Shown: in pieces, positions 1 to 64,000 of the stretch
How the letters are laid out: each line of letters opens with the position of its first letter
Position numbering within the stretch: position 1 is the first letter of the stretch
Assembly (NCBI GenBank): GCA_022844125.1
Contig: JALHMI010000018.1
Location: 62,001 to 126,000, forward strand
Length of the DNA stretch: 64,000 nucleotides
From: Pirellulales bacterium
Lineage (GTDB): Bacteria > Planctomycetota > Planctomycetia > Pirellulales > PALSA-1355
Reading direction: 5' to 3'
Notes under the pieces: generated by a model
The model's database searches: none
What the model was told of the DNA's origin: nothing
Seen by the model: the letters and a program-made list of their open reading frames with translations, nothing else
Program-made: the position numbers and the translations under genes

Positions 1-1
1 C

Positions 2-1144
2 ACCGTCTGGCTCGAGGCTGAATGCTCGCGCTATGAGTTTTTCTCCGACGTTGTGGCCCAGACCCATCCCGACGTGGGCATCGTCTCGCTCAATCAGAAT
101 CCCGAGAAAGCCCTCGAGCTGGTCAACCAGCTTCACGAGACCTCGCCCGAGTGCGCGATCGTCGTGATCAGCTCGTCGACCGACGGCAACCTGATCCTCC
201 GAGCGATGCGCAGCGGCGTCAAGGAATTTCTGCCGCAGCCGGTTCGCCTGGAAGACCTGGTCGCGGCGCTCGAGCGCATCGGCGCGCAGCGCTTCGGCCG
301 CGGCGATCGCACCCGGGGCAGTTCGGTCATCGCGGTCGCCGGCGCCACTGGCGGTGTGGGCTCCACGAGCCTGGCCGTGAACCTGGGCTGCGTGCTCGCC
401 GCTAACCCGCGAAACACCGTCGCGCTTGTCGACGTGGATCTCTGCCTGGGCGACGCCGACGTGTTCCTCGACACGATCCCCGACTACACGCTGGTCGACG
501 TCGCGCAGAATGTTACGCGACTCGACTTCACGTTGCTCAAGCGCTCGCTCACGAAACATTCCTCGGGCCTGTACTTGCTGCCGCGACCGGTGCAGCTTGA
601 AGACGCGGTCCTGGTCACGCCCGACGACATGCGGCGCGTGATCGGTCTGCTCAAGGCCACGTTTACGCACCTGATTATCGACCTCTCGAAGAGTTACACG
701 CCCATCGACCTGGTGGCGATGGAGATGTCGAATCAGGTGCTGCTCGTGACACAGCTCGACCTGCCGTGCCTGCGCAACATCGTGCGGCTGATGATGTCGT
801 TCGGCCAGATGGAGTCGATCAAGGATAAGGTCAAGGTCATCGTCAATCGCGTGGGTCTCGACAGCCACATTGGCCTGAAGAAAGCCCAGGAAACAATCGG
901 CCGCGAGATCTACTGGCAGATTCCCAACGACTATCGGACGATGGTCGAAGTTCGCAACAACGGCGTGCCACTGATGGAGCACGCCCCTAGGGCCGCGATC
1001 ACGCAGGCCATCATCCAACTCGCCGAAGCGCTCAACGGCGATCGCGACGCCCAGCAGGATCCCAAGGATCTTTCGACCCGCGCCCGCGCCGTCGAGAAGC
1101 TGCTCAGCCTCTGGCCCAGCCGCAAGGTCGCCGCCGAGAAGTAG
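2..1144 (+). CDS. cpaE: CpaE/TadZ-like pilus-localising ATPase (5' partial)
   Basis: The reading frame is open to the window edge, so the N-terminus is missing. The visible protein starts with the end of a receiver-like domain (about the first 95 residues, with VVISSSTDG and the FLPQPVRLEDL stretch) and continues into a ParA/MinD-type ATPase domain. The P-loop is deviant, ATGGVGSTSLAVN, with Ser-Thr where ParA has Lys-Thr, as is usual for CpaE/TadZ. Later motifs include VALVDVDLCLGDADVF and LIIDLSKSY. Family knowledge: CpaE/TadZ places the Tad secretion machine at its site on the inner membrane. It is followed on the same strand by cpaF, tadB and tadC, which supports the call. Only the family is certain; ATPase activity is not shown. 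Confidence 0.88.
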   Translation, partial: TVWLEAECSRYEFFSDVVAQTHPDVGIVSLNQNPEKALELVNQLHETSPECAIVVISSSTDGNLILRAMRSGVKEFLPQPVRLEDLVAALERIGAQRFGRGDRTRGSSVIAVAGATGGVGSTSLAVNLGCVLAANPRNTVALVDVDLCLGDADVFLDTIPDYTLVDVAQNVTRLDFTLLKRSLTKHSSGLYLLPRPVQLEDAVLVTPDDMRRVIGLLKATFTHLIIDLSKSYTPIDLVAMEMSNQVLLVTQLDLPCLRNIVRLMMSFGQMESIKDKVKVIVNRVGLDSHIGLKKAQETIGREIYWQIPNDYRTMVEVRNNGVPLMEHAPRAAITQAIIQLAEALNGDRDAQQDPKDLSTRARAVEKLLSLWPSRKVAAEK

Positions 1145-1482
1145 ATTCGCCCGACTCGGGCACCACGGCCGTGAGCGCGGCTCACCCGTGTTCTCCGTGC
1201 CACGCGGTCTGGCACTGAATCGACACGCGCCCCCCTCGCATCCCGCATAACCCGCACCTTGCGTCGGCGCATTCGCCGACTCTCGTGATCGTTCCTGCCC
1301 TGCGGATTCCGGGGAAAGGATGCAACTGCGAGCTATATTTCGATCGGGTAGAGACTGCGCGTGTCGGATGGCTCACGACGAGCACGATGCGTTTGAGCAT
1401 CAGACGCCGCGTTTCACCCGCGACAAAACATGCCCCGTTGTCTTTTGTCACGAAGGCAAACCAGCCAGGATTACCAGCCGCA
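1145..1482. other. Gap between cpaE and cpaF, no gene seen
   Basis: This stretch of 338 bases is longer than the other gaps in the pilus cluster. The cpaF frame stays open upstream to 1285, but the residues it would add do not look like a CpaF N-terminus, so I treat it as a leader or promoter region. I see no convincing hairpin terminator or small gene. Confidence 0.5.
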
Positions 1483-2796
1483 ATGAAGCCGACCACTCTC
1501 CGTTCCGAAGATTCGAAGTCCGCCGAGTTCGACAATCTCAAGCGCAAGATCCACGGCAAGCTGGTCGACAAGCTTGACCTGACGCGCGTGGGTGAGCTCG
1601 AAGGCGACGTTCTGCGCCGCGAGATACGCCTGGTTGTCGAGCATCTGTGCGACACCGAAGACACGCTGCTCAATCGCAATGAACGCGAGCGACTCGTCGA
1701 CGAAGTGCTCGACGAAACCTTCGGCCTCGGTCCGCTTGAGTTGCTGCTGAAGGACCCGACGATCAGCGATATCCTGATCAACGGTCCCAAGAACATCTAC
1801 GTGGAACGTCGCGGCAAGATGGAAAAGACCGCCGTCACGTTCCGCGACAACAACCACCTGATGCAGATCATCGATCGCATCGTGTCGAAAGTCGGCCGGC
1901 GCGTCGACGAAGTCTGCCCGATGGTGGACGCCCGACTCACGGACGGCTCCCGCGTGAACGCGATCATTCCGCCCTTGGCCCTCGACGGGGCCGCGGTTTC
2001 CATTCGTCGTTTCGGTTCCAACCCGCTCAAGCTCGAAGACCTGCTGAACTTCAAGGCGTTCACGCCCGAGATGGTGATGCTCCTGGAAGGCGCGATCAAG
2101 GCCCGGCTCAATATCGTCATTTCCGGCGGTACGGGCTCCGGCAAAACGACGCTGCTCAACACGCTGTCGAGCTTCATCTCGAACTCGGATCGCATCGTGA
2201 CGATCGAAGATGCCGCCGAACTTCAGCTCCAGCAGGATCACGTGGTCCGGCTGGAAACCCGGCCGCCAAACATCGAAGGCAAGGGCGCTATCACCGCCAC
2301 CGACCTCGTGCGCAACGCGCTGCGTATGCGACCCGAACGCATCATCATCGGTGAGTGTCGCGGACCCGAAACGCTCGACATGCTCCAGGCCATGAATACC
2401 GGCCACGAAGGTTCGCTCACGACGATCCACGCCAATACTCCGCGCGACGGCATCGCCCGTATGGAAACGATGATCACCATGGCCGGCTTCGAACTGCCGC
2501 TGAAGGCTCTGCGCCAACAGATCGCCAGCGCCGTCGATCTGATCGTGCAGGCCAATCGCTTGCAGGGCGGGCCACGAAAAATTACGCACATCACCGAAGT
2601 GCTCGGCATGGAGCAGGACACGATCGTGATGCAGGACATCTACCATTACCAGAAGGAAGGCATCGACGAGAACGGCCGCGCCTTCGGCAAGTTCGAAGCG
2701 ACTGGCGTGCGACCCAACTTCATGGATCGGCTGGAGGCGGCCGGCGTGCGGTTGCCGTCCAGCGCCTTCCGCCAGCGCGTCATGCTCGAGGACTAA
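1483..2796 (+). CDS. cpaF: CpaF/TadA secretion ATPase
   Basis: A 437-residue type II/IV secretion ATPase that powers Tad pilus assembly as a cytoplasmic hexamer. Walker A GGTGSGKT lies at about residues 215-222 and the Walker B region [12 protein letters not shown] near 283-294, followed by [17 protein letters not shown] (the His-box region). The N-terminal all-helical part ([16 protein letters not shown], then [16 protein letters not shown]) is typical of CpaF. I chose the ATG at 1483 because the ORF upstream of it (from 1285) has atypical composition and the length then matches the family. It is followed after 72 bp, which hold a strong hairpin, by tadB. Confidence 0.93.
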
Positions 2797-2828
2797 ATCT
2801 GCCCCGGCAGGAACCCCTGAAACAGTCG

Positions 2829-2848
2829 GACGCGCGGCACCGCGCGTC
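2829..2848 (+). other. Perfect hairpin between cpaF and tadB
   Basis: GACGCGCGG and CCGCGCGTC form a perfect 9-bp inverted repeat separated by 2 bases, 20 nt before the tadB start codon. No T-run follows, so it is more likely an RNA processing, stability or translation-control element than a terminator. Function is inference. Confidence 0.5.
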
Positions 2849-2868
2849 ACAACGAATCGAGTGACCCG

Positions 2869-3837
2869 ATGACAGCCTTGATCGTCCCCGTCGCCGTGTT
2901 CTTCTGTGTGGCCTGTTTAATTGGCGCCGCGGCCACCTGGCTGACCGCCAAGACCGAGCCGGGCGTCGAAGACCGCCTGGCCGTGCTCACCGGTTCGAGC
3001 ACCGGCAAGCAGGCCAAGGACGCGCTGCTCAAGGGAAGCGTGCTCGCCCATCCCCTCGACGGCACCCAGGGGGCGATGCTCGAGTACTTCACACGACTGG
3101 GCAACATCTCGCTCCTGCTCGAACAGGCCGATACCACGCTCACCCCGGCGCAGTTCTTCGGCGTTTCGGGCATTATGGCCGTGGTCGGTTTGTTCATTCC
3201 GGTTGTGGCCGGCCTGCATCCGTCGATCGTGGTGCCGATGGGCCTGATGCTGGCTACCCTACCCATGATCTGGCTGGTCCTGCGCCGCCGCCGCCGCTTC
3301 AAGCAGTTTGCCAAGCAGCTTCCCGACGCTTTGGAATTGGTGGCTCGCGCGCTGCGAGCCGGGCATAGCCTGGCCTCGGGTTTCAGCCTCGTGGCCGACG
3401 AAATGCGCCCGCCCATTTCCAAGGAATTTAACCGTGTGTTCGAAGAGCAGAACCTCGGTGTGCCGCTCGAAGATGCTCTTGACAACATGACCGATCGCAT
3501 TCCGAACATCGATCTGCGGTTCTTTGCCACGGCCGTGATCTTGCAACGCCAGACCGGCGGTGACCTTGCCGAAATTCTCGACAAGATCGGCTACCTCGTC
3601 CGCGAACGTTTCAAAATCTGGGGCCAGGTCCAGGCGCTCACCGGCGAAGGTCGTCTGTCGGGCGTCGTGCTGCTCGGTCTCCCGCCGCTTTTGTTTCTCA
3701 CGGTCTACCGGCTCAATCCTGAGTACGTGATGCCGCTGTTCACCGATCCGATGGGCCGCAAAATGCTCGCCGGCGCGGTGGTGATGCAGCTCATGGGCGC
3801 GATCGTGATCAAGAAAATCGTCAACATCAAGGTGTAA
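2869..3837 (+). CDS. tadB: TadB, Tad pilus inner-membrane platform protein
   Basis: 322 residues with an N-terminal membrane segment (about residues 2-24), a second hydrophobic region at about 100-142, a cytoplasmic T2SF/GspF-type domain (about 155-285, with LPDALELVARALRAGHSL and GGDLAEILDKI), and two C-terminal membrane segments. In the family, TadB and TadC form the inner-membrane platform that couples the CpaF motor to pilin extraction. The arrangement cpaF-tadB-tadC on one strand is the standard Tad order. tadC begins 5 bp after its stop, so they are probably translated from one mRNA. Confidence 0.92.
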   Translation: MTALIVPVAVFFCVACLIGAAATWLTAKTEPGVEDRLAVLTGSSTGKQAKDALLKGSVLAHPLDGTQGAMLEYFTRLGNISLLLEQADTTLTPAQFFGVSGIMAVVGLFIPVVAGLHPSIVVPMGLMLATLPMIWLVLRRRRRFKQFAKQLPDALELVARALRAGHSLASGFSLVADEMRPPISKEFNRVFEEQNLGVPLEDALDNMTDRIPNIDLRFFATAVILQRQTGGDLAEILDKIGYLVRERFKIWGQVQALTGEGRLSGVVLLGLPPLLFLTVYRLNPEYVMPLFTDPMGRKMLAGAVVMQLMGAIVIKKIVNIKV

Positions 3838-3842
3838 GCGCC

Positions 3843-4817
3843 ATGATCACACTACTTGCCGCCGGCGCCATGACCAAGCTGGTTCCGTTCGCAATCTTCG
3901 GCCTGTTTGCCGTGGGGGCGTGGCTCATCCTCGAGATGCTCGCCGCGCGCAAACCACGCGCCGAAGAGCGGCTCGAAGAACTCCGCAATCCGGCCAAACG
4001 CCGCGCCGGCGAGGCGACCGCGGTCAAGAAGGGAGCCACCATGAGCAAGATGCTCGCCAAGGCTACCCCCATGTCCAAACCGCTGCAGCCCAAGAGCGCT
4101 GAAGAAGCCGGCCGGCTCAAGATTCGCCTCAGCGAGGCCGGATTTCGCGCCGAGAACGCAGTCGGCGTGTTTCTGGGCCTCAAGATTATCGGTCTCGCGG
4201 TGGGCCTGTTCGCCAGCGGTGGAACGGCGTTGTTCACCGGAGCGATCACTCAAAAAGCGCTCATCTACTCCGTTGGCGCCACGGCCTTCATGTTCTACCT
4301 GCCGGACATCATCCTGTGGTTCATGGCCCGCCATCGCAAGGAACAAATCTTCCTCGGTCTGCCTGACGTGCTTGATCTGCTGGTCGTGTGCGTCGAGGCC
4401 GGTCTCGGTTTGGACCAGGCCATGCGGAAGGTCAGCGAAGAAATGAAGAAGTCCTGTCGCACCCTTTCCGATGAGTTCACGCTTTGCAACTTCCAACTGC
4501 AGATGGGCCGCGCGCGCAACGAGGTGCTCCAGGATCTCGGTTCGCGGACCGGCGTCGACGATCTGCGCAGCCTGGCGGCCATTCTGATCCAGGCCGACAA
4601 ATTCGGCTCAAGCGTGGCCCAGGCCTTGCGCGTGCAGAGCGATTCGATGCGTACCCGCCGTCGTCAACTGGCCGAAGAGAAAGCCGCCAAGACGGCCGTG
4701 AAGTTGATCTTCCCGCTCGTGATCTTTATTTTCCCGGCGATCTTCGTGGTGCTCGTCGGTCCGGCCGCAATCACGATCGTCAACGAAATGTTCCCGATGA
4801 TGAATGGCCAGAAATAG
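3843..4817 (+). CDS. tadC: TadC, Tad pilus inner-membrane platform protein
   Basis: 324 residues, second GspF/T2SF-type platform protein. Membrane segments lie at about residues 11-30, 100-120, 130-152 and 287-315. The T2SF domain (about 170-285) includes LPDVLDLLVVCVEAGLGLDQA and the conserved end RTRRRQLAEEKAAKTAVKL. It starts 5 bp after tadB. Several internal ATGs are close to the start (3843, 3870), and 3843 gives the better spacing to tadB. Confidence 0.92.
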   Translation: MITLLAAGAMTKLVPFAIFGLFAVGAWLILEMLAARKPRAEERLEELRNPAKRRAGEATAVKKGATMSKMLAKATPMSKPLQPKSAEEAGRLKIRLSEAGFRAENAVGVFLGLKIIGLAVGLFASGGTALFTGAITQKALIYSVGATAFMFYLPDIILWFMARHRKEQIFLGLPDVLDLLVVCVEAGLGLDQAMRKVSEEMKKSCRTLSDEFTLCNFQLQMGRARNEVLQDLGSRTGVDDLRSLAAILIQADKFGSSVAQALRVQSDSMRTRRRQLAEEKAAKTAVKLIFPLVIFIFPAIFVVLVGPAAITIVNEMFPMMNGQK

Positions 4818-4857
4818 CCGGTTGCCACGCAGCGCGCAGCGGCAGCTAGCAGCAACT

Positions 4858-4892
4858 GGGGTAACCTCGGCAAACTCTGCCGGTTAATCCCC
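4858..4892 (+). terminator. Possible hairpin after tadC
   Basis: An imperfect stem (GGGG, AACC and GGCA pairing with TGCC, GGTT and CCCC) lies about 40 bp after the tadC stop. There is no clear T-run, so a terminator role is only suggested by its place. Confidence 0.3.
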
Positions 4893-5033
4893 ATGCTGGC
4901 ATAGTTCCGGTCGCAGCGCCGTCGATAGTCCATGTGCGGCGTCATCGGAGCACCGCGGCTTCGAACTTGCGCCCGCTGCCTATCGTTCACGAACGCGTCC
5001 CCATGCGAGGACGCGATCAATCGGAGGGAACCG

Positions 5034-5606
5034 ATGCTACGTCTTGGCTCCATCTTGCTGCTGGTGCTCGTTTGCCTGGGCGCCGCGACGCCGGCCAAAG
5101 CCCAGTGGTTTGAGACCTTCTGCGAGCGTTTCAAGCGCGACTATCACCGCAACAAGATGTGGCCCGAGCCGTTCCTGCAGGCCGACCGCCAGGCCACGAT
5201 GGCTCCGTTCGCCATCCAGACGGCCAATGGCTGGCGGCGGCAGAACCTGATCTCCGACTATCACTTCCAGGATGGCACGAGCCAGCTCACGTTGGCGGGC
5301 GAAACCAAGCTTCGCTACATCCTGACGCAAATGCCCCCCGCGCGGCGCACGATCTTCGTGCAGCAGGGGCTCTCGGCAGACGTCACCCAGGCCCGTCTGG
5401 CCGCCGTTGAGCAAGCCTCCACACGCATGGTTCCGCCGGGCCAGGTGGCTCAGGTGGTTGAAACGAACCTGCCGAACGACGGTTGGTCGGCCGAGGACAT
5501 CGACGCCATCACGCGCAAATTCAACTCCAGCCGTCCCGACCCGCGCCTCCCTTCAGGCGGCATGTCCAGCGGCAGCGGCGGCTACGACAGCAACAGTATC
5601 AAATAG
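5034..5606 (+). CDS. Secreted protein of the Tad cluster, unknown function
   Basis: 190 residues. The start at 5034 is chosen because a GGAGGGA ribosome site precedes it by 5 bases and it opens directly into a signal peptide (residues 1-22, cut near AKA|QW). The mature part contains an alternating region (about 75-135, SQLTLAGETKLRYILTQ then RRTIFVQQGL and ARLAAVEQA) that resembles the beta-alpha layout of an OmpA-type C-terminal domain; that similarity is my inference. The tail is rich in Ser and Gly. Its position between tadC and the TPR lipoprotein suggests a periplasmic or outer-membrane accessory part of the pilus machine. Confidence 0.75.
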   Translation: MLRLGSILLLVLVCLGAATPAKAQWFETFCERFKRDYHRNKMWPEPFLQADRQATMAPFAIQTANGWRRQNLISDYHFQDGTSQLTLAGETKLRYILTQMPPARRTIFVQQGLSADVTQARLAAVEQASTRMVPPGQVAQVVETNLPNDGWSAEDIDAITRKFNSSRPDPRLPSGGMSSGSGGYDSNSIK

Positions 5607-5751
5607 CTAGCAAATCGGGTGCGGCTCCGGTTCCGCATTTGGCCCGCACCACACAGGCGTTTGCAGTGCAGACGCCCGGCGCTGGCGGACGATGCTAACC
5701 GTAGGGATCGAGCCGATTAGCTTAAGTGTTTCAGTAGTTCGTACTGCGAGG

Positions 5752-6696
5752 ATGCAAGCCGTGCCCCACAAACTTTTCTGTTCGGTGGCTCTTGCTCTGG
5801 CCCTGCCGGCAGCGATTGGCTGCACCTCGACCACGGCCAAGAAACCGCCCACCCAGCAGTCTTCGCTCGACAAGATGACGGCCAGCCTCAAGAGCGGCGC
5901 CTCGAAGATGGTCGCCGCCATCAAGCCCAAGCCCGAGCCCAAGCACGTCCCGCTGGAATCGCCCGCCGGCAAGCCCGGCCCCGCGGTGTTCGTGGCCGCG
6001 GCTCAAATGCACGAGTCGTCCGGCAACTTCACCGAAGCCGAAGCCAACTATCGCAAGGCACTCGACATCGACGCCAACCATGTCGACGCGCTCGTCGGCT
6101 TCGCCCGGCTCGAAGATCGCCAGGGCAACTTCGAAGCGGCCACCAGGTTCTATCAGCGCGCGATCAAGAAGCACCCTAAGAACGCCTCGGTCCGCAACGA
6201 CTTGGGGCTCTGCTACCATCGCCGCGGCATGATGGGCGATGCCACTCGCGAACTGAAGAAAGCCGTCGAGCTCGATGGCGACAACAAGCTCTATCGCAAC
6301 AACCTCGCCGCGGCCTTCGTCGAGCAAGGCAAGTACAACGACGCCGCCGCACAGCTCATCGCCGCCCACGGCAAGAGCGTCGGCAACTACAACCTGGGTT
6401 ACCTGCTCACGCAGCGTAAAGACAACGCCGCCGCGCTCCAGCACTTCCAGGCGGCCGCCCAGGCCGACCCCAAGCTCACGGCCGCGCAAGAGTGGATCGC
6501 CCGGCTCTCAACCGATGGCCCTGCTTACGCCTCCTATGCCGCCGTGCCAGGCGCAGCGCCCGCCAATGCCGCGTACGTCGCCCAGCGCCCGGCTCAGCAG
6601 CAAAGCGCCCCCGCCCAGCACGCGCCGCAAGCGCCGGTCATCTCACTGGGCACTCCGCAGCCGCAGGGCGATCCAATGCCGCCGCTGCCGCGGTAA
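5752..6696 (+). CDS. TPR lipoprotein, TadD-like
   Basis: 314 residues. The ATG at 5752 opens a lipoprotein signal peptide ending in a lipobox (AAIGC, Cys at about residue 24). TPR motifs follow at about 85-240: HESSGNFTEAEANYRKALDI, ARLEDRQGNFEAATRFYQRA, GLCYHRRGMMGDATRELKK, AAAFVEQGKYNDAAAQLI. The C-terminal 70 residues are Pro/Gln/Ala-rich and likely unstructured. TadD is the TPR lipoprotein of Tad systems and helps outer-membrane secretin assembly; position after the tad genes supports the same role. It is the last plus-strand gene of the cluster, followed by a strong hairpin. Confidence 0.85.
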   Translation: MQAVPHKLFCSVALALALPAAIGCTSTTAKKPPTQQSSLDKMTASLKSGASKMVAAIKPKPEPKHVPLESPAGKPGPAVFVAAAQMHESSGNFTEAEANYRKALDIDANHVDALVGFARLEDRQGNFEAATRFYQRAIKKHPKNASVRNDLGLCYHRRGMMGDATRELKKAVELDGDNKLYRNNLAAAFVEQGKYNDAAAQLIAAHGKSVGNYNLGYLLTQRKDNAAALQHFQAAAQADPKLTAAQEWIARLSTDGPAYASYAAVPGAAPANAAYVAQRPAQQQSAPAQHAPQAPVISLGTPQPQGDPMPPLPR

Positions 6697-6703
6697 AGCA
6701 AAA

Positions 6704-6735
6704 CGCCTGATCGATCTGGCAAGATCGAGCAGGCG
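6704..6735. terminator. Bidirectional intrinsic terminator
   Basis: CGCCTG-A-TCGATCT, loop GGCA, AGATCGA-G-CAGGCG pairs almost fully (13 pairs with one opposed pair of bases). It lies between the convergent TPR lipoprotein and dehydrogenase genes. On the minus strand it is followed by TTTTGCTTT, so it fits best as terminator for the dehydrogenase; it may also end plus-strand transcription. Confidence 0.8.
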
Positions 6736-6765
6736 CGGAAGCGACTTCGTTGGCCAGTCGTTGCC

Positions 6766-7740
6766 TTATGCTACGACCAACTGGGCCGGCTGCATCAGGG
6801 CTTTGACGACCTTCTCGGCCAAAAACCGCTCGGTCTTCTCGCACGACTCGCGCGTCTTTCCGCCGATGTGCGGCGTGATGAGCATCCGATTCGTATTGCG
6901 GGCAAGTTCGAGCAGCGGGTTGCCAGCGATGTCCGGCTCGCCGTCCAGCACATCCACCGCGGCGCCCGCAATCTGGCCACGGATGATGGCATCTGCCAGG
7001 GCCCGATCGTCGAGAACCCCGCCACGGGCCGTGTTTACCAGGATGGCCGACTTCTTCATCAGGCCGATTTCGCGGCGGCCGATCAGGTGCCGTGTCGAGG
7101 AATTGTAAGCGACGTGCAGACTCACCACGTCGGCGCGCTGCATCAATTCGTCCAGCGAATCCACTCGCTCGATCTGGTCGTGAGGGAAATCCGTGCGCGG
7201 GTCATAGCCGATCACGTTCATGCCGAACGCGCGATAATAGCTGGCCAGATGACGGCCAATGCGACCGCAGCCCACGATGCCTACCGTGCTGCCAAACAGC
7301 TCTCGACCGCACCAGGCATCGCGGTCCCAATGTCCCAGCGTGACATCCGTCGTAGCGGCCGGAATGTTTCGCAGCAGTGAGAGGGTCAGACCAACGGTCA
7401 GTTCCGAGGTCGCCCGAATGTTGTTGAGAAAGTTGACTTCGCCTCGCAGACTCAGCACCCGCATGTGATGGCGGTCGCAGGCTTCCAGGTCGATCTTGTC
7501 AAGACCCGTCACCGGTGTGGCCAGGATGCTGCAACGACCGGCGTTCTTGATCGTAAGTGCGTTGAATCGCAAGCCGAGTCGGAACCACAGCACGTCGCAA
7601 TCCGCCAGCGCGTCGTGCAGGTTCTCCTGCGAAACGGGCTCCATCAGCACTTCGGCGTGCTCTTCCAGGATGGCCAGCGCCTCCGGAGAGAAATTCTCCG
7701 GCTCGGCGATGCGAACCACCGGGCGATATCTTCGGATCAT
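6766..7740 (-). CDS. D-2-hydroxyacid dehydrogenase (SerA-like family)
   Basis: 324 residues, NAD-dependent oxidoreductase of the D-isomer-specific 2-hydroxyacid dehydrogenase family. The Rossmann motif GCGRIG is at residues 157-162 with D180 of the YDPR turn as the likely NAD-selective acid. The catalytic set is complete: Arg239 in NTARGG, Glu268 in DGEP and His291 in TPHIGG. The short length lacks the ACT domain of classical phosphoglycerate dehydrogenase. Substrate cannot be told from the sequence; phosphoglycerate, glyoxylate or other 2-keto acids are all possible. It is convergent with the pilus cluster and transcribed alone. Confidence 0.85.
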   Translation of the reverse strand: MIRRYRPVVRIAEPENFSPEALAILEEHAEVLMEPVSQENLHDALADCDVLWFRLGLRFNALTIKNAGRCSILATPVTGLDKIDLEACDRHHMRVLSLRGEVNFLNNIRATSELTVGLTLSLLRNIPAATTDVTLGHWDRDAWCGRELFGSTVGIVGCGRIGRHLASYYRAFGMNVIGYDPRTDFPHDQIERVDSLDELMQRADVVSLHVAYNSSTRHLIGRREIGLMKKSAILVNTARGGVLDDRALADAIIRGQIAGAAVDVLDGEPDIAGNPLLELARNTNRMLITPHIGGKTRESCEKTERFLAEKVVKALMQPAQLVVA

Positions 7741-7752
7741 GAGCGGACCTCC

Positions 7753-7974
7753 CTAGCCGGCGATGAATCTGCCGGAGTTGAACGACGAACCAACCTGCGC
7801 GCAGTTCTGACGCGGACATTCCAAGCACAATGCAAAGTGAGCCGAAACAGTCGACTTAACTGCGGAGAAAATGCGGCTTCCGTGAATAGCGGTCTCCCGC
7901 ATCGCTAAGACAGCGCGCTCACCCAAGGCGATAACTGCGTCCCGGGTCAGGACACAAGTTGTCATGGCTATCAT
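7753..7974 (-). CDS. Possible small ORF upstream of the dehydrogenase
   Basis: A 73-codon ORF ending 12 bp before the dehydrogenase start on the same strand. A GGGAGA sequence lies 5 bases before its ATG, which is the main argument for it. The sequence has four Cys (CLECPRQNC cluster) and no recognisable domain or signal peptide. It could be a leader peptide or chance. Confidence 0.25.
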   Translation of the reverse strand: MIAMTTCVLTRDAVIALGERAVLAMRETAIHGSRIFSAVKSTVSAHFALCLECPRQNCAQVGSSFNSGRFIAG

Positions 7975-8367
7975 TAGCGTCTCCCTTCATCCTTCATCTC
8001 AAAGCCACAGGGCCAGACCACGTGTGCTATTAAAAATGCGTTACAGCGCAAATGCAAGCACGTGACACCAAATGTCACTGAATTTGCGCTAATGCGCAAA
8101 TCTAGTCTGGGGTGGACTGCCACCGACCACGTGCTGAAACCGCCGCCCGAGAAGGACGCCAAAACTCCCCAAGCGGAGCTGCGTCCGGTTTCCGGTGCTC
8201 GTGCGGCAGGGGGACCACCCCAGCGATCGACCGGATCGCCGTCATCAGCCCGGGCGTCAACCGCTCGGGCCCTCCACGCCCACCAAGAGTCTCCGGCAAA
8301 GCCCTCTTTGCTTGCAGGAAGTGTATGCGGCGCCTACTATTAAGGGCGACTTACGACCTGGGTCGAT
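7975..8367. other. Intergenic region upstream of the metal-efflux operon
   Basis: Apart from the palindromic sites at 8046-8101 I see no supported gene. Several overlapping ORFs exist here (for example 8062-8343 and 8112-8663), but they have no domain, no signal sequence and run over the His-rich gene in another frame. The length of roughly 270 bp between the palindromes and the 8368 start would allow a long 5' leader. Confidence 0.5.
8046..8101. promoter_or_regulatory. Cluster of operator-like inverted repeats
   Basis: Two boxes of the octamer GCGCAAAT are present: 8094-8101 forms the perfect palindrome ATTTGCGCTAATGCGCAAAT (8082-8101), and 8046-8053 is a second, less symmetric copy. Between them GTGACA-CCAAA-TGTCAC (8062-8078) is a separate perfect 6-bp inverted repeat. 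The local sequence is more AT-rich than the surroundings. It lies between the minus-strand dehydrogenase and the plus-strand metal-efflux operon, so a metal-sensing repressor or activator is a natural guess, but no regulator gene is adjacent. Confidence 0.55.
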
Positions 8368-8802
8368 ATGCCGAGACGCTGTGTTTTACTCTTGTTGCTC
8401 ACCGGTTTCATCGCCGGTCAATTGGCGCCTGTACCCCATGCGCACGGCGCGGGAGATGCAGCCGGGCTCGACGCGCGTCCGCACGTGCATCTGGCGTGGT
8501 TTTGCCAAGACCACGAACACGAGCAGCACGAGCACGGCCACCGAACGGCGACCCCTCGTTCGATGCACGCAGATTGCGATCACGATTCCGACGCGATTTA
8601 CTTCGCCCCGAATCCCATCCCCAATCGAATCGCCGAGCCGGACCTCGCCAAGGTAAGTTCTGAACCGATCGCATCGCTCTACCTTGCAGTTTCAACCTGC
8701 ACGCTTCGCACCGATCGACCTTCGGCGGCTTGGGCCCACTCGCCTTCTCTGAGAGCGCCGGACTGCGCGCTCTATCTGGCACTGCGCGTATTGCGCATCT
8801 GA
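8368..8802 (+). CDS. His-rich secreted protein of the metal-efflux operon
   Basis: 144 residues. A signal peptide (about 1-24, LLLLLTGFIAGQLAPVPHA) precedes a His/Asp/Glu-rich section (about 25-80, with HVHLAWFCQDHEHEQHEHGH and HADCDHDSD), a low-complexity middle and a hydrophobic end, CALYLALRVLRI. His clusters of this kind usually bind Zn, Cu, Ni or Co. It is the first gene before the RND adaptor, 123 bp away, which suggests a periplasmic metal buffer or chaperone for the pump. No named domain is recognised. Confidence 0.7.
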   Translation: MPRRCVLLLLLTGFIAGQLAPVPHAHGAGDAAGLDARPHVHLAWFCQDHEHEQHEHGHRTATPRSMHADCDHDSDAIYFAPNPIPNRIAEPDLAKVSSEPIASLYLAVSTCTLRTDRPSAAWAHSPSLRAPDCALYLALRVLRI

Positions 8803-8925
8803 TCCGGCCCTGCGCGCGCCGACCTGGCGCCGCGATGTCCGTTCGCGCCGCCGCTGTCCGCGCTTGACGCTCTTGATTGCCCCCGCGGCAAGGGGCGCAG
8901 TTTGCCTACGACCGAGAGACTTCCC

Positions 8926-10359
8926 ATGAAGTTGCCAGCTCCAAAACTCACTAGGCTCGCAGTTGTCGTTCTCGCCGCCGTGACGGCGGTCGGTATCGCC
9001 GCAGTGGTGTGGCTGCCCGACCGGCCACCCGCTGCGCCACTCGAGCAGGAGGAGGGCCTCCGTCCGCCGGCGTCGGCAGTTGATCTCGAGAACAAAGTGA
9101 TTGTGGGCGAGCAGGCCCAGAAGAATCTTCGCCTTGCGGCTCGGCCCCTGAAGTCAGAGACCTACTGGAAAGTCATCACCCTGCCAGGCATGATCGTCGA
9201 CCGGCCGGGGATCAGCGATCGCGAGGTCGTCGCTCCCGCAATCGGCACCGTGTCGCAGATCCTGCATATTCCGGGCGACACGGTTCGGTCGGGAGATGTG
9301 TTGTTCACGCTCCGCCTGGCCAGCGAATCCCTGCACGAGTCGCAGGCCGGTCTGTACAAGGCCAGTCACGATATCGCGCTAGCCGAAGTTCGGCTTGAAC
9401 GCATCCGCGCGGCTGGCGAGGGCGTCGCTCAGGCGCGGGCCGTGGAGGTCGAGCATGAGATCGCCCGCCTGAACACTGCCGCCAAGGCCTACCGCGAAGA
9501 TTTGCGCCGACGAGGGTTGTCGGCAGACGATATCGCGGGCATCTCGCAAGGAAACCTTGTGAGCGAGATCTCGGTCCGCGTTCCTGAAATTCAAACTGCC
9601 TCGCTTCGCCGACTGGGCGCAGCGACCTCTGGTCAGGAGGTGAAGGCGGAGACGCTGACCTTCGAAATTCGTCAATTGGCCGTTGAGGTTGGGCAGCAAG
9701 TCGAAGCGGGCCAGAGAATGTGCAATCTGGCCAATCAGAAACTGCTGGCGATCGAGGGCCAGGCGTTCCGCGACGAGGCCGCACTTCTCGAGCAAAGCGT
9801 GCGGGAAGCCTGGCCTGTGGAAGTTGACTTCCAGGATGCTGCCGCCGATTGGCCTCTGCACGATACCGCTGCGCCAATCAGCTACATCGCCAGTACCGTC
9901 GATCCCGTTACTAGAACCTTCTCGTTCTTGATGCCTCTGACGAACCAGTCCAGGAGAGTCGAGCAGAATGGCGCGGCAAGAGACCAGTGGCGGTTTCGGA
10001 CGGGTCAGCGCGTGTTGCTGCGGGTTCGTGTGGAAAAGTTGGACGGCGTGTTCATCGTTCCCGCGGATGCGATCGCCGCTGAAGGTCCAGAGACGTTCGT
10101 CTTCACGCAGAACGTCAATCTGTTCGAGCGCAAATCGGTTCACGTCGTGCATCGCGACCGCGACCGCGCGATTATTGCCGACGATGGCTCGCTGCCGGCC
10201 TACACGAAAGGAGATTCCCGCTGGACGATTCCCGCGGTCGCCCAAACGGCTGCGTCGCAACTCAATCGGATGACCAAGACGGGCTCGACCGACATTCCCA
10301 AAGGGATGCATGTCCATGCGGACGGTAGCCTGCATAAGAACGAAGACGAGGAGAACTAG
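8926..10359 (+). CDS. RND efflux periplasmic adaptor (CusB/CzcB type)
   Basis: 477 residues. The ATG at 8926 is preferred over the TTG at 8902. A membrane anchor lies at about 10-30. The adaptor layout is visible: a biotinyl/lipoyl-like half (IGTVSQILHIPGDTVRSGDVLF, about 105-128), an alpha-helical hairpin (about 140-195), the returning half, then a beta-barrel and membrane-proximal part with FRTGQRVLLRVRVEKL. The C-terminus GMHVHADGSLH is His-rich. Membrane-fusion proteins of this class link the inner-membrane pump to an outer-membrane channel. The pump gene starts 5 bp after the stop. No TolC-like outer-membrane factor is in the window. Confidence 0.9.
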   Translation: MKLPAPKLTRLAVVVLAAVTAVGIAAVVWLPDRPPAAPLEQEEGLRPPASAVDLENKVIVGEQAQKNLRLAARPLKSETYWKVITLPGMIVDRPGISDREVVAPAIGTVSQILHIPGDTVRSGDVLFTLRLASESLHESQAGLYKASHDIALAEVRLERIRAAGEGVAQARAVEVEHEIARLNTAAKAYREDLRRRGLSADDIAGISQGNLVSEISVRVPEIQTASLRRLGAATSGQEVKAETLTFEIRQLAVEVGQQVEAGQRMCNLANQKLLAIEGQAFRDEAALLEQSVREAWPVEVDFQDAAADWPLHDTAAPISYIASTVDPVTRTFSFLMPLTNQSRRVEQNGAARDQWRFRTGQRVLLRVRVEKLDGVFIVPADAIAAEGPETFVFTQNVNLFERKSVHVVHRDRDRAIIADDGSLPAYTKGDSRWTIPAVAQTAASQLNRMTKTGSTDIPKGMHVHADGSLHKNEDEEN

Positions 10360-10364
10360 TTCGC

Positions 10365-13300
10365 ATGCTGAATGCCGTCATTCGATTCTCGCTCCGCTAC
10401 CGCTCGTTGATCCTCGCGCTCAGCATGATTGTGCTCGTCTACGGCGGGATTACGGCCGCGCGCTTGCCAATCGACGTCTTTCCCGATCTCGACCGGCCCC
10501 GGGTCGTCATTCTTACCGAGTGTCCAGGGTTGTCGCCCGAGGAAGTCGAGACGCTCGTCACCGTGCCTATCGAGACGGCCATCCTGGGGGCAGCCGGCGT
10601 CGAAGCCGTGCGCAGCCAGTCGAGCCAGGGCATGAATGTGATTTACGTCGAGTTCAGTTGGGACACCGCGATTCGCGATGCGCGGCAAACCGTAATGGAG
10701 CGGATGGCCACGGTGCCCATGCCGCCGGGCATCCGTCCCTTGATGACGCCCCCCGCCTCGATCATGGGTCAGATCCTGCATGTCGGACTTCATCGTCGCA
10801 CCGGACCGCGAGGTGGCGTGCTGGCGCCGATTACTGACACGGGCCTGATGGCGGAACGCGTCGCGAAGGATGGCGAGTCTGAGCTTTTCGTATGGTCTCC
10901 AGAACCACGCGACCAACCTGAGTTGTGGAAGCAGATGACCGTCCAGGATGTTCGCTGGGAGGAGGCTGACGCTCCGCACGCGGTCTCCTTCGTGACCGAC
11001 GCCGGTCGCCAGACCGCCACTTTTCGCACCCCGCTCGAAGATCGCATGGATCTCCGCGCCACTTCCGACTGGCTCATCCGGCCTCGGCTGCTCAGGCTCT
11101 CGGGCATCGCCGAAGTGATTGTGATGGGGGGTGACGTCAAGCAGTACCAGGTGCTCATCGACCCCATCAAGTTGCAGGAATATAACGTCACTCTCCAAGA
11201 GATTGAAACCGCCATCACCGCCAACAATCTGAACACCAGTGGCGGATTTCTGGAAGAAGGCCAGGGCGAACGACCGGTCCGAGTCATCGGCCGTCTCGGC
11301 CCGTTGCCCGCACAGGTTCGGGAGGACTTATCGAAGATTCCGGTGAAGGCTGCCGGAAAGCGTGCCGTGCTGCTGCGACACGTGGCCACCGTGCAGGAAG
11401 GACCCGCCCCCAAGCGCGGCGACGCCGGTATCGACGGCAATCCCGGCGTCGTCATCACGATTGTCAAGCAGCCCCATGCCGACACACGATCGCTCACGGA
11501 CCGGGTCAAGGCCGCTTTGCGGGAAACAGAAGCGACACTGCCGCCCGACATCGTAGTCAATCTCGACTTGTTTCAGCTGAAGTCATTCATCGACCGCGGC
11601 ATCTACTACGTCGAGGAGGCGCTCGTCATCGGCGCCGTGCTGGTCGTCATCGTGTTGTTTCTGTTTTTGTTGAACTTGCGCACCACGTTTATCACGCTCA
11701 CGGCCATTCCGCTGTCCCTGGTCATCACGGCCGTCGTCTTTCAACTGGTGGGAGTCGTCACGGGCACCGCCCTGTCGATTAACGTCATGACGCTGGGGGG
11801 CATCGCCGTCGCCATGGGCGAACTGGTTGACGATGCAATCGTCGACGTAGAGAACATCTTCCGGCGGTTGACCGAGAACCATGCGGCAGCAAGTCCCAAG
11901 CCGGCGATTCTCGTCGTCTACGAGGCCAGCCGCGAAATCCGCTCTGCCATCGTGTTCGGCACGCTCGTGGTCATCTTGGCCTTCCTGCCGCTGTTCGCCC
12001 TGTCGGGCGTCGAAGGTCGGCTGTTTTCGCCGCTGGGTATCGCCTACATCGTGTCGATCCTCGCTTCGCTGTTGGTCTCACTGACCGTCACGCCCGTGCT
12101 GTCGTATTACCTGTTACCGCAGTCGAAGGCCACGCACCGACACAGCGACGGCTGGTTGCTGCGGTGGCTTAAATGGGTCGCGAGTTACTTGATTCGTTTC
12201 AGCATGCGACACGCCGCCGCGCTGCTTCTGGTCACCTGGGTGCTCGTCGGGATTGCGGCCTGGCAGCTCACCAGGTTGGGTGCCGACTTCCTGCCAAAGT
12301 TCGACGAGGGCAGTGTCCAGATCAACGTGGCGCTACCCGGCGGATCTTCGCTGCAGGCTTCGAACGAGGTCTCCGCGATCATCGACCGCAAACTTCGCAC
12401 CATGCAACAGAACGAAGCCAATCCCGCTGGCCCAGTACTCCACTTTGCTCGGCGAACGGGTCGTGCCGAACTGGACGAACATGCCCAACCTGTCAACGTC
12501 GGTGAGTACATCCTGACCATGAATCCGCACGGCAGCGTGGACCGCGACGAGTTCTTGAAAACCGTTCTGGCCGACCTGCGCGCCGAAGCGCCAGGGGTCG
12601 AGATCGAGGCCGAACAGCCGCTCTCGCACTTGATTAGCCACATGCTCTCGGGCGTCAACGCGCAGGTTGCGGTCAAGATCTTTGGCGACGACCTGGACAA
12701 ACTGCGGCAACTGGCCCGCGAGGTTCGCGCCATCCTGGCCGACGTGCCAGGCGTTACCCCGCCAATCATCGATCCTCAGGAGCGGGTGGACGAGTTGCAC
12801 GTCGTCTTGCGGCCCGACGACCTGGCGCTTTACGGACTCAGTCGCGAGTACGTCGCTGCGTTCGTGCAAACGGCGCTGAAGGGCGAGGCGGTGTCCAAGG
12901 TGCTTGAAGGCCAGCGACGCTTCGACCTCGTCGTCAAGCTGCAGGAAACCTATCGCTCCGATCCTTACTATCTCCAGGAACTGCGACTCGACCTTCCCGA
13001 TGGCAGTGGGCAGGTGCGTTTGAAAGACGTGGCAGATTTTCCCGAGGCGGCCAGCGGCCCCAACCTCGTCAATCGCGAAAGCGTTCGCCGAAAACAGGTC
13101 GTCCGCTGTAACGTCACAGGCCGCGATCTGGCAGGCGCCGTTGAAGAGATTGAGCAGGCGCTACAGACCCGCCTGAAGCTGCCGGAAGGGTATTTCCTGG
13201 AACTCGGGGGCCAATTCGAAGCCCAGCGCTCGGCGACGCTGCTCATCTCGGGCCTGGCGTTCGTCTCGCTGGCAGGCATCTTCCTGGTCCTCATGATGCT

Positions 13301-13790
13301 CTATCCATCGGCGCGCATCACCCTGCAGATCCTCAACGCCATTCCGACGGCCTTCATCGGCGGAGTGCTGGCTCTTGTCGTGACCCAGCAGTCGCTTACC
13401 GTCGCCAGCCTCGTCGGCTTTGTCTCTCTGGGCGGAATCGCGGTTCGCAACGGCATCCTGCTCGTCACCCACTACTTTCACCTGATGAAAGAAGAGGGGC
13501 AGGTTTTCTCGGAAGCCACCGTGCTGCGGGGCAGCCTCGAACGCCTGGCGCCTGTGTTAATGACCGCGCTCACAGCCGGCATCGGACTTGTGCCGCTGGT
13601 CCTTGGCGGCAACAAACCGGGCCTCGAGATTCTCTATCCCGTCGCCACGGTTATCCTGGGGGGCCTCGTCACTTCGACCTTCTGCGAGTTCCTGTTGCAC
13701 CCAGGTTTGTTCTGGCGATTCAGCGGGCAGGACGCCGATCGCCTCGTCCATCATCAAGACACCGAAGATCAGATTTTAAAAGAGGCGTAA
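10365..13790 (+). CDS. Heavy-metal RND efflux pump (CusA/CzcA family)
   Basis: 1141 residues, slightly longer than the usual 1020-1050. Twelve membrane segments are expected: one N-terminal (about 14-31), six in the middle (about 415-620) and the rest at the C-terminal end (about 960-1120). The TM4 motif GELVDDAIVDVENIF (about 485-499) has the acidic residues of the proton relay and resembles the HME class rather than the drug-efflux class. The N-terminal porter domain carries an extra stretch at about 145-195. Family knowledge: proton-driven export of divalent or monovalent metals from the periplasm. Metal specificity cannot be assigned. It is translationally close to the adaptor (5 bp). Confidence 0.92.
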   Translation: MLNAVIRFSLRYRSLILALSMIVLVYGGITAARLPIDVFPDLDRPRVVILTECPGLSPEEVETLVTVPIETAILGAAGVEAVRSQSSQGMNVIYVEFSWDTAIRDARQTVMERMATVPMPPGIRPLMTPPASIMGQILHVGLHRRTGPRGGVLAPITDTGLMAERVAKDGESELFVWSPEPRDQPELWKQMTVQDVRWEEADAPHAVSFVTDAGRQTATFRTPLEDRMDLRATSDWLIRPRLLRLSGIAEVIVMGGDVKQYQVLIDPIKLQEYNVTLQEIETAITANNLNTSGGFLEEGQGERPVRVIGRLGPLPAQVREDLSKIPVKAAGKRAVLLRHVATVQEGPAPKRGDAGIDGNPGVVITIVKQPHADTRSLTDRVKAALRETEATLPPDIVVNLDLFQLKSFIDRGIYYVEEALVIGAVLVVIVLFLFLLNLRTTFITLTAIPLSLVITAVVFQLVGVVTGTALSINVMTLGGIAVAMGELVDDAIVDVENIFRRLTENHAAASPKPAILVVYEASREIRSAIVFGTLVVILAFLPLFALSGVEGRLFSPLGIAYIVSILASLLVSLTVTPVLSYYLLPQSKATHRHSDGWLLRWLKWVASYLIRFSMRHAAALLLVTWVLVGIAAWQLTRLGADFLPKFDEGSVQINVALPGGSSLQASNEVSAIIDRKLRTMQQNEANPAGPVLHFARRTGRAELDEHAQPVNVGEYILTMNPHGSVDRDEFLKTVLADLRAEAPGVEIEAEQPLSHLISHMLSGVNAQVAVKIFGDDLDKLRQLAREVRAILADVPGVTPPIIDPQERVDELHVVLRPDDLALYGLSREYVAAFVQTALKGEAVSKVLEGQRRFDLVVKLQETYRSDPYYLQELRLDLPDGSGQVRLKDVADFPEAASGPNLVNRESVRRKQVVRCNVTGRDLAGAVEEIEQALQTRLKLPEGYFLELGGQFEAQRSATLLISGLAFVSLAGIFLVLMMLYPSARITLQILNAIPTAFIGGVLALVVTQQSLTVASLVGFVSLGGIAVRNGILLVTHYFHLMKEEGQVFSEATVLRGSLERLAPVLMTALTAGIGLVPLVLGGNKPGLEILYPVATVILGGLVTSTFCEFLLHPGLFWRFSGQDADRLVHHQDTEDQILKEA

Positions 13791-13838
13791 CCCATAGTTT
13801 TTGTTGTGCCACACTATTTTTCACGGAGAGCTCGTTCG

Positions 13839-14297
13839 ATGAAGCACGCAATGATTGCAAGCAGTTTTCTTCTAGTCCTGCTGTTGGTCACCGGCTGCGC
13901 CAAGCCTACCGAAGAGAAAGCCGCCGAGCCTCCCACGCAGACTTCGGCGAGTGAGCCGCATAGTCACGGCGCCGGTCCCAACGGCGGCGTGGTGTTCGAT
14001 CTCGGCGCTCAACATGCCGAGTTCACGGTCGACCACGAAAAGCAGGAGGCCACGGTCCTGTTTTTCGAGTCGCCGGTGGCCGCGACGGAACTGATCTTGA
14101 ACATTCAGGAAACTCAGACCGCCGACGGGACCAAGGTCGCTCCAATGACGGTCACGCTCACCGCGACCGACGCCGCCGACGGCAAGGCTTCGAGGTTTGT
14201 CGGCGCCGATCCTGGCATCGGTAACGTGGCTGACTTTACTGGCACTGTCTCCGGAGAAATCGACGGCAAGCCCGCCAGCGGTGAGTTCCAAGAATAG
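13839..14297 (+). CDS. Small lipoprotein of the metal-efflux operon
   Basis: 152 residues. The ATG at 13839 has a GGAGAG site upstream and opens a lipoprotein signal (lipobox LVTGC, Cys at about 21). The mature start is acidic (EEKAAEPPT), followed by SHGAGPNGGVVFDLGAQHAE, a motif I associate with small proteins beside planctomycete metal RND pumps. The rest alternates as a beta-rich domain. Forty-eight bp after the pump and same strand. Probably periplasmic and outer-membrane anchored; possible metal binding via His residues. Function not known. Confidence 0.75.
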   Translation: MKHAMIASSFLLVLLLVTGCAKPTEEKAAEPPTQTSASEPHSHGAGPNGGVVFDLGAQHAEFTVDHEKQEATVLFFESPVAATELILNIQETQTADGTKVAPMTVTLTATDAADGKASRFVGADPGIGNVADFTGTVSGEIDGKPASGEFQE

Positions 14298-14312
14298 CCC
14301 GTGCGCGCTTTC

Positions 14313-14329
14313 CGCGACAAAGTGTCGCG
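14313..14329 (+). terminator. Hairpin after the efflux operon
   Basis: CGCGACA-AAG-TGTCGCG is a perfect 7-bp stem with a 3-base loop, followed by AAAA rather than T on the plus strand. It lies 15 bp after the lipoprotein stop and may attenuate or end the efflux transcript. Confidence 0.4.
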
Positions 14330-14456
14330 AAAACGCCGCTTCGCGGCGAAGGATCGGCCCGCGCGCCATGCCAGTGTTCACCGAACGGCCCGCCAGTTGC
14401 GTTTTGGCGCGTTGATCCAGCGCATCCGATCCGAACTTGCCGGGGCAGGCCGTTTT

Positions 14457-15500
14457 ATGAAGCAATCCGCCGACATCCCGCATCACCCTGAGTCCGATAC
14501 GACCAGGGTGGTCAAAATTGTCGCCCTGGCCTCCTTGGCGGTCATCGTCCTGTTCATCGTGTGGTACGCGCGACGAGTCCTCCTGCTTACGTTCGCCGGA
14601 CTGCTATTCGGCATCTTCTTACAATCGCTTTCAAACTGGGTCGCCAGCCGTCTTCACCTGCGATATGGCTGGGCCCTGTTGTTGGTCGTCATGTCGCTCC
14701 TTGCACTGCTGATCGGTACCGGCTGGCTGGTTGGGGCCAGGATCTCAAGTCAGTTCGGCATGCTCTCCGAAGAACTTCCCAAGGCATTCAGCCAACTCCG
14801 CGATCAACTGAGCGGAATCGTCGGCGGACAGCAGCTCGCAAACCAACTCCCGCCACCCAGCGAGCTCATTCAGAGCAACAACCTCCTCAGCCAAGTGACA
14901 GGTCTCACCTGGGGCGCTCTGAGCGTGCTGGCCGAGATCTTCGTCGTCCTGGCCGTCGGCCTCTACGGCGCCTCGCAGCCCAAACTGTACCGCGCCGGAC
15001 TGGTGAAGCTCGTCCCGCCGTCGAAGCGTCCCCGCGCCCGACGCATCATCAGCTCGGTTTGGGACACGCTCTCACAATGGCTGACTGCCCAGATTATCGC
15101 CATGGCCATCGTCGGCACGCTGACCGGCGCCGGGCTGTGGTTGATCGGCGCGCAACTACCACTTGCTTTGGGACTACTGGCATTTGCCCTGTCGATTGTG
15201 CCGAACATTGGCCCCATTCTGTCGGCAATTCCGGCGATCCTCCTGGCCTGGGTGCAAAGCCCGTGGATGGCGTTGGCTGCCGCCGCCTTATACCTCGTCA
15301 TCCAGCTCTCGGAAAGTTACGGCATCACACCACTCATCCAACTGAGGGTGACTCATTTGCCGCCCGCCGTGAACATCCTGGCCGTGCTGCTGATGGGCGT
15401 CCTGGGGGGCTTTCTGGGAGTGCTTGTCGCGGCGCCGCTGGTCATTACCGCCATGGTGCTGATCAAGCAACTCTATGTGGAAGAGACCCTCGAAGCCTAG
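14457..15500 (+). CDS. AI-2E family (PerM-like) membrane transporter
   Basis: 347 residues with about seven or eight membrane segments: one at about 19-38, a pair at 42-95, then a soluble stretch (about 100-150), and a C-terminal membrane block from about 155 to the end with the conserved LSIVPNIGPILSAIPAILLAW and the end GVLGGFLGVLVAAPLVI. These are the hallmarks of the AI-2E/PerM family, whose members move small molecules or sodium; the substrate is usually unknown. The ORF stays open upstream but the ATG at 14457 gives a normal family length. It follows the metal genes after 159 bp and may be separately transcribed. Confidence 0.88.
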   Translation: MKQSADIPHHPESDTTRVVKIVALASLAVIVLFIVWYARRVLLLTFAGLLFGIFLQSLSNWVASRLHLRYGWALLLVVMSLLALLIGTGWLVGARISSQFGMLSEELPKAFSQLRDQLSGIVGGQQLANQLPPPSELIQSNNLLSQVTGLTWGALSVLAEIFVVLAVGLYGASQPKLYRAGLVKLVPPSKRPRARRIISSVWDTLSQWLTAQIIAMAIVGTLTGAGLWLIGAQLPLALGLLAFALSIVPNIGPILSAIPAILLAWVQSPWMALAAAALYLVIQLSESYGITPLIQLRVTHLPPAVNILAVLLMGVLGGFLGVLVAAPLVITAMVLIKQLYVEETLEA

Positions 15501-15563
15501 CGATGGCCGTCCGCGGCGTTACTCGCCGGGTCGTTCGCCTGCCGATACCGGCGCGCAAAAGAT

Positions 15564-15593
15564 CGCGGCGGCGAGTGCAGTCTCGCCGCCGCG
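15564..15593. terminator. Strong bidirectional hairpin terminator
   Basis: CGCGGCGGCGAG and CTCGCCGCCGCG form a perfect 12-bp stem with a 6-base loop between two convergent genes. On the minus strand it is followed by ATCTTTTG, so it suits the minus-strand gene ending at 15623. Confidence 0.8.
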
Positions 15594-15622
15594 GGTCTCC
15601 ATCGGGACACGCGTCCGTCGTG

Positions 15623-16777
15623 CTACTCCTGATCTGTTTGACTCTGATCGGCAGGCTCACCGTCCTGTGGATCACGGTCCTGCCGTTCGCTAAGACCGGT
15701 CCGCTGCTCCCGTACTTGCCGCTGATCAATGCTGACTTGGCGGTCGTCGACATCGATCCGATTTGCCAGCACCAGTCGGCGCTCACCGATCTTCACCGGA
15801 ACACCCGTCACCGAAACCTGGTCTCCCTCGCCTAAATCCAGGTTCAGCCGGTCGGCCGGGCCGAGATCGACGATCCGTTTCGTTCGCGACTCGGGATTCA
15901 TCAGGATCACGAGCTGCCGCTCGACACCCCCGACTTTTTGAGTCCGGGTGCCGGCGATTTCCCCGCGAAACGTTTTTCCGCTGCGGTCGATTTCCGTCGA
16001 GCGACCACCAGATTCCAGGTGCCGGGCCACCACGACGCTGCGGTCCCCAACCTTGACCTGGGGGCCGCGGGCAGTGATGCGGTTTCCCTTCTTCAGTGTT
16101 ACGTCCTTCAACTTCATGCCGCGGCCCACGTCGACAAACGTACTTTGCCCCTGTTCATCCTGAATCTCCAGGAGGATGTGCTGACGATTGCCGACATGCA
16201 CGTTCTTGATCCGCTGGATCGTACCCGCGACCTGCTGAGACCGTGAGGAGTTTCCGGCGTTCTGTCGAGCCTGCTGCTCGCGATTCTGTCCCGCTTCGTT
16301 AAAGCGGTAGTAGCTCATCGAGTCGAAGTTGCCGTCACCGTCGCGGTCGACTCCATACGTGTACGAGTCGTAGTAGCCGTCGCCGTCGAAATCGTAATAG
16401 GCGGAGGCGTAATCATAGCGTTCCGCGTCCGCGCCTTCCGACCCTTGGCCCTGGTCCGCCTCTCGGCCTTGGTACGGGTAGTAGTCGTAGTAATCGTAAA
16501 ACCAGTTGTCGTCCGTGCGGTAGGTGTCATATCCGTACCAGTTGTCGCTATCCAAGTCCGAGCCGGTGTCCTGCTGCGCAGAATAGATTTCATCGTCCCA
16601 GCGGCCGGCGACTTCATCCGTCGGATTGTAGTCGTTGCCGTCAAACCATTCCGAGATGTCGTACCACGCGTCGTCTTCGTAGTACGTCGTGTTTTCTTCC
16701 CACTCGTCTTGCGCGCTGGCCGAGATGGCCGCCAGGGAAAATAAGCACGTGAGTCCGACTGCTAAGAACTTTCTCAT
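15623..16777 (-). CDS. Secreted acidic Tyr/Asp-rich protein with two repeated beta domains
   Basis: 384 residues. GGAGGAAAATT precedes the ATG, and a signal peptide covers residues 1-22 (ASAQ). Residues 25-165 are extremely rich in Tyr, Asp and Trp (for example YYDYYPYQG) and hold two calcium-loop motifs, DFDGDGYYD and DRDGDGNFD. Residues about 185-260 and 268-345 look like a duplicated beta domain: each begins with GTI or GEI and ends with a related strand pair (VKVGDRSVVVARHL and VKIGERRLVLANRI). The C-terminus is Arg/Asp/Gln-rich. No known family is recognised. Likely exported and Ca-binding; the neighbouring EF-hand gene, transcribed divergently, supports a shared role. Confidence 0.7.
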   Translation of the reverse strand: MRKFLAVGLTCLFSLAAISASAQDEWEENTTYYEDDAWYDISEWFDGNDYNPTDEVAGRWDDEIYSAQQDTGSDLDSDNWYGYDTYRTDDNWFYDYYDYYPYQGREADQGQGSEGADAERYDYASAYYDFDGDGYYDSYTYGVDRDGDGNFDSMSYYRFNEAGQNREQQARQNAGNSSRSQQVAGTIQRIKNVHVGNRQHILLEIQDEQGQSTFVDVGRGMKLKDVTLKKGNRITARGPQVKVGDRSVVVARHLESGGRSTEIDRSGKTFRGEIAGTRTQKVGGVERQLVILMNPESRTKRIVDLGPADRLNLDLGEGDQVSVTGVPVKIGERRLVLANRIDVDDRQVSIDQRQVREQRTGLSERQDRDPQDGEPADQSQTDQE

Positions 16778-17000
16778 AATTTTCCTCCATTTCTTGGATA
16801 AGCCGTTGGTGAGTGCGCGGTGAGCAGGATCTCCGCAATGCGCATACCGAGCTGCGCGCTTTTCTTGTGGTCGATAACTCGATCGCTACTGCACCCGCGC
16901 AGCATGGTCCCGCCCGAAGATTCGCGGTGGGCATCCTGTTTGCAACAGGACGGTGGACTACGTGTCATAACCGGCCCCTGTCAATTGAAAGGAGTACCCG

Positions 17001-17849
17001 ATGAAGTGCCCTCGTATCCTTCTCTTATTGCTGGCAAGCATGCTTGTTCTGGCGACGAGTCAGATCAGATCTGCGGCCCAATCGAGTGATTCCGATTCGC
17101 AACAAAATCGTCAGCCGACTGACCAGCGCGAACGTCAGGACAACAAGCGGCGGTCGCAATCGGACCAGCAGTCGCGCCAGGAGGGGGAGCTCTCAGCGCG
17201 GCGATTCATCGAAGACTTCGATGAAAACGGAGATGGTGTTCTCGAGCGCGAGGAGCTGCCTCGCCACATGCGTTCCCAAATTGACCGACTCGATCGGAAC
17301 GGCGACAACCGCCTCACGACCAAAGAGTTGCGCCAGCACGGCAACCTCGCGAGTTCGCGACATCGCGCCGGGCCCACGGAGGTGATCTACATCTGGGTCA
17401 CGGACACCGACAGCGGCCATCTCTCGCTGGACGAACTGCAGCAGGCCTATCAGTCGCTGCAAGAGATCGACGAAGACGGCAATGGCCAGCTTTCGCGCAA
17501 TGAGCTTCGCCAGCGGCGACAGGAGCTGTTCGCCCGCTGGGCCGGCACCGTCACCGATCGCCTCGACGAGAACGGCGACGGCCGCATCAGCCCCAGCGAG
17601 GCGCAGGATACCTTTCTCTTGCCGATGTTTGATCGCCTCGATGCGAATCGCGACGGCGCCATCAGCGAGCGGGAGCTGACCCAGTGTATCGCCTCGGGGA
17701 TGCACCGAGCCGGACAGCAGGAAACGCGCACCGGTAGTCGGCAGGAATCCCAGTCCGAAGACAACCGCCAGCACGATGCGCGAGGTCGACAGAGTTCGCC
17801 GGCTGAGGACGACCGCCAGCAGGATGAACAGCAAGAGCGTTCTCTGTAA
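17001..17849 (+). CDS. Secreted EF-hand protein
   Basis: 282 residues. AAAGGAGTA lies just upstream of the ATG; the signal peptide is residues 1-27. After a Gln/Arg/Asp-rich linker there are EF-hand loops: DENGDGVLEREE, DRNGDNRLTTKE, DTDSGHLSLDE (one residue shorter and irregular), DEDGNGQLSRNE, DENGDGRISPSE and DANRDGAISERE, spread over about residues 75-230. The last 50 residues are again Gln/Arg/Ser-rich and disordered. Multiple EF-hands point to extracytoplasmic calcium binding. Such proteins are common in planctomycetes and their roles are mostly unknown. Confidence 0.85.
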   Translation: MKCPRILLLLLASMLVLATSQIRSAAQSSDSDSQQNRQPTDQRERQDNKRRSQSDQQSRQEGELSARRFIEDFDENGDGVLEREELPRHMRSQIDRLDRNGDNRLTTKELRQHGNLASSRHRAGPTEVIYIWVTDTDSGHLSLDELQQAYQSLQEIDEDGNGQLSRNELRQRRQELFARWAGTVTDRLDENGDGRISPSEAQDTFLLPMFDRLDANRDGAISERELTQCIASGMHRAGQQETRTGSRQESQSEDNRQHDARGRQSSPAEDDRQQDEQQERSL

Positions 17850-17955
17850 CAGCCGTATCGTGAGAGTGCGGGGGAATCGCCCGAGCCGTATTGGCAACGC
17901 GATCCCCTGCGCTCCTTCGAAAGTCATTCAACCTCCGAAACGCCGAGATCAAACC

Positions 17956-18495
17956 ATGCGCAATCCCTGCAGCCGTCTGGCCCCGAGTGTTCTTGCCGTT
18001 GTTGCACTGGTGTCGATCACTGCCGACTTTGCCCCAGCCCAGGCGTTGCCAGAAACTGCGGTACAACGGCTCCCCTACTATACGCATGACTACTACGACG
18101 CACTAGACGTCTATGGCCGCGGGTCGGGGTACTATCCCGGCACCGACTATCCCGTCTACCCGATGGAGAGTTATGGGTACGACGTCGATCCGTATGACGC
18201 TCCTCGCGATCCGTACCGCCGCGGTGCTGAACTGTACGATCGCAATCCGTATGATGGAGTCGCGCGCTTTCGAGATCCCGATCCGGAACTGGGCGACGAT
18301 ACCGTTCTGCAGTATTACGATGCGATTCCGGATATCTATGACTACGGCGGATACGACTATCTCGGATACGATCGCAGTTTCAACTATGACGCCTACGATG
18401 CCCATCTTGACCCTAAGCCGGCACTCGAAGATGACCGCATGGTCGATCCATTCGACACCGGCCCAGCCGACCGCTACGAGTATCCGCCTTACTAG
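17956..18495 (+). CDS. Secreted Tyr/Asp-rich protein
   Basis: 179 residues. The ATG at 17956 opens a signal peptide (about 1-30, ending FAPAQA). The remaining 150 residues are dominated by Tyr, Asp, Pro and Gly in short repeated patterns such as YGYDVDPYD, DPYRRGAELYD and GGYDYLGYD. Its composition matches the first part of the protein at 15623-16777, although they do not align closely. No domain is recognised. Extracellular matrix or envelope role is conceivable but unproven. Confidence 0.65.
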   Translation: MRNPCSRLAPSVLAVVALVSITADFAPAQALPETAVQRLPYYTHDYYDALDVYGRGSGYYPGTDYPVYPMESYGYDVDPYDAPRDPYRRGAELYDRNPYDGVARFRDPDPELGDDTVLQYYDAIPDIYDYGGYDYLGYDRSFNYDAYDAHLDPKPALEDDRMVDPFDTGPADRYEYPPY

Positions 18496-18532
18496 GCCTG
18501 TCGCTCGAAGACGCTAATCGCAAAGTTGCCCC

Positions 18533-19375
18533 TTATTTGGCCCCCTCAAAATACCGCACACCCTTGGCATTTATCTTCCGCTTGAAGACCTTCGTCGAAG
18601 CCGTCACATACAGCGTGTCCAGCTCTGGACCCGCGAACGCCGCGTTCGCCAGCCAGGCAGCCCCCTCGGGCTTGTCGATCACGCCCACCAGCCGGCCCTG
18701 CGTATCGAAGACTTGCAGCCCGATCTGCGTCGCCACGTAGATCTGCCCCTTCGAGTCGATCGTCATCCCATCGGCGCCAACGTCCGGCCGCCCCTCGGGC
18801 ACGCGCAGATCGCCGAATGCTTCTTTCAAGCCCAGCGTGCCGTCGGCCTCGACGCGAAACGCCCACAGCTTCGTGTCCTTCATGTCGACGACGTACAGCG
18901 TCCCCTGGTCCGGCGAGAGCACGAGCCCGTTGGGATATTGCATCCCCTTGTCGACGACCTTCTTCTCGCCGCCCGGCGCGATGTACCAGATCTGATGGTT
19001 CACCGGGTCGGTGAAGTAAATGCCGCCCGCGCGGTTCACCACCAGGTCATTGCTCAGCACGCCGTCGGCGATGACTTTGAATTCGCCTTTGTCATCGTAA
19101 GCCACGATCTGCTTCTTGCCGTTCTGACAAGCGTACAGTCGTCCATCCGGACCGAACATCAGGCCGTTGGCGCCATAGGCCTGATCGATGAACACCTCGC
19201 TCTTCCCCTCGGGCGTAAGCCGGTGGATCTTGCTCTTAAAGACGTCCGTGTAATACAGATTTCCGGCCAGGTCCGCGGCGGGCCCTTCGGTGAAGGTGTG
19301 CCCCTGCGAGACGACCTCCCAGTTCTGGCCATCGATCAAGAGTCCGGCAAGAAGCAATACAACAACGGAAGTCAT
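18533..19375 (-). CDS. Secreted SMP-30/gluconolactonase-like propeller
   Basis: 280 residues from the ATG at 19375, which opens a signal peptide (about 1-17). A six-bladed SMP-30/Gluconolactonase/LRE-like propeller follows: FTEGPAADLAGNLYYTD, NGLMFGPDGRLYACQNG, SNDLVVNRAGGIYFTDP, NGLVLSPDQGTLYVVD, and GADGMTIDSKGQIYVA. Residues that hold the metal in the family (Glu in the TEGP motif, Asn in the SNDL motif, Asp in the blade loops) are visible. Likely a periplasmic lactonase or a ligand-binding propeller; substrate unknown. Another member is at 37589-38563. Confidence 0.85.
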   Translation of the reverse strand: MTSVVVLLLAGLLIDGQNWEVVSQGHTFTEGPAADLAGNLYYTDVFKSKIHRLTPEGKSEVFIDQAYGANGLMFGPDGRLYACQNGKKQIVAYDDKGEFKVIADGVLSNDLVVNRAGGIYFTDPVNHQIWYIAPGGEKKVVDKGMQYPNGLVLSPDQGTLYVVDMKDTKLWAFRVEADGTLGLKEAFGDLRVPEGRPDVGADGMTIDSKGQIYVATQIGLQVFDTQGRLVGVIDKPEGAAWLANAAFAGPELDTLYVTASTKVFKRKINAKGVRYFEGAK

Positions 19376-19527
19376 GGGCTGGCAGCTCCGCGGCAGGAAG
19401 GAAGGATTACACTCCCAGCGCATCACTCGCGCGGGGGCAGGCTAGAGTTTAACCTCGCGCGAGGACGCAATGCGAGGCGCATGCCCCCGCGCGGCGACCT
19501 GAAAACCGCCGACAAGCCAATTGCCCG

Positions 19528-20313
19528 CTAAGGCGTCGGTTCCAGCGGAGCAAGGGTTCCCGCCGTCAGGGCCGGCCACTTCGCAAGGTCCGGCTTCACG
19601 TTCGGCACCGGAACGGTCATCCCACCCACCGAATCAAACTCGCGCTGCTGCGGACCTTCAATCTGTTTCGGTGCGCGCCACACGATCATCACCGCGTAGT
19701 CCCCCGCATCGTGCAACCACAGCTCGAGCACGCCCGGCATGTTCTGCGCCTCGGGCGTATCATCGCCGTCCAGTTTTACCAGGAACGGCTGATCGATCGT
19801 CAGCCGCATCTTTCGCCAGGGAAGGGCCTTGCCTGAGGGCGTGTCGACATCGACTGGTTCCCATGCCGGCGCCTGGTCTGCCGGCACAATCGTCTTCACG
19901 CCTTTCTCGATGTCCGCAGCAAACTTGTCGACTTCGCCTGGCTTGACCGGCGACGCGCCCAGGTAGACATAGAACGGCAAATCGGAACTTCCTTCCTTGA
20001 CCGTCCCTTCGAACATCAGCTTGATGTTCTCGTCCGCCGACATGAACGGAGGCTGCATTCGCTGAGGCTTGATCTTCGCCCCATCGACTGGATGACTGCT
20101 CGTCGGCGTATAAGAGTTCGGAAAGATCACCGGCACCCGCACCGTGTAGGGCGCTTCTGGAATCTGCACTGGCGCGAACAGTCCGCGAAACTTCGCGTCC
20201 GCCCGAATCGTCGCCACGCCGCGATCGACGACCGAATCGTATGTGCCTGTGCCACAGCCAACGAGGCTCGTCGCGCAGCCAGCGAGCAGTCCAATCCATC
20301 CGAAGCGTGTCAT
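19528..20313 (-). CDS. Lipoprotein of unknown function
   Basis: 261 residues. The ATG at 20313 begins a lipoprotein signal peptide with lipobox LVGC (Cys at about 20). The ORF is open further upstream but without signal-like or conserved sequence. The mature protein is mixed alpha/beta with VRVPVIFPNSYTP near residue 55 and a C-terminal region with LWLHDAGDYAVMIVWRAPK. I recognise no family. It lies divergent from the long PVC cytochrome gene. Confidence 0.7.
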   Translation of the reverse strand: MTRFGWIGLLAGCATSLVGCGTGTYDSVVDRGVATIRADAKFRGLFAPVQIPEAPYTVRVPVIFPNSYTPTSSHPVDGAKIKPQRMQPPFMSADENIKLMFEGTVKEGSSDLPFYVYLGASPVKPGEVDKFAADIEKGVKTIVPADQAPAWEPVDVDTPSGKALPWRKMRLTIDQPFLVKLDGDDTPEAQNMPGVLELWLHDAGDYAVMIVWRAPKQIEGPQQREFDSVGGMTVPVPNVKPDLAKWPALTAGTLAPLEPTP

Positions 20314-20569
20314 ACGCGTGATCCTGAAGCATTTGGGGAGTTGGGCCGCAATGAATACGACGTGAGGCGGCCGCTCCTTCAATCTTCCTTTGCGGCGCAC
20401 GAGCCTGTCAACAGGCACTACTTCGCAAGCCAACTCCCGCCTTGTAACCCGACGCGTTAGCGAGGCGATTTCCCGCAGCCGGCTAGCTGGTTGCGACCGC
20501 CCACCTCTCGGCCCATAATCGGTGCTGCATTCCAGATCAGCGTCTCTCCACTCTCCACAAAGCTCCGCC

Positions 20570-23500
20570 ATGCTTTGCCTGCGCTCGTTCGCCGCACTCG
20601 GCTTACTGTTCACGGTGTCCCTCGCGAAGGTGGCCTTCGCCGCCGCGCCGGACGTCATCCCGCATGCCCAGGATAAGCCCCCGGGGCCGGCTCTCTCGCC
20701 CGAGGAAGCCGTCAAGAAGATGACCGTCCCGCCCGGCTTCACAGTCGAAGTGGTCGCCGCCGAGCCCGACATCGTCAATCCCGTGGCCATGACGTTCGAC
20801 GAGCGCGGCCGCGTCTGGATCACCGAAAGCCTCGAGTATCCGCGCCGCGAGCCCGGCCCCGGCCGTGACCGCATCAAAGTGCTTGAAGACACCGACGGCG
20901 ATGGCCGCATGGACAAGTTCACCATCTTTGCCGAAGGCCTCAACATCCCCTCGGGCATCGCCGTAGGTCACGGCGGTGTCTGGGTCGCCAACGCCCCCGA
21001 CATTCTCTTCTTGCAGGACACCGACGGCGACGGCCGCGCCGACAAGCAGGAAGTCGTCGTCACCGGCTTCGGCCGCGACGATACGCACGAGCTCCCCAAC
21101 TCGCTCACCTGGGGCCCCGACGGCTGGCTCTACGGACTGAACGGCGTGTTCAATCCTTCGCGTATCGAGCAGAACGGCAAGGTCTTTGAGTTCTCCGTCG
21201 CGCTGTTTCGCATCCACCCTCGCACGCGCGAGTTTCAGCTCTTCTGCGAAGGCACCAGCAACCCCTGGGGCGTCGCGTTCGATCGCGATGGCAGCGCGTT
21301 CGTCAGCGCGTGCGTCATCGACCATCTTTGGCACCTCGCCGAAAGCGCCTACTACATTCGCCAGGGCGGACCCCATCCGCAGTTCACCAGCCCGCAGCCG
21401 TCGATCGTCAAGCACAAGCATCAGAAGGCGGCCTACTGCGGCATCCATTACTTCGACAGCGACGCCTATCCCGAAGAGTTTCGCGAGCGGCTCTACATGG
21501 GCAACATTCACGGCAACTGCCTGAATGTCGACGTGCTCGAGCGCGACGGATCCACCTACTTCGCCAAACCGGCCCCCGATTTCCTCAGCGCGAACGACGC
21601 CTGGTTCATGCCCGTCGTGCAGAAGACCGGTCCCGACGGCTCGCTCTACGTCCTCGATTGGTACGACCGGTATCACTGCTACCAGGACGCCAACCGCGAT
21701 CCCGAGGGCATCGACCGATTCAAGGGCCGCCTCTACCGCATTCGCTACGGTGAAACGCCCCGCGCGCCGAAGTTCGACCTCGCCAAGGAATCCACTGCCG
21801 AACTGATCCAGCGCCTGCACAGCGGCAACATCTACTATCGCGATGTTGCCCAGCGAATCCTCACCGAGCGCAACGACTCCGCCGCCCGCCCCAAGCTTGA
21901 AGCACTCGTCCTCAACCAGGCCGCTCCGCAAAAGGCTCGCATGCATGCCCTCTGGGCGCTTGTCGGTGCGGGCGAACTCACGCCCGAGTTCCACAAGGCA
22001 CTGCTCGCGCACGACGATGCCACGCTCCGCGGCTGGGGTGTCCGCGCTGCCGGCAATTTCGGCCGCGTCAGTGATTCACTTCGCGACAAGGTCGTCAGCC
22101 TCGCCGCCGATCCCTCGCCAGACGTTCGCCTGCAAGTTGCCATCGCGGCCGACAAACTCACCGGCGTCGATGCGATGCCGCTCTTGCTCGAGATTCTCTC
22201 CACGGCCGGCGATGATAAACTCATCCCGCATGTCGTCTGGCAAAACCTGCATCCGCTGCTCGAAGAGCACGGCGCTCGCTACCTCCAGCTTGCCGAGAAG
22301 TACCAAAATTCAGCGCCCGTCGAAGCCTTCATGCCGCGCGTGATCGACCGCATCCTCGGCGGCCGCAATCCGCAGGCGATCGGCGCGCTGGTGAAAACCC
22401 TCTCCAGTGAGGCCGACAGCGATCCGGCCGCCCTCGAGAAATGCCTCGCCACGCTGACCGTCCGGCTCGGCAACCACGAGATCCACACCGACCAGCTCGT
22501 TCCTCTAAAAACTCAGCTCGATCCGCTCGTGCAGAAGATCCTCGCCGGATCGGTCGACAGCCCGCTCTATCCGAACGCCGCGCTCCTGGCCACAGCCTGG
22601 AAAGATGAGCGCGCTCGCGAGATTTCCCGCCGCTACTTCACCGACTCCAGCGGCCCGGTCGCGCGCCGCATCCACGCCCTCGAAGCCCTCATCGCCGCCG
22701 AAGATGCTCAACTGGCGGACGTGGTCTCTCCGATCTTCAAGGATCGCGCGGCCCATCCGGTCGAACTGCGCGGCGCCGCGCTCGCGTCCCTTTCGCGGAT
22801 CAACCAACCCTGGGTGGCAGACGTCGTGCTTAGCGGTTATCGCGATCTGGAGCCCGAACTGCAGCCTCGCGCGATCGAAATGCTCACCGAGCGCACCACC
22901 TCGGCCGAGAAGCTGCTCGACGCGATCGGCCGCGAAGAGATTCCCGCCTCGGCCTTGAACTCCAACCAGGTCCGCCAGCTACTCGCCCGCGGCGATGCCT
23001 CGCTCGCCGAAAAAGTCCGCGCTCGCTGGGGCTCGATCCGCGAGGAGCGCGATCCGGGCCGCGAAGCCGTCATTGCCGAGATGCGTTCCTTCCTCCGCAA
23101 GACGCCGGGCGACGCCAACGTCGGCCAGCAAGTGTTTGGCAAGCTCTGCGGCCAGTGCCATAAGATCTACGGTCAGGGCCAAGAGGTCGGCCCCGACATC
23201 ACGCTCAACGGCCGCAGCTCATTCGAGCAACTTCTCTCAAACGTCTTCGACCCGAGCCTCGTGATCGGCAACTCGTACCAGGCCCGCACCGTGCTCACCG
23301 CCGACGGCCGCGTGCTCACCGGCCTCTTGGCCGAAGACAGCCCGCAGCGCGTCGTGCTCAAAGTGCAAGGTGGCAAACAGGAAGTCATCCCCCGCGGTGA
23401 GATCGAGGTCATGAAAACCAGCCCGCTCTCGCTGATGCCCGAAGACCTTGAAAAGCAACTCCAGCCGCAGGAGTTGGCCGACCTGTTCGCATACATCACG

Positions 23501-24016
23501 CTCGACAAGCCCCCCAGCGATCCGTCCGCTCGCAAGCTCGCCGGTTCGCAGCCCGTCGTCCCCCGCGCGACGACCGACCGTCGCCAGTTCGCCGAACTGG
23601 TGCACGAGATCGCACCACAGTTTTCCACCGATCGTGCCGGCCGCGAAGGCCTGGCGATCGTCGAATCGCACGCCGGCCGCGAAGGTGCTCTACGTACTAC
23701 GCCCGTGCATGCCGGCGAACCTTGCATCTTGCGTGGCAAGCTCGACGTGCCCGCCGGTAAGCGTTCGCGGCTGGTGCTCGTCGTTTCGCACGAACCCGAG
23801 GGAGCGTGGAATCTCGCCGTCCGTGCGAACGGGCAGGCGCTTCATCAGGCACTGATCCAAGGCGAAGCTTCTGCGTCTGATCCGCGCTGGCAAACGATCG
23901 CTATTGACCTCACGCCGCTCGCCGGCCAGCAAGCCGCCATCGAACTCCACCACGCCGCCGCCGGTGATCGTCCCTCCGCCGCCTACTGGGCGCAGATTGA
24001 AATGGTGTCGGAATAG
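20570..24016 (+). CDS. PVC-type dehydrogenase-HEAT-cytochrome c protein
   Basis: 1148 residues. Signal peptide about 1-25. Residues 45-400 form a sugar-dehydrogenase-like propeller (GFTVEVVAAEPDIVNPVAMTF, DDTHELPNSLTWGPDG, QKTGPDGSLYVLDWYDRYH) matching the membrane-bound dehydrogenase domain typical of Planctomycetota. Residues about 415-820 are helical HEAT-like repeats. A cytochrome c-like domain has one haem motif CGQCH at 860-864 and a likely axial Met near LSLMPEDL. The C-terminal 150 residues form a beta domain. Probably a periplasmic oxidoreductase passing electrons from an organic substrate; substrate not known. Confidence 0.9.
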   Translation: MLCLRSFAALGLLFTVSLAKVAFAAAPDVIPHAQDKPPGPALSPEEAVKKMTVPPGFTVEVVAAEPDIVNPVAMTFDERGRVWITESLEYPRREPGPGRDRIKVLEDTDGDGRMDKFTIFAEGLNIPSGIAVGHGGVWVANAPDILFLQDTDGDGRADKQEVVVTGFGRDDTHELPNSLTWGPDGWLYGLNGVFNPSRIEQNGKVFEFSVALFRIHPRTREFQLFCEGTSNPWGVAFDRDGSAFVSACVIDHLWHLAESAYYIRQGGPHPQFTSPQPSIVKHKHQKAAYCGIHYFDSDAYPEEFRERLYMGNIHGNCLNVDVLERDGSTYFAKPAPDFLSANDAWFMPVVQKTGPDGSLYVLDWYDRYHCYQDANRDPEGIDRFKGRLYRIRYGETPRAPKFDLAKESTAELIQRLHSGNIYYRDVAQRILTERNDSAARPKLEALVLNQAAPQKARMHALWALVGAGELTPEFHKALLAHDDATLRGWGVRAAGNFGRVSDSLRDKVVSLAADPSPDVRLQVAIAADKLTGVDAMPLLLEILSTAGDDKLIPHVVWQNLHPLLEEHGARYLQLAEKYQNSAPVEAFMPRVIDRILGGRNPQAIGALVKTLSSEADSDPAALEKCLATLTVRLGNHEIHTDQLVPLKTQLDPLVQKILAGSVDSPLYPNAALLATAWKDERAREISRRYFTDSSGPVARRIHALEALIAAEDAQLADVVSPIFKDRAAHPVELRGAALASLSRINQPWVADVVLSGYRDLEPELQPRAIEMLTERTTSAEKLLDAIGREEIPASALNSNQVRQLLARGDASLAEKVRARWGSIREERDPGREAVIAEMRSFLRKTPGDANVGQQVFGKLCGQCHKIYGQGQEVGPDITLNGRSSFEQLLSNVFDPSLVIGNSYQARTVLTADGRVLTGLLAEDSPQRVVLKVQGGKQEVIPRGEIEVMKTSPLSLMPEDLEKQLQPQELADLFAYITLDKPPSDPSARKLAGSQPVVPRATTDRRQFAELVHEIAPQFSTDRAGREGLAIVESHAGREGALRTTPVHAGEPCILRGKLDVPAGKRSRLVLVVSHEPEGAWNLAVRANGQALHQALIQGEASASDPRWQTIAIDLTPLAGQQAAIELHHAAAGDRPSAAYWAQIEMVSE

Positions 24017-24055
24017 GGCTGTCCGATTTGCTTGAACAAGTCTCCAAGATCGGCC

Positions 24056-24718
24056 TCAGGGCAAATTCTCCAGGACGATTGTGGCCACCTGTCTCGCCAG
24101 GGCTTCATTGCCGTCTCCATTGAAATGAACGCCATCGCCAGAAGTCCACTCGGCACGGCCCTGGACCAGCTCGAACAGGTCGTCGGTCGGAAGGTGCTGA
24201 GCCTTCGCAATCTCCGCGGCGAGCTGGTTTCGCACTTTGACGCGAGCGGTTCGCTCAGCGAAGCGCTGGAGATCGGTCGTTTCACGCACAGGCGTCGTGG
24301 TCGCCCAGATCAACCTGGCATCGCCAGCCTGCTGCTGCACGGCGTCAACCGTATTCAGAAGACCAGCGCGGTATTGATCTTCGCTGTAGCCCCAGCCGTG
24401 CAGGCCGTTGTTGAAGTGAATCACAGAGAACTTGTACTGCTTCAGCAGCGATTTGAGATCGTCGTTGAAGGTCGGATCGGCGACGCACTTCGAGGTGGTG
24501 AGCCGAGCGCAGTAGGCTTTCCCCGCGAGCTGCTGTTCCACCCCACCGAAGTATCCCCTCGCGATCGAGTCGCCAACCAGCAGCACTCGCGGCAGGGCGG
24601 TCTTGTCCGCGTCCGTAACCCACACGTCAATCCATTCGATCCTCTCACGCACGGGCTCCTCCGCGACTGCGAATGGAACGAGGAAGCACAGTGGGATCAG
24701 GATGGTCAGAAGTTTCAC
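24056..24718 (-). CDS. Secreted SGNH/GDSL hydrolase
   Basis: 220 residues from a GTG start. Signal peptide about 1-19. Block I is LLVGDSIARGY with the nucleophile Ser in GDSI; the Asn of block III lies in HFNNGLHGWG; block V is SGDGVHFNGDG with the Asp and His of the catalytic set. It is an esterase or lipase type fold common in sugar deacetylation. It is convergent with the PVC cytochrome gene (39 bp apart). Confidence 0.85.
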   Translation of the reverse strand: MKLLTILIPLCFLVPFAVAEEPVRERIEWIDVWVTDADKTALPRVLLVGDSIARGYFGGVEQQLAGKAYCARLTTSKCVADPTFNDDLKSLLKQYKFSVIHFNNGLHGWGYSEDQYRAGLLNTVDAVQQQAGDARLIWATTTPVRETTDLQRFAERTARVKVRNQLAAEIAKAQHLPTDDLFELVQGRAEWTSGDGVHFNGDGNEALARQVATIVLENLP

Positions 24719-24974
24719 AAGAGGTGCCCTTCGGAATAAGCACAGGAGAAAGCAGGCCGGGAGTCGTTAGCATCACTGGGGGCAGCGTCTCCAATATTAT
24801 CCAAGAGCTGGGGCGACGCAAAGGCGGCGGCTGGCCCACCTCGAGCTCGACCAGGCCATCGCCCTATTGGCTGCCTGCTGATCTGCTGGGATGAGTTCGG
24901 AGTTCTGCAAGAGTTCCTTAGGCTCCCGCGACGGCTTGGCACAATGATCAGGAGTTAGATTACTGCTAATCGGA

Positions 24975-25478
24975 CTAGCCAGGCAAAGCTGACGAAACCC
25001 CTGGCCCGTTCGCGCGCAGCTGCTTGAGGACATCGCCAACTCCGGTGAGTCCTGAATAGACAGCAGCCACGAAAACGAGAATGACGATCATCGCAATCGC
25101 GCGTGGTCCAATGCTGCGCAGTTCACTTTCAGCCCTTGATTGTGAGGGTTCGCTACGCAGATAACGCACAGCGATCGTATCGCCAGGCCGTACATCCGAC
25201 GCACGCCGGATGACTTCTCCCAAGTGTTGCTGTCCGTTGTCATCTGCATACTGGAATCGGAATCGGTAACGCGTTCCAAATTTTTCCGGCACGACCGCCG
25301 CCGGGCCGACAATTCGCGCGTTCACCGTCTCGCCGCCAAGCAGAAAGCGAACGTCGGAGACGGCAATGAACACCATTGGTGACCCAATGAGGCAAGCCAC
25401 AAACCCCAAGCACATCACGCCGATGCGCCGATTCTGATTTGCCAGCGACAAGAAACGAACGGGCATCGAATTGCGCAT
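24975..25478 (-). CDS. DUF3592-like membrane protein
   Basis: 167 residues. Two membrane segments (about 18-42 and 128-148) flank a beta-rich section with RYRFRFQYADDNGQQHLGEV and VRPGDTIAVRYLRSEP, the layout and motif of DUF3592 proteins. Function of the family is unknown. It stands alone; the 256 bp downstream to the SGNH gene carry nothing I can name. Confidence 0.75.
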   Translation of the reverse strand: MRNSMPVRFLSLANQNRRIGVMCLGFVACLIGSPMVFIAVSDVRFLLGGETVNARIVGPAAVVPEKFGTRYRFRFQYADDNGQQHLGEVIRRASDVRPGDTIAVRYLRSEPSQSRAESELRSIGPRAIAMIVILVFVAAVYSGLTGVGDVLKQLRANGPGVSSALPG

Positions 25479-25702
25479 CTCGTGTCTCGCGTGAATGCGA
25501 TTCGTGACCAGGCGGTCAGGTTCGCCACTGGTGCCTGAAACCCATCCAGCTCGTACTCCGTCTCTGCCTACCCCCGTCGGTCGAAACGAGGCTTATTCCC
25601 ACGTCCTTTTCCTCCCTTGCCGGCGTACGGGATCAACCACCACGACACACGGGGTCGACGAGGCCAGTGTACCAAAACGACACGCGTCTCCGGAATTCCC
25701 GC
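25479..25702. other. Gap before the left repeat, no gene seen
   Basis: This section probably carries the promoter of the minus-strand DUF3592 gene. Short overlapping ORFs are present on both strands but have no start signal or domain. Confidence 0.4.
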
Positions 25703-25711
25703 AAGTAGTAA

Positions 25712-25726
25712 GCACACGCCGTGTGC
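25712..25726. repeat. REP-like palindrome 1
   Basis: GCACACG-C-CGTGTGC, 7-bp arms around one base. Same sequence at 25816-25830 and 39071-39085. Confidence 0.85.
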
Positions 25727-25815
25727 TGTAACTGAAGCGGAGAAAGCCCCGCATCGAGAGTGCTCAACCGCATCAACCAACTGACAATGGCAAGCTCTTT
25801 GCTGCTGCAGCGACG

Positions 25816-25830
25816 GCACACGCCGTGTGC
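25816..25830. repeat. REP-like palindrome 2
   Basis: GCACACG-C-CGTGTGC, exactly 104 bp after the first palindrome. Confidence 0.85.
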
Positions 25831-25919
25831 TGTAACTGAAGTGGAGAAAGCCCCGCATCGAGAGTGCCCAACCGCATCAACCAACTGACAATGGCAAGCT
25901 CTTTGCTCCTGCAGCGACG

Positions 25920-25934
25920 GCACACGGCGTGTGC
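25920..25934. repeat. REP-like palindrome 3
   Basis: GCACACG-G-CGTGTGC, 104 bp after the second; the central base is G instead of C. On the other strand it equals the right-copy palindrome at 39071-39085. Confidence 0.85.
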
Positions 25935-26456
25935 CTGCTACTTTGCGGCAGCCAGTATCGGCCGCATCTGAAAAAATCGCATCCCGATTCGCCCTTGCCC
26001 GCGTGTGTGGCGCGCTGCCGGCGCAACTCTTTCAGGTCCAACGCACTCGCGTGCGCACGGCGCACACCGCCCAGGTGTCCACCGACTCTAGAAATCAGGC
26101 CAGGAGTTCGGATATGGTACGTTCAGATGAATATGTATAGAGCACCCTATCGCCACCTGATGGCTGCCACCATGCCGACGCACTTGGAAAACTGGAGAGG
26201 CCGCACAACTCAAAACCCGGCACAAGCGGGCGTGTGTGTGGCGCCGAAACAGCATTTGCGCGCGTTTCTAATTCCACACACCCAAAAAATCGAATGCTCA
26301 AAAACAGCCGGGAAAAGTCTCTCGCTTCGGACGGACGACGAGCCGACATTTGCCGAGCACTCTCCGCCCCTAGCCATTCGCCCCTGCTTCGCTTAATCTC
26401 GAGCTGCATCCAGGACCACCCCAACCAGCCCATTTCTCCGCGGAGCCGACGCGCTC

Positions 26457-28121
26457 ATGGCCGACTACACGCTTCCCACGCTCACCAAACCCGAGAAGCT
26501 CAAGAAGAACCAGGTGCTGCTGGTGGCCAGTGGCGACTTGCGACTCTCGGCCAACCAGAAGTGCTGGCCCGCCCAGGAAGAGATGGAAAAAGCCCTGGCC
26601 CAAGCAGTCGCAGACGCCGGTTATGAGCTGGTCCGGGCGCATCCTTATAAAGCGGCCGAAAAGCACGGCTTCCTCGGCTCGCAACGCGAAGGAATCGAAG
26701 CCTTCCGCAAGATCGATCCGCAGGCCAAGCTCATCGTGGCCGAAGCCGTCTGGCAATACTCGCACCACGTCCTGCCGGGCTTGCTCACGCACGAAGGGCC
26801 GGTGCTCACGGTTGCTAACTGGTCGGGCACGTGGCCGGGCCTCGTCGGCATGCTCAACCTGAACGGCTCGCTGACGAAGGCCGGCCGCAAGTACTCGACG
26901 CTCTGGAGCGAAGACTTTACCGACAAGTTCTTCACGCGCGGACTGGCCACCTGGCTGGAGAAAGGCTTCCTCAAGCATCGCACGCCCCATGTCCGCGCTC
27001 TGGCCGATGTGAGCCTGCCAGGCAAGGAGCGTAAGCTTGGCGAAGCGCTCGCCGCCCAGCTCAAGCGCGAGAAAGCGATCCTCGGCGTGTTCGACGAAGG
27101 CTGCATGGGCATGTTCAACGCGATCATCCCCGATCACCTGCTGCACCCCACCGGCTGTTTCAAGGAGCGGCTCAGCCAGTCGGCCCTCTATTACGAGACA
27201 ACGCAGACCAGCGACGACGAAGCCAAGGCGGTGCGCAAGTGGATGGAATCGCGCGGCCTGAAGTTCGTCACCGGACCGAAACACGAGGAGCACCTGACCG
27301 ACGAGCAGATCCTCAAACAGTGCAAGATGTATATTGCCGCGGTGCGGCTGGCGGACGATTTTGGCTGCGACGCGATTGGCATTCAGTACCAGCAGGGCCT
27401 TAAGGATTTGCTCCCCGCGAGCGACCTGGTCGAAGGGACGCTGAACAACGCCGATCGTCCGCCGGTGAAATCGCGCGACGGCAAGCGGACGATTCGCGCC
27501 GGCGAGCCGATCGTCCACTTTAATGAAGTTGACGAGTGCGCGGGTCTCGACGGGCTGATTACCTGTCGCGTTCACAAGGCAATGGGCCAACCGGTCGAGA
27601 GCACGCTGCACGACGTTCGCTGGGGCGATTTCGACCCGACCGGCACGGTGAAGGACTATGTCTGGGTACTGCTGATCAGCGGTTCCGCGCCACCCGCCCA
27701 CTTCGTCGGCGGTTGGAAGGGGGCTTCGAGCGAACGCCAACCGGCGATGTATTTCCCGTCCGGAGGTGGCACGCTCAAGGGCGTTTCCAGGCCTGGCGAG
27801 ATCGTCTGGTCGCGCGTCTATATCGAACGCGACCGGCTGTGCATGGATATCGGCCGGGCCGGAGTCGTCGAGCTGCCGAAGGAAGAAACGCAGCGCCGCT
27901 GGCAAGCCACGACGCCCGAGTGGCCGATCATGCACGCCGTGACGTACGGCATCACGCGCGATCAGTTCATGGCTCGGCATAAGGCGAACCACATTCAGGT
28001 GGCCTATGCCAACAGCGCTACCGAAGCCGACAAGGTGCTGGCTGCGAAGGCCGCGATGGCGGCGGCGCTGGGCCTCGAAGTCTCTGTGTGCGGAGAGCGC
28101 GCCGGCGGAAAGAGCTGGTAG
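26457..28121 (+). CDS. L-fucose/arabinose isomerase-fold protein
   Basis: 554 residues starting at an ATG 140 bp after the inner end of the left repeat. The pattern resembles the FucI/AraA fold: an N-terminal Rossmann-like part ([55 protein letters not shown]), a second domain ([40 protein letters not shown]) and a C-terminal beta part ([15 protein letters not shown]). Candidate metal ligands are the Glu of FDEGCMG, the Asp of CDAIGIQ and a His near the C-terminus ([11 protein letters not shown]). Such proteins are often labelled fucose isomerase in planctomycetes, but no sugar kinase or aldolase is nearby, so the substrate is open. Leaderless, so cytoplasmic. Confidence 0.65.
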
Positions 28122-28178
28122 TCGGGCTTTGCCATCGCAATCACGAGTCGAACCACATCCACCAGGCGGAAGGACTTT

Positions 28179-29162
28179 ATGTCGACCATTCGCATCGCGC
28201 TTACGCTATTGGTCGCACTCGGGGCTCCTGTCGCTCCCTGCTTTGCCGCCGAAGTGTCGCTCCGCACAATGTCGTTCAACATCCGCTATGCCGGAACGTT
28301 CGGAGACCTCGTCGGCCCCAATGGCTGGTATAACTTTTCCAACCCCGCCGAATCTCGCGCCGAACGCGTCATCCAGACGATTCGCAATTACAAGCCCGAC
28401 ATTCTCGGCACGCAGGAAGTGCTCAGGATTCAGCTTGACGATCTGTCGGGCGCTACGCTCGCCAATGGCCTAACCGATTACGGCTATTACGGCATCGGCC
28501 GTGAGAACGGCGTCAGCGCCGGCGAGCACTCGGCAATCTTCTGGCGGGCGGATCGTTTCACACAGCTCGACGCGGGCACGTTCTGGCTCAGTCCCACGCC
28601 CGAAGTCGCCGGTTCGATTTATCCCGGCGCCGGCACGACGCGCATCGCGAGCTGGGTCGTGCTCTCAGATCTGCAGAGCGGTCAGGAGCTGTTCGTCCTG
28701 AACACGCATTGGGACAATGTCAGCAGTGCGGCCAATCTCTATTCGGCGAATTTGATTCGCGAGCGGCTGCCGGAACTTGCCGACGGCCGTCCGGTTCTGC
28801 TGACTGGCGATATGAATTCCACCGAGTCGTCGAGTGCCATGCGCACGCTGCGAGGTGTGAACGATCCGGCCGGTTTGCAGCTTAGTGATGCGTATCGCGA
28901 GGTGAACTCGCTTTCCAGCAGCGAACTCACCTTTCACGGTTACAACGGTGGCACCGCGGGCTCGCGAATTGATTTCATCCTGCACACGGGAGAATTGATG
29001 CCGACCGCCGCTTCGATCGTCCGTACCAGTTATGGTGGCAAGTACCCTTCGGACCACTATCCGGTGACAGCCGACTTTACGCTGGCCGTCGTTCCCGAGC
29101 CGACGAGCGTCGTACTTTTTCTCGCGGGTGCAATTCTCTTGGTAGCTGTCCGGCGGCGATAG
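28179..29162 (+). CDS. Secreted endonuclease/exonuclease/phosphatase-family protein with PEP-CTERM anchor
   Basis: 327 residues. Signal peptide about 1-23 (CFAAE). The EEP fold is clear: SFNIRYAG, the metal-binding Glu in LGTQEV, HWDN, LTGDMNS and the final SDHYPV. The C-terminus is a PEP-CTERM sorting signal: VVPEPTSVVLFLAGAILLVAVRRR-type layout with PEP, a hydrophobic run and Arg-rich end. PEP-CTERM proteins are processed by an exosortase and go to the cell surface or matrix. It follows the isomerase-like gene after 57 bp on the same strand. Substrates could be nucleic acid, phospholipid or phosphosugar. Confidence 0.9.
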   Translation: MSTIRIALTLLVALGAPVAPCFAAEVSLRTMSFNIRYAGTFGDLVGPNGWYNFSNPAESRAERVIQTIRNYKPDILGTQEVLRIQLDDLSGATLANGLTDYGYYGIGRENGVSAGEHSAIFWRADRFTQLDAGTFWLSPTPEVAGSIYPGAGTTRIASWVVLSDLQSGQELFVLNTHWDNVSSAANLYSANLIRERLPELADGRPVLLTGDMNSTESSSAMRTLRGVNDPAGLQLSDAYREVNSLSSSELTFHGYNGGTAGSRIDFILHTGELMPTAASIVRTSYGGKYPSDHYPVTADFTLAVVPEPTSVVLFLAGAILLVAVRRR

Positions 29163-29330
29163 CCGGGAGTGAAGGCTTTCTGGCTGTACAAAAGAGGTGG
29201 TAGCCCTAAAGACTTGCTAGCACAAGTACTGCCCATTTATGGCCTATTCCTGGCTGTCTCAGCCCTGACATGGCCCGTTTGTATGCCATCTCTGGGGAAA
29301 TGAAAGTTAGCTCACCTTGTCGCCGATAAG

Positions 29331-29342
29331 GTACATATGTAC
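29331..29342. promoter_or_regulatory. LexA-like palindrome upstream of imuA
   Basis: GTACATATGTAC is a perfect 12-bp palindrome, extended imperfectly by TAAG and CTTA on its sides, ending 25 bp before the imuA start codon. Its shape resembles the Gram-positive SOS box (GAAC-N4-GTTC with ATAT centre). imuA-imuB-dnaE2 cassettes are usually LexA-controlled, so an SOS operator is the best reading. No lexA gene is in the window. Confidence 0.55.
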
Positions 29343-29367
29343 ACTTACCGGAGCGAGGAACGATTTC

Positions 29368-30198
29368 ATGACCACATCTCTGCTACCCGATCGTGAGCGG
29401 CTTTCAGACGCCGCCGGCCGCGCCGAAATTGTGGCTGCCCTGGCCGAGCAGGTTCGCAGTCTCGAGGGAGAGCGGTTCGCGAGCGGTGCAGGGGAAACGA
29501 TCTCGACCGGCTTGGCAGCTTTGGATCGGCTGCTGCCGGACGGTGGCCTACGCCGAGGAACACTCGTTGAATGGCTGGGCGAAACGGCCGCTCGTGGTTC
29601 GGATAGAGCAGCGGCGGCCAGTGGGGCGGGAACGCTGGCACTGATCGCCGCTTGCAGCGCTCTCGAAACTGGTGGCGCGCTGGTGGTGCTCGATCGCACC
29701 CGGCGTTTCTATCCTCCCGCGGCCCTGGCCTGGGGCATCCCGCTTGATCGGCTGATCGTCGTGCAACCCTCGAGCGTGGCCGAAGAAGCCTGGGCGGTCG
29801 ACCAAAGCCTTCGCTCGCGTGGTGTCGCGGCGGTCTGGTTGCCCCTGGAAACCGCTAGCGAACACACACTTCGCCGCTGGCAACTGGCCGCCGAAAGTAG
29901 TGGCGTGCTGGGTCTGTTGGTACGCGGCGCTTGTGCACGCAGCGAACCCTCCTGGGCTGAACTGCGGCTCGGCGTGCAGCCGCTCTCAAAAACAACTGCG
30001 GAGCGTACGCGGCGTTTGCGGGTGGAACTACTGCGCACACGCTCTGGTGCTGCTGGCAGAACGATCGAAGTGGAACTGCCCGCTCGCAAAGCTGGGCAAG
30101 AGTCTTGGGGTTGGCGAGGGGCATCTCATGAAACGAGCACTCTGCATTTGGCTTCCTCAATGGCCCCTGCAACGAATCGCCGCGCGCGGAGAGCTTGA
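29368..30198 (+). CDS. imuA: ImuA, RecA-like protein of the translesion mutasome
   Basis: 276 residues. The ATG at 29368 is preceded by GAGCGAGG; the longer ORF start would lie on top of the palindrome. The protein matches ImuA (SulA/RecA-like): ISTGLAALDRLLPDGGLRRGTLVEWLGE (about 44-71), a degenerate P-loop region, then LVVLDRTRRFYPPAALAWGIPLDRLIVVQP and AVWLPLETASEHTLRRWQLAAE. In the family it works with ImuB and DnaE2 in DNA-damage-induced mutagenesis. Its 3' end overlaps imuB by 71 nt, so the pair is certainly co-transcribed. Confidence 0.93.
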   Translation: MTTSLLPDRERLSDAAGRAEIVAALAEQVRSLEGERFASGAGETISTGLAALDRLLPDGGLRRGTLVEWLGETAARGSDRAAAASGAGTLALIAACSALETGGALVVLDRTRRFYPPAALAWGIPLDRLIVVQPSSVAEEAWAVDQSLRSRGVAAVWLPLETASEHTLRRWQLAAESSGVLGLLVRGACARSEPSWAELRLGVQPLSKTTAERTRRLRVELLRTRSGAAGRTIEVELPARKAGQESWGWRGASHETSTLHLASSMAPATNRRARRA

Positions 30199-31837
30199 TG
30201 GGCAAACCCCCGTCGTGCTCTATCAACTGAATGCCGCCGGCGGAGCACGTGTGACGGCCTACTGCCCTCGCCTGACAAGCGCGGCCGCCAGCGGTTGGCT
30301 TCGCGAGAGGCCAAGCGGTATTCGGCCCGGCATGCCACTGGCTGAAGCCACGGCCTTGGCAATGCGTGCGGAAGACTTTCAATCACAAGCGGAGTTGCAT
30401 CTCGAAGCGGCCGATTCCTGGAACGCTCGACGGGAGCTTGAAGCCCTGGCTGACAATTGCCTGCGGTTCGCGCCGACCGTGGGCATCGAAGAAGCCCCTG
30501 AGCCCGACAGCCTGCTGCTGGACGTGACCGGCATCGGTTCGCTTTGTGGTGGTGAAGAGACACTTGCCCGACAGATCGTGGCAGATTTTCGTGCCCGCCG
30601 CCTCACGGTGCGTGTTGCCATAGCCGATACGCCCGGTACAGCCTGGGCGATGACACATTTTGCGCCGCTGGAGTGCGCGGCTGGGAGGGCTGATGAAGCA
30701 GGTGGCGTTGAGGGTAATGAAACCGCGATCCTCACAGCCCTTGCCGAACCGCTGCTCGTGCCGGCCGGTGAGTCTGCCCTCGCGCTTGCCTCGCTTCCGC
30801 CCGCGGCACTGCGGCTGCCAAGCGAAACGTGCCTGCTGCTGACAGAACTCGGCATCTGGCAAATCGAGCAGCTCGCGGTGCTGCGCCGCGAAACCTTACT
30901 CGCCCGCTTCGGTCCGCTCGTGCTGTTACGACTTGACCAGGCATTAGGCGCCGCGGCCGAAGCGATCGTGGCCCGCGTGGTTCCACCCGAGTGGACCTTT
31001 GAGTGGTTGTTGGAGCACCCGACTGGCCGCCGTGAAATGATCGAGTGGGTGGTCGAGCAGCTTGTGGCCCGCGTCTGCGTGGCGCTAGCAGGCCAGCGCC
31101 GTGGCGTACTTCGGCTGGCCTGCCGATTCACGCCCGAACGCGGAGCGGCTGTCGAGTTCATCGTGGGGCTGTATCGCCCCAGCGCTTCAGAGCGGCATGT
31201 CGGCGAACTCGTGCGGCTGAAGCTCGAAACCGTGCGGTTTCGCGAGCCGCTCACGGCCGTGCGGTGCGAAGTGCTTGCGCTGGGAATGCTCGAATTCCAG
31301 CAGCGAGAGTTTTTGGTGGGCAATGAAACTTCGTGTGGCGATCCGCTGGCGCTGGCGACCCTTGTCGATCGTTTGAGCAATCGCCTGGGGGCGCAAGGCG
31401 TGTCGCGACCGTGGCTCTTGGCGGGCGCGCAGCCGGAGTTTGCCTGCCAGTATCATCCCGTGGTGAGCTTACAAAAAAAACGCGCGAGGCGAACCGAGGC
31501 CGCTCGTGGTAAGAAGAAGCCCACAAAACCAGCCGCTCCGCAGCGCGAGTCGCGCACACCGCAACCGGGCGATCGTCCGCTCTGGCTGGAGCCCGAGCCC
31601 ACTTCGCTCGCCGTGGTTTCGGTCGTCCCCGAGGGTCCACCGCTGATGTTTCGCGTGCACGGTAGCGAGCACCGCATTGCGCATACCTGGGGACCCGAGC
31701 GGATCGAGACGGGCTGGTGGCGTTCGCGATGCGTGCGTCGCGACTATTACCAGGTCGAGACGCGCGAAGGCCTGCGCTATTGGCTGTTTCGCGAACTCAA
31801 CACCGGCCGCTGGTATTTGCACGGAACGTTTGTGTGA
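30128..31837 (+). CDS. imuB: ImuB, Y-family polymerase-like mutasome hub
   Basis: 569 residues from the ATG at 30128. The N-terminus CIWLPQWPLQR replaces the catalytic D-x-D motif of active Y-family polymerases, as is typical for ImuB, which is a non-catalytic adaptor binding the beta clamp. Other Y-family marks are LLLDVTGIGSLCGGEE and the helix-hairpin-helix region LGIWQIEQLAVLRRETLLARFG (about 240-265). A basic linker (KKRARRTEAARGKKKPTKPA) precedes a C-terminal domain of the DUF6504 type (HRIAHTWGPERIETGWW through YWLFRELNTGRWYLHG). Followed by dnaE2 78 bp later. Confidence 0.95.
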   Translation: MKRALCIWLPQWPLQRIAARGELDGQTPVVLYQLNAAGGARVTAYCPRLTSAAASGWLRERPSGIRPGMPLAEATALAMRAEDFQSQAELHLEAADSWNARRELEALADNCLRFAPTVGIEEAPEPDSLLLDVTGIGSLCGGEETLARQIVADFRARRLTVRVAIADTPGTAWAMTHFAPLECAAGRADEAGGVEGNETAILTALAEPLLVPAGESALALASLPPAALRLPSETCLLLTELGIWQIEQLAVLRRETLLARFGPLVLLRLDQALGAAAEAIVARVVPPEWTFEWLLEHPTGRREMIEWVVEQLVARVCVALAGQRRGVLRLACRFTPERGAAVEFIVGLYRPSASERHVGELVRLKLETVRFREPLTAVRCEVLALGMLEFQQREFLVGNETSCGDPLALATLVDRLSNRLGAQGVSRPWLLAGAQPEFACQYHPVVSLQKKRARRTEAARGKKKPTKPAAPQRESRTPQPGDRPLWLEPEPTSLAVVSVVPEGPPLMFRVHGSEHRIAHTWGPERIETGWWRSRCVRRDYYQVETREGLRYWLFRELNTGRWYLHGTFV

Positions 31838-31850
31838 CAGCCTGCCTCCG

Positions 31851-31866
31851 ACTCCCCTGGGGGAGT
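31851..31866. other. Short perfect inverted repeat between imuB and dnaE2
   Basis: ACTCCCC-TG-GGGGAGT, 7-bp arms, 14 nt after the imuB stop. The 2-base spacer is too short for a normal loop and no T-run follows; it may be a weak processing or protein-binding site. Confidence 0.3.
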
Positions 31867-31915
31867 GGTGTGATTACGACACAACAAAGGACTCCGGTAG
31901 AACCGAGGCTAGAAA

Positions 31916-34900
31916 ATGCCGGATCCGCAACTTAACAGTAAACGTCCTCCCGTCACGCAGCCCACGCATGTCGCGCTGCCGTTGCCTCGTTATGCAGAAC
32001 TGCATTGCAAAACCAATTTCTCGTTTCTCGAGGGTGCTTCGCATCCCGATGAACTCGCACTGCGCGCGGCTGAACTTGGCCTCACGGCCCTTGCCATTAC
32101 CGATCGCAACACGCTGGCTGGCGTGGTCCGCGCGCACGGCGCAGCGAAGGACTTGGGGCTTAAACTAATCATCGGCGCCGAGATTCATCTCACCGACGCT
32201 CCGCCCGTGCTGCTTTGGACGACGGATCGACCCTCCTATGGCCGGCTTGCGAGGCTGATCACTCGCGGCCGCCGCCAAGCCCCCAAGGGTGAATTCCACC
32301 TCACACTTGACGAACTCGCCGAGCATGCCAAGGGGCTCATGTGCGGAGTGCTGCCGGGCGATACCCAGGCAGCCGACAATGAGAGTTCGCTTGAGCGTCG
32401 ACTCGCGCCATTTCGCGAGATCTTCACCGATCGTGGTTATCTGGTGGCCCAGGTCGCGCATGGTCCCGACGATGCGGCGCTGCTCGCCCGCTTGGAACAG
32501 CTCTCACGCCGCACCCGCTTGCCAATCGTTGCAGCCGGTGACGTGCACTATCATGCCCGCGTGCGACTGGGCTTGCAGGACGCTCTCACCGCCGTGCGAT
32601 TGGGCATTACCGTGGCTGAGGCCGGCGATCAGCTCTTTGCCAATGCAGAGCGGTATTTGAAGTCGCCGCTGGAAATGATCGAGCGATTCGCCATGCTGCC
32701 GGCGGCCGTGGCTCGTACGCTCGAAGTCGCCGCTCGCTCCACGTTCTCGCTGGACGAGTTGCGCTATGAGTATCCCGAGGAGCTTGCGCCGCCAGGCGAA
32801 ACGCCGCTTTCGTACCTCACACGGCTCACCTGGGCAGGCGCACAAGATCGGTATCCCAAAGGCATTCCCGCTAAGGTCCGCGAGCTTATCGAGCACGAGC
32901 TCGCGCTGATTGCCGATTTGAGTTACGAGGCGTATTTCCTCACTGTGTACGATCTGGTGCGGTTTGCCCGGGAGCGCGGGATTCTCTGCCAGGGACGCGG
33001 CAGCGCGGCCAACTCCGCCGTCTGCTACTGCCTCGGAGTGACGGCCGTCGATCCCGGTCGGTTGGATGTCTTGTTCGAACGCTTTCTCAGCCGCGAGCGC
33101 AACGAAGCGCCGGACATCGACGTCGACTTCGAACACGAACGCCGCGAAGAGGTGCTGCAATATCTCTACGACAAGTACGGTCGCGAACGGGCTGGTATGA
33201 CCGCCGAAGTGATCACCTATCGCCCGCGCTCGGCCGTTCGTGATCTGGGCAAGTCGCTCGGCTTTTCGCTCGATCGTGTGGATTCTCTGGCCAAAGGCCT
33301 GGAAGGGCATTACCTGGATGAAGCTTTGCCCCAACGCTGCCGCGAGGCCGGCATCGATCCCGATTCGTTTCTCGGCCGAAGGCTCATCGGGCTCGTTGGC
33401 GAACTTGTCGGTTTCCCGCGGCATCTCGGCCAGCACGTGGGCGGCATGGTCATGACCCAGGGCCCGCTGTGCGAACTGGTGCCGATCGAGAATGCCGCGA
33501 TGCAGGACCGCACGGTCATCGAGTGGAACAAGGACGATCTTGACGAACTCGGCATCCTCAAGGTCGATTGCCTGTCGCTCGGCATGCTGACCGCAATTCG
33601 CAAGTGCTTCACGCTTGTCCGCGAACATGCGGGCCGTGACCTCTCACTGGCGACGATTCCTGAAAAGGATCAGCAGGTTTACGACATGATCTGCCACGCC
33701 GACACGATGGGCGTGTTTCAGATCGAAAGTCGTGCCCAGATGAGCATGCTCCCTCGCTTACGGCCGCGCGAGTTTTACGACCTCGTGATCGAAGTCGCCA
33801 TTGTACGTCCCGGACCGATCCAGGGAGACATGGTGCATCCTTATTTGCGTCGACGGATCGGCGAGGAAGCCGTCACCTATCCCAGCGAAGCGATTCGCGA
33901 AGTGCTTCACCGCACGCTCGGCGTGCCGCTGTTTCAAGAGCAGGCGATGCGGCTCGCGGTCGTCGCGGCAGGGTTCACGCCGGGCGAGGCCGACCAACTC
34001 CGCCGCGCGATGGGCGCCTGGCGGCGGCCCGGCATCATCGAACAGTTTCGCCAAAAACTTTTGGCCGGCATGGAAAGCCGCGGCCTGACGCGGCAATTTG
34101 CCGAAGCCGTGTTCGGCCAGATCAGCGGCTTCGGCGAGTATGGTTTCCCCGAGTCGCACGCCGCCAGTTTCGCGCTCCTGGTCTATGTTTCTGCCTGGCT
34201 CAAACACTACTATCCCGCGGCCTTCTGCGCGTCGCTGCTCAACAGTCAGCCGATGGGTTTCTACGCGCCTGCCCAGCTCATTCGCAATGCTCAGGAACAC
34301 GGCGTCGAGATATGCCCCGTGGATGTGAATGCGAGCGATTGGGATACCACATTGGAAAGATCAAAGAAGGGCGGGAAAGAGGAGGACGGACTTGCCATCC
34401 GCCTCGGCCTGCATTTCGTTAGCGGTTTGTCTGAAGCGCAGGCCCGGGCAATTGAAGCCGCCAGGGCGTCTGGGGGAGCATTCACCGGCTGGGACGATTT
34501 CTCTCGTCGCACGCGGCTTACATGCTCGGTTATGACGCGACTGGCCGAGGCCGATGCGTTCGCTTCCATCAAGCTCGATCGCCGCAATGCGCTCTGGCAG
34601 GCGCTGGCCGAGGAAAAGAAGCCTCGATCGATGCCACTCTTCGATGTGCTCGCGGCCGAGGACGAGCCTGTGGTGCCACTGCCGACGCTACGGCTTGAGG
34701 AACAAGTGCTGGCCGACTATCGCTCAGCAGGCCTCTCACTCAAGGCGCATCCGATGCAATTCGTGCGAGAGGATCTGAACGCCTGGGAGATTCTGCCGGC
34801 CGAAAAACTGGCAACCCACGCCGCGAATCGGCACATCCGCGTGGCAGGCATCGTGCTGATGCGGCAGCGTCCGAGCACGGCCAAGGGCATCACATTCGTC

Positions 34901-35110
34901 ACACTCGAGGACGAAACCGGTCAGGCGAACCTCATTGTGCGGCAAGACGTATGGCAAAAGTTCTATCGCGCGGCCCGTACCGCCACGGCGCTCATCGCTC
35001 ATGGAAGGCTACAGCGTCAAGGTCAGGTGATTCACGTCCTGGTCACGCAGCTGGACGATCTTTCCGAACGACTTCACGGCTTGGCAACGCGCTCCCGGGA
35101 TTTCCGGTAG
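31916..35110 (+). CDS. dnaE2: DnaE2 (ImuC), error-prone DNA polymerase III alpha-type subunit
   Basis: 1064 residues. Order: PHP domain (about 25-250, YAELHCKTNFSFLEGASHPDEL), polymerase core with the metal-binding PDIDVDF at about 399-405 and GRGSAANSAVCYCLGV before it, the fingers and thumb (GVFQIESRAQMSMLPR; RPGPIQGDMVHPYLRRR; GFPESHAASFALLVY), a helix-hairpin-helix (about 830-870) and a C-terminal OB domain (RVAGIVLMRQRPSTAKGITFVTLEDETG). Length and the RPGPIQGDMVHPYLRRR motif fit DnaE2 rather than the replicative DnaE1. Together with ImuA/ImuB it forms the inducible mutagenic translesion complex. It converges with the MFS gene 41 bp away. Confidence 0.96.
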   Translation: MPDPQLNSKRPPVTQPTHVALPLPRYAELHCKTNFSFLEGASHPDELALRAAELGLTALAITDRNTLAGVVRAHGAAKDLGLKLIIGAEIHLTDAPPVLLWTTDRPSYGRLARLITRGRRQAPKGEFHLTLDELAEHAKGLMCGVLPGDTQAADNESSLERRLAPFREIFTDRGYLVAQVAHGPDDAALLARLEQLSRRTRLPIVAAGDVHYHARVRLGLQDALTAVRLGITVAEAGDQLFANAERYLKSPLEMIERFAMLPAAVARTLEVAARSTFSLDELRYEYPEELAPPGETPLSYLTRLTWAGAQDRYPKGIPAKVRELIEHELALIADLSYEAYFLTVYDLVRFARERGILCQGRGSAANSAVCYCLGVTAVDPGRLDVLFERFLSRERNEAPDIDVDFEHERREEVLQYLYDKYGRERAGMTAEVITYRPRSAVRDLGKSLGFSLDRVDSLAKGLEGHYLDEALPQRCREAGIDPDSFLGRRLIGLVGELVGFPRHLGQHVGGMVMTQGPLCELVPIENAAMQDRTVIEWNKDDLDELGILKVDCLSLGMLTAIRKCFTLVREHAGRDLSLATIPEKDQQVYDMICHADTMGVFQIESRAQMSMLPRLRPREFYDLVIEVAIVRPGPIQGDMVHPYLRRRIGEEAVTYPSEAIREVLHRTLGVPLFQEQAMRLAVVAAGFTPGEADQLRRAMGAWRRPGIIEQFRQKLLAGMESRGLTRQFAEAVFGQISGFGEYGFPESHAASFALLVYVSAWLKHYYPAAFCASLLNSQPMGFYAPAQLIRNAQEHGVEICPVDVNASDWDTTLERSKKGGKEEDGLAIRLGLHFVSGLSEAQARAIEAARASGGAFTGWDDFSRRTRLTCSVMTRLAEADAFASIKLDRRNALWQALAEEKKPRSMPLFDVLAAEDEPVVPLPTLRLEEQVLADYRSAGLSLKAHPMQFVREDLNAWEILPAEKLATHAANRHIRVAGIVLMRQRPSTAKGITFVTLEDETGQANLIVRQDVWQKFYRAARTATALIAHGRLQRQGQVIHVLVTQLDDLSERLHGLATRSRDFR

Positions 35111-35151
35111 CGCTTCGAACCCCAGCTCGGTCGGAGAATTTTATACCGTTT

Positions 35152-36516
35152 TCAAACAGCCGTGCGATTACTTCCCGCACGCCGTGCGGCAAGCAGCGAT
35201 GCCACGAGCAGCAGTCCCGCAATCCCGATATAAACGAGCACGGTTGACGATAGAATCCCGCTCATCGTAAAGCCGCGGTCGACCAACGCGCCAGGTACTG
35301 CCGCGCCCACGCCGGCCGCCAGCCAACCAATCATGTTCGTGAATCCCACGGCCTTGCCTCGGCTCTCAGCCGGCACGACGTCATACAGCGACGCCCAGAT
35401 GTTCGAGTCGTAAATACCCTTTCCAAACCCGAAGCACGTCATCGCCGCCAGGACCGTGTTCAATTCGGGCGTGACGCCCACCCAGTAAATGAACGGGGCT
35501 CCGAGCATTAGCCCCAGGGCTTGCACCATGCTCCGTCCGCCAGCGAATTGCTGCGAGAAGCGGTCGGCCAACAATCCACCGACGATCGCTCCAACCATGC
35601 TGGCGACTTGCATGAAAAAGTTTGCGGAGAAGGCGGCCGAGGCCAGATTCAAGTCATACTTCTCATACAAGAATGTCGGCATCCAGGTGATAAATACAAA
35701 GGCCACAAAGTTTGCGCCGCAAAAGGCCAGCACCAGAAACAGTGCGGCTGGGTTAAGCAGCAGCTCAAGGCCAAACTTGAATACATCGACAAATGTAGCC
35801 AGCGCCCCCGCCAGAAACCCGCGATTGGCGTTCGCGCCGGCCTCGATCGTGGGATGCACGGTATCCAGTTCACCAGCCTCGCGCCGTTCAGCCTCGTTTC
35901 GCTGCGGCTCGCGGATAAAAAACGCCAACACAATCCCAAGCAGCACGCCCGCAGCGCCTAGGATCGCAAACGGATAGCGCCAATCGCCAGTTGTCTGAGC
36001 CATCCACCCGGCGAACCACGCGCCGCCGATCGTACCGGCATAAACGCTCGTCTGATGCAGGCTCATCGCCCGGCTGCGTGTGCGTTTGGAATGATAGTCG
36101 CTCACCAGCGACATCGAAGCCGGAAAATAAAACGTTTCGCCGAACCCTTCGGCACCGCGCACGAACACAAAGTGCCAGAGCTTGGAGCAAGCGGCGGTGA
36201 ATCCCGTCACGATGCTCCACACGTACAGCCCGCCTAGGATCAGCATCTTCCGCGAGGTGCGGTCGCCAACGCCGCCAGCCAGGGGTGCGGAAAGGGCATA
36301 CACCCACATGAACGCCGAGGCGATATATCCTTGCTGCTCCTTGGTGAAATCAAACTCGCTTCCCAAGAGCGGCAACACGGCATTGATCGCCTGCCGGTCC
36401 GCATAGTTGAAGAAGCAGACGAACCACAGCATTCCGACGACGGCCCACTTGTACCAACCGCTGGTACCCTGCGTCGCTGGCGTCGAAACCTGGGAGTGAG
36501 AGTCCGATCGCTGCAT
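35152..36516 (-). CDS. MFS transporter, anion:cation symporter-like
   Basis: 454 residues with twelve predicted membrane segments. The N-terminal signature WFVCFFNYADRQAINAVLPLL and the loop GGVGDRTSRKMLILGG are typical of the ACS branch (hexuronate, sugar-acid and phthalate carriers). The middle loop (about 205-240) is longer and charged. Likely proton-coupled uptake of an organic anion. It is the last of three minus-strand genes (SMP-30, esterase, MFS) that may handle one lactone or ester substrate, but gaps of 66 and 121 bp leave the operon uncertain. Confidence 0.88.
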   Translation of the reverse strand: MQRSDSHSQVSTPATQGTSGWYKWAVVGMLWFVCFFNYADRQAINAVLPLLGSEFDFTKEQQGYIASAFMWVYALSAPLAGGVGDRTSRKMLILGGLYVWSIVTGFTAACSKLWHFVFVRGAEGFGETFYFPASMSLVSDYHSKRTRSRAMSLHQTSVYAGTIGGAWFAGWMAQTTGDWRYPFAILGAAGVLLGIVLAFFIREPQRNEAERREAGELDTVHPTIEAGANANRGFLAGALATFVDVFKFGLELLLNPAALFLVLAFCGANFVAFVFITWMPTFLYEKYDLNLASAAFSANFFMQVASMVGAIVGGLLADRFSQQFAGGRSMVQALGLMLGAPFIYWVGVTPELNTVLAAMTCFGFGKGIYDSNIWASLYDVVPAESRGKAVGFTNMIGWLAAGVGAAVPGALVDRGFTMSGILSSTVLVYIGIAGLLLVASLLAARRAGSNRTAV

Positions 36517-36637
36517 TAAAGGACCGTTCCGCTTAGGGGGAAGGCATCGAGTGACATGCCTGAAAGCTGGCAGCCAAGCCTAATGCGAATTGTGATGTCC
36601 TGCAAGGGTTGCGGCACGATGCGAGACCGCTAACGCC

Positions 36638-37522
36638 TCATTTCTTCGTCCGTGACTCAACCACATCCTTCCACAGCCACCTGAGCGACTCTGGCATGAT
36701 CGCTCCGCCGTGCTTGCCGTTGTGGCCGCCGTGCCCATACTCGAACACATAGTCGTATCCGGCAAACTTGAGTGCCGCGGCCATCTCCTGATTTGCCAGC
36801 GGCCAATTGCCATGCACGTTATCGAGATCCTCGTCGCCGTCCTGCAGAAACACTCGCAGCGGCTTGCGCTCGGTCTTGCGAATGATTGCCGGATAAACAT
36901 GCCCTCCGCGAATGTTCGTGAAGCTGCCCACGTGGCTCAGCACCTTGCGAAATAGGTCCGGCCGCTCCCAGGCCACGGTCCAGGCGCAGATCCCTCCCGA
37001 ACTGATCCCACAGATCGCCCGTTCTTCGGGCTTGTCGGTGAGATTGTAGCTGTCTGCCACTTCCGGCAGGATCTCCTTCTCCAGGAACGTCGCGTACTGC
37101 GGACTGACGGAGTCGTATTCGAAGCTGCGATTCTCACGTGGACCCGATCCGTCGACAGCACCAGGAATCTTACCCGGGTTGATGAAAATGCCGATCGTGA
37201 CCGGCATCTCGCCCTTATGAATCAGATTGTCAAACACGATCGGCACGCGGAAGTCACGCTCGCCGTCCACATACCATTGACCATCTTGAAACACCATCAC
37301 GCACGCCGGTTCGTCCGCCTTATACTGAGCGGGAACGTACACCCAGTACTCCCGCTCGGTGCCGGGAAACGCGCGCTTGCTTGTGAACGCATGCTTGGTG
37401 ACTTTTCCCTCGGGGACGCCGTCCCGACGCTTGGAGTCGGGGCCAAGTTCGTAGACGTCATGGGCAATGGCCAGCGAACCGAACGCAAGAAGAATCGCGA
37501 GTACTGCAAAGCTGCGGAACAT
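36638..37522 (-). CDS. Secreted esterase of the Fes/D family
   Basis: 294 residues. Signal peptide about 1-20. An alpha/beta hydrolase related to enterochelin esterase: REYWVYVPAQYKADEPACVMVFQDG near residue 57, the nucleophile elbow GISSGG at about 174-179, an Asp in FLQDGDEDLDN, and a likely catalytic His in EYGHGGHNGKHGG. Such secreted members are abundant in planctomycetes and may cleave carbohydrate esters. It lies between the SMP-30 and MFS genes on the same strand. Confidence 0.88.
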   Translation of the reverse strand: MFRSFAVLAILLAFGSLAIAHDVYELGPDSKRRDGVPEGKVTKHAFTSKRAFPGTEREYWVYVPAQYKADEPACVMVFQDGQWYVDGERDFRVPIVFDNLIHKGEMPVTIGIFINPGKIPGAVDGSGPRENRSFEYDSVSPQYATFLEKEILPEVADSYNLTDKPEERAICGISSGGICAWTVAWERPDLFRKVLSHVGSFTNIRGGHVYPAIIRKTERKPLRVFLQDGDEDLDNVHGNWPLANQEMAAALKFAGYDYVFEYGHGGHNGKHGGAIMPESLRWLWKDVVESRTKK

Positions 37523-37588
37523 GTGGATTCTTTCTAAGTTGTTAATTCGATGTGGAAGCGAAGCCCCGCATAGTTTCTCGACGCCGGT

Positions 37589-38563
37589 TTACTTTTCGGC
37601 CTTCGGCAGGATATCGAGCCCCGGAACGCCCAAGTCGAGTCGAAACAATCCGCCCCCGCCGGCTTCGGCGCCAAGACCGCCGGTGACGAACAGTTGATCG
37701 CGCTTCGGTCCGCCAAACGCGACGTTGCTGGTTGTGACATTGCCGCCACCGTAGCGCCGCACGAGTTTGCCCGTCGGATCCAGCACCTGCACCTGCTTCA
37801 TTCCGTAGTGCGCGACATACAGATTGCCATCCGCGTCCAGGCACATACCGTCAGGCTGATTGTCGATCTGGCCAGTTGAGGTATCCTTCGTCGGCAGATC
37901 GGCGAACACTCTGCGGTTGCCAATCTTCCCTGGCGACAACACGTCGTACACCAGGACGCGGTTCTTTTTGCTCTCGGCCAGATACAGCTTCTTGCCGTCG
38001 GGCGTCAGGACGATGCCGTTCGGAAAGGCGAGCTTGCTGTCGCAGAGATGCGTCTTGCCCTGACTGTCCACATAGTGCACGGTGCCGATTGGATTAACGT
38101 CGCTCGATTCACCCGGATCGCTGAAATAGAAACCGCCATGGGGCGTATCGAGCGTGAGGTCGTTCGGCCCGCGTAGCGGCTTAGCGTCGCACTTGTCCGA
38201 GGCATTGGCCAGCAGGCTGCCATCGGCCGCCAGGTGCAGCACGGCGTGCCGGCTGGCGTCGCAAACCAGGTGCGTGCCGTCGGCCAAAATCTTGTGCCCA
38301 TTCGGAGCGCCGGTTTCCGCCCAGACCTTGTTGTTGCCGTCGAGCGTGAACTCGACAAGCACCTTGCCGTGCGAGATGTAGCCCCGGCCGTCGGCATCAA
38401 ACACGACGCCTTCGCAGTAATTGTCGACTTCGAACAACTTCACTGGCTGAACGGCGTCGCTGGCCGGCAATTCGGCGGCCAGCGCGGGCCAGGTGAATGT
38501 CCCCAGTGCGAGCGCGAAAAATGCCGCAACCTTGCGGTGCAAGTGGCGTCGAGATGTGTTCAA
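37589..38563 (-). CDS. Secreted SMP-30/gluconolactonase-like protein
   Basis: 324 residues if translation starts at the TTG at 38563, which has AGGAG eight bases upstream; another TTG lies at 38590. A signal peptide covers about 5-30 (ALGTFTWPALAAE). The propeller motifs are present: EVDNYCEGVVFDADGRGYIS, LRGPNDLTLDTPHGGFYFSD, FPNGIVLTPDGKKLYLAESKKNRV, NQPDGMCLDADGNLYVAHYG. Metal ligands seem kept (Glu in YCEG, Asn in GPND, Asn in FPNG, Asp in QPDG). Likely a periplasmic lactonase. The right copy of the long repeat begins about 126 bp upstream. Confidence 0.87.
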   Translation of the reverse strand: MNTSRRHLHRKVAAFFALALGTFTWPALAAELPASDAVQPVKLFEVDNYCEGVVFDADGRGYISHGKVLVEFTLDGNNKVWAETGAPNGHKILADGTHLVCDASRHAVLHLAADGSLLANASDKCDAKPLRGPNDLTLDTPHGGFYFSDPGESSDVNPIGTVHYVDSQGKTHLCDSKLAFPNGIVLTPDGKKLYLAESKKNRVLVYDVLSPGKIGNRRVFADLPTKDTSTGQIDNQPDGMCLDADGNLYVAHYGMKQVQVLDPTGKLVRRYGGGNVTTSNVAFGGPKRDQLFVTGGLGAEAGGGGLFRLDLGVPGLDILPKAEK

Positions 38564-39070
38564 GGTGGCAACTCCTGGTGATAGCGGCAAGGCGAGGACT
38601 TGTGATCCGGAGCAGGGAATTGGGTCTTAGGCTAACCCCCTTCCACGGGCGTCGCAAGCAGCGGCGCGGATGAGGAGGTCGGGCGCTTTTTTCCCGGCTG
38701 TTTTTGAGCATTCGATTTTTTGGGTGTGTGGAATTAGAAACGCGCGCAAATGCTGTTTCGGCGCCACACACACGCCCGCTTGTGCCGGGTTTTGAGTTGT
38801 GCGGCCTCTCCAGTTTTCCAAGTGCGTCGGCATGGTGGCAGCCATCAGGTGGCGATAGGGTGCTCTATACATATTCATCTGAACGTACCATATCCGAACT
38901 CCTGGCCTGATTTCTAGAGTCGGTGGACACCTGGGCGGTGTGCGCCGTGCGCACGCGAGTGCGTTGGACCTGAAAGAGTTGCGCCGGCAGCGCGCCACAC
39001 ACGCGGGCAAGGGCGAATCGGGATGCGATTTTTTCAGATGCGGCCGATACTGGCTGCCGCAAAGTAGCAG

Positions 39071-39085
39071 GCACACGCCGTGTGC
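39071..39085. repeat. REP-like palindrome in right copy (inner)
   Basis: GCACACG-C-CGTGTGC; counterpart of the left-copy palindrome at 25920-25934 on the opposite strand. Confidence 0.85.
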
Positions 39086-39173
39086 CGTCGCTGCAGGAGC
39101 AAAGAGCTTGCCATTGTCAGTTGGTTGATGCGTTGGGCATTCTCGATGCGGGGCTTTCTCCACTTCAGTTACG

Positions 39174-39188
39174 GCACACGGCGTGTGC
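39174..39188. repeat. REP-like palindrome in right copy (outer)
   Basis: GCACACG-G-CGTGTGC, 103 bp from the inner palindrome. Confidence 0.85.
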
Positions 39189-39236
39189 TTACTACTTTGT
39201 TCGCTGCGCGGCAGCGAGGCTGCCTGCCCGGCAAAT

Positions 39237-39252
39237 GCACGACTCGTCGTGC
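39237..39252. terminator. Hairpin after the minus-strand gene at 39277
   Basis: GCACGAC-TC-GTCGTGC is a perfect inverted repeat 24 bp beyond the stop of the next gene. Spacer is short and no clear T-run follows on the minus strand, so this is a weak terminator call. Confidence 0.35.
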
Positions 39253-39276
39253 GAGTGCTGTGTTCGGCGAATGCTG

Positions 39277-40263
39277 TTATTCTGAAAGCAGTTCGAGGCG
39301 TTCCTGGGCATTGAGCACCGCGCTGTGCGCCTTTTCAAGTTGGCGCTGCCCTGGGTCTAGGGCCCAGCGTCCCGAGGCGGTCTTGAAGACGCCACACAAG
39401 GATGACGTGTGACCTGTTGAAGCAGCGTCGTACATCGCATCCAACAACCCCGCCTTCGCCAATTGATCCGCCAGGATATCGGCATACCGAAGTTGGACCT
39501 CACTAAGCTCCTCGGCGAGTTCACTGGCTTCGGCATCGCCCTTCAGATAGAGTCCGACTTGCGATTGAGCGACGCCAGCAGGCACCACGCTGCTGCGAGA
39601 AAATAGGGATTTCGACCTGGTTCTGGCGCCGCAGGAGATGGTGCACCAGCCCCCCCTCCAGGAATGCGGAACGGTCGCCAGGAAAGTGAATTCTGCGGCG
39701 CCCTCCAGAGAAGCCGCCCGGGACGGTTTCAGCTTGAAAAACACGCCGTGCTGATGATCGATGGTTCCGCTGGCAATGACGAGCGCCCGGGGAGCGATCT
39801 CCTTGTAGTGGTTCGTACGCGTGTGCTTGGTTCCTTTGTTCACTGACAAGCCGCCGCCAACTCCCTGGTAGCCCACGGTGGCACCGATGTTTCCGCCCTT
39901 GCTGTACTCGGTGGTGTCGGTGATCTCGATCTGATCGTCCGCCACCGCGCTTTCGAGGATCGTGTTCGGCAGGTAGTCTTGGAATTTCAGCTTCCGGTCG
40001 GGACTGGCGATGATGTACATGAAATCCACCACGTCCGATTCAACTCCCGCCACGATTCTGGCGGAAACCCGAAACTTGGCTTCGATGACCTTGAGCGTAG
40101 GATTCGATTCGGCAAATCCCGCCGGCGAGACGTCTCGACATTCAACGGTCAACGGCAAGTCAAACACGACCTTGGCGGGGTCGCTAGAAAAAGGCGGTGC
40201 CGAATTCGCAGCAACAAATAAAGATGCTGCAATCAAAGTGACCAAACCAGCCAACTTGAACAT
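39277..40263 (-). CDS. Secreted protein of unknown function
   Basis: 328 residues from the ATG at 40263, which opens directly into a signal peptide (about 1-22, ASLFVAANSAPP). The mature part is beta-rich (about 30-230) with a Gly/Asn-rich section GGNIGATVGYQGVGGGLSVN, three Cys in a short stretch (WCTISCGA and a later SSLCGV), and a helical C-terminal end with AKAGLLDAMYDAA. No family is recognised. It is divergent from the ArsR gene with a 253-bp shared upstream region. Confidence 0.6.
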   Translation of the reverse strand: MFKLAGLVTLIAASLFVAANSAPPFSSDPAKVVFDLPLTVECRDVSPAGFAESNPTLKVIEAKFRVSARIVAGVESDVVDFMYIIASPDRKLKFQDYLPNTILESAVADDQIEITDTTEYSKGGNIGATVGYQGVGGGLSVNKGTKHTRTNHYKEIAPRALVIASGTIDHQHGVFFKLKPSRAASLEGAAEFTFLATVPHSWRGGWCTISCGARTRSKSLFSRSSVVPAGVAQSQVGLYLKGDAEASELAEELSEVQLRYADILADQLAKAGLLDAMYDAASTGHTSSLCGVFKTASGRWALDPGQRQLEKAHSAVLNAQERLELLSE

Positions 40264-40516
40264 GTTCGACCCCACACCCAGGTTGTGGACTTCAACGAGC
40301 TTAAAGGTGGCGAACTGTATCGCCGAAAGTGCGGGCAGGTCAATAAGGATCGCAGCGTCCGCAGGGAGTGATAGCTTGGCATTCGGCGGGGTTGCCAGAT
40401 AGTTCGGCCTTGGACGGCTAACCCGCCGCAGCAGGCAATTGGGCGAAAGAGTGGGGCGCATCCAATTGCTAAAGGCTGGGATTGACGGGTCGTCAGCTCA
40501 CGATACATTGACATAA

Positions 40517-40828
40517 ATGAAGACCCGTGCAGTCAAGGTGCTCGACCTGGAAGTGCTGGCTAAAGCAGCCGAGTGCCTGCGGACGTTGGCTCACCCGGTG
40601 CGACTCCGCATGGTGCAACTGCTGCTGAACGGCACGTATTCGGTGGGGGAACTAGCCGAGTCGTGCGAGATTCCCAGCCACGTCGCATCCGAACATCTCC
40701 GCCTGATGCAACATTGTGGTTTTCTGTCGCGAACCCAACAGGGGCGATACACCTACTACGAGATCGCAGAACCTCATCTGGCGGACATCATGGAATGCAT
40801 CGAGGAGCGATTCGGCAAAGGGAAGTAG
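40517..40828 (+). CDS. ArsR-family transcriptional regulator
   Basis: 103 residues, one winged helix-turn-helix domain: LRTLAHPVRLRMVQLLLNG (about 22-40), the recognition region VGELAESCEIPSHVASEHLRLM (about 44-65) and the wing GFLSRTQQGRYTYYEI. The metal-binding ELCVCDL motif of ArsR/SmtB is absent; one Cys (SCEIPS) lies near that place. The C-terminal part has MECIEERFG. It could sense thiols, redox state or another ligand. The perfect palindrome at 40852-40873 lies right after it, before csrA. Confidence 0.85.
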   Translation: MKTRAVKVLDLEVLAKAAECLRTLAHPVRLRMVQLLLNGTYSVGELAESCEIPSHVASEHLRLMQHCGFLSRTQQGRYTYYEIAEPHLADIMECIEERFGKGK

Positions 40829-40851
40829 TTTTTTTTGCTTTCAGCTATCGT

Positions 40852-40873
40852 CATGTCGTGAAATCACGACATG
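40852..40873. promoter_or_regulatory. Perfect 22-bp inverted repeat before csrA
   Basis: CATGTCGTG, four bases AAAT, then CACGACATG: 9-bp perfect arms. It lies 23 bp after the arsR stop and 40 bp before the csrA start. It could be the operator of the ArsR protein or a hairpin ending its mRNA; a T-rich run lies before it, not after, which favours the operator reading. Confidence 0.55.
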
Positions 40874-40913
40874 TATTAGGGTCTGGTTCGATCCAATCAT
40901 GGAGGGCAGGGAG

Positions 40914-41108
40914 ATGCTTGTGCTTAGCAGAAAAATAGGGGAGACGATCACCATCGGTGACAATATCAAGATCAGCGTCATCCGGCTCGAAGGCGGTCGG
41001 GTTCGCCTGGGAATTGACGCTCCAAGCGAAGTGCGGATCTTGCGAGCCGAACTCGAAAAGTTCCTGGCAGGGTCCAGCGAGGATGCGAAGCAGGCAGCCT
41101 CGAACTAG
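40914..41108 (+). CDS. csrA: CsrA/RsmA RNA-binding regulator
   Basis: 64 residues. The frame is open upstream, but the ATG at 40914 starts exactly at the conserved MLVLSRKIGETI and has GGAGGGCAGGGAG just before it. The RNA-contact residues are present: Leu/Arg in LVLSRK near the start and the later VRLGIDAPSEVRILRAEL. The final AEDAK-like tail is short. CsrA dimers bind GGA motifs in mRNA leaders to control translation. Its pairing with an arsR gene suggests that this copy is environmentally controlled. Confidence 0.93.
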   Translation: MLVLSRKIGETITIGDNIKISVIRLEGGRVRLGIDAPSEVRILRAELEKFLAGSSEDAKQAASN

Positions 41109-41254
41109 TCGGGAGGCAGAAGTCGACGACGAACGGCGGGCGTTCAATACAACAGCCCGCTCAAGCGGGGCAGCAACCGAGCGGGCTGAGGCAGTCCGCC
41201 AGACGAAGCGGCGTGTTGGCAATTGCGTTCATCGCAGCACAACGGCGATACTAC

Positions 41255-41458
41255 ATGTCAATCACTGAGCAACCACGGCGTAGTTTTCCGGCGACCAGGG
41301 AAGACGATTGGCTGTCCGTACTCGATCCGAGCCGACCGACCTATGCGTGCCCTCACTGCAAGCAATTGGCGATGCAGTTTTACACTCGGATTCCAGGCGA
41401 ACCGGAGCGGGAGGATGTATACCGTTGCTGCTGCTGTGGCTCGACTTGGGAACTGTAA
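41255..41458 (+). CDS. Small zinc-ribbon protein
   Basis: 67 residues from the ATG at 41255. Its centre has YACPHC and, after 20 residues, YRCCCCGSTWEL: two CxxC knuckles that would form a zinc ribbon. The rest is short and charged. Similar ribbons occur in nucleic-acid-binding and adaptor proteins; no specific family is recognised. It follows csrA after 146 bp. Confidence 0.6.
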   Translation: MSITEQPRRSFPATREDDWLSVLDPSRPTYACPHCKQLAMQFYTRIPGEPEREDVYRCCCCGSTWEL

Positions 41459-41564
41459 GAGAAATTGATTCTGCCACAAATCGTGGCTTTCTGAGTTCGG
41501 ATCAGGGTTGGCGTTCAATGCCCCCCGGTTCGGTCGATTAAGTGACGATGTCGAGCTGTTTCGC

Positions 41565-41735
41565 TCAGCGGCTACGCGTTCGAACCAGCTGAACGACGGT
41601 GCAGACCGCCGGCTCGACAAAATCGAGCGGGATCATGACGACTGCCAGGAGAAAGAAGAAAGGCTCGTCGTCATTCGGACCAAAGGAATCTCGAAACACA
41701 GCATAGATGACGTTGTGCGTTACGACACACGCCAC
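41565..41735 (-). pseudogene. Possible small membrane-protein ORF or gene remnant
   Basis: On the minus strand a frame reads ACVVTHNVIYAVFRDSF and PFFFLLAVVMIPLDFVEPAV before a TGA at 41565, which looks like coding sequence with one membrane segment. The only start inside is a GTG at 41735; further upstream the frame has sensible codons to 41771 and then a TAA at 41772, itself preceded in frame by an ATG. It is either a 56-residue protein or the end of a gene broken by a nonsense change. It would follow the macro-domain gene on the same strand. Confidence 0.3.
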
Positions 41736-41814
41736 CCAGGCGGCGACGATCTCGGGGTCAAACGCAGCACTTTATCGAGCACGTCGCTTCACCCTGCAGG
41801 GCATCTGAGGTCGT

Positions 41815-42306
41815 TCACGTAACGCCCGGCTCGTTGGCTTGCACGCCCTTTTGATAGTGGGTGTAGACGTACACTGGAATATCCAGGTCGCCCAGATTGG
41901 CCTGGATGTGTGGCAGAACCTCGGACCACTGGAGTCCACCGACACCGGTCGCCAGTCTGGGCAAGGCGATGCTCTTGATGTCGCCTTTCTCCAGTTCGTG
42001 TCGAAGCCGCCGCAAGCTGTGATTGACGTTGGCGGTGGTCGCTTTGCCCGGCTTGGCGCCCGGATGGTGCTCACCTTCCTGGGTCATCAGATTGAAGATT
42101 CGAGCACCAAAACCACCCCACGACCAAAGTTCGCCCGGCTTCGGATGGCTTTGGTGGGCGAAGTGTCGAAAGTCCTTGGACATCATCGGCCATTTCTCAC
42201 GCAAGGCTGCGGCAAGCCCCTGGTCGAAGTGGTCGTTCGGTGCGACGCCGTGAGCGATCGCCTGGGCCTTCGTGAGTAGAATGTCGCCGGATACTTCGTG
42301 AATCAT
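41815..42306 (-). CDS. Macro-domain protein
   Basis: 163 residues from the ATG at 42306. The macro fold is recognisable: IHEVSGDILLTKAQAIAHGVAPND (strand 1 and the ADP-ribose-binding loop), RIFNLMTQEG, and LPRLATGVGGLQWSEVLPHI, where the Gly-rich loop binds the diphosphate. The Asn-Asn of MacroD-type hydrolases is not evident; AHGV after QAI resembles the ALC1/DarG-like or Poa1p-like group. Likely binds or hydrolyses ADP-ribose derivatives. No partner toxin (DarT) is visible next to it. Same strand as the DsrE-like gene, 52 bp downstream of it. Confidence 0.75.
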   Translation of the reverse strand: MIHEVSGDILLTKAQAIAHGVAPNDHFDQGLAAALREKWPMMSKDFRHFAHQSHPKPGELWSWGGFGARIFNLMTQEGEHHPGAKPGKATTANVNHSLRRLRHELEKGDIKSIALPRLATGVGGLQWSEVLPHIQANLGDLDIPVYVYTHYQKGVQANEPGVT

Positions 42307-42358
42307 GGTTGTCTCATTGTGGGAGAGTTGGAAGAGCAGATTGCGAACAGTGTTGATC

Positions 42359-42817
42359 TCAGTAGTCCAGAATCTTGTCGGCGTCGAGCAGCATTTTTCC
42401 CAGGACTTGCTCCGATGCAATCTCGGCATTCCGCTTCAGTGACATGTCACCAATGTGTGCCGAGTGAGCGCAGTGCGGGCACAGAAGCACCTTCCCACCA
42501 GCCCCGGTGAAGTCTTCATAGTGCTTAGCCAGCGTGGTAGGATTCGAAGCCCAGGTCATATCGAGGTCTTGGCGTCGTTCGGCGAGCCGCACTCCCTCCA
42601 GATCGAGGAACAGTGTGACTTGAGCGCCCGACTTTTGCATTAACGTGCCGAGTTTGACCGCCATAAAGCAGCGATGCAGATCGTCAGTGAAGTGCGATAG
42701 ATGCACGACGATCTGCTGGGCGTCCTTGGGGGACTCCGGGGTGCCAGCCATCGTGGCTCGTGCGGAGTGTATCGCCACGAACGCTACCAGCAAACAGAGG
42801 TATGCCAGCTTCTTCAC
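42359..42817 (-). CDS. Periplasmic DsrE/DsrF-like protein
   Basis: 152 residues from a GTG with AGGAGAC upstream. A signal peptide covers about 1-22. The DsrE-like fold is suggested by VVHLSHFTDDLHRCFMAVKLGTLMQKSGAQVTLFLDLEGV and the later VLLCPHCAHSAHI, where DsrE proteins often carry their active Cys. Proteins of this class take part in sulfur relay or act as small oxidoreductase-like sensors. The export signal is unusual for a sulfur carrier but common in planctomycetes. Confidence 0.7.
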   Translation of the reverse strand: MKKLAYLCLLVAFVAIHSARATMAGTPESPKDAQQIVVHLSHFTDDLHRCFMAVKLGTLMQKSGAQVTLFLDLEGVRLAERRQDLDMTWASNPTTLAKHYEDFTGAGGKVLLCPHCAHSAHIGDMSLKRNAEIASEQVLGKMLLDADKILDY

Positions 42818-43116
42818 GGGGTTGTCTCCTGGTCGTTGGCAATCTGAATCGAGGTCCGCCTAGTACCAACGCAACTTGCATACCGACTAGCGAGTGACGG
42901 ATAAAGGCCATGGGCTGAGCAGATTCAGCTTGCAGGTCATCGTGAAGGTGTGCGGCAACGCATGATGATGTGCGGATAGCGCTCGCTGGTCACTGCATTT
43001 ACGCGGGATCACGATTGTTAGGACATTTTCTGAATCATGCGCTGAACTGGTCAAAAAAACCGCCCGTTGCTAGGATCGTTGGGATAACGAGTTACGTCCT
43101 TTCGAGGTGCCCAGGC

Positions 43117-43365
43117 ATGAATGAGAGACTGTTGCGGGAAGCCGCCGCATGGTGGCAAGTCGAACACGAGAACAATCCTTCTGAGCAGAACGCTCGGATG
43201 CTCTCCATCTTGGAATGGCTGGTTGATGCCACGCCGCAGGAGCGGGAAGAGTGGTTCGACAGTACAGGTGGCTGCGAAGCAGAGATGGCGAAGGCTGTCT
43301 TGAATGGAATCGCTGACGATGCCCCTGCAGCTGCGCTGGAAGTCCTGACGGAATTGAGCCGCTGA
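43117..43365 (+). CDS. Small protein, unknown
   Basis: 82 residues from the ATG at 43117 (the ORF is open upstream but without good start). All-helical composition: AAAWWQVEHENNPSEQNARML and a C-terminal half rich in Ala and acidic residues. No signal peptide, no domain. It begins a run of three plus-strand small genes. Confidence 0.45.
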   Translation: MNERLLREAAAWWQVEHENNPSEQNARMLSILEWLVDATPQEREEWFDSTGGCEAEMAKAVLNGIADDAPAAALEVLTELSR

Positions 43366-43398
43366 GTGCAGAGCAGCGCCTTCCCATTGAGGTAGCAC

Positions 43399-43665
43399 AT
43401 GTCCGATGAGACGGTTCCCGCCGAGCCAACCGCCAGCAGTCTTAAGGTCGAATTAAGAGCCTCCCTCGAACTTTTGAAGAAAGACTTCGAGAGCCTCAAA
43501 CACTTCGTTGATGAGATCGCGCCCGAAGGAGTCCCGGCGCCGATCCGCCTTTCGAGAGAAGACCGGCAAGAGCTGTTGGCCGCAACTTCGGAGATTCACG
43601 ACGCCGCTGACGACATCGTATTTGAGGCAGAGAAGATCAAAGAGAAACTGGAAAGACTTGGTTGA
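43399..43665 (+). CDS. Small coiled-coil protein, unknown
   Basis: 88 residues, mostly helical with heptad-like leucines (VELRASLELLKKDFESLKHF and the end EAEKIKEKLERLG). Thirty-three bp after the preceding small gene and 12 bp before the next, so probably one transcript. Soluble and acidic; no family recognised. Confidence 0.55.
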   Translation: MSDETVPAEPTASSLKVELRASLELLKKDFESLKHFVDEIAPEGVPAPIRLSREDRQELLAATSEIHDAADDIVFEAEKIKEKLERLG

Positions 43666-43677
43666 GCACCAACGATT

Positions 43678-44127
43678 ATGGACGTATGGGCCGCACTGCT
43701 GCTCATCCTTGTCGGCACCCTTCTCCTGGCTAGCCTGATCGCTGGGCTCGTGTTCCTGATTCAGCTCGTTGCCAGGAGTCTTGGTGCTCATCAAGGTGGT
43801 TGGCGGCGACTGGTGGAAGAGTATCCGGCTCCTTGCCCGGCCCAAGGTCAGGTTCACAAGCGCCAGACGCTCCAGATTGGGGCCGTGGTCTATAAGCGTT
43901 GCGTAACCGTGGGAATCGCCGACGAGGGTCTGTACCTGAATGTCTGGCGAAAGACCGTCAGAATTCCGTGGCAGGACTTCAAGCGGCTGGGGCAGGCAAC
44001 GCTCTATTGGCAGAAGGTTCCGATGCTTACGGTCGGCGAGCCTCGGCTAGCGACAGTCACCGTGCCATCGCCGTTGTTTGAGTTGATGCGTTCGAGATTG
44101 CCCAACGAGTTGTTGGACGCCAAGTGA
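43678..44127 (+). CDS. Small membrane protein, unknown
   Basis: 149 residues. One N-terminal membrane segment (about 5-33) and a soluble beta-rich domain with KRCVTVGIADEGLYLNVWRKTVRIPWQDF, reminiscent of PH-like or YdeI-like membrane-tethered domains; this similarity is only an impression. It lies 12 bp after the coiled-coil gene. Confidence 0.55.
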   Translation: MDVWAALLLILVGTLLLASLIAGLVFLIQLVARSLGAHQGGWRRLVEEYPAPCPAQGQVHKRQTLQIGAVVYKRCVTVGIADEGLYLNVWRKTVRIPWQDFKRLGQATLYWQKVPMLTVGEPRLATVTVPSPLFELMRSRLPNELLDAK

Positions 44128-44351
44128 CGCGATTGGCCTAAGTCTTCCCCTGCCGGACTCCGAACGCGGCTGTCGGGGCCTGTGCCAGAACGCCGCGGCG
44201 TAGTAGCGTCTGAACCTGCGATGGGACTTGCGACGTAACATACTTTGCGGGCCTGTGGCTCTACGGGATTACGGCCCGGCCTCGCAGGCGGGCCAAGTCT
44301 CAGCGTAAAATACAGAGGGCGGGGATTCGGGGACCGGGGAAGCACTTGAAG

Positions 44352-45104
44352 ATGCGGCTGCTGACGTACAACATTCATAAAGGCATCGGCGGACGCGACC
44401 GGCGCTACGATCTCAATCGGGTGATCGATGTGATCGAGGCCGAAAATCCCGACCTGATCTGCCTGCAGGAAGTCGACAGCAATTGCCGGCGGTCGCGGTT
44501 TCACGATCAGTGCGACCTGCTCGCACAGCATTTCAATGCCGTCGCCCGGCTGCGGCAGACGACCGTCCGCTTAAAGGTGGGCAGCTACGGCAACAGCGTC
44601 CTTTCACGCTGGCCGCTGCATTCGTGCCACCAGATTTCGCTGCGGATGCCGGGGAAGAAGGCCCGCGGGGCGCAGTTGGCCATCGTCGAAACGCCCGAAG
44701 GGCCGCTGCACCTGGTGCATTGGCATCTGGGCCTGGCCGAAAAGGAACGTCACTGGCAGGTCGATCACCTGCTCAATCATCACCTGTTTCGCCAGGCGGG
44801 CGACCTGCCCGTGCTGGTGGCCGGCGATTGCAACGACTGGCGGAACACGCTCGGGGCGGGGCCATTCGCCCGGCACAGCTTCACCCAGGTGACCGCGCCG
44901 ATCTCTCGGTTCCGCTCGTTTCCGGCGTACTTCCCGATGGGCTCGCTGGACAAAGCGTTCACTCGGGGCAGTGTGTTCGTCAAGCAGGCTCGCGTGGTGC
45001 GCACGGCGCTGGCGAAGGTGGCGAGCGATCACTTGCCGCTGGTGGTGGACTTCCACCTGTCGGAAGAACAACTGGCCGTGAACGGGGAAAGAGCAGGGGG
45101 GTAG
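44352..45104 (+). CDS. Endonuclease/exonuclease/phosphatase-family protein (YbhP-like)
   Basis: 250 residues from the ATG at 44352 (a TTG lies two codons upstream). EEP-family motifs: TYNIHKGIGG, LICLQEVDS, HWHLGLAEKERHWQ, VAGDCNDW and SDHLPLVVDF, so the metal and catalytic residues are kept. No signal peptide. Members with IHKGIGG are often found with phospholipase D-type cardiolipin synthases, which suggests a phospholipid or nucleotide phosphodiester substrate, but no such partner is here. Confidence 0.85.
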   Translation: MRLLTYNIHKGIGGRDRRYDLNRVIDVIEAENPDLICLQEVDSNCRRSRFHDQCDLLAQHFNAVARLRQTTVRLKVGSYGNSVLSRWPLHSCHQISLRMPGKKARGAQLAIVETPEGPLHLVHWHLGLAEKERHWQVDHLLNHHLFRQAGDLPVLVAGDCNDWRNTLGAGPFARHSFTQVTAPISRFRSFPAYFPMGSLDKAFTRGSVFVKQARVVRTALAKVASDHLPLVVDFHLSEEQLAVNGERAGG

Positions 45105-45120
45105 AGTGGTGAATCGCGAA

Positions 45121-45170
45121 CCGACGCGGGAGCGCGGCGGCGAACAGGTTCATCCTCGCTTACGCGCCGG
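45121..45170. repeat. REP-like hairpin after the EEP gene
   Basis: An imperfect 17-bp stem between CCGACGCGGGAGCGCGG and CCTCGCTTACGCGCCGG. The right arm plus GTTAGG recurs in modified form at 45622-45653 (CTCGCTCACGCG and TCGGGTTAGG), so it may be a dispersed intergenic repeat that also works as terminator. Confidence 0.45.
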
Positions 45171-45224
45171 GTTAGGATGATGCACCCTCGATGCGCGCGT
45201 CGGACTACTATGCGGCCACGGCAA

Positions 45225-45413
45225 CTATTCCGCGAGCGCCTCTTTGATCAGCGCGTGCATGTCGACTTCGCCGGTCGAGATTGCGTCGAACAGGCTTTCG
45301 CGAGTGACCTTGTCGTCAAACCGATCGAGTCGCTCCATGATTTTCGCGATCGCTTCCGGCGGGTAACCTCGCTCGCTGAGCCAGTTCTCGATCTCAGGTC
45401 GCTCGTGAGACAT
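45225..45413 (-). CDS. Small acidic protein, unknown
   Basis: 62 residues, ATG start. Helical and charged: IENWLSERGYPPEAIAKIMERLDRFDD then VTRESLFDAISTGEVDMHALIKEALAE. Such composition resembles a small UBA-like or regulatory protein, but no family can be named. It stands alone between the EEP and oxidoreductase genes. Confidence 0.55.
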   Translation of the reverse strand: MSHERPEIENWLSERGYPPEAIAKIMERLDRFDDKVTRESLFDAISTGEVDMHALIKEALAE

Positions 45414-45609
45414 CGTGTCGAATCCTTACTTGCTGAAATAGCGGCTGGTGGGCGGTGCTAACCGCTTCGGTGAATTCTACGTCGCGGCCTGCCAACCAGC
45501 AATTTGAGGTTCTCGCCTGATCGGCGGCCGTATTCCTCAGATTCGTCAGGACCGGAACGAGTTATTGCGGGGGCGCGCGCGGCGCGCGTGTGGTGGATTG
45601 GAGGAGTTG

Positions 45610-45653
45610 CCCGGCGCGGCTCCCTCGCTCACGCGCTCACGCGTCGGGTTAGG
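45610..45653. repeat. Second REP-like hairpin
   Basis: CCCGGCGCG (45610-45618) can pair with CGCGTCGGG (45640-45648); CTCGCTCACGCG and TCGGGTTAGG match the element at 45154-45176. It lies just beyond the 3' end of the minus-strand oxidoreductase gene. Confidence 0.4.
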
Positions 45654-45674
45654 GATTGTATTTGTCACGCTTCG

Positions 45675-46910
45675 CTAGAGCAACTCGATCCCCCGCCCCT
45701 GCTGGATCAGTGGCACGTACGTTTCCAGTTCGCGGGCGGTGGCCGGGTCGGTCAGGTCGACCGTGGCCTTACGTTCGGCCGACAGGTAGGCGGCCATCGT
45801 GAGCCGCACGATCTCGACGCCATAGTTCCAATCGAGCATTGGCTTGCGGCCGGTCGTGAACGCGATCGCGGCGTCCTCGTTTTCGTCGTTGTAGCCGTAG
45901 AGATCCGCCTCGTTGCTATGCACGGCCAGCAGGCCGCGAGTGGACTGCGACTTCTCGAGCGCGAGCTCGCTGTCAGCAGTGCCCTCGGCGGCGACGTCGC
46001 CAATGAAGATTTCGAGCGGCGAGCGAAGCGTGTTCATTTCGAAGGCATAGCCGGGCCCGATGCCATCGAGCGCGAGTCTGAGTCCCTGCTTGTCGTACAT
46101 CCAGGAGACGGTGAACTGGCTTTTCACGATGGCGCCCGTCTCGGGATTCTTGTACGTCACCATGCCGGTGGCAAAGTCCTCGGCCGGCGTCTTGCCATAG
46201 TCGACGCCGTGCCGCTCGAGCAGCTCCTTCTTCCACCGCGGCTGGCCCCACTTGAGCAGCGAAAGATCGGCCATCACGCTTTGGGGCTGGAGGAACAAGG
46301 GGCTCTTGCCCGGCGGAGTGAGGGCGTACCAGCCCACGGCCAGACAATGGCAACCCATGTCGCTCATCACACCGCCGCCCTGCCGGACCGGATCCCAGAA
46401 CCAGGGATTGTGCGGGCCGGCGTGTTCTTCGCTGGAACGGGCGAGCACGGGCGCTCCCATCGCGTTCATGATCGGCGCGAGCTGGGCGCGATGCGCCTGA
46501 ATGGACTTCATGTGCAACTGATTCTCGAAATACGCATGTGGCAGCTTCACGCTCTCGACCAGTTCGACGAGCTTACGTGCCTCGGCCAGGTTGCGGCCGA
46601 GCGGTTTTTCGCAAATGACGCCCTTCAGCTTTGCCCCGGCTTTGACGGTATCGACCAGCTCTTCGACCATCGCCGCGCGAAGAAAATTCGGAGCGAAGAT
46701 GGCGATCACGTCGACGTGCGGCGCCATCTCCTTGATGCTGCTGTAGATCTTTCCCTCGCCGAGACCGTTCTCGCGGACGTAGGCGGCCAGCGCCTCGGGA
46801 GGCTTGCGCGAGACGAGCCCCGCCACCTCAACACCGCGCACCTGGCGGAGCGACTTGACCTGGAACGCGGAGATGAAACCGCCACCCACGATGCCGTAAC
46901 GCAGAGCCAT
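45675..46910 (-). CDS. Gfo/Idh/MocA-family oxidoreductase
   Basis: 411 residues. The N-terminal Rossmann domain starts at residue 3 (RYGIVGGGFISAFQ) and has the EKP motif (CEKPLGRNLAEA, about 100-111). The C-terminal beta domain carries WFWDPVRQGGGVMSDMGCHCL with the family His-region. NAD(P)-dependent dehydrogenases of this group act on sugars or inositol; substrate unknown. No signal peptide. Single gene, ATG start. Confidence 0.9.
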   Translation of the reverse strand: MALRYGIVGGGFISAFQVKSLRQVRGVEVAGLVSRKPPEALAAYVRENGLGEGKIYSSIKEMAPHVDVIAIFAPNFLRAAMVEELVDTVKAGAKLKGVICEKPLGRNLAEARKLVELVESVKLPHAYFENQLHMKSIQAHRAQLAPIMNAMGAPVLARSSEEHAGPHNPWFWDPVRQGGGVMSDMGCHCLAVGWYALTPPGKSPLFLQPQSVMADLSLLKWGQPRWKKELLERHGVDYGKTPAEDFATGMVTYKNPETGAIVKSQFTVSWMYDKQGLRLALDGIGPGYAFEMNTLRSPLEIFIGDVAAEGTADSELALEKSQSTRGLLAVHSNEADLYGYNDENEDAAIAFTTGRKPMLDWNYGVEIVRLTMAAYLSAERKATVDLTDPATARELETYVPLIQQGRGIELL

Positions 46911-47155
46911 GAAGACCTCGGAGTATCAACGAAAAGAGTCAGCTTATGACGTGCCGCGACCGTGCCCTGAGCGGCGGAGAGTCGGCGTCGGCCAAGCCAT
47001 AATCTAGCCGTCCACTCGCGGGGCAACAACCGGCCCGCCGAGCGACACGGTGAACCTTCGGCGCGCGATATGCACTCGCAAGTGGGCCATCCGGCAACGG
47101 TCGCCGGAAAGTCGCAGCTTACGGCGATTTCGCAGAATCCCAAGACACGAATGCC

Positions 47156-48673
47156 ATGATCTGGATGCAAACCGTCCAACCTACGAGCCGTTTGCTGCTG
47201 ACACTCATCGCATTGCTTGCGCTCGTTTCGATCGCTGAGGCCCAGCTTCCTGTGCCGGGGGCGAGTAGTGGCGAAGCGGCTGAAAACTCTCAGCCGCCCG
47301 GCGAGGAAGCTCTGCCGGACGCGCCGGCCGCTCAGGTGGAGGTCGAGCCCAAGGTCGGGGATGAACAGATCGCCCGGCGGCTCGAGCGAATCCTGGCAGC
47401 CACGCCGAACTGGTTTTATGAACCCGATGTCTCCGTACAAGAGGGTGTTGCTTTTCTGCGCGGGCAAACGACGAGCGATGAGCGTAGAACCTGGGCGGGC
47501 GAACTCGCGCGGGGCACGGAGGGGGTGGTGGCGGTGGTCAATCTGATCGACGTGATGCCCGGCAGCGCTTGGGATTTTGGGCCTGCCTTTGCCGGGATGG
47601 GGAAGCTGTGGCGCGAGAGCGCGCGCCAACTCCCCTGGATTCTGTTCTCGCTGGGAATCATCCTGTTGGCCTTCATCGCGGCGCGTCTCACGCGCGTATT
47701 CTTGCAGTTTGCGCTTCGCAATCGCTTCGGCAGCCAACTGCTGCGAAACATCACGGCCTGGATCGGCGGCGTGTTCGTTTTCCTGGGTGGGCTGTACGTG
47801 GTGCTCTATGTCTCGGGCCTGACGGGCATCGCGCTCACCGTGCTCGGCGGCACGGGGCTGATCGGCCTGGTGCTGGGCATCGGATTTCGCGACATCACGG
47901 AGAACTTTCTGGCCAGCATTTTCCTGAGCGTGCAAACTCCATTTCGCAACAACGACGTGGTGGAAGTGAACGGGACGATGGGCATCGTTCAGCGGATGAC
48001 GATTCGTTCGACCGTGCTGATGACATTTCAGGGGAACCACGTGCAGATTCCCAACTCGGTAATCTATAAGAGCACGATCGTCAACTATACGAGTAATCCC
48101 AATCGGCGTGACGAATTCCTGGTGGGGGTGGGCTACGACGTCGACATTGAGAAGGCCCAGGCGGTCGCAATAAGTGTTTTGAACTCACATCCGGCGGTGC
48201 TGTCCGACCCAGAGCCGATGGTGCTGGCCGCATCGCTGGATGCGTCGAGCGTCACCCTGAAGGTGTATTACTGGGTCGATATCGGCGAGCATAGCTGGGA
48301 GAAAGTTCGCTCATCGGTGATACGCCTGGTGAAGCAACAATACGAAAAGGACGGCATCACCATGCCCGATGCGGCTCGCGAGATCGTGTTCCCGCTCGGC
48401 GTTCCGATTCAGATGACCGACGGAGAAGAGCGTCCGCGTGTGAAGCCAGAAGCCGTGAAGCGTGCCCCGGCTACCAAGGAAGCGAGCGGCTCGGCCGTTT
48501 CGACTTCTGCCGAGGGCGGTCTGTGCAGTGAAACGGAAAAGCTCAAGGAACAGGCCGAAAAGGCCCGGCCGCCCGAGGACGGGGCCGATCTGCTCAAAAA
48601 GCCGGCCAAACCGCCGGCCGCGAAGGAGCAAAAATTGGCGGAACCCGCGGCAACAGGTTCAACGGCGAACTAG
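47156..48673 (+). CDS. MscS-type mechanosensitive channel with BON domain
   Basis: 505 residues. A signal peptide or first membrane segment (about 5-25), an acidic Pro-rich linker, and a BON-like domain (about 62-127, RRLERILAATPNWFYEPDVSVQEGVAFLRG). Membrane segments follow at about 155-180 and 195-240. The pore and beta domain are classic: GLIGLVLGIGFRDITENFLASI, then FRNNDVVEVNGTMGIVQRMTIRST and HVQIPNSVIYKSTIVNYT. The last 95 residues are charged, rich in Glu, Lys, Pro and Ala. It releases solutes on hypo-osmotic shock or ligand signal. BON domains bind membranes or polymers, so this one may tether the channel. Confidence 0.9.
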   Translation: MIWMQTVQPTSRLLLTLIALLALVSIAEAQLPVPGASSGEAAENSQPPGEEALPDAPAAQVEVEPKVGDEQIARRLERILAATPNWFYEPDVSVQEGVAFLRGQTTSDERRTWAGELARGTEGVVAVVNLIDVMPGSAWDFGPAFAGMGKLWRESARQLPWILFSLGIILLAFIAARLTRVFLQFALRNRFGSQLLRNITAWIGGVFVFLGGLYVVLYVSGLTGIALTVLGGTGLIGLVLGIGFRDITENFLASIFLSVQTPFRNNDVVEVNGTMGIVQRMTIRSTVLMTFQGNHVQIPNSVIYKSTIVNYTSNPNRRDEFLVGVGYDVDIEKAQAVAISVLNSHPAVLSDPEPMVLAASLDASSVTLKVYYWVDIGEHSWEKVRSSVIRLVKQQYEKDGITMPDAAREIVFPLGVPIQMTDGEERPRVKPEAVKRAPATKEASGSAVSTSAEGGLCSETEKLKEQAEKARPPEDGADLLKKPAKPPAAKEQKLAEPAATGSTAN

Positions 48674-48679
48674 CAACCC

Positions 48680-49879
48680 CTAGATCAGTTCGTGGAGTCG
48701 CTCGACCGCGTATCGAGCGCCGGCGCCGCGCGGTTCAAGATCGAGATAGGCTCGCCAGTGCTCGATCGCTTCTTCCGCGCGGCCCAGATCTTCGAGCGTG
48801 TCGGCCAGGTTGTAGTGGGCGTCGGCATACAGCGGGTGCAGTTTCAGCGCTCGGCGATAGGCGGCAATGGCCTCTTCGTTCTCCCCATCATAAGTAAGAA
48901 CCGTGCCCAGGTTGTTCCAGGCTTCCCAGAAGTTGGGATCGAGCTCAAGTACTTGCCGATAGCGCTCGCTGGCCCGGGCATAATCGCCGAGCGAACAGAG
49001 TGCGTTGGCGAGATTGAAGCACACCTCGGCCGAAGGTCCGCCCATCAGCAAAGCCTGGCGATAGGCGTCGACGGCTTGCTGAAAGTTCTCGCGCTGTTCG
49101 GCCTGGCAGCCGATCTCGAACCACTCGGTGGCCGAACGCTGGTTGGCCATCCAGGGCACGACGACCGGCGCCGGTTGGGCCGGTTCCGTCTCAAAGCCCA
49201 GCAGCATCTGGCCGGTGGGTTCGGCCATCTGGCCGTTGTCGAGTCGCACCACAAGCTGGCGCGAGTTGTCCAGCAGCACGAGCTGCGACAGCGGATCGTT
49301 GAGGTCGCCCAGCCAGCCGCGCAGTCGCGACAGGCTCTGCCTCAGCCGCGCGGTCGTGATCCCGCTGCGCACGAGCTCGCACAGGCTCTTCACGCCGGCG
49401 ACGTGCTGAAAGTCGAAATAGCGAATGCCGTCGGACTCCGAAGTCGGACTGATCAGGCCTGAGCGAAGCCAGACCTCCAGCCGCGCAAGCGGGACGCTCA
49501 GCATCTGCGCGAGTTCTCGGAGGGTGAAGTGCCGCTGCAGCCGACCGTGCGAACAGTGCAGCCGCGTGAGCAGTTCTTCTTCCGGGATGACTTCGATCGG
49601 AAGGCCCTGCTTGGCCAATGCCAGGGCCCGGCGGAGCTTGGGCGTGGGTCGACCATCGCGCGCCAGGGGCCAGCCGTCGCGGCCAACTATGACCAGCGTT
49701 GTCTCACGCGATATGCGCCGCGTAAAGCGGCCGCCGTGCGACTGGACGAGTCGCTCGGCTTCGCGGGCGGTCATCGAGGCGAGTCTGCCAGCCAAGGCCA
49801 CTTGTTGGCCTTGCAGGATGCCGGTGCTCGCAAGAGGTTGGACCACGCACACACTCCGTTGCCTTCGCGGCGAGTACAT
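48680..49879 (-). CDS. BRCT-MerR-TPR fusion protein
   Basis: 399 residues. A BRCT-like domain (about 20-95) is marked by GQQVALAGRLASMTAREAERLVQSHGG and TTLVIVGRDG. Next is a MerR-type helix-turn-helix (about 115-185): FTLRELAQMLSVPLARLEVWLRSGLI and GIRYFDFQHVAGVKSLCELVRSG. The C-terminal 160 residues hold four TPRs (for example QRENFQQAVDAYRQAL, CSLGDYARASERYRQVL, NEEAIAAYRRALKLHPLYADAHYN). BRCT modules bind phosphoproteins or DNA ends in repair. The gene starts 35 bp after ku on the same strand, so both are probably expressed together. Role unknown; an accessory factor of end joining is my inference. Confidence 0.8.
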   Translation of the reverse strand: MYSPRRQRSVCVVQPLASTGILQGQQVALAGRLASMTAREAERLVQSHGGRFTRRISRETTLVIVGRDGWPLARDGRPTPKLRRALALAKQGLPIEVIPEEELLTRLHCSHGRLQRHFTLRELAQMLSVPLARLEVWLRSGLISPTSESDGIRYFDFQHVAGVKSLCELVRSGITTARLRQSLSRLRGWLGDLNDPLSQLVLLDNSRQLVVRLDNGQMAEPTGQMLLGFETEPAQPAPVVVPWMANQRSATEWFEIGCQAEQRENFQQAVDAYRQALLMGGPSAEVCFNLANALCSLGDYARASERYRQVLELDPNFWEAWNNLGTVLTYDGENEEAIAAYRRALKLHPLYADAHYNLADTLEDLGRAEEAIEHWRAYLDLEPRGAGARYAVERLHELI

Positions 49880-49914
49880 TCAAACGCCGCGCTTCATGCA
49901 GATACCCGAGAAGC

Positions 49915-50793
49915 TCAAGATGATTTTCGCTTCTTGGCGACCGTTTGTCGCCTGCTGGTGGCCATTTTTTTGGCGGGCTTCGGTTTTTTCGCGGCCGCGG
50001 CAGTTTGCTTGCCCGAACGGTTCAGGCTCTGTTTCAGCGCATCCATCAGGTTGATGACCGGCACTTCCTCGTCGGCGGGCGGCGCCACAACGTCCTTGCC
50101 CTCGACCTTGGCATTGATCAATTCCGTAAGGCGTTCTGTGTACAAATCGCGGTACCTGGCGATGTCGAACTTTTTTGCCGTCGAGGCGTCGATCAGCATC
50201 TCGGCCAGCTTCACTTCCTGGGCCGACAGCTCCGGCTTGTGGACTTCGTCGGCGAACGCCTCGGGCTTGCGCAGCTCGGCGTCGTAGGTGAGCATCGACA
50301 TCAAGAGCAGACCATCGAGCGGGCGAACCATGACGACCTGCTCCTTGCCGGAGAAGATCACCCGCGCGATACCACAGCGGTCGCGTTTGGCCATCGCCTC
50401 CTGGAGCACGGCATACGGTTTCTGACCGACGGCGGTATCCGGCACGAGGTAGTAGTTCCGCCCGTCGAGGTACATCGGATCGAGCGCGTCGGGAGCGATG
50501 AACTCTTCGATTTCAATCGCCTTATCGTTCTCCGTGCGCAGCTTGTCGATTTCGTCGGGGTCGATGATCGTGTATTGCCCCTTGGCGTACTCGTAACCCA
50601 GGACGATCTCGTCCTTGCTCACCTCGCCGTGGATCGGGCAGACCTTCTGGTACTTGATCCGGCTATTGCAGACCGAGTGCAACTGGTTGAAGTGAATCTC
50701 GCCGCCGCTGGACGCCGTGGCATTGAAGGCCTGAACCGGCACCGAGACAAGGCTCAGTTTCAAATACCCCTTCCAGCTCGAACGCATCGCCAT
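49915..50793 (-). CDS. ku: Ku, non-homologous end-joining protein
   Basis: 292 residues. A bacterial Ku core (about 5-235): SSWKGYLKLSLVSVPVQAFNA at the start, FNQLHSVCNSRIKYQKVCPIHGE (with Cys/His), and EIEEFIAPDALDPMYLDGRNYYLVPD. The C-terminal 45 residues are Lys-rich (KKPKPAKKM, KKRKSS), as in Ku proteins that bind DNA and recruit LigD. The ring-shaped homodimer binds double-strand ends. No ligD gene is in the window. The first of a two-gene minus-strand operon with the BRCT fusion. Confidence 0.95.
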   Translation of the reverse strand: MAMRSSWKGYLKLSLVSVPVQAFNATASSGGEIHFNQLHSVCNSRIKYQKVCPIHGEVSKDEIVLGYEYAKGQYTIIDPDEIDKLRTENDKAIEIEEFIAPDALDPMYLDGRNYYLVPDTAVGQKPYAVLQEAMAKRDRCGIARVIFSGKEQVVMVRPLDGLLLMSMLTYDAELRKPEAFADEVHKPELSAQEVKLAEMLIDASTAKKFDIARYRDLYTERLTELINAKVEGKDVVAPPADEEVPVINLMDALKQSLNRSGKQTAAAAKKPKPAKKMATSRRQTVAKKRKSS

Positions 50794-50862
50794 GGCGGAT
50801 TCCTCGGCACGGTTGGCCGCGAGTTGTGCGGATGATTCGCTTCCCTAACAGTAACGTAAGTC

Positions 50863-50880
50863 GTGCTAGCAGTGCTAGCA
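50863..50880. promoter_or_regulatory. Tandem GTGCTAGCA repeats upstream of ku
   Basis: Two direct copies of GTGCTAGCA, each containing the palindromic octamer TGCTAGCA, 70-87 bp before the ku start. They could be an operator, but the evidence is only position and symmetry. Confidence 0.35.
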
Positions 50881-51055
50881 ATGCAAGCGGCATGCCTGGG
50901 ATTTCTCAGATGGCAGCGCGGCGCGAAAAAGCCGGTTCTGACGGGCGTGCCATGAATCCGCATTTGCCCGGGGGGGAACCGTCGAAGAGATGTTTGCTGG
51001 AATTGCCGCCAGGCGGTCAGATCGGCGACCACTCGTCCGTTAGGAGAACTCCCGC

Positions 51056-52003
51056 GTGTTGAAGCCAGCCCTCCCCGGGGTGCCGGCCTTGGTGTTGGCT
51101 GCCTTGCTGACTTTCGCCCCAGCGAGCCTCGCTCAGGATGGCCCCCTGCTGCCGGGCCTGGAACCCAGCGATCCCGCGCCCACGCCGGCCACGATCGAAC
51201 AGGTCGAACCAACACCGTCGCCCGCTGAGGCGCCGCTGCCGATCGCAGAGCAGTCGCTGCCGATCGACGAGAGTATCACGCCGCTGGACGAACACGGACG
51301 GCCGATGAACGGGCCGGAGTCGGACGGTGCGGTTACGAAAGGGACGCTGAGGCTGCCGGCCCCTCCGCCGCTGCCGCCTCGTGCTCCAGCACCGCTGCGT
51401 TCGCCCGATGGCCGGTCGCTGTTGCTCGAAGGGGAGACGCCTGTCGGCAACAGCGCGGACGATCGCTTGGAGGGGGAACCGCAGAAGCGGAACCTGTGGC
51501 AGCGATCGACGGACGCTCTACGCGGTATCAAGCAGCCAAAAGCGAAGACTGCGTCGCCTGCCGAGCAGGACGCGGCTCGGCAGTGGCAGTTACTTCGCCA
51601 GCGTGAACTCGAGCAACTGCAGCGCCAACAGGGGCAATTGCAGCAGCGGCAGCTCCAGCAGCGTGAGATGCAGCAACGCGAACTGCAAAAACGACAGTCC
51701 GAACAGCGCCAGTTACAGCAGCGCAAGGCGGTTCCGCAACAGGGAGCTTGGAATCCCCGCATGCAGGGGCAAGGCGCCCAGCCGCCGCAGCGCGCTGTCA
51801 CGACTCCGGGCGTTGAGGCTCGCGTTAAGTCGACGGCCGCGGCGCCCCAGGCTACGAGCCGCCGGCAGCCGCAACGCTTCAATTCGCCGCAGCCAAACTA
51901 TCCACCGGGCAAGCAGGCGGTTCCACCGTCTGCGCGGAGCCGTCAATCATCGCAGCCGCGCGAGGCCAAGAACGAACCACGCTCGCCCTGGGAGCGATCG
52001 TAG
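51056..52003 (+). CDS. Gln-rich secreted protein
   Basis: 315 residues from a GTG with GGAG upstream. Signal peptide about 1-24 (ASLAQ). The first half is Pro/Ala-rich and low-complexity. Residues about 175-225 are almost entirely Gln, Arg, Leu and Glu (for example ELEQLQRQQGQLQQRQ) and should form a long coiled coil. The tail is basic and disordered. No domain is recognised. Divergent from ku. Confidence 0.65.
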   Translation: MLKPALPGVPALVLAALLTFAPASLAQDGPLLPGLEPSDPAPTPATIEQVEPTPSPAEAPLPIAEQSLPIDESITPLDEHGRPMNGPESDGAVTKGTLRLPAPPPLPPRAPAPLRSPDGRSLLLEGETPVGNSADDRLEGEPQKRNLWQRSTDALRGIKQPKAKTASPAEQDAARQWQLLRQRELEQLQRQQGQLQQRQLQQREMQQRELQKRQSEQRQLQQRKAVPQQGAWNPRMQGQGAQPPQRAVTTPGVEARVKSTAAAPQATSRRQPQRFNSPQPNYPPGKQAVPPSARSRQSSQPREAKNEPRSPWERS

Positions 52004-52028
52004 TCGAGCGGCCGGGCTCCGTGAAGAG

Positions 52029-52865
52029 CTAGTTCTCGATACGAACGCCGCTCTTTTTCAGCTCGGCGAGCTGCTCACCCTTGGCGGCTTCGGTGAGCGG
52101 GTTGCCTTCCAGATACAGCCTGAGAAACGGCGCAAAAGTCTTCTTGCCCTCGGCGTCGGCCTTGGCGGCGTCGACCAGGGCCTTCAGATTGGCGACTTTG
52201 TTGCGCTCAATAATCAACATGCTTTGCGGCGGATGTTCCGTCGCAGGGCGGATGTCTTCCACCGCGTTGTCGCTCAGCTTCAGCACGTTGAGCCGCGGAA
52301 TATTCGCCAGCGGTGCGATGTCGCTGATTTTGTTCTTGGCCAGATCGAGAGACGACAAACGAGTGAGCCCCGCCAGCGGGGCGACGTTCTCGATCTGGTT
52401 TTCGGCCAGGTACAGTGCCGAAAGCTTCGTCATCCCGCTCAGGGGTTGTACGAGTCGAATCTGGTTCCCCTGCAGGTTCAGGTACTGGAGCTTTTCAAGT
52501 TCCATCAGCGGCACGATGTCCGTGATCTTGTTGGCAGCCAGCGTGAGGGACTGGAGATTTTTGAGCGACCTGATCGGCCCGATGTCGGAGACCTCATTGT
52601 TCGAGAGGTCGAGCAGTAGCAGGTTCGTGCAGTGCTCGATGCCGGCCAGATTCTGAATCCCACGTCCCTTAGCCTCAAGGGTCGAGATCTTACGCAGATC
52701 GTCCTCGGTCAGTTCATCCGCGGTGGTGCGCTTCTCGAAGACCATGGTCCGCAGCGCGGCTTCGAGGTTCTTATCCGGAAACTGAACGGCAAACGCAGAG
52801 GTGGAAGCTAGGACGCACATTGCGGCCGGCAGCGCCGCGGTAAGGTTACGGAGGAGGCTAGGCAT
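52029..52865 (-). CDS. Secreted leucine-rich-repeat protein
   Basis: 278 residues. Signal peptide about 1-26. The body consists of 22-residue internalin-type LRRs: LLLLDLSNNEVSDIGPI, LQSLTLAANKITDIVPL, LQYLNLQGNQIRLVQPL, LSALYLAENQIENVAPL, LSSLDLAKNKISDIAPL, LNVLKLSDNAVEDIRP, then a longer irregular repeat with LRLYLEGNPLTEAAKG. Before the repeats is a short helical cap (DKNLEAALRTMVF). Probably a protein- or ligand-binding surface outside the cytoplasm. Confidence 0.88.
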   Translation of the reverse strand: MPSLLRNLTAALPAAMCVLASTSAFAVQFPDKNLEAALRTMVFEKRTTADELTEDDLRKISTLEAKGRGIQNLAGIEHCTNLLLLDLSNNEVSDIGPIRSLKNLQSLTLAANKITDIVPLMELEKLQYLNLQGNQIRLVQPLSGMTKLSALYLAENQIENVAPLAGLTRLSSLDLAKNKISDIAPLANIPRLNVLKLSDNAVEDIRPATEHPPQSMLIIERNKVANLKALVDAAKADAEGKKTFAPFLRLYLEGNPLTEAAKGEQLAELKKSGVRIEN

Positions 52866-53093
52866 GGTTGGCTTTTCCTGACCTGCTGACTCGTGGGTTG
52901 GCTGATCAGCTCCGCGCAGCGGGAGCCGGAGAGAGAAACCCTATTTTAGTTCCTGGCGGGCGAGGACCAAGGGGGCGAATTGCCTGGCCCCAGCCTGTTT
53001 CTTGCTCCGGTCGGGGCTACGCAGTATGGTTATCCTGAGGCTCGCGAGCGATTCCCGCGGGCAGCGGTTCCCCCGGTCCTTCAGGAAGCTTCG

Positions 53094-53732
53094 ATGCGGA
53101 TTTCTGCTGCAATTTGGCTGTCTCTGGCACTTGTGACGCTCGTCGTGGACGGCCCGCTGCTCTTCGCCGCCGAAGCCGCCACCACCAAGCTCTTTGATGG
53201 CAAATCGCTCGAGGGCTGGAAGTCCACCAAATTCGGCGGCGAAGGCGACGTCGAAGTCGAAGACGGCCAGATCATTCTCCGGGCCGGCAATCCGATGACC
53301 GGCATCACCTGGACGGGTGAGTATCCGAAGATGGACTATGAGCTCTCGCTCGAAGCCAAACGGGTTGATGGCAGCGATTTCTTCTGTGGCCTGACATTTC
53401 CTGTCGGCGACAAACCGTGCACGTTTGTCGTCGGCGGTTGGGGAGGGGGTGTGATTGGGCTGTCGAGCCTCGATGGTTTTGATGCTTCGGAGAATGAAAC
53501 CACCCGCTACCAGGAGTTTGAGAATGGCAAGTGGCACAGGATCCGCGTGCGCGTGACCAAGGGCAAGATCGAGGCCTGGCTTGACGACAAGCAGATGGCT
53601 GATGTGGACACCGAAGGACGGCGGATATCGATTCGACCCGAGGTCGAGCTTTCTCGCCCGCTGGGAATTTCGTCGTTCTCGACGACCGCGGCGCTGCGCG
53701 ACATCAAGATCCAGCGGCTTGAAGCCAAGTAG
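53094..53732 (+). CDS. DUF1080 (3-keto-disaccharide hydrolase-like) protein
   Basis: 212 residues from the ATG at 53094. Signal peptide about 1-26. Then the DUF1080/LamG-like fold: KLFDGKSLEGWKSTKFGGEGDVEVEDGQIIL, DYELSLEAKRVDGSDFF and LDDKQMADVDTEGRRISIRPEVELSRPLGISSFSTTAALRDIKI. Members are common in planctomycetes and some hydrolyse 3-keto-glycosides; others bind glycans. Convergent with the Flp pilin gene 18 bp away. Confidence 0.85.
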   Translation: MRISAAIWLSLALVTLVVDGPLLFAAEAATTKLFDGKSLEGWKSTKFGGEGDVEVEDGQIILRAGNPMTGITWTGEYPKMDYELSLEAKRVDGSDFFCGLTFPVGDKPCTFVVGGWGGGVIGLSSLDGFDASENETTRYQEFENGKWHRIRVRVTKGKIEAWLDDKQMADVDTEGRRISIRPEVELSRPLGISSFSTTAALRDIKIQRLEAK

Positions 53733-53750
53733 AGCGTTCGGCAGGTTCGT

Positions 53751-53927
53751 TTAGCTGGCGATCGAGTTCGCCGAGTTGCGAATTGACTCGCTGGTGGTTG
53801 TACCGAAGGTGCGAATCGCCACCAGGCACACGAGCAGAATCAGGGTGAGCATAACGGCGTATTCGACCGCGGTGGGACCGTCTTCGCTCCCGATCAGCCG
53901 TTTCAGCAAGTGCCAGTGCCGTCGCAT
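53751..53927 (-). CDS. flp: Flp/TadE-type type IVb pilin precursor
   Basis: 58 residues, found by translating the reverse strand of the gap. A basic leader (MRRHWHLLKRLIGSEDG) is cut after Gly17; the mature protein starts PTAVEYAVMLTLILLVCL, with Glu at +5 and Tyr at +6, the hallmark of Flp pilins, and a 20-residue hydrophobic helix. The tail TSESIRNSANSIAS is short and polar, as in Flp subunits. This is a structural subunit for a Tad pilus. The tad assembly genes are about 50 kb away in this window. An inverted repeat (53932-53945) lies just upstream of the start. Confidence 0.85.
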   Translation of the reverse strand: MRRHWHLLKRLIGSEDGPTAVEYAVMLTLILLVCLVAIRTFGTTTSESIRNSANSIAS

Positions 53928-53931
53928 GGGA

Positions 53932-53945
53932 CGTTCGTCCGAACG
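53932..53945. promoter_or_regulatory. Inverted repeat at the flp start
   Basis: CGTTCG-TC-CGAACG, 6-bp perfect arms, four bases before the ATG on the minus strand. May be a hairpin in the leader or a protein site. Confidence 0.35.
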
Positions 53946-54116
53946 AATGGTGGGTCATATGCCCGCACAGGCATCTAACTATATCTAGCATTCGTGCGCC
54001 CAACTGGGGGCGAAAAGTCAGACGCGGCAGGAGGTTCCGCGTCGCTTCGCAGGAACTACGGCGCGCAGCAGTGCAATTGAAGGATGCGCCAGGTGCGGTC
54101 GCTCCGGTTGAACCGC

Positions 54117-54578
54117 TTATTCGTTGAAGAGATATGGCACGTCGCCGACATCCGGGGCGTGCATCATCTCGGCCACACGCTCAAGGGTGCGCAGAATTCG
54201 CTCCTGCTCATCGAGCGGTAGCTGCCGCAGTTCCTGGCAGAAACCATCGCGCAGCAGTTGAGGCGCTTTCGACGCCAACTCGCGCCCTTCGTCGGTCACG
54301 GTGGCCAGAACGCTTCGGCGGTCGTCCTCGGACCGTAATCGCTCGATCAGCCCGCGCTGCTCGAGCCGGGTCAAAATGCCAGTGACGGTCGGCTGGCTGA
54401 GGTGCAATGCCACGGCAAGCGTGCCAGTCGAGACATTTTTGCCCGCCATGATCTCGCGCAGCGTCGCGAGTTGTGGAGAGGTCAGGCCGTAAGTCTGTAG
54501 CAAATGTCGCGACCAAGTATCGATTGCCTGGCTGATCCTGCGCAACGAGATTACGATGTGGTCTTCGAGCGTCAGCAT
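54117..54578 (-). CDS. MarR-family transcriptional regulator
   Basis: 153 residues from the ATG at 54578; an upstream ATG at 54629 would add 17 residues, but AGGAG lies between the two and favours the second. The winged helix-turn-helix is typical: YGLTSPQLATLREI (about 42-55), the recognition region STGTLAVALHLSQPTVTGILTRLEQRGLIER, and the wing RSEDDRRSVLATVTDEG. Dimer helices flank it. The ligand is unknown. It follows the H4MPT operon after about 90 bp on the same strand and could be its last gene or separate. Confidence 0.88.
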   Translation of the reverse strand: MLTLEDHIVISLRRISQAIDTWSRHLLQTYGLTSPQLATLREIMAGKNVSTGTLAVALHLSQPTVTGILTRLEQRGLIERLRSEDDRRSVLATVTDEGRELASKAPQLLRDGFCQELRQLPLDEQERILRTLERVAEMMHAPDVGDVPYLFNE

Positions 54579-54668
54579 TGGGGGGGGGCTAACTCCTGCG
54601 TGAATTAGGGATTGTTGCGATATTAGCATACTGTTGCACGAATTGCGATGGTGCCGCGGCCGCGGCCT

Positions 54669-55070
54669 TCACTCCCCGGCGAGAACTTCCGCGAGTCGAT
54701 CCAGCAGCACTCTTTGATCGAAATGAATCAACTTGCGGGCGTCTTCGAGAGGGAGAAATTTCGCCTGGTCGACTTCCCATGAACCGCAACCGGGATCGCC
54801 CTGCGGCCAGGGGCCGTAGAAGGCGTGAACACGCTTGCGGCTGCGGGTGTAATCGATGAATCCCAAGGGGTGTAGCTCGCCGGCGAAGATGCCAGTTTCC
54901 TCGAGCGTTTCACGGCGAGCCGCGGCTTCAAGCGACTCGCCGGCATCCGGTACCCCCTTGGGAATGCTCCACGGTGCGCGGCGATTATAGTTGCCCGAAG
55001 GATGAACCAACAAGACTTCCAGTCCTTGATCGCCCTGGCGATAGAGCAACGTCCCGGCAGATTGCTTCAT
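54669..55070 (-). CDS. Nudix hydrolase
   Basis: 133 residues. A complete Nudix box: Gly39, Glu45, Arg53-Glu54, Glu57-Glu58 and Gly60. It begins with an antizyme-like GTLLYRQGDQGLEVLLVHPSG, and PWSIPKGVPDAGE. Nudix enzymes cleave nucleoside diphosphates linked to other groups. Its start codon overlaps the stop of the beta-RFAP synthase gene by one base (TAATG), so it belongs to the H4MPT operon. A role in removing phosphates from a pterin triphosphate precursor is an attractive inference; a general housecleaning role is the alternative. Confidence 0.88.
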   Translation of the reverse strand: MKQSAGTLLYRQGDQGLEVLLVHPSGNYNRRAPWSIPKGVPDAGESLEAAARRETLEETGIFAGELHPLGFIDYTRSRKRVHAFYGPWPQGDPGCGSWEVDQAKFLPLEDARKLIHFDQRVLLDRLAEVLAGE

Positions 55071-56029
55071 TACATTTCAATAATGTTGATGATCGCGCCG
55101 GCATTGGCGGGACGAGTGATGAGGCAAGTGGCGTCAGGCGGCAAGCTGCGGGACAAGCGACCTAGGGTTTCCTGGGCGACGGCTTCGTTCTGGACGAGCG
55201 CGAAAACGGAGGGGCCCCAGGAGGTCTGTCCCACGCCACGCACGCCCTCGCTGCGAAGCTTTTCGATCAGGTCGGTGATCTGCCTGCTCGCATACGGACC
55301 TCCTTGGCTCGCGGCAAAGCACATGCCCGCTTCGCGATTGAAACGATAGAGGCTTTCGCTAAACCTGTCGAACTGCCGGTCGAGTGCGGCCGGAAGCAAT
55401 TGTGTGGCGACTTCCTCTCGCAGTGAGACGGTCACCTCAGGCGGCACGGAAGGCAGACTGCCGAATGCTCGGCGTTCCGCTTCGCCGGCCAGGCCCACCC
55501 CGGGCAGGACAAGCACCACAAACCGCCACCCTTCAGGCAGCACGAGGCGCTGTTCGAGAGGCGAGAGTACTTCGCCTGGCAGTTTGCCACTTTCCACCAA
55601 CAGGCCGCCCAGCAGAAAACCGTAGGTGCCGATGGCCGAGCGGGCCCCGCGTCCGGAAAACTGTGCAAGCTGTTCAGCAGAGAGCAGACCTCCGCCGCGG
55701 AAGGCATTCAGGCCGGCCGTAATTGCCAGCTCGAGCTGAGTCCCCGTTCCAAGGCCGGCATGCTCCGGTGGCGAGTTGAGAATCTCGATCTGGCAAGCCG
55801 GCGGGGTAGCCAACTGCCAGCAGTTGCTCAGCCGATCCACGACCGCAGTCGTCCGCTGCTGCATTGGCCCGGTGGCGGTGAACTTCGCGGCCGGCGCGAT
55901 CCGCAACTGAACTCCGGGCCGATCGATCATTACGCCCACGCCGCCAAACTGGCGCACGTCGCTCCGACCAAATGAGAACATGCCAAAGTGCAGTCGGCTG
56001 GGTGTCTTGATTTCTATCGTGCGTGGCAT
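55070..56029 (-). CDS. Beta-ribofuranosylaminobenzene 5'-phosphate synthase (MptG-like)
   Basis: 319 residues from the ATG at 56029. A GHMP-kinase-fold protein: IEIKTPSRLHFGMFSFG at the start (SRLHFG is typical of RFAP synthases), FGGVGVMIDRPG, the phosphate loop HAGLGTGTQLELAITAGLNA (about 88-107) and GVRGVGQTSWGPSVFALV near the C-terminus. In the archaeal pathway the enzyme joins p-aminobenzoate and PRPP to make beta-RFAP, the first step of the H4MPT side chain. Its operon also has pabA and pabB, which supply p-aminobenzoate. Confidence 0.9.
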   Translation of the reverse strand: MPRTIEIKTPSRLHFGMFSFGRSDVRQFGGVGVMIDRPGVQLRIAPAAKFTATGPMQQRTTAVVDRLSNCWQLATPPACQIEILNSPPEHAGLGTGTQLELAITAGLNAFRGGGLLSAEQLAQFSGRGARSAIGTYGFLLGGLLVESGKLPGEVLSPLEQRLVLPEGWRFVVLVLPGVGLAGEAERRAFGSLPSVPPEVTVSLREEVATQLLPAALDRQFDRFSESLYRFNREAGMCFAASQGGPYASRQITDLIEKLRSEGVRGVGQTSWGPSVFALVQNEAVAQETLGRLSRSLPPDATCLITRPANAGAIINIIEM

Positions 56030-56060
56030 ATCAACAATTCTAACGCGCTGATACCTGCGA

Positions 56061-56687
56061 CTATTGCCCGGCCAGATGAGTCCGAACGGCAAGACGCCGC
56101 TCAACTTCCGAGGCAAGATACTCAAACGCGCGCAATTCCGCCGGTCCGCCGGTTTTTATAACAGGGCTCTGCAATCTCGCCATCTCGGTCGTAATCTCAC
56201 TGGCCGGCAGAAAGGCCACTCGCGTCGCCAGTATGGCCGCTTCGAGCACGGCGTGCTTCGCGCGGTTAAAGCCGAAGAACTCGCGCAGTGTCCCGCGATC
56301 GACCACGTCGCAGGTGATTTCGGTGCGCTCTTGAGAATCGTCGAGCGTGCGGACTCGTAATGCGTACCAGCGGCAGGCCGTGGTGAGGATCTGGCCCTCG
56401 ACCGCCTGGGCCGGCACGAGCGGCGGCAGGGGCGCGGGCTGACCAAGCGCCGCATGCGCAATGAGTTCCACGTCGTCGGTTACATGGAACACACCCTGGC
56501 GCGTACGTTTCAGATTCTGGTAGGTGGTCGAGGTTTGGTAAGGGCGCAGGACCAATTCCATCATCGACTCGTCGACGGTCGGGCCCATCGGTGAAATGTT
56601 GACCGCGCCATCCGCCGAGAGCGTGGTCATGAGGCCTTCCAGGATGAGTCGTCCGTCGCGTGTCACGGGTTTGTCTCTTGTCTGCAT
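56061..56687 (-). CDS. DUF447-family flavin-like protein
   Basis: 208 residues. Begins LILEGLMTTLSADGAVNISPMGPTVDESM, then YQNLKRTRQGVFHVTDDVELIAHAAL, matching DUF447, a split-barrel (FMN-binding type) family found in H4MPT organisms. The role is not established. It starts 6 bp after pabA and ends 31 bp before the RFAP synthase gene. Confidence 0.85.
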   Translation of the reverse strand: MQTRDKPVTRDGRLILEGLMTTLSADGAVNISPMGPTVDESMMELVLRPYQTSTTYQNLKRTRQGVFHVTDDVELIAHAALGQPAPLPPLVPAQAVEGQILTTACRWYALRVRTLDDSQERTEITCDVVDRGTLREFFGFNRAKHAVLEAAILATRVAFLPASEITTEMARLQSPVIKTGGPAELRAFEYLASEVERRLAVRTHLAGQ

Positions 56688-56693
56688 TCCGGA

Positions 56694-57353
56694 TCAGAAA
56701 GTCACCGGAGTCGTGGGTAGCGGCCTGGCCGCTTCCGGCGCGGCGCGTTCATCGGCGATCGACGGCGGTTGGCCCGCTTGCGGTATGCCGGCCAGTTCCA
56801 GAAAGTTGGTGAGCAGTGCGTAGCCGTGGTCGGTCAGGATCGACTCCGGATGAAACTGCAGGCCAGCGATGGGAAGTCGCCGATGCACGAGTCCCATGAT
56901 CGTGCCGTCATCGGTCCAGGCGGTGACCTCCAACTCGGCCGGTAGTGATTCGCGATCGACGATCAGCGAATGGTAGCGGCACGCCACGAGCGGCGACGGC
57001 AGCCCGGCAAAGATGCTCTGGCCATGATGACTGACCTGCGATGTTCGGCCGTGCATGGGCTCCGCCGCTCGTACGACGCGCCCGCCGAACGCGGCGCCGA
57101 TCGCTTGATGCCCCAGGCAAATCCCGAGGATTGGAATCGTTTCTGCAAGCTCCTGAATCACAGGGACCGCGCAGCCGGCCTCGTTGGGCGTGCAGGGGCC
57201 CGGCGAAATCACGATTGCCTGCGGGCGCATCGCGGCGATCTCGCTGGGGGTGATCGCATCGTTCCGGATCACGAGCGTGCGCTGGCCCAGCCGCTCGAAG
57301 TAGCGTGCGAGGTTGAACACGAAGCTGTCGTAGTTGTCGATCAAAACGATCAT
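56694..57353 (-). CDS. pabA: Aminodeoxychorismate/anthranilate synthase glutamine amidotransferase
   Basis: 219 residues, class I amidotransferase. Catalytic triad: Cys79 in [10 protein letters not shown], His168 and Glu170 in LQFHPES. The N-terminus [19 protein letters not shown] and [11 protein letters not shown] are typical of TrpG/PabA. The same subunit can serve tryptophan synthesis, but its place next to pabB and H4MPT genes favours p-aminobenzoate. A Pro-rich tail of about 25 residues follows the domain. Confidence 0.9.
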
Positions 57354-57371
57354 GGGTTGCGGCTCGAACGG

Positions 57372-58772
57372 CTACTGCAGCGCGCGGATCAGGCCCGTCG
57401 CTTTGTGCCAGGTCTCTTCGTATTCTCGCTCGGGTGTCGATTGGGCCACGATACCACCGCCGACTGGAGCTTGCCACCAGCCCCGTGCGGCCGTGATTGT
57501 GCGGATCAGAATGCTGGTATCCAACGTGCCGTCGAAGCCAAGATATCCCAGCGATCCGCAGTAGGCTCCGCGGGCCGTGGGCTCCAGTTCGGAGATAATC
57601 TCCATCGCGCGAATTTTCGGAGCGCCGGTGATCGAACCGCCGGGGAACGCCGCCCGCAATAAATCGAGCGCCGACTTGCCGGGTGCGAGTTGGCCGCGAA
57701 CTGCCGAGACCAGGTGCTGCACGAACTCGTACGACTCCAGCCGGCAGAGTTCCGTCACGCGTACGGACTCCGGCCTGCAGACGCGCGAGATATCGTTGCG
57801 CAACAGATCGACGATCATCACGTTCTCGGCGCGGTCCTTCTCGCTGTGCAGCAATTCATCGCCGGAGAACAGATCGGCTTCCGGACGGGCCGTGCGGCTG
57901 CGCGTGCCCTTGATCGGGCGGGCCTCGACTTCTCCGGCAAGCGACTGCAGGAACCGCTCGGGCGACGCACTGATGATCTGTGTGCGTCCCAGATCAAAGT
58001 AGCCAGCAAACGTCGCGGCATTGCGGCGGCGCAATCGCAGATAAAGGTCGAGGGCGCTGCCGAACGCGGGATACAACAGCCGCTGGGCAATGTTCACCTG
58101 GAAAATGTCTCCGGCGTGGATGTACTCGATCGCTTGCCGGATCGCCGCGCGGTAGCCCTCGGCCGAAAAGTTGCTGGAAAGACCCGCGGGACCCGGCACC
58201 GGGAACTGCAGCGACAGTTCGCTGACGGGCAGTCGCGCGAGCTGGGACATCGGCGCGGCAACGGGCTCCTCGGTCTGCAACCACTTGCGAAACTGCCGGA
58301 GCCTCGACTCGGCGCGAGCGCGACGGCTGGCGGGCTCGGTTTCCGGGAATCCCTGCGAGATGATCCAGGCCTTTGCTTCGACGTGATCGATCGCCAACAA
58401 CACGTCGTACAGCCCAATGGCCAATGCCGGGGTCTGGAACTCGTCGATCGCCGGCGGGGGAATGCGTTCCAGGGAGCGGTTCAGGTCGTAACTCAGAAGT
58501 CCCGCGGCGCCACCTTGAAACGGCGGCAGGTCTTGTCGCGTGGGAGCCGCGAAGGGAGCGATTCTGGCGGCCAACAGGGCCAGAGCGTCGCTGCCGTCAG
58601 CCGGCACTTCGAAATAATCGAACGGATCGCAGGTAAGAAACGAGTAACGCCCCAGCGTCTGGTGGCGGCGAGCACTGTCCAGAAACAGCACGTGCGGCCG
58701 CGCCGCAAGCCGCGCGAAGGCCCGCTCTAGATCGACGTTCGGATCGTAAGGCTCGACGAGCACGTCAGGCAT
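57372..58772 (-). CDS. pabB: Aminodeoxychorismate synthase component I
   Basis: 466 residues from the ATG at 58772; a GTG two codons upstream overlaps the stop of the preceding gene. Chorismate-utilising enzyme: an N-terminal part with LLSYDLNRSLERIP, then HAGDIFQVNIAQRLLYP, ISASPERFLQ, the IKGTRSRT motif and GSITGAPKIRAMEIISELEP. The IKGT motif with Lys, rather than the anthranilate PIAGT motif, supports aminodeoxychorismate synthase. It makes 4-amino-4-deoxychorismate with PabA; a separate lyase (PabC) would finish p-aminobenzoate and is not seen here. Confidence 0.9.
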   Translation of the reverse strand: MPDVLVEPYDPNVDLERAFARLAARPHVLFLDSARRHQTLGRYSFLTCDPFDYFEVPADGSDALALLAARIAPFAAPTRQDLPPFQGGAAGLLSYDLNRSLERIPPPAIDEFQTPALAIGLYDVLLAIDHVEAKAWIISQGFPETEPASRRARAESRLRQFRKWLQTEEPVAAPMSQLARLPVSELSLQFPVPGPAGLSSNFSAEGYRAAIRQAIEYIHAGDIFQVNIAQRLLYPAFGSALDLYLRLRRRNAATFAGYFDLGRTQIISASPERFLQSLAGEVEARPIKGTRSRTARPEADLFSGDELLHSEKDRAENVMIVDLLRNDISRVCRPESVRVTELCRLESYEFVQHLVSAVRGQLAPGKSALDLLRAAFPGGSITGAPKIRAMEIISELEPTARGAYCGSLGYLGFDGTLDTSILIRTITAARGWWQAPVGGGIVAQSTPEREYEETWHKATGLIRALQ

Positions 58773-58774
58773 GG

Positions 58775-60232
58775 TCACTTCGCGGGGCCTTCCGGAGGTT
58801 CGGGCACTGCAACATCGGGCGCCGGGGCACTGGCCGAGCGCGGATGGCGGGCGAGACGATGAAACTCCTCCGCTCGGGTCAAGAATCCCCAGTCCAGGGC
58901 CTCGTCTTGCCGGTAGTTCTTGCCGAGCGTGAGGGCCGTCAGCGCCTTCGCCATCTCGAAGCCCAGGTAAAACGCATGCGAGGCGTCGATCGGTCGCGAA
59001 GCGTTTGCCTGGAGCTGCTCGAAGAGCCGAAACGGATCGGCGTCGTGCAAATGCTGCCCCGCCGTGACGGCGTGAATCTCCTCGCCGGTCGCGAACAGGC
59101 GGTAGTTGTGATCCTTCACTAGCCCTGCGAGCTCGTCGAGTTCGGCAGGAGAGCTTTCGAGCACACTCGGATCGCGGAGCATGACAAGTCGCGGTTCCAG
59201 ACGTTTAGGCAAAACTCGCTGGGACTCGGCGTAGTAGACGAGTCGCCGCGCCAGGTCGCACTCGCGCACCGAGCTGCGAGCCCAGTTGATGACCTGCGTC
59301 GTGAGCACGCTGCGGATGCCGAGCTCCTGGCAGATGCCCAGCAGCATCACGTTGATCGGTGCGGAGTCGGCATCGGTCAGCTCGGTGAGGTTGCCGATCC
59401 CCATCATCATTTCGGCATCAGGATAGCGACGGCGCACGTCGAGGTATCGACCAAGGCTGGCCGCGAACCCGAAGCTGAGCGGTTCAAGAATTGGGTCGAT
59501 GCGCAACCGTATGTCGGCTGCGACCAGGTATTCAATCGTTTCATCGAGCGTCTCCAGCCGCGAAGGTTCGTCCGGCACGGCGACGACTTCAATACCCCAG
59601 TCCGGCGCTGCTTCGCGGTTCATGCTGTTCACGCTCAGCACCAGCTCCGCGCCAGCCGCTGCCGCGGCGGCAATTTCCCGAACGTTCATGCTGTCGATCG
59701 AGACCCGATGCCCCTCGGCCACGAGTGCCCGCACGCAATCGCTGACACCGGACCAAGCATCGCCGGGATCGCAACCCACGTCGATCACGTTTGCGCCGTC
59801 GGCCCGCAAGCTGGCCGCTGTGCGCAGAATCGCTGTCAGCGACAGGCGCGGGGCATGGTTGATCTCGGCGATGATCTCGATGTCGTAGGTCCCGTAACTC
59901 GTGTCGCGGGCCTGCTGGCCGAAGTACTCCGGCAGACGCCGCAAATCGCGCGGACCGAGTTCGACGGGAATTCCTGACGCGCGGTGGATTATCTCCAATT
60001 CACCCTGACAATAGCCTGGCAGTATGACGCGGCTGGCATTCGGCGGAACCTTCAGCCGGGGTGCGATCCAATCCGTCGTGAGCAGCGCGGCAACCGTGAT
60101 CCCCAGGACGTCGACCGAGTAGTCGAAGCCGACGCGCGGGGCGAGATCGGCCAGCTGCCTGCGGAGCGAGTGCTCGGCCAATCGCCCCGTGACGAAGTGG
60201 ATGTGTTCGCACGTTTGCGGCTGGGCGGTCAT
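58775..60232 (-). CDS. Dihydropteroate synthase-like protein with DUF6513 N-terminus
   Basis: 485 residues from the ATG at 60232. The N-terminal 115 residues (EHIHFVTGRLAEHSLRRQLADLA; DWIAPRLKVPPNASRVILPG) match the DUF6513 type. A pterin-binding TIM barrel follows (about 130-390): ADGANVIDVGCDPGDAW, GHRVSIDSMNVREIAAA, LVLSVNSMN and MMMGIGNLTELTDADS. In H4MPT organisms such proteins are thought to couple the pterin to the beta-RFAP-derived side chain, taking the place of folate DHPS. ATGA overlap with the SDR gene upstream. Confidence 0.88.
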   Translation of the reverse strand: MTAQPQTCEHIHFVTGRLAEHSLRRQLADLAPRVGFDYSVDVLGITVAALLTTDWIAPRLKVPPNASRVILPGYCQGELEIIHRASGIPVELGPRDLRRLPEYFGQQARDTSYGTYDIEIIAEINHAPRLSLTAILRTAASLRADGANVIDVGCDPGDAWSGVSDCVRALVAEGHRVSIDSMNVREIAAAAAAGAELVLSVNSMNREAAPDWGIEVVAVPDEPSRLETLDETIEYLVAADIRLRIDPILEPLSFGFAASLGRYLDVRRRYPDAEMMMGIGNLTELTDADSAPINVMLLGICQELGIRSVLTTQVINWARSSVRECDLARRLVYYAESQRVLPKRLEPRLVMLRDPSVLESSPAELDELAGLVKDHNYRLFATGEEIHAVTAGQHLHDADPFRLFEQLQANASRPIDASHAFYLGFEMAKALTALTLGKNYRQDEALDWGFLTRAEEFHRLARHPRSASAPAPDVAVPEPPEGPAK

Positions 60233-60984
60233 GCGTGCCGAAATCCGCCGTTGATGGGAATGATCTGTCCGTTGATGAACGAGGCATCCGGCGATACGAG
60301 AAATCGAACGACGGCCGCAACGTCTTCGGGCGTGCCCCAGCGGCCGAGAAGTGATTCGCCCACGGCCCGCTGCTGCCACGCTTGGGAGGCGACGTCGCCC
60401 CACTTGGTCTTGATCCAGCCCGGCGCGACGCAATTTACCCGCACTTGCGGTGCGAGCGAGGCGGCAAGGCTCCGGCTAAACGCCATCACGGCGCCCTTTA
60501 CGGCGGCAAACAGTTCGCCGCTGTCGCCGGCCATACCCTGCTCGGCCTGATCCCAGCCGACGTTGATGATCGTGCCGCTGCCACGTTCTCGCATTTGGGC
60601 GCCGATTTTGCGCGAGAGGGCCATCGTGGCGGCGACGTCCACCTGCCAGAGTGCGGCAAGCTTCTCTGGAAACGACCAGCCGGCTGCCGGCCCGGTGAGG
60701 ACGTCGACACCCGCGTTGTTGACCCAACTGTCCACGTGTCCCCGCCAGTTCCAGGCCTCGTCGACGAGCCGTGCATGCGAGCTTGGATCGGCGAGGTCAG
60801 CAAGCAACACGTGCGCGTCCGCGCCGAGGTCGCGAATGAGCGCCGCGGTTTCTTCGGCGCCAGCCCGATTGCGGCGTGCATGCACCATGACGGCGCTACC
60901 GGGGGATGCCAGCGCAAGGGCCATGGCTCGGCCGATGCCGCTCGAAGAGCCGGTCACCACGGCCACGAATGGTGTCGCGTTCAT
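60229..60984 (-). CDS. SDR-family oxidoreductase lacking the usual Tyr
   Basis: 251 residues from the ATG at 60984. Cofactor motif TGSSSGIG (about 11-18), NNAG in WVNNAGVD and the end motif PINGG are kept. At the active site the usual Y-x-x-x-K reads ELFAAVKGA, with Phe (codon TTT) in place of Tyr, and the usual Ser before it is in NVGWDQAEQG, also altered. HARRNR after the first strand suggests NADPH. It heads the H4MPT operon and could reduce a pterin intermediate by a non-standard mechanism, or bind substrate without catalysis. Confidence 0.88.
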   Translation of the reverse strand: MNATPFVAVVTGSSSGIGRAMALALASPGSAVMVHARRNRAGAEETAALIRDLGADAHVLLADLADPSSHARLVDEAWNWRGHVDSWVNNAGVDVLTGPAAGWSFPEKLAALWQVDVAATMALSRKIGAQMRERGSGTIINVGWDQAEQGMAGDSGELFAAVKGAVMAFSRSLAASLAPQVRVNCVAPGWIKTKWGDVASQAWQQRAVGESLLGRWGTPEDVAAVVRFLVSPDASFINGQIIPINGGFRHA

Positions 60985-61215
60985 GCAGATTCCACGAGGA
61001 AAGCTGAGACTCCGACGGCCCCCAGGGGGCCGCTTGTTTGTAGTGTCCGTTTGTAACGGCCACAAGCCGCGAATTCGACGTCGGTTTGGGGTGGATCGGG
61101 GTGAGACATCTTGCCACCCTTAGGTATTATAGAAGGGGATCGTCCGACGGCAGTGCGGCGATCGACTTTCGAGCCGAGTTACCCGCGCCGCAAGATCACC
61201 TTTGAGCTGTACCCG
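60985..61215. promoter_or_regulatory. Divergent promoter region of the H4MPT operon
   Basis: 231 bp between the divergent SDR and FabD-like genes. It must hold the promoter for the seven-gene operon. CGGCCCCCAGGGGGCCGC is a GC-rich inverted repeat near 61015-61033. No clear operator shared with other places is seen. Confidence 0.4.
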
Positions 61216-62457
61216 ATGGCCAGCACCCCTCGCGACCGTTTCGGACAGTTTGCCGTCGCATTTCGCGGCTATAACACCGCAAATCTGGGGCGCTGCACCG
61301 AGCTATTAGCCCATCCCCGGTTCGGGCCGACGCTCGAACGGTATCTGCGGGACGCCGGTGAGATCGCCTCGGACACGATGGGCCAGCGTGTCGATCTGCT
61401 CGCGCGGGTCAAGGCGAACCTGGAGACCGACCTCGACTCGTACCACGAGGCGATCGCCCTGATTGTGGCCGCCTCGCTGGCCCAACTGGAAATCCTGGAA
61501 GAGTTTTACGACGTCCAGTACCGCCGTGCGCGGCTCGTGTTTGGCTATAGCCTGGGCGAGCTGACCGCACTCATCGCTTCGGGCGTGTTCGAGATGCAAC
61601 ACGCGCTGCGATTGCCGCTGGCAATTGCCCGAGATTGCGTGGCGCTGGCCGAGAACGTCACGATGGGCGTGCTCTTTTCGCGGGGGCCGATTCTCGACTT
61701 CGATGACGTCAAACGGCTGTGCCTGCGGATTAGCAGCGAAGGCGCGGGCGTGATCGGCATCTCGTCGTTCCTGGCGCCGAACACCGTCCTGCTGCTGGGG
61801 CAGAATCACACGATCGATCGCTTCAGCGAGTTGATGCACGACGTATTTCCGAAGCGGGTCTATTTGCGGAAGAACCACGACAAGTGGCCGCCGGTGCATA
61901 CGCCGCTCGTCTGGCAGCGAAACATCCCCAATCGCCTCGGCGTCATGGCCCACACGCTGCCGGGCGGATTTACCAAGCCCCATCCGCCGGTCTTCTCGCT
62001 GGTGAGCGGCAAGGCGAACTACAACGACTTCAATGCTCGCGACCTCTTGCTGCAATGGGTGGATCACCCGCAGCGGCTGTGGGACGCAGTATACGAAACG
62101 CTGGCCTGCGGCGCGGAGACCGTGATCCATATCGGGCCAGGCCCGAACCTGGTGCCGGCGACGTTCAATCGTCTGCGCGACAACGTGCAGGCCCAGCTCA
62201 CGGGAAACTCACTCAACAAGCTCGGTCTGCGAGCGATGGCTCGGGCCGTGCGCCGACCGTGGCTCACGGCGGTGCTTCCTTCGCGAACGGCGCTGCTACG
62301 TGCCCCGGCCGTGGAGCAGGTCATTCTTGAGGACTGGTTGCTTGAGCAGCCGATCCCGACGACCAAACAGATCGTTGTGCCGTCGATGAACGGCTCGCTC
62401 GGTGCTCAGGGCGAAACCGCGGCCGCCGGCGAAGGCGACGCCACGGGCAGCTCGTAA
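61216..62457 (+). CDS. FabD-like acyltransferase-domain protein
   Basis: 413 residues from the ATG at 61216. The acyltransferase nucleophile motif is GYSLGE (G-x-S-x-G), with Tyr where FabD has His, followed by LTALIASGVFEM. Later VIGISSFLAPNTVLLLGQNHTIDRF and the His of PPVHTPL fit the malonyl-CoA:ACP transacylase fold. It is longer than FabD (about 310) by an N-terminal helical part and a C-terminal tail. Substrate uncertain. It overlaps the convergent PQQ-propeller gene by 52 bp. Confidence 0.75.
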   Translation: MASTPRDRFGQFAVAFRGYNTANLGRCTELLAHPRFGPTLERYLRDAGEIASDTMGQRVDLLARVKANLETDLDSYHEAIALIVAASLAQLEILEEFYDVQYRRARLVFGYSLGELTALIASGVFEMQHALRLPLAIARDCVALAENVTMGVLFSRGPILDFDDVKRLCLRISSEGAGVIGISSFLAPNTVLLLGQNHTIDRFSELMHDVFPKRVYLRKNHDKWPPVHTPLVWQRNIPNRLGVMAHTLPGGFTKPHPPVFSLVSGKANYNDFNARDLLLQWVDHPQRLWDAVYETLACGAETVIHIGPGPNLVPATFNRLRDNVQAQLTGNSLNKLGLRAMARAVRRPWLTAVLPSRTALLRAPAVEQVILEDWLLEQPIPTTKQIVVPSMNGSLGAQGETAAAGEGDATGSS

Positions 62458-64000
62458 CACGCAACCTCCTGCTCGCTTCGCACCAGCAGCCGGTTGCCAA
62501 TGAGCACAGGGTAGTTCCAACTTTGCCCGGATACGACAAAGTGTCGCGAGAGTTCCATGAACTGCTCCGGCGAAGGCTCGACCAGGGCAATTTCGCCATT
62601 CTCGGACTGCACCAGGAGCAGGTCCCCGGCCAACAGCACCTGGCCGTGGCCGTAGCGGGTTCGCTTCCACTTCCGCTTGCCGGTCGCCAGCTCCAGGCAG
62701 CAGAGAGTTCCCTCGTCGAGGCCGTAAGCGTGGCCATCGTGTACGACGGCGCTGGTCATCTTGGTTTTCAGATTGTTGTTCTTCCACAGCGGCTCGATGG
62801 TCCACTGGTCGCCGTCGAGCTTGACCTGCCAGAGCGTCGCGCCGACGCCATAGCCCTTGGTGAGTAGCAGCTTGTCCCCCTCGATGAGCACCGGCTGGGC
62901 GACGTTCGGCGAAGCGGCGCCATCTTCAGGCCATGCATGCTCCCAGAGCATTTTGCCAGTGACCGGATCGTGGCCGCTGGTCTTGGTGGCGTTGACGATC
63001 ACGACCTGCGGCACGCCGCACAGGGACATCAATGTTGGCGATGAATAGCTGGACGCGTCGTCGCCGGCGCTCCAAACCAGTTTGCCGTCCATCTTGTCAT
63101 AGGCGACGAGCGATTTGCCGCCGGGTGCGCCCGCGCTGACGATCACCAGTCCATCGTGCACGAGCGGCGAGCAGCTCTTGCCCCATTGCGGCGGCGTGGC
63201 GCCGGTCTCGGCGACGATGTCGTGCTGCCAGATCGGCTGGCCCGTCGCGCCGTCGAGACAATGCAGAAATCCGGTTGCTCCCAGAGCATAGACGCGGCCA
63301 TCGTCGATCGTCGGAGTCGCTCGCGGCCCGATGCCGGCCAGCGTTTCGTGGAACCGAACCGGGGTGGCATGCGCCCACTGAAGTTTGCCGTTCTCCAGGT
63401 CGTAGCACGAAATGAGCTCTTCTTCGCCGCGCTGCTCCTGAGTGACGCCGTACTTGCCGACGACCGCAAAGCTGGACCAGCCGGCGCCGATCGGTTCGCG
63501 CCACAGCAGCTTCGGTTTTTCGACGCTCCAGTCGCGCGCGAGCTTGACGTCGGGATAGACCGCCGTGCGGTGGGGGCCTAGAAATTGCGGAGCATCGGTC
63601 GCCGACGTCGTGCGCAAGTCAACTTCGCCTCCGGCCGCGGCAGTCGCCGCATCGGGCAGCGTTTCATCGGCTCGCGGCGCCCACCGCCAGTTGAGCTTCA
63701 TGCCGATGTCGCCCGAAACGCTTTCAATTCGCACGAGCGCGAACAGCAGCACGGCGAGTACCCCGCCCACGATGCCCACGCGGCGGCGGAGCGAGTACGG
63801 GGCAGGCGACAAAACCACGAACCACAGGAAGATGAGGATCGTGCCGAGCGCGACGATGGACATCTTCGTTAAAAAGATCTCGGCAGGCGGCACAATCTCG
63901 TTGCTGCCCAGATACTGTGCGGCGCCGAGCCCCAGGGCTTCAAACGCAATCACCGCCAGCGGAAACCAGCGAGCGACCCCGGGCAAGCGGGCACCGATCG
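62406..64000 (-). CDS. PQQ-binding-like beta-propeller membrane protein (5' partial)
   Basis: At least 531 residues; the frame is open to the window edge, so the start is outside or at the TTG at 63986. Three N-terminal membrane segments (about 8-30, 38-60, 68-88) are followed by an eight-bladed quinoprotein-type propeller: LISCYDLENGKLQWAHATP, RVYALGATGFLHCLDGATGQPIWQHD, LVAYDKMDGKLVWSAG, CCLELATGKRKWKR. Trp-docking motifs are clear; PQQ-ligating residues cannot be confirmed. Such proteins in planctomycetes are mostly non-enzymatic propellers or dehydrogenases. Confidence 0.85.
   Translation of the reverse strand, partial: IGARLPGVARWFPLAVIAFEALGLGAAQYLGSNEIVPPAEIFLTKMSIVALGTILIFLWFVVLSPAPYSLRRRVGIVGGVLAVLLFALVRIESVSGDIGMKLNWRWAPRADETLPDAATAAAGGEVDLRTTSATDAPQFLGPHRTAVYPDVKLARDWSVEKPKLLWREPIGAGWSSFAVVGKYGVTQEQRGEEELISCYDLENGKLQWAHATPVRFHETLAGIGPRATPTIDDGRVYALGATGFLHCLDGATGQPIWQHDIVAETGATPPQWGKSCSPLVHDGLVIVSAGAPGGKSLVAYDKMDGKLVWSAGDDASSYSSPTLMSLCGVPQVVIVNATKTSGHDPVTGKMLWEHAWPEDGAASPNVAQPVLIEGDKLLLTKGYGVGATLWQVKLDGDQWTIEPLWKNNNLKTKMTSAVVHDGHAYGLDEGTLCCLELATGKRKWKRTRYGHGQVLLAGDLLLVQSENGEIALVEPSPEQFMELSRHFVVSGQSWNYPVLIGNRLLVRSEQEVACYELPVASPSPAAAVSP

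What the first reader, a model, noticed from the sequence alone, without database searches (positions are those of the whole stretch)
25703..39197. A 12.4-kb block with the imuA-imuB-dnaE2 mutasome is bracketed by identical inverted repeats
Two non-coding repeat copies (25703-26316 and 38689-39197) are reverse complements, identical for 386 bp. Identity of this length without coding constraint means recent duplication, gene conversion or strong selection. Homologous recombination between them would invert the block. The cargo is complete and symmetrical: isomerase-like, nuclease, mutasome, MFS, esterase, SMP-30. This may be an invertible or mobilised DNA-repair island, or two members of a dispersed repeat family that happen to flank it.
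Basis: partly seen in the sequence, partly recalled or inferred. Interest (0 to 1): 0.8.

Follow-up and report, generated by a model that had tools for sequence, protein, structure and literature searches.

The report
Promoter-carrying repeats flanking DNA-repair genes
The two identical inverted repeats are two of about 34 copies of a non-coding, promoter-carrying repeat scattered through this planctomycete genome, most of which end in the same short signal that its ribosomal RNA operon uses, so they are not a dedicated cassette for the DNA-repair genes that happen to lie between them.

Summary
In detail: window 25868-26316 and 38689-39137 are reverse complements, 449 nt, 100% identical. The island reading does not. 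The body of the repeat has 34 full-length copies in the stretches fetched from this genome. Most pairs of copies match at 60-85% (443 of 561), so what is unusual is the identity of this pair. A second nearly identical inverted pair (989 nt, 99.7%, 14 kb apart) lies on another contig around unrelated genes. In 11 relative regions the imu genes are never beside the other block genes, and a palindrome stands before imuA here and in 6 of 10 relatives. The repeat is non-coding: REP palindromes (RAYT transposase type) at its outer end in 7 of 34 copies, a promoter-like module, an untranslated leader, and in 23 of 32 distinct copies a boxA motif as in this genome's 16S leader. The window pair lacks boxA; each copy points into one of two convergent gene strings. 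I read this as a lineage-specific dispersed promoter-leader-boxA repeat whose nearby inverted copies were recently homogenised by recombination or locally duplicated. Transcription, antitermination and mobility are inferred.

The parts
25712..25919 (+). two tandem 104-nt REP-type units (REPIN-like), outer end of the left repeat; a third palindrome at 25920-25934
   Evidence: GTAG-tagged palindromes read
25868..26316 (+). left perfect arm, 449 nt identical to the right arm
25964..26312 (+). left copy of the conserved body, family copy C18_87964p
26089..26118 (+). promoter-like core TAGAAATCAGGCCAGGAGTTCGGATATGGT in the left copy, pointing into the block
   Evidence: G000:C18:88089-88118; conserved in alignment A1
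38689..39137 (-). right perfect arm
38693..39041 (-). right copy of the conserved body, family copy C18_100694m
38887..38916 (-). promoter-like core in the right copy, pointing into the block
   Evidence: G000:C18:100887-100916
39071..39188 (-). REP palindromes (39071-39085, 39174-39188) and the single REP-type unit at the outer end of the right repeat
26457..28121 (+). fucose-isomerase-like gene, first gene downstream of the left copy (146 nt)
28179..29162 (+). endonuclease/exonuclease/phosphatase-family protein
29331..29342 (.). palindrome GTACATATGTAC before imuA, possible operator of its own, similar motif in 6 of 10 relatives by eye
29368..30198 (+). imuA (start ATG chosen by eye)
   Evidence: NF033429 at 90.8 bits, below its cut-off of 150
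30332..31837 (+). imuB by position and similarity to relatives (no Pfam or NCBIfam hit)
31916..35110 (+). dnaE2, error-prone DNA polymerase
   Evidence: NF004225, 1436.6 bits
35152..36516 (-). MFS transporter, last gene of the opposing string
36638..37522 (-). putative esterase
37589..38590 (-). SMP-30/gluconolactonase-like gene, first gene downstream of the right copy (152 nt from the predicted start at 38542)

Best explanation
The arms are two copies of a dispersed, non-coding repeat family confined, as far as tested, to this lineage. A copy reads, 5' to 3': optional GTAG-tagged REP palindrome units; an upstream GTGTG...GCAACTCGTT...CACAC region; a sigma-70-like promoter core (TNGAAATNNGGCCAG - N - TAnnnT); a leader of about 200 nt with no coding constraint; and, in most copies, a variable spacer (often a hairpin) and an rRNA-type boxA (GCTCTTTGAAAATTCG). 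Likely working: the promoter starts an untranslated transcript that leaves the 3' end; where boxA is kept it would load the Nus antitermination complex, as in the rRNA leader. The window pair lacks boxA and each copy points into one of two convergent gene strings (FucI-EEP-imuA-imuB-dnaE2, and SMP30-esterase-MFS). The 100% identity comes from recent recombination between two nearby inverted copies (gene conversion, with or without inversion) or from a recent local inverted duplication. Shown: family, anatomy, non-coding nature, boxA match, pair identity. Inferred: transcription, antitermination, recombination mechanism.
For: Family. Non-coding. Promoter-like core: 37 genome hits (25 in bodies) against 0 for the reversed control, and the same core stands alone just upstream of a sulfatase start codon in L164. 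boxA: GCTCTTTGANAATT occurs 15 times in 6.44 Mb, all 15 at body 3' ends, reversed control 0, about 0.05 expected. The genome's own 16S leader carries CGATCTTTGACAATTCGG. Of 19 relative loci with the motif that I read, 4 are 16S leaders and 5 hold tRNA genes, four of them arrays of 7-14. Spacer before boxA: mean folding z -1.73 against -0.31 for control stretches, n = 21 each, p = 0.024. REP/RAYT link: 7 of 10 Y1_Tnp hits lie within 3.2 kb of a body, p about 5e-9 (limit set after seeing the data); the 6 of these 7 that I tested match the RAYT model NF047646, two above and four below its cut-off. Recombination: the three differences all fall in about 70 of 519 nt, p = 0.0025 if divergence were uniform. 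A second inverted pair, 99.7% over 989 nt and also 3' ends inward, shows the same pattern.
Against: No RNA data. RNAalifold on the body found 17 pairs, none with compensatory change, so the leader itself has no proven fold. 9 of 32 distinct copies, this pair among them, have no boxA (plus two variants accepted by eye). 10 of the 19 relative loci with the motif show neither a 16S leader nor a tRNA gene, and one own-genome match lies at neither a body nor the 16S leader (C10:110889). 5 of 21 spacers have z of 0 or above. The link between lacking boxA and a codirectional downstream gene is not significant (p = 0.057). Two of the five closest pairs of copies (C7/C9 91%, C5/C6 89%) are on different contigs, which does not favour a purely local process. 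The uneven divergence of the window pair could also come from REP-array turnover. Without a close relative, conversion and duplication cannot be separated.
Confidence: 0.6

Rival explanations
1. The repeat is a non-autonomous mobile element (REP unit plus body) moved by a RAYT, and the two nearly identical pairs are recent transpositions to a nearby site in inverted orientation.
For: 34 uniform full-length copies beside unrelated genes; REP palindromes just upstream of 7 of 34 bodies and a RAYT gene flanked by the same palindromes at copy C7; the duplicated unit of the second pair ends just after boxA.
Against: 27 of 34 bodies carry no REP within 90 nt upstream. No terminal inverted repeat or target duplication was seen by eye at the two pairs. 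The copies are mostly 15-40% diverged, with conserved motif blocks rather than decay. RAYT elements normally move REPs or REPINs, not 350-nt bodies (general knowledge).
Confidence: 0.25
2. Invertible or mobilised imuABC repair island: the repeats exist to invert or move the block.
For: Identical inverted arms would allow RecA-dependent inversion.
Against: 32 other copies away from imu; 0 of 11 relative regions keep the other block genes with imu; a palindrome of its own before imuA; no recombinase among the 8 block genes scanned; the second pair brackets a sulfatase and an alpha/beta hydrolase at its inner edges, and the only other DnaE match in the genome is elsewhere.
Confidence: 0.04
3. Assembly artefact: one copy was filled with the consensus of the other.
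For: The assembly is in 27 contigs with a 10-N gap inside a related REP array (L011).
Against: The two copies differ in the REP part and sit in unique flanks; the other copies keep their differences; two independent pairs show the same thing.
Confidence: 0.08

Closest known systems
REP / REPIN elements with RAYT transposases (GTAG-tagged palindromes; PMC3733652, passages read; PMC3116915, start of abstract in the listing)
   Same: GTAG-tagged palindromes, inverted pairs forming tandem units, RAYT genes nearby and one flanked by the same palindromes; PMC3733652 reports GTAG repeats from Planctomycetes
   Different: the 350-nt body with promoter and boxA is not a REP and 27 of 34 bodies lack a REP directly upstream
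rRNA leader boxA antitermination module (PMC4807359 and PMC10250234, start of abstract in the listing; PMC5725501, passages read)
   Same: promoter, leader, often a hairpin, then boxA with the same core as this genome's 16S leader
   Different: dispersed in dozens of copies, no rRNA downstream, often facing the 3' end of a convergent gene
Correia repeat enclosed elements of Neisseria (PMC2649163, start of abstract in the listing)
   Same: dispersed intergenic repeats that bring promoters to neighbouring genes
   Different: no terminal inverted repeats seen here, longer, and with boxA
imuA-imuB-dnaE2 mutasome operon (PMC6511836, start of abstract in the listing)
   Same: three-gene operon conserved in relatives
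   Different: only the neighbourhood is unusual, not the operon

Membership tests
REP/REPIN | GTAG-tagged short palindrome, in inverted pairs | tested here: met
   outer ends of the window repeats; matches to the core, nearly all within the palindrome part, in 8 of 39 genomes searched, own included
REP/REPIN | associated RAYT transposase | tested here: met
   (2 of 6 above the NF047646 cut-off)
REP/REPIN | whole unit consists of REPs only | tested here: not met
   conserved body of about 336-361 nt in 34 copies
rRNA-type boxA antitermination leader | boxA sequence | tested here: met
   23 of 32 distinct copies (plus two by eye); not in the window pair
rRNA-type boxA antitermination leader | hairpin before boxA | tested here: inconclusive
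   mean z -1.73 against -0.31, p = 0.024; 5 of 21 at z of 0 or above
rRNA-type boxA antitermination leader | NusB/NusE binding and read-through | not testable with these tools
   needs experiments
MITE / CREE-like element | terminal inverted repeats and target-site duplication | tested here: not met
   read by eye at the two nearly identical pairs, whose ends are sharp: none seen; the other copies' 5' ends are not defined well enough to test
Structured RNA family | known Rfam family or covariation in the body | tested here: not met
   loci of 6 copies: no relevant Rfam match; 0 of 17 pairs compensatory in 32 sequences
Composite transposon / invertible island | recombinase or transposase in the block, and conserved cargo | tested here: not met
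   8 block genes scanned, none of that kind; cargo conserved beside imu in 0 of 11 regions

The most novel reading that the evidence does not exclude
The genome carries a self-dispersed set of rRNA-like transcription launchers (promoter, leader, hairpin, boxA), often in inward-facing pairs, that send Rho-resistant untranslated transcripts into neighbouring DNA, mostly antisense across convergent genes. The brackets would thus be regulatory: paired launchers defining transcription domains, with boxA lost where the element was co-opted as an ordinary gene promoter, as in this window.
Probability: 0.2. Interest if true: 0.78.

Novelty: new variant of a known kind. Interest (0 to 1): 0.45.

Why it matters
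Dispersed bacterial repeats are known to carry palindromes, promoters or terminators. A family that carries a promoter plus the boxA signal of rRNA operons in dozens of copies would be a new way to spread antitermination-competent transcription, and it makes antisense read-through directly testable by RNA-seq. The two nearly identical inverted pairs also offer a natural measure of recombination between short inverted repeats. For the finding itself, the imu genes are bystanders.

Tried and rejected
Protein-coding body: the frame is open in several copies, but entropy by codon position is flat and many copies have stops, so rejected. Structured RNA: no covariation in the body and no relevant Rfam match in 6 loci; one miRNA hit (E = 1.3e-4, 41.8 bits against a gathering score of 197) was taken as chance. 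Regulon: Pfam of 30 downstream genes gave unrelated families, 6 of the 30 with no family. Plasmid or phage origin: no match in the plasmid and phage collections.

Presence in relatives: a sequence-only model found nothing at E <= 0.001 in the 116 relatives searched (117 genomes with own), but strict filters scored only 13 candidates a genome. In 11 chosen relatives with 142 scored each, the best hit had 18 bits, against 249-266 for the 13 own copies listed; the three best hits, in same-family genomes G001 and G003, overlap the promoter part. One pattern (19 fixed bases) gave 0 matches in genome contigs, from which the own genome and its nearest kin may be left out. Bodies beside REPs in 6 relatives (3 or 4 loci each): only similarity of about REP or REP-pair length, up to 104 nt.

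Results that weaken the case: boxA loss versus gene orientation p = 0.057 (33 of 34 copies, the identical duplicates counted, C23_61848m left out for lack of a near gene). Inward-facing adjacent pairs: 9 of 16 overall (p = 0.007), 9 of 13 under 100 kb (p = 0.001), 6 of 7 under 25 kb (p = 0.001), all; the distance limits were chosen after seeing the data and two of the pairs may each be single duplication events. Near pairs other than C17 and C18 are still more alike than random (5 pairs, p = 0.011). Copy number 34 rests on the stretches I chose, where 40 of 72 candidates were scored; more diverged copies may be missed. Two identical duplicates (C17_101493m, C18_100694m) were dropped before the counts. 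The boxA count of 23 of 32 is 21 by an expression that I had widened to variants already seen plus two more accepted by eye. The strongest spacer folds share a related long hairpin, so they are not all independent. Of the 34 three-prime neighbours, 30 were scanned (for L078 the second gene, not the nearest small one) and two; those of L091 and L094 were not. Gene positions come from a simple gene finder of my own, which misses small genes. In one search a relative of the DUF7133 gene that lies just outside the left arm stands beside dnaE2 in 1 of 11 regions (L141, 29% identity).

Literature: five searches on boxA, REPIN and dispersed repeats showed no paper on dispersed boxA-bearing repeats among the rows listed (15 of 34, 15 of 71, 2 of 2, none); the library holds only open-licence papers.
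Full report
What is there. The two arms, 25868-26316 and 38689-39137, are identical over 449 nt in inverted orientation. Outwards from the perfect tract each copy continues into GTAG-tagged palindrome units: two 104-nt units on the left, one on the right; the first 70 nt or so of the shared part differ at three positions. Both copies end at AAACAGCCGGGAAAA on the inner side.

It is a family. A search of the window's own genome (6.44 Mb, 27 contigs) gave 66 matches to the 449-nt core. A profile built from the first copies found 34 bodies of about 336-361 nt in the stretches I fetched, all full length. Of 561 pairs of copies, 443 match at 60-85%, 113 below 60% and five at 88% or more: the window pair (100%), the C17 pair (100% over the body, 99.7% over 989 nt), C7/C9 (91%), C4/C4 (89%) and C5/C6 (89%). 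Three of these five lie on one contig in inverted orientation; C7/C9 and C5/C6 are on different contigs. The copies lie on 18 contigs beside genes of unrelated function: sulfatase, ketoacyl synthase, PurQ-like amidotransferase, acyl-CoA dehydrogenase, GGDEF protein, phosphomannomutase and others.

The cargo is not a unit. DnaE2-type genes (58% identity or more in the best segment) are found in 19 of 28 relatives and only matches of 35% or less in 9. In 11 relative regions imuA and imuB are with dnaE2 in 10 (the eleventh is a 4.9-kb contig), and none of the isomerase, EEP, MFS, esterase and SMP-30 genes is there; two of the 11 regions are short contigs. A palindrome GTACATATGTAC stands before imuA (window 29331-29342), and a similar motif is seen by eye before imuA in 6 of 10 relatives; it looks like an operator, but no regulator was tested. 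Among named genomes the best DnaE2 relatives include several Pirellulales and other Planctomycetota, then many Proteobacteria (80 of at least 594 kept), so the genome is very likely a planctomycete.

Anatomy. The body is not coding: entropy is equal at the three codon positions, although some copies have an open frame. It shows no conserved RNA fold: 17 predicted pairs, none with compensatory change. Its conserved blocks are short contiguous motifs. One is a promoter-like core, TNGAAATNNGGCCAG followed by TAnnnT: 37 hits in the genome, control 0. Of these, 25 are in bodies, seven in a second module upstream of a body, five alone. One standalone copy (L164) sits just before the start codon of a sulfatase-like gene with a Shine-Dalgarno-like GGAGG (read by eye), so I take the core for a real promoter class of this organism.

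The 3' end. In 23 of 32 distinct copies (21 by pattern, two by eye) the body is followed, after a spacer of varying length, by GCTCTTTGAAAATTCG or a variant. The exact form GCTCTTTGANAATT occurs 15 times in the genome and all 15 are body ends. The genome's 16S leader holds CGATCTTTGACAATTCGG behind a TTGACA/TAGAAT promoter. TCTTTGANAATTCG is present in 38 of 56 relatives, once or twice in 31 of them; the reversed control has 2 hits in 57 genomes. In the own genome it has 14 hits: 12 at bodies, one in the 16S leader, one elsewhere (C10:110889). Of 19 relative loci read, 4 are 16S leaders, 5 hold tRNA genes, four of these as arrays of 7-14, and 10 show neither. So I take the motif for the order's boxA, used at rRNA and tRNA-array transcripts. 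The spacers fold better than control stretches (mean z -1.73 against -0.31, p = 0.024), with hairpins of different sequence, which resembles the hairpin before boxA in the 16S leader; some copies have none.

Neighbours. By my simple gene finder, the 3' end lies 28-440 nt from a gene for 33 of 34 copies; the 5' gap is usually wider (135-2802 nt where a gene was found). With boxA, the next gene is mostly convergent (16 of 23); without it, mostly codirectional (7 of 10); p = 0.057. The window pair belongs to the second class: the left copy ends 146 nt before the isomerase gene and the right copy 152 nt before the predicted SMP-30 start, and each gene string reads inward. Seven of ten Y1_Tnp hits lie within 3.2 kb of a body, each on its 5' side. 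The six of these seven that I tested match the RAYT model, two above and four below its cut-off, and the one at C7 is flanked by the window's palindrome type. REP palindromes stand directly upstream of 7 of 34 bodies.

Why identical. Selection is an unlikely cause, because the other copies diverge freely outside the motif blocks; the nearest is about 80% identical to this pair. Both pairs with identical bodies are nearby (12.7 and 14.0 kb), inverted and inward-facing. Three differences confined to 70 of 519 nt (p = 0.0025) suggest a conversion tract. Inverted pairs survive crossing-over, unlike direct pairs, which delete, so homogenised pairs should be seen mainly as inverted ones. That is inference. 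A local duplication or transposition remains possible, and so, less likely, does a gap-filling artefact.

Adjacent copies tend to face inward: 9 of 13 adjacent pairs under 100 kb are convergent, none divergent (p = 0.001); over all 16 adjacent pairs it is 9 convergent and 2 divergent (p = 0.007). The distance limits were chosen after seeing the data and two pairs may be single duplications, so this is a lead, not a result.

Verdict. What it does at each site is untested.

Noticed in passing
L057 (G000:C17:85000-104900), copies at 2514-2870 and 16494-16850: Second pair of nearly identical inverted repeats (989 nt, 99.7%), 14 kb apart, ending just after boxA, with a sulfatase and an alpha/beta hydrolase gene at the inner edges.
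   Followed up: partly
L062:4804-5682 (-): RAYT-like gene flanked on both sides by the same GTAG palindromes as the window repeats, a REPtron-like unit.
   Followed up: partly
L164, L165, L166, L167, L168: The promoter-like core stands alone at five places, once directly upstream of a sulfatase-like gene; in L165 and L168 it is followed by a terminator-like hairpin with a T run before the next open frame (by eye).
   Followed up: partly
L204, L208, L209, L216 (relatives G004, G015, G017): boxA (TCTTTGACAATTCG) lies inside or beside tRNA arrays of 7-14 genes in relatives; G015 and G052 (one genus) have 7 motif copies each.
   Followed up: partly
L057 near 2000 and upstream of the C3 and C4 copies: A second REP-like palindrome (GACATCAC...) marks the 5' boundary of the C17 duplicated unit and recurs upstream of other copies.
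   Followed up: no
window 28179-29162: The EEP-family protein ends in a PEP-CTERM-like tail by eye, so it is probably secreted rather than a repair nuclease.
   Followed up: no
L199 (G000:C10:110889): A TCTTTGACAATTCG match in the own genome that is neither at a body nor in the 16S leader; no tRNA gene in the 2.5 kb around it.
   Followed up: partly
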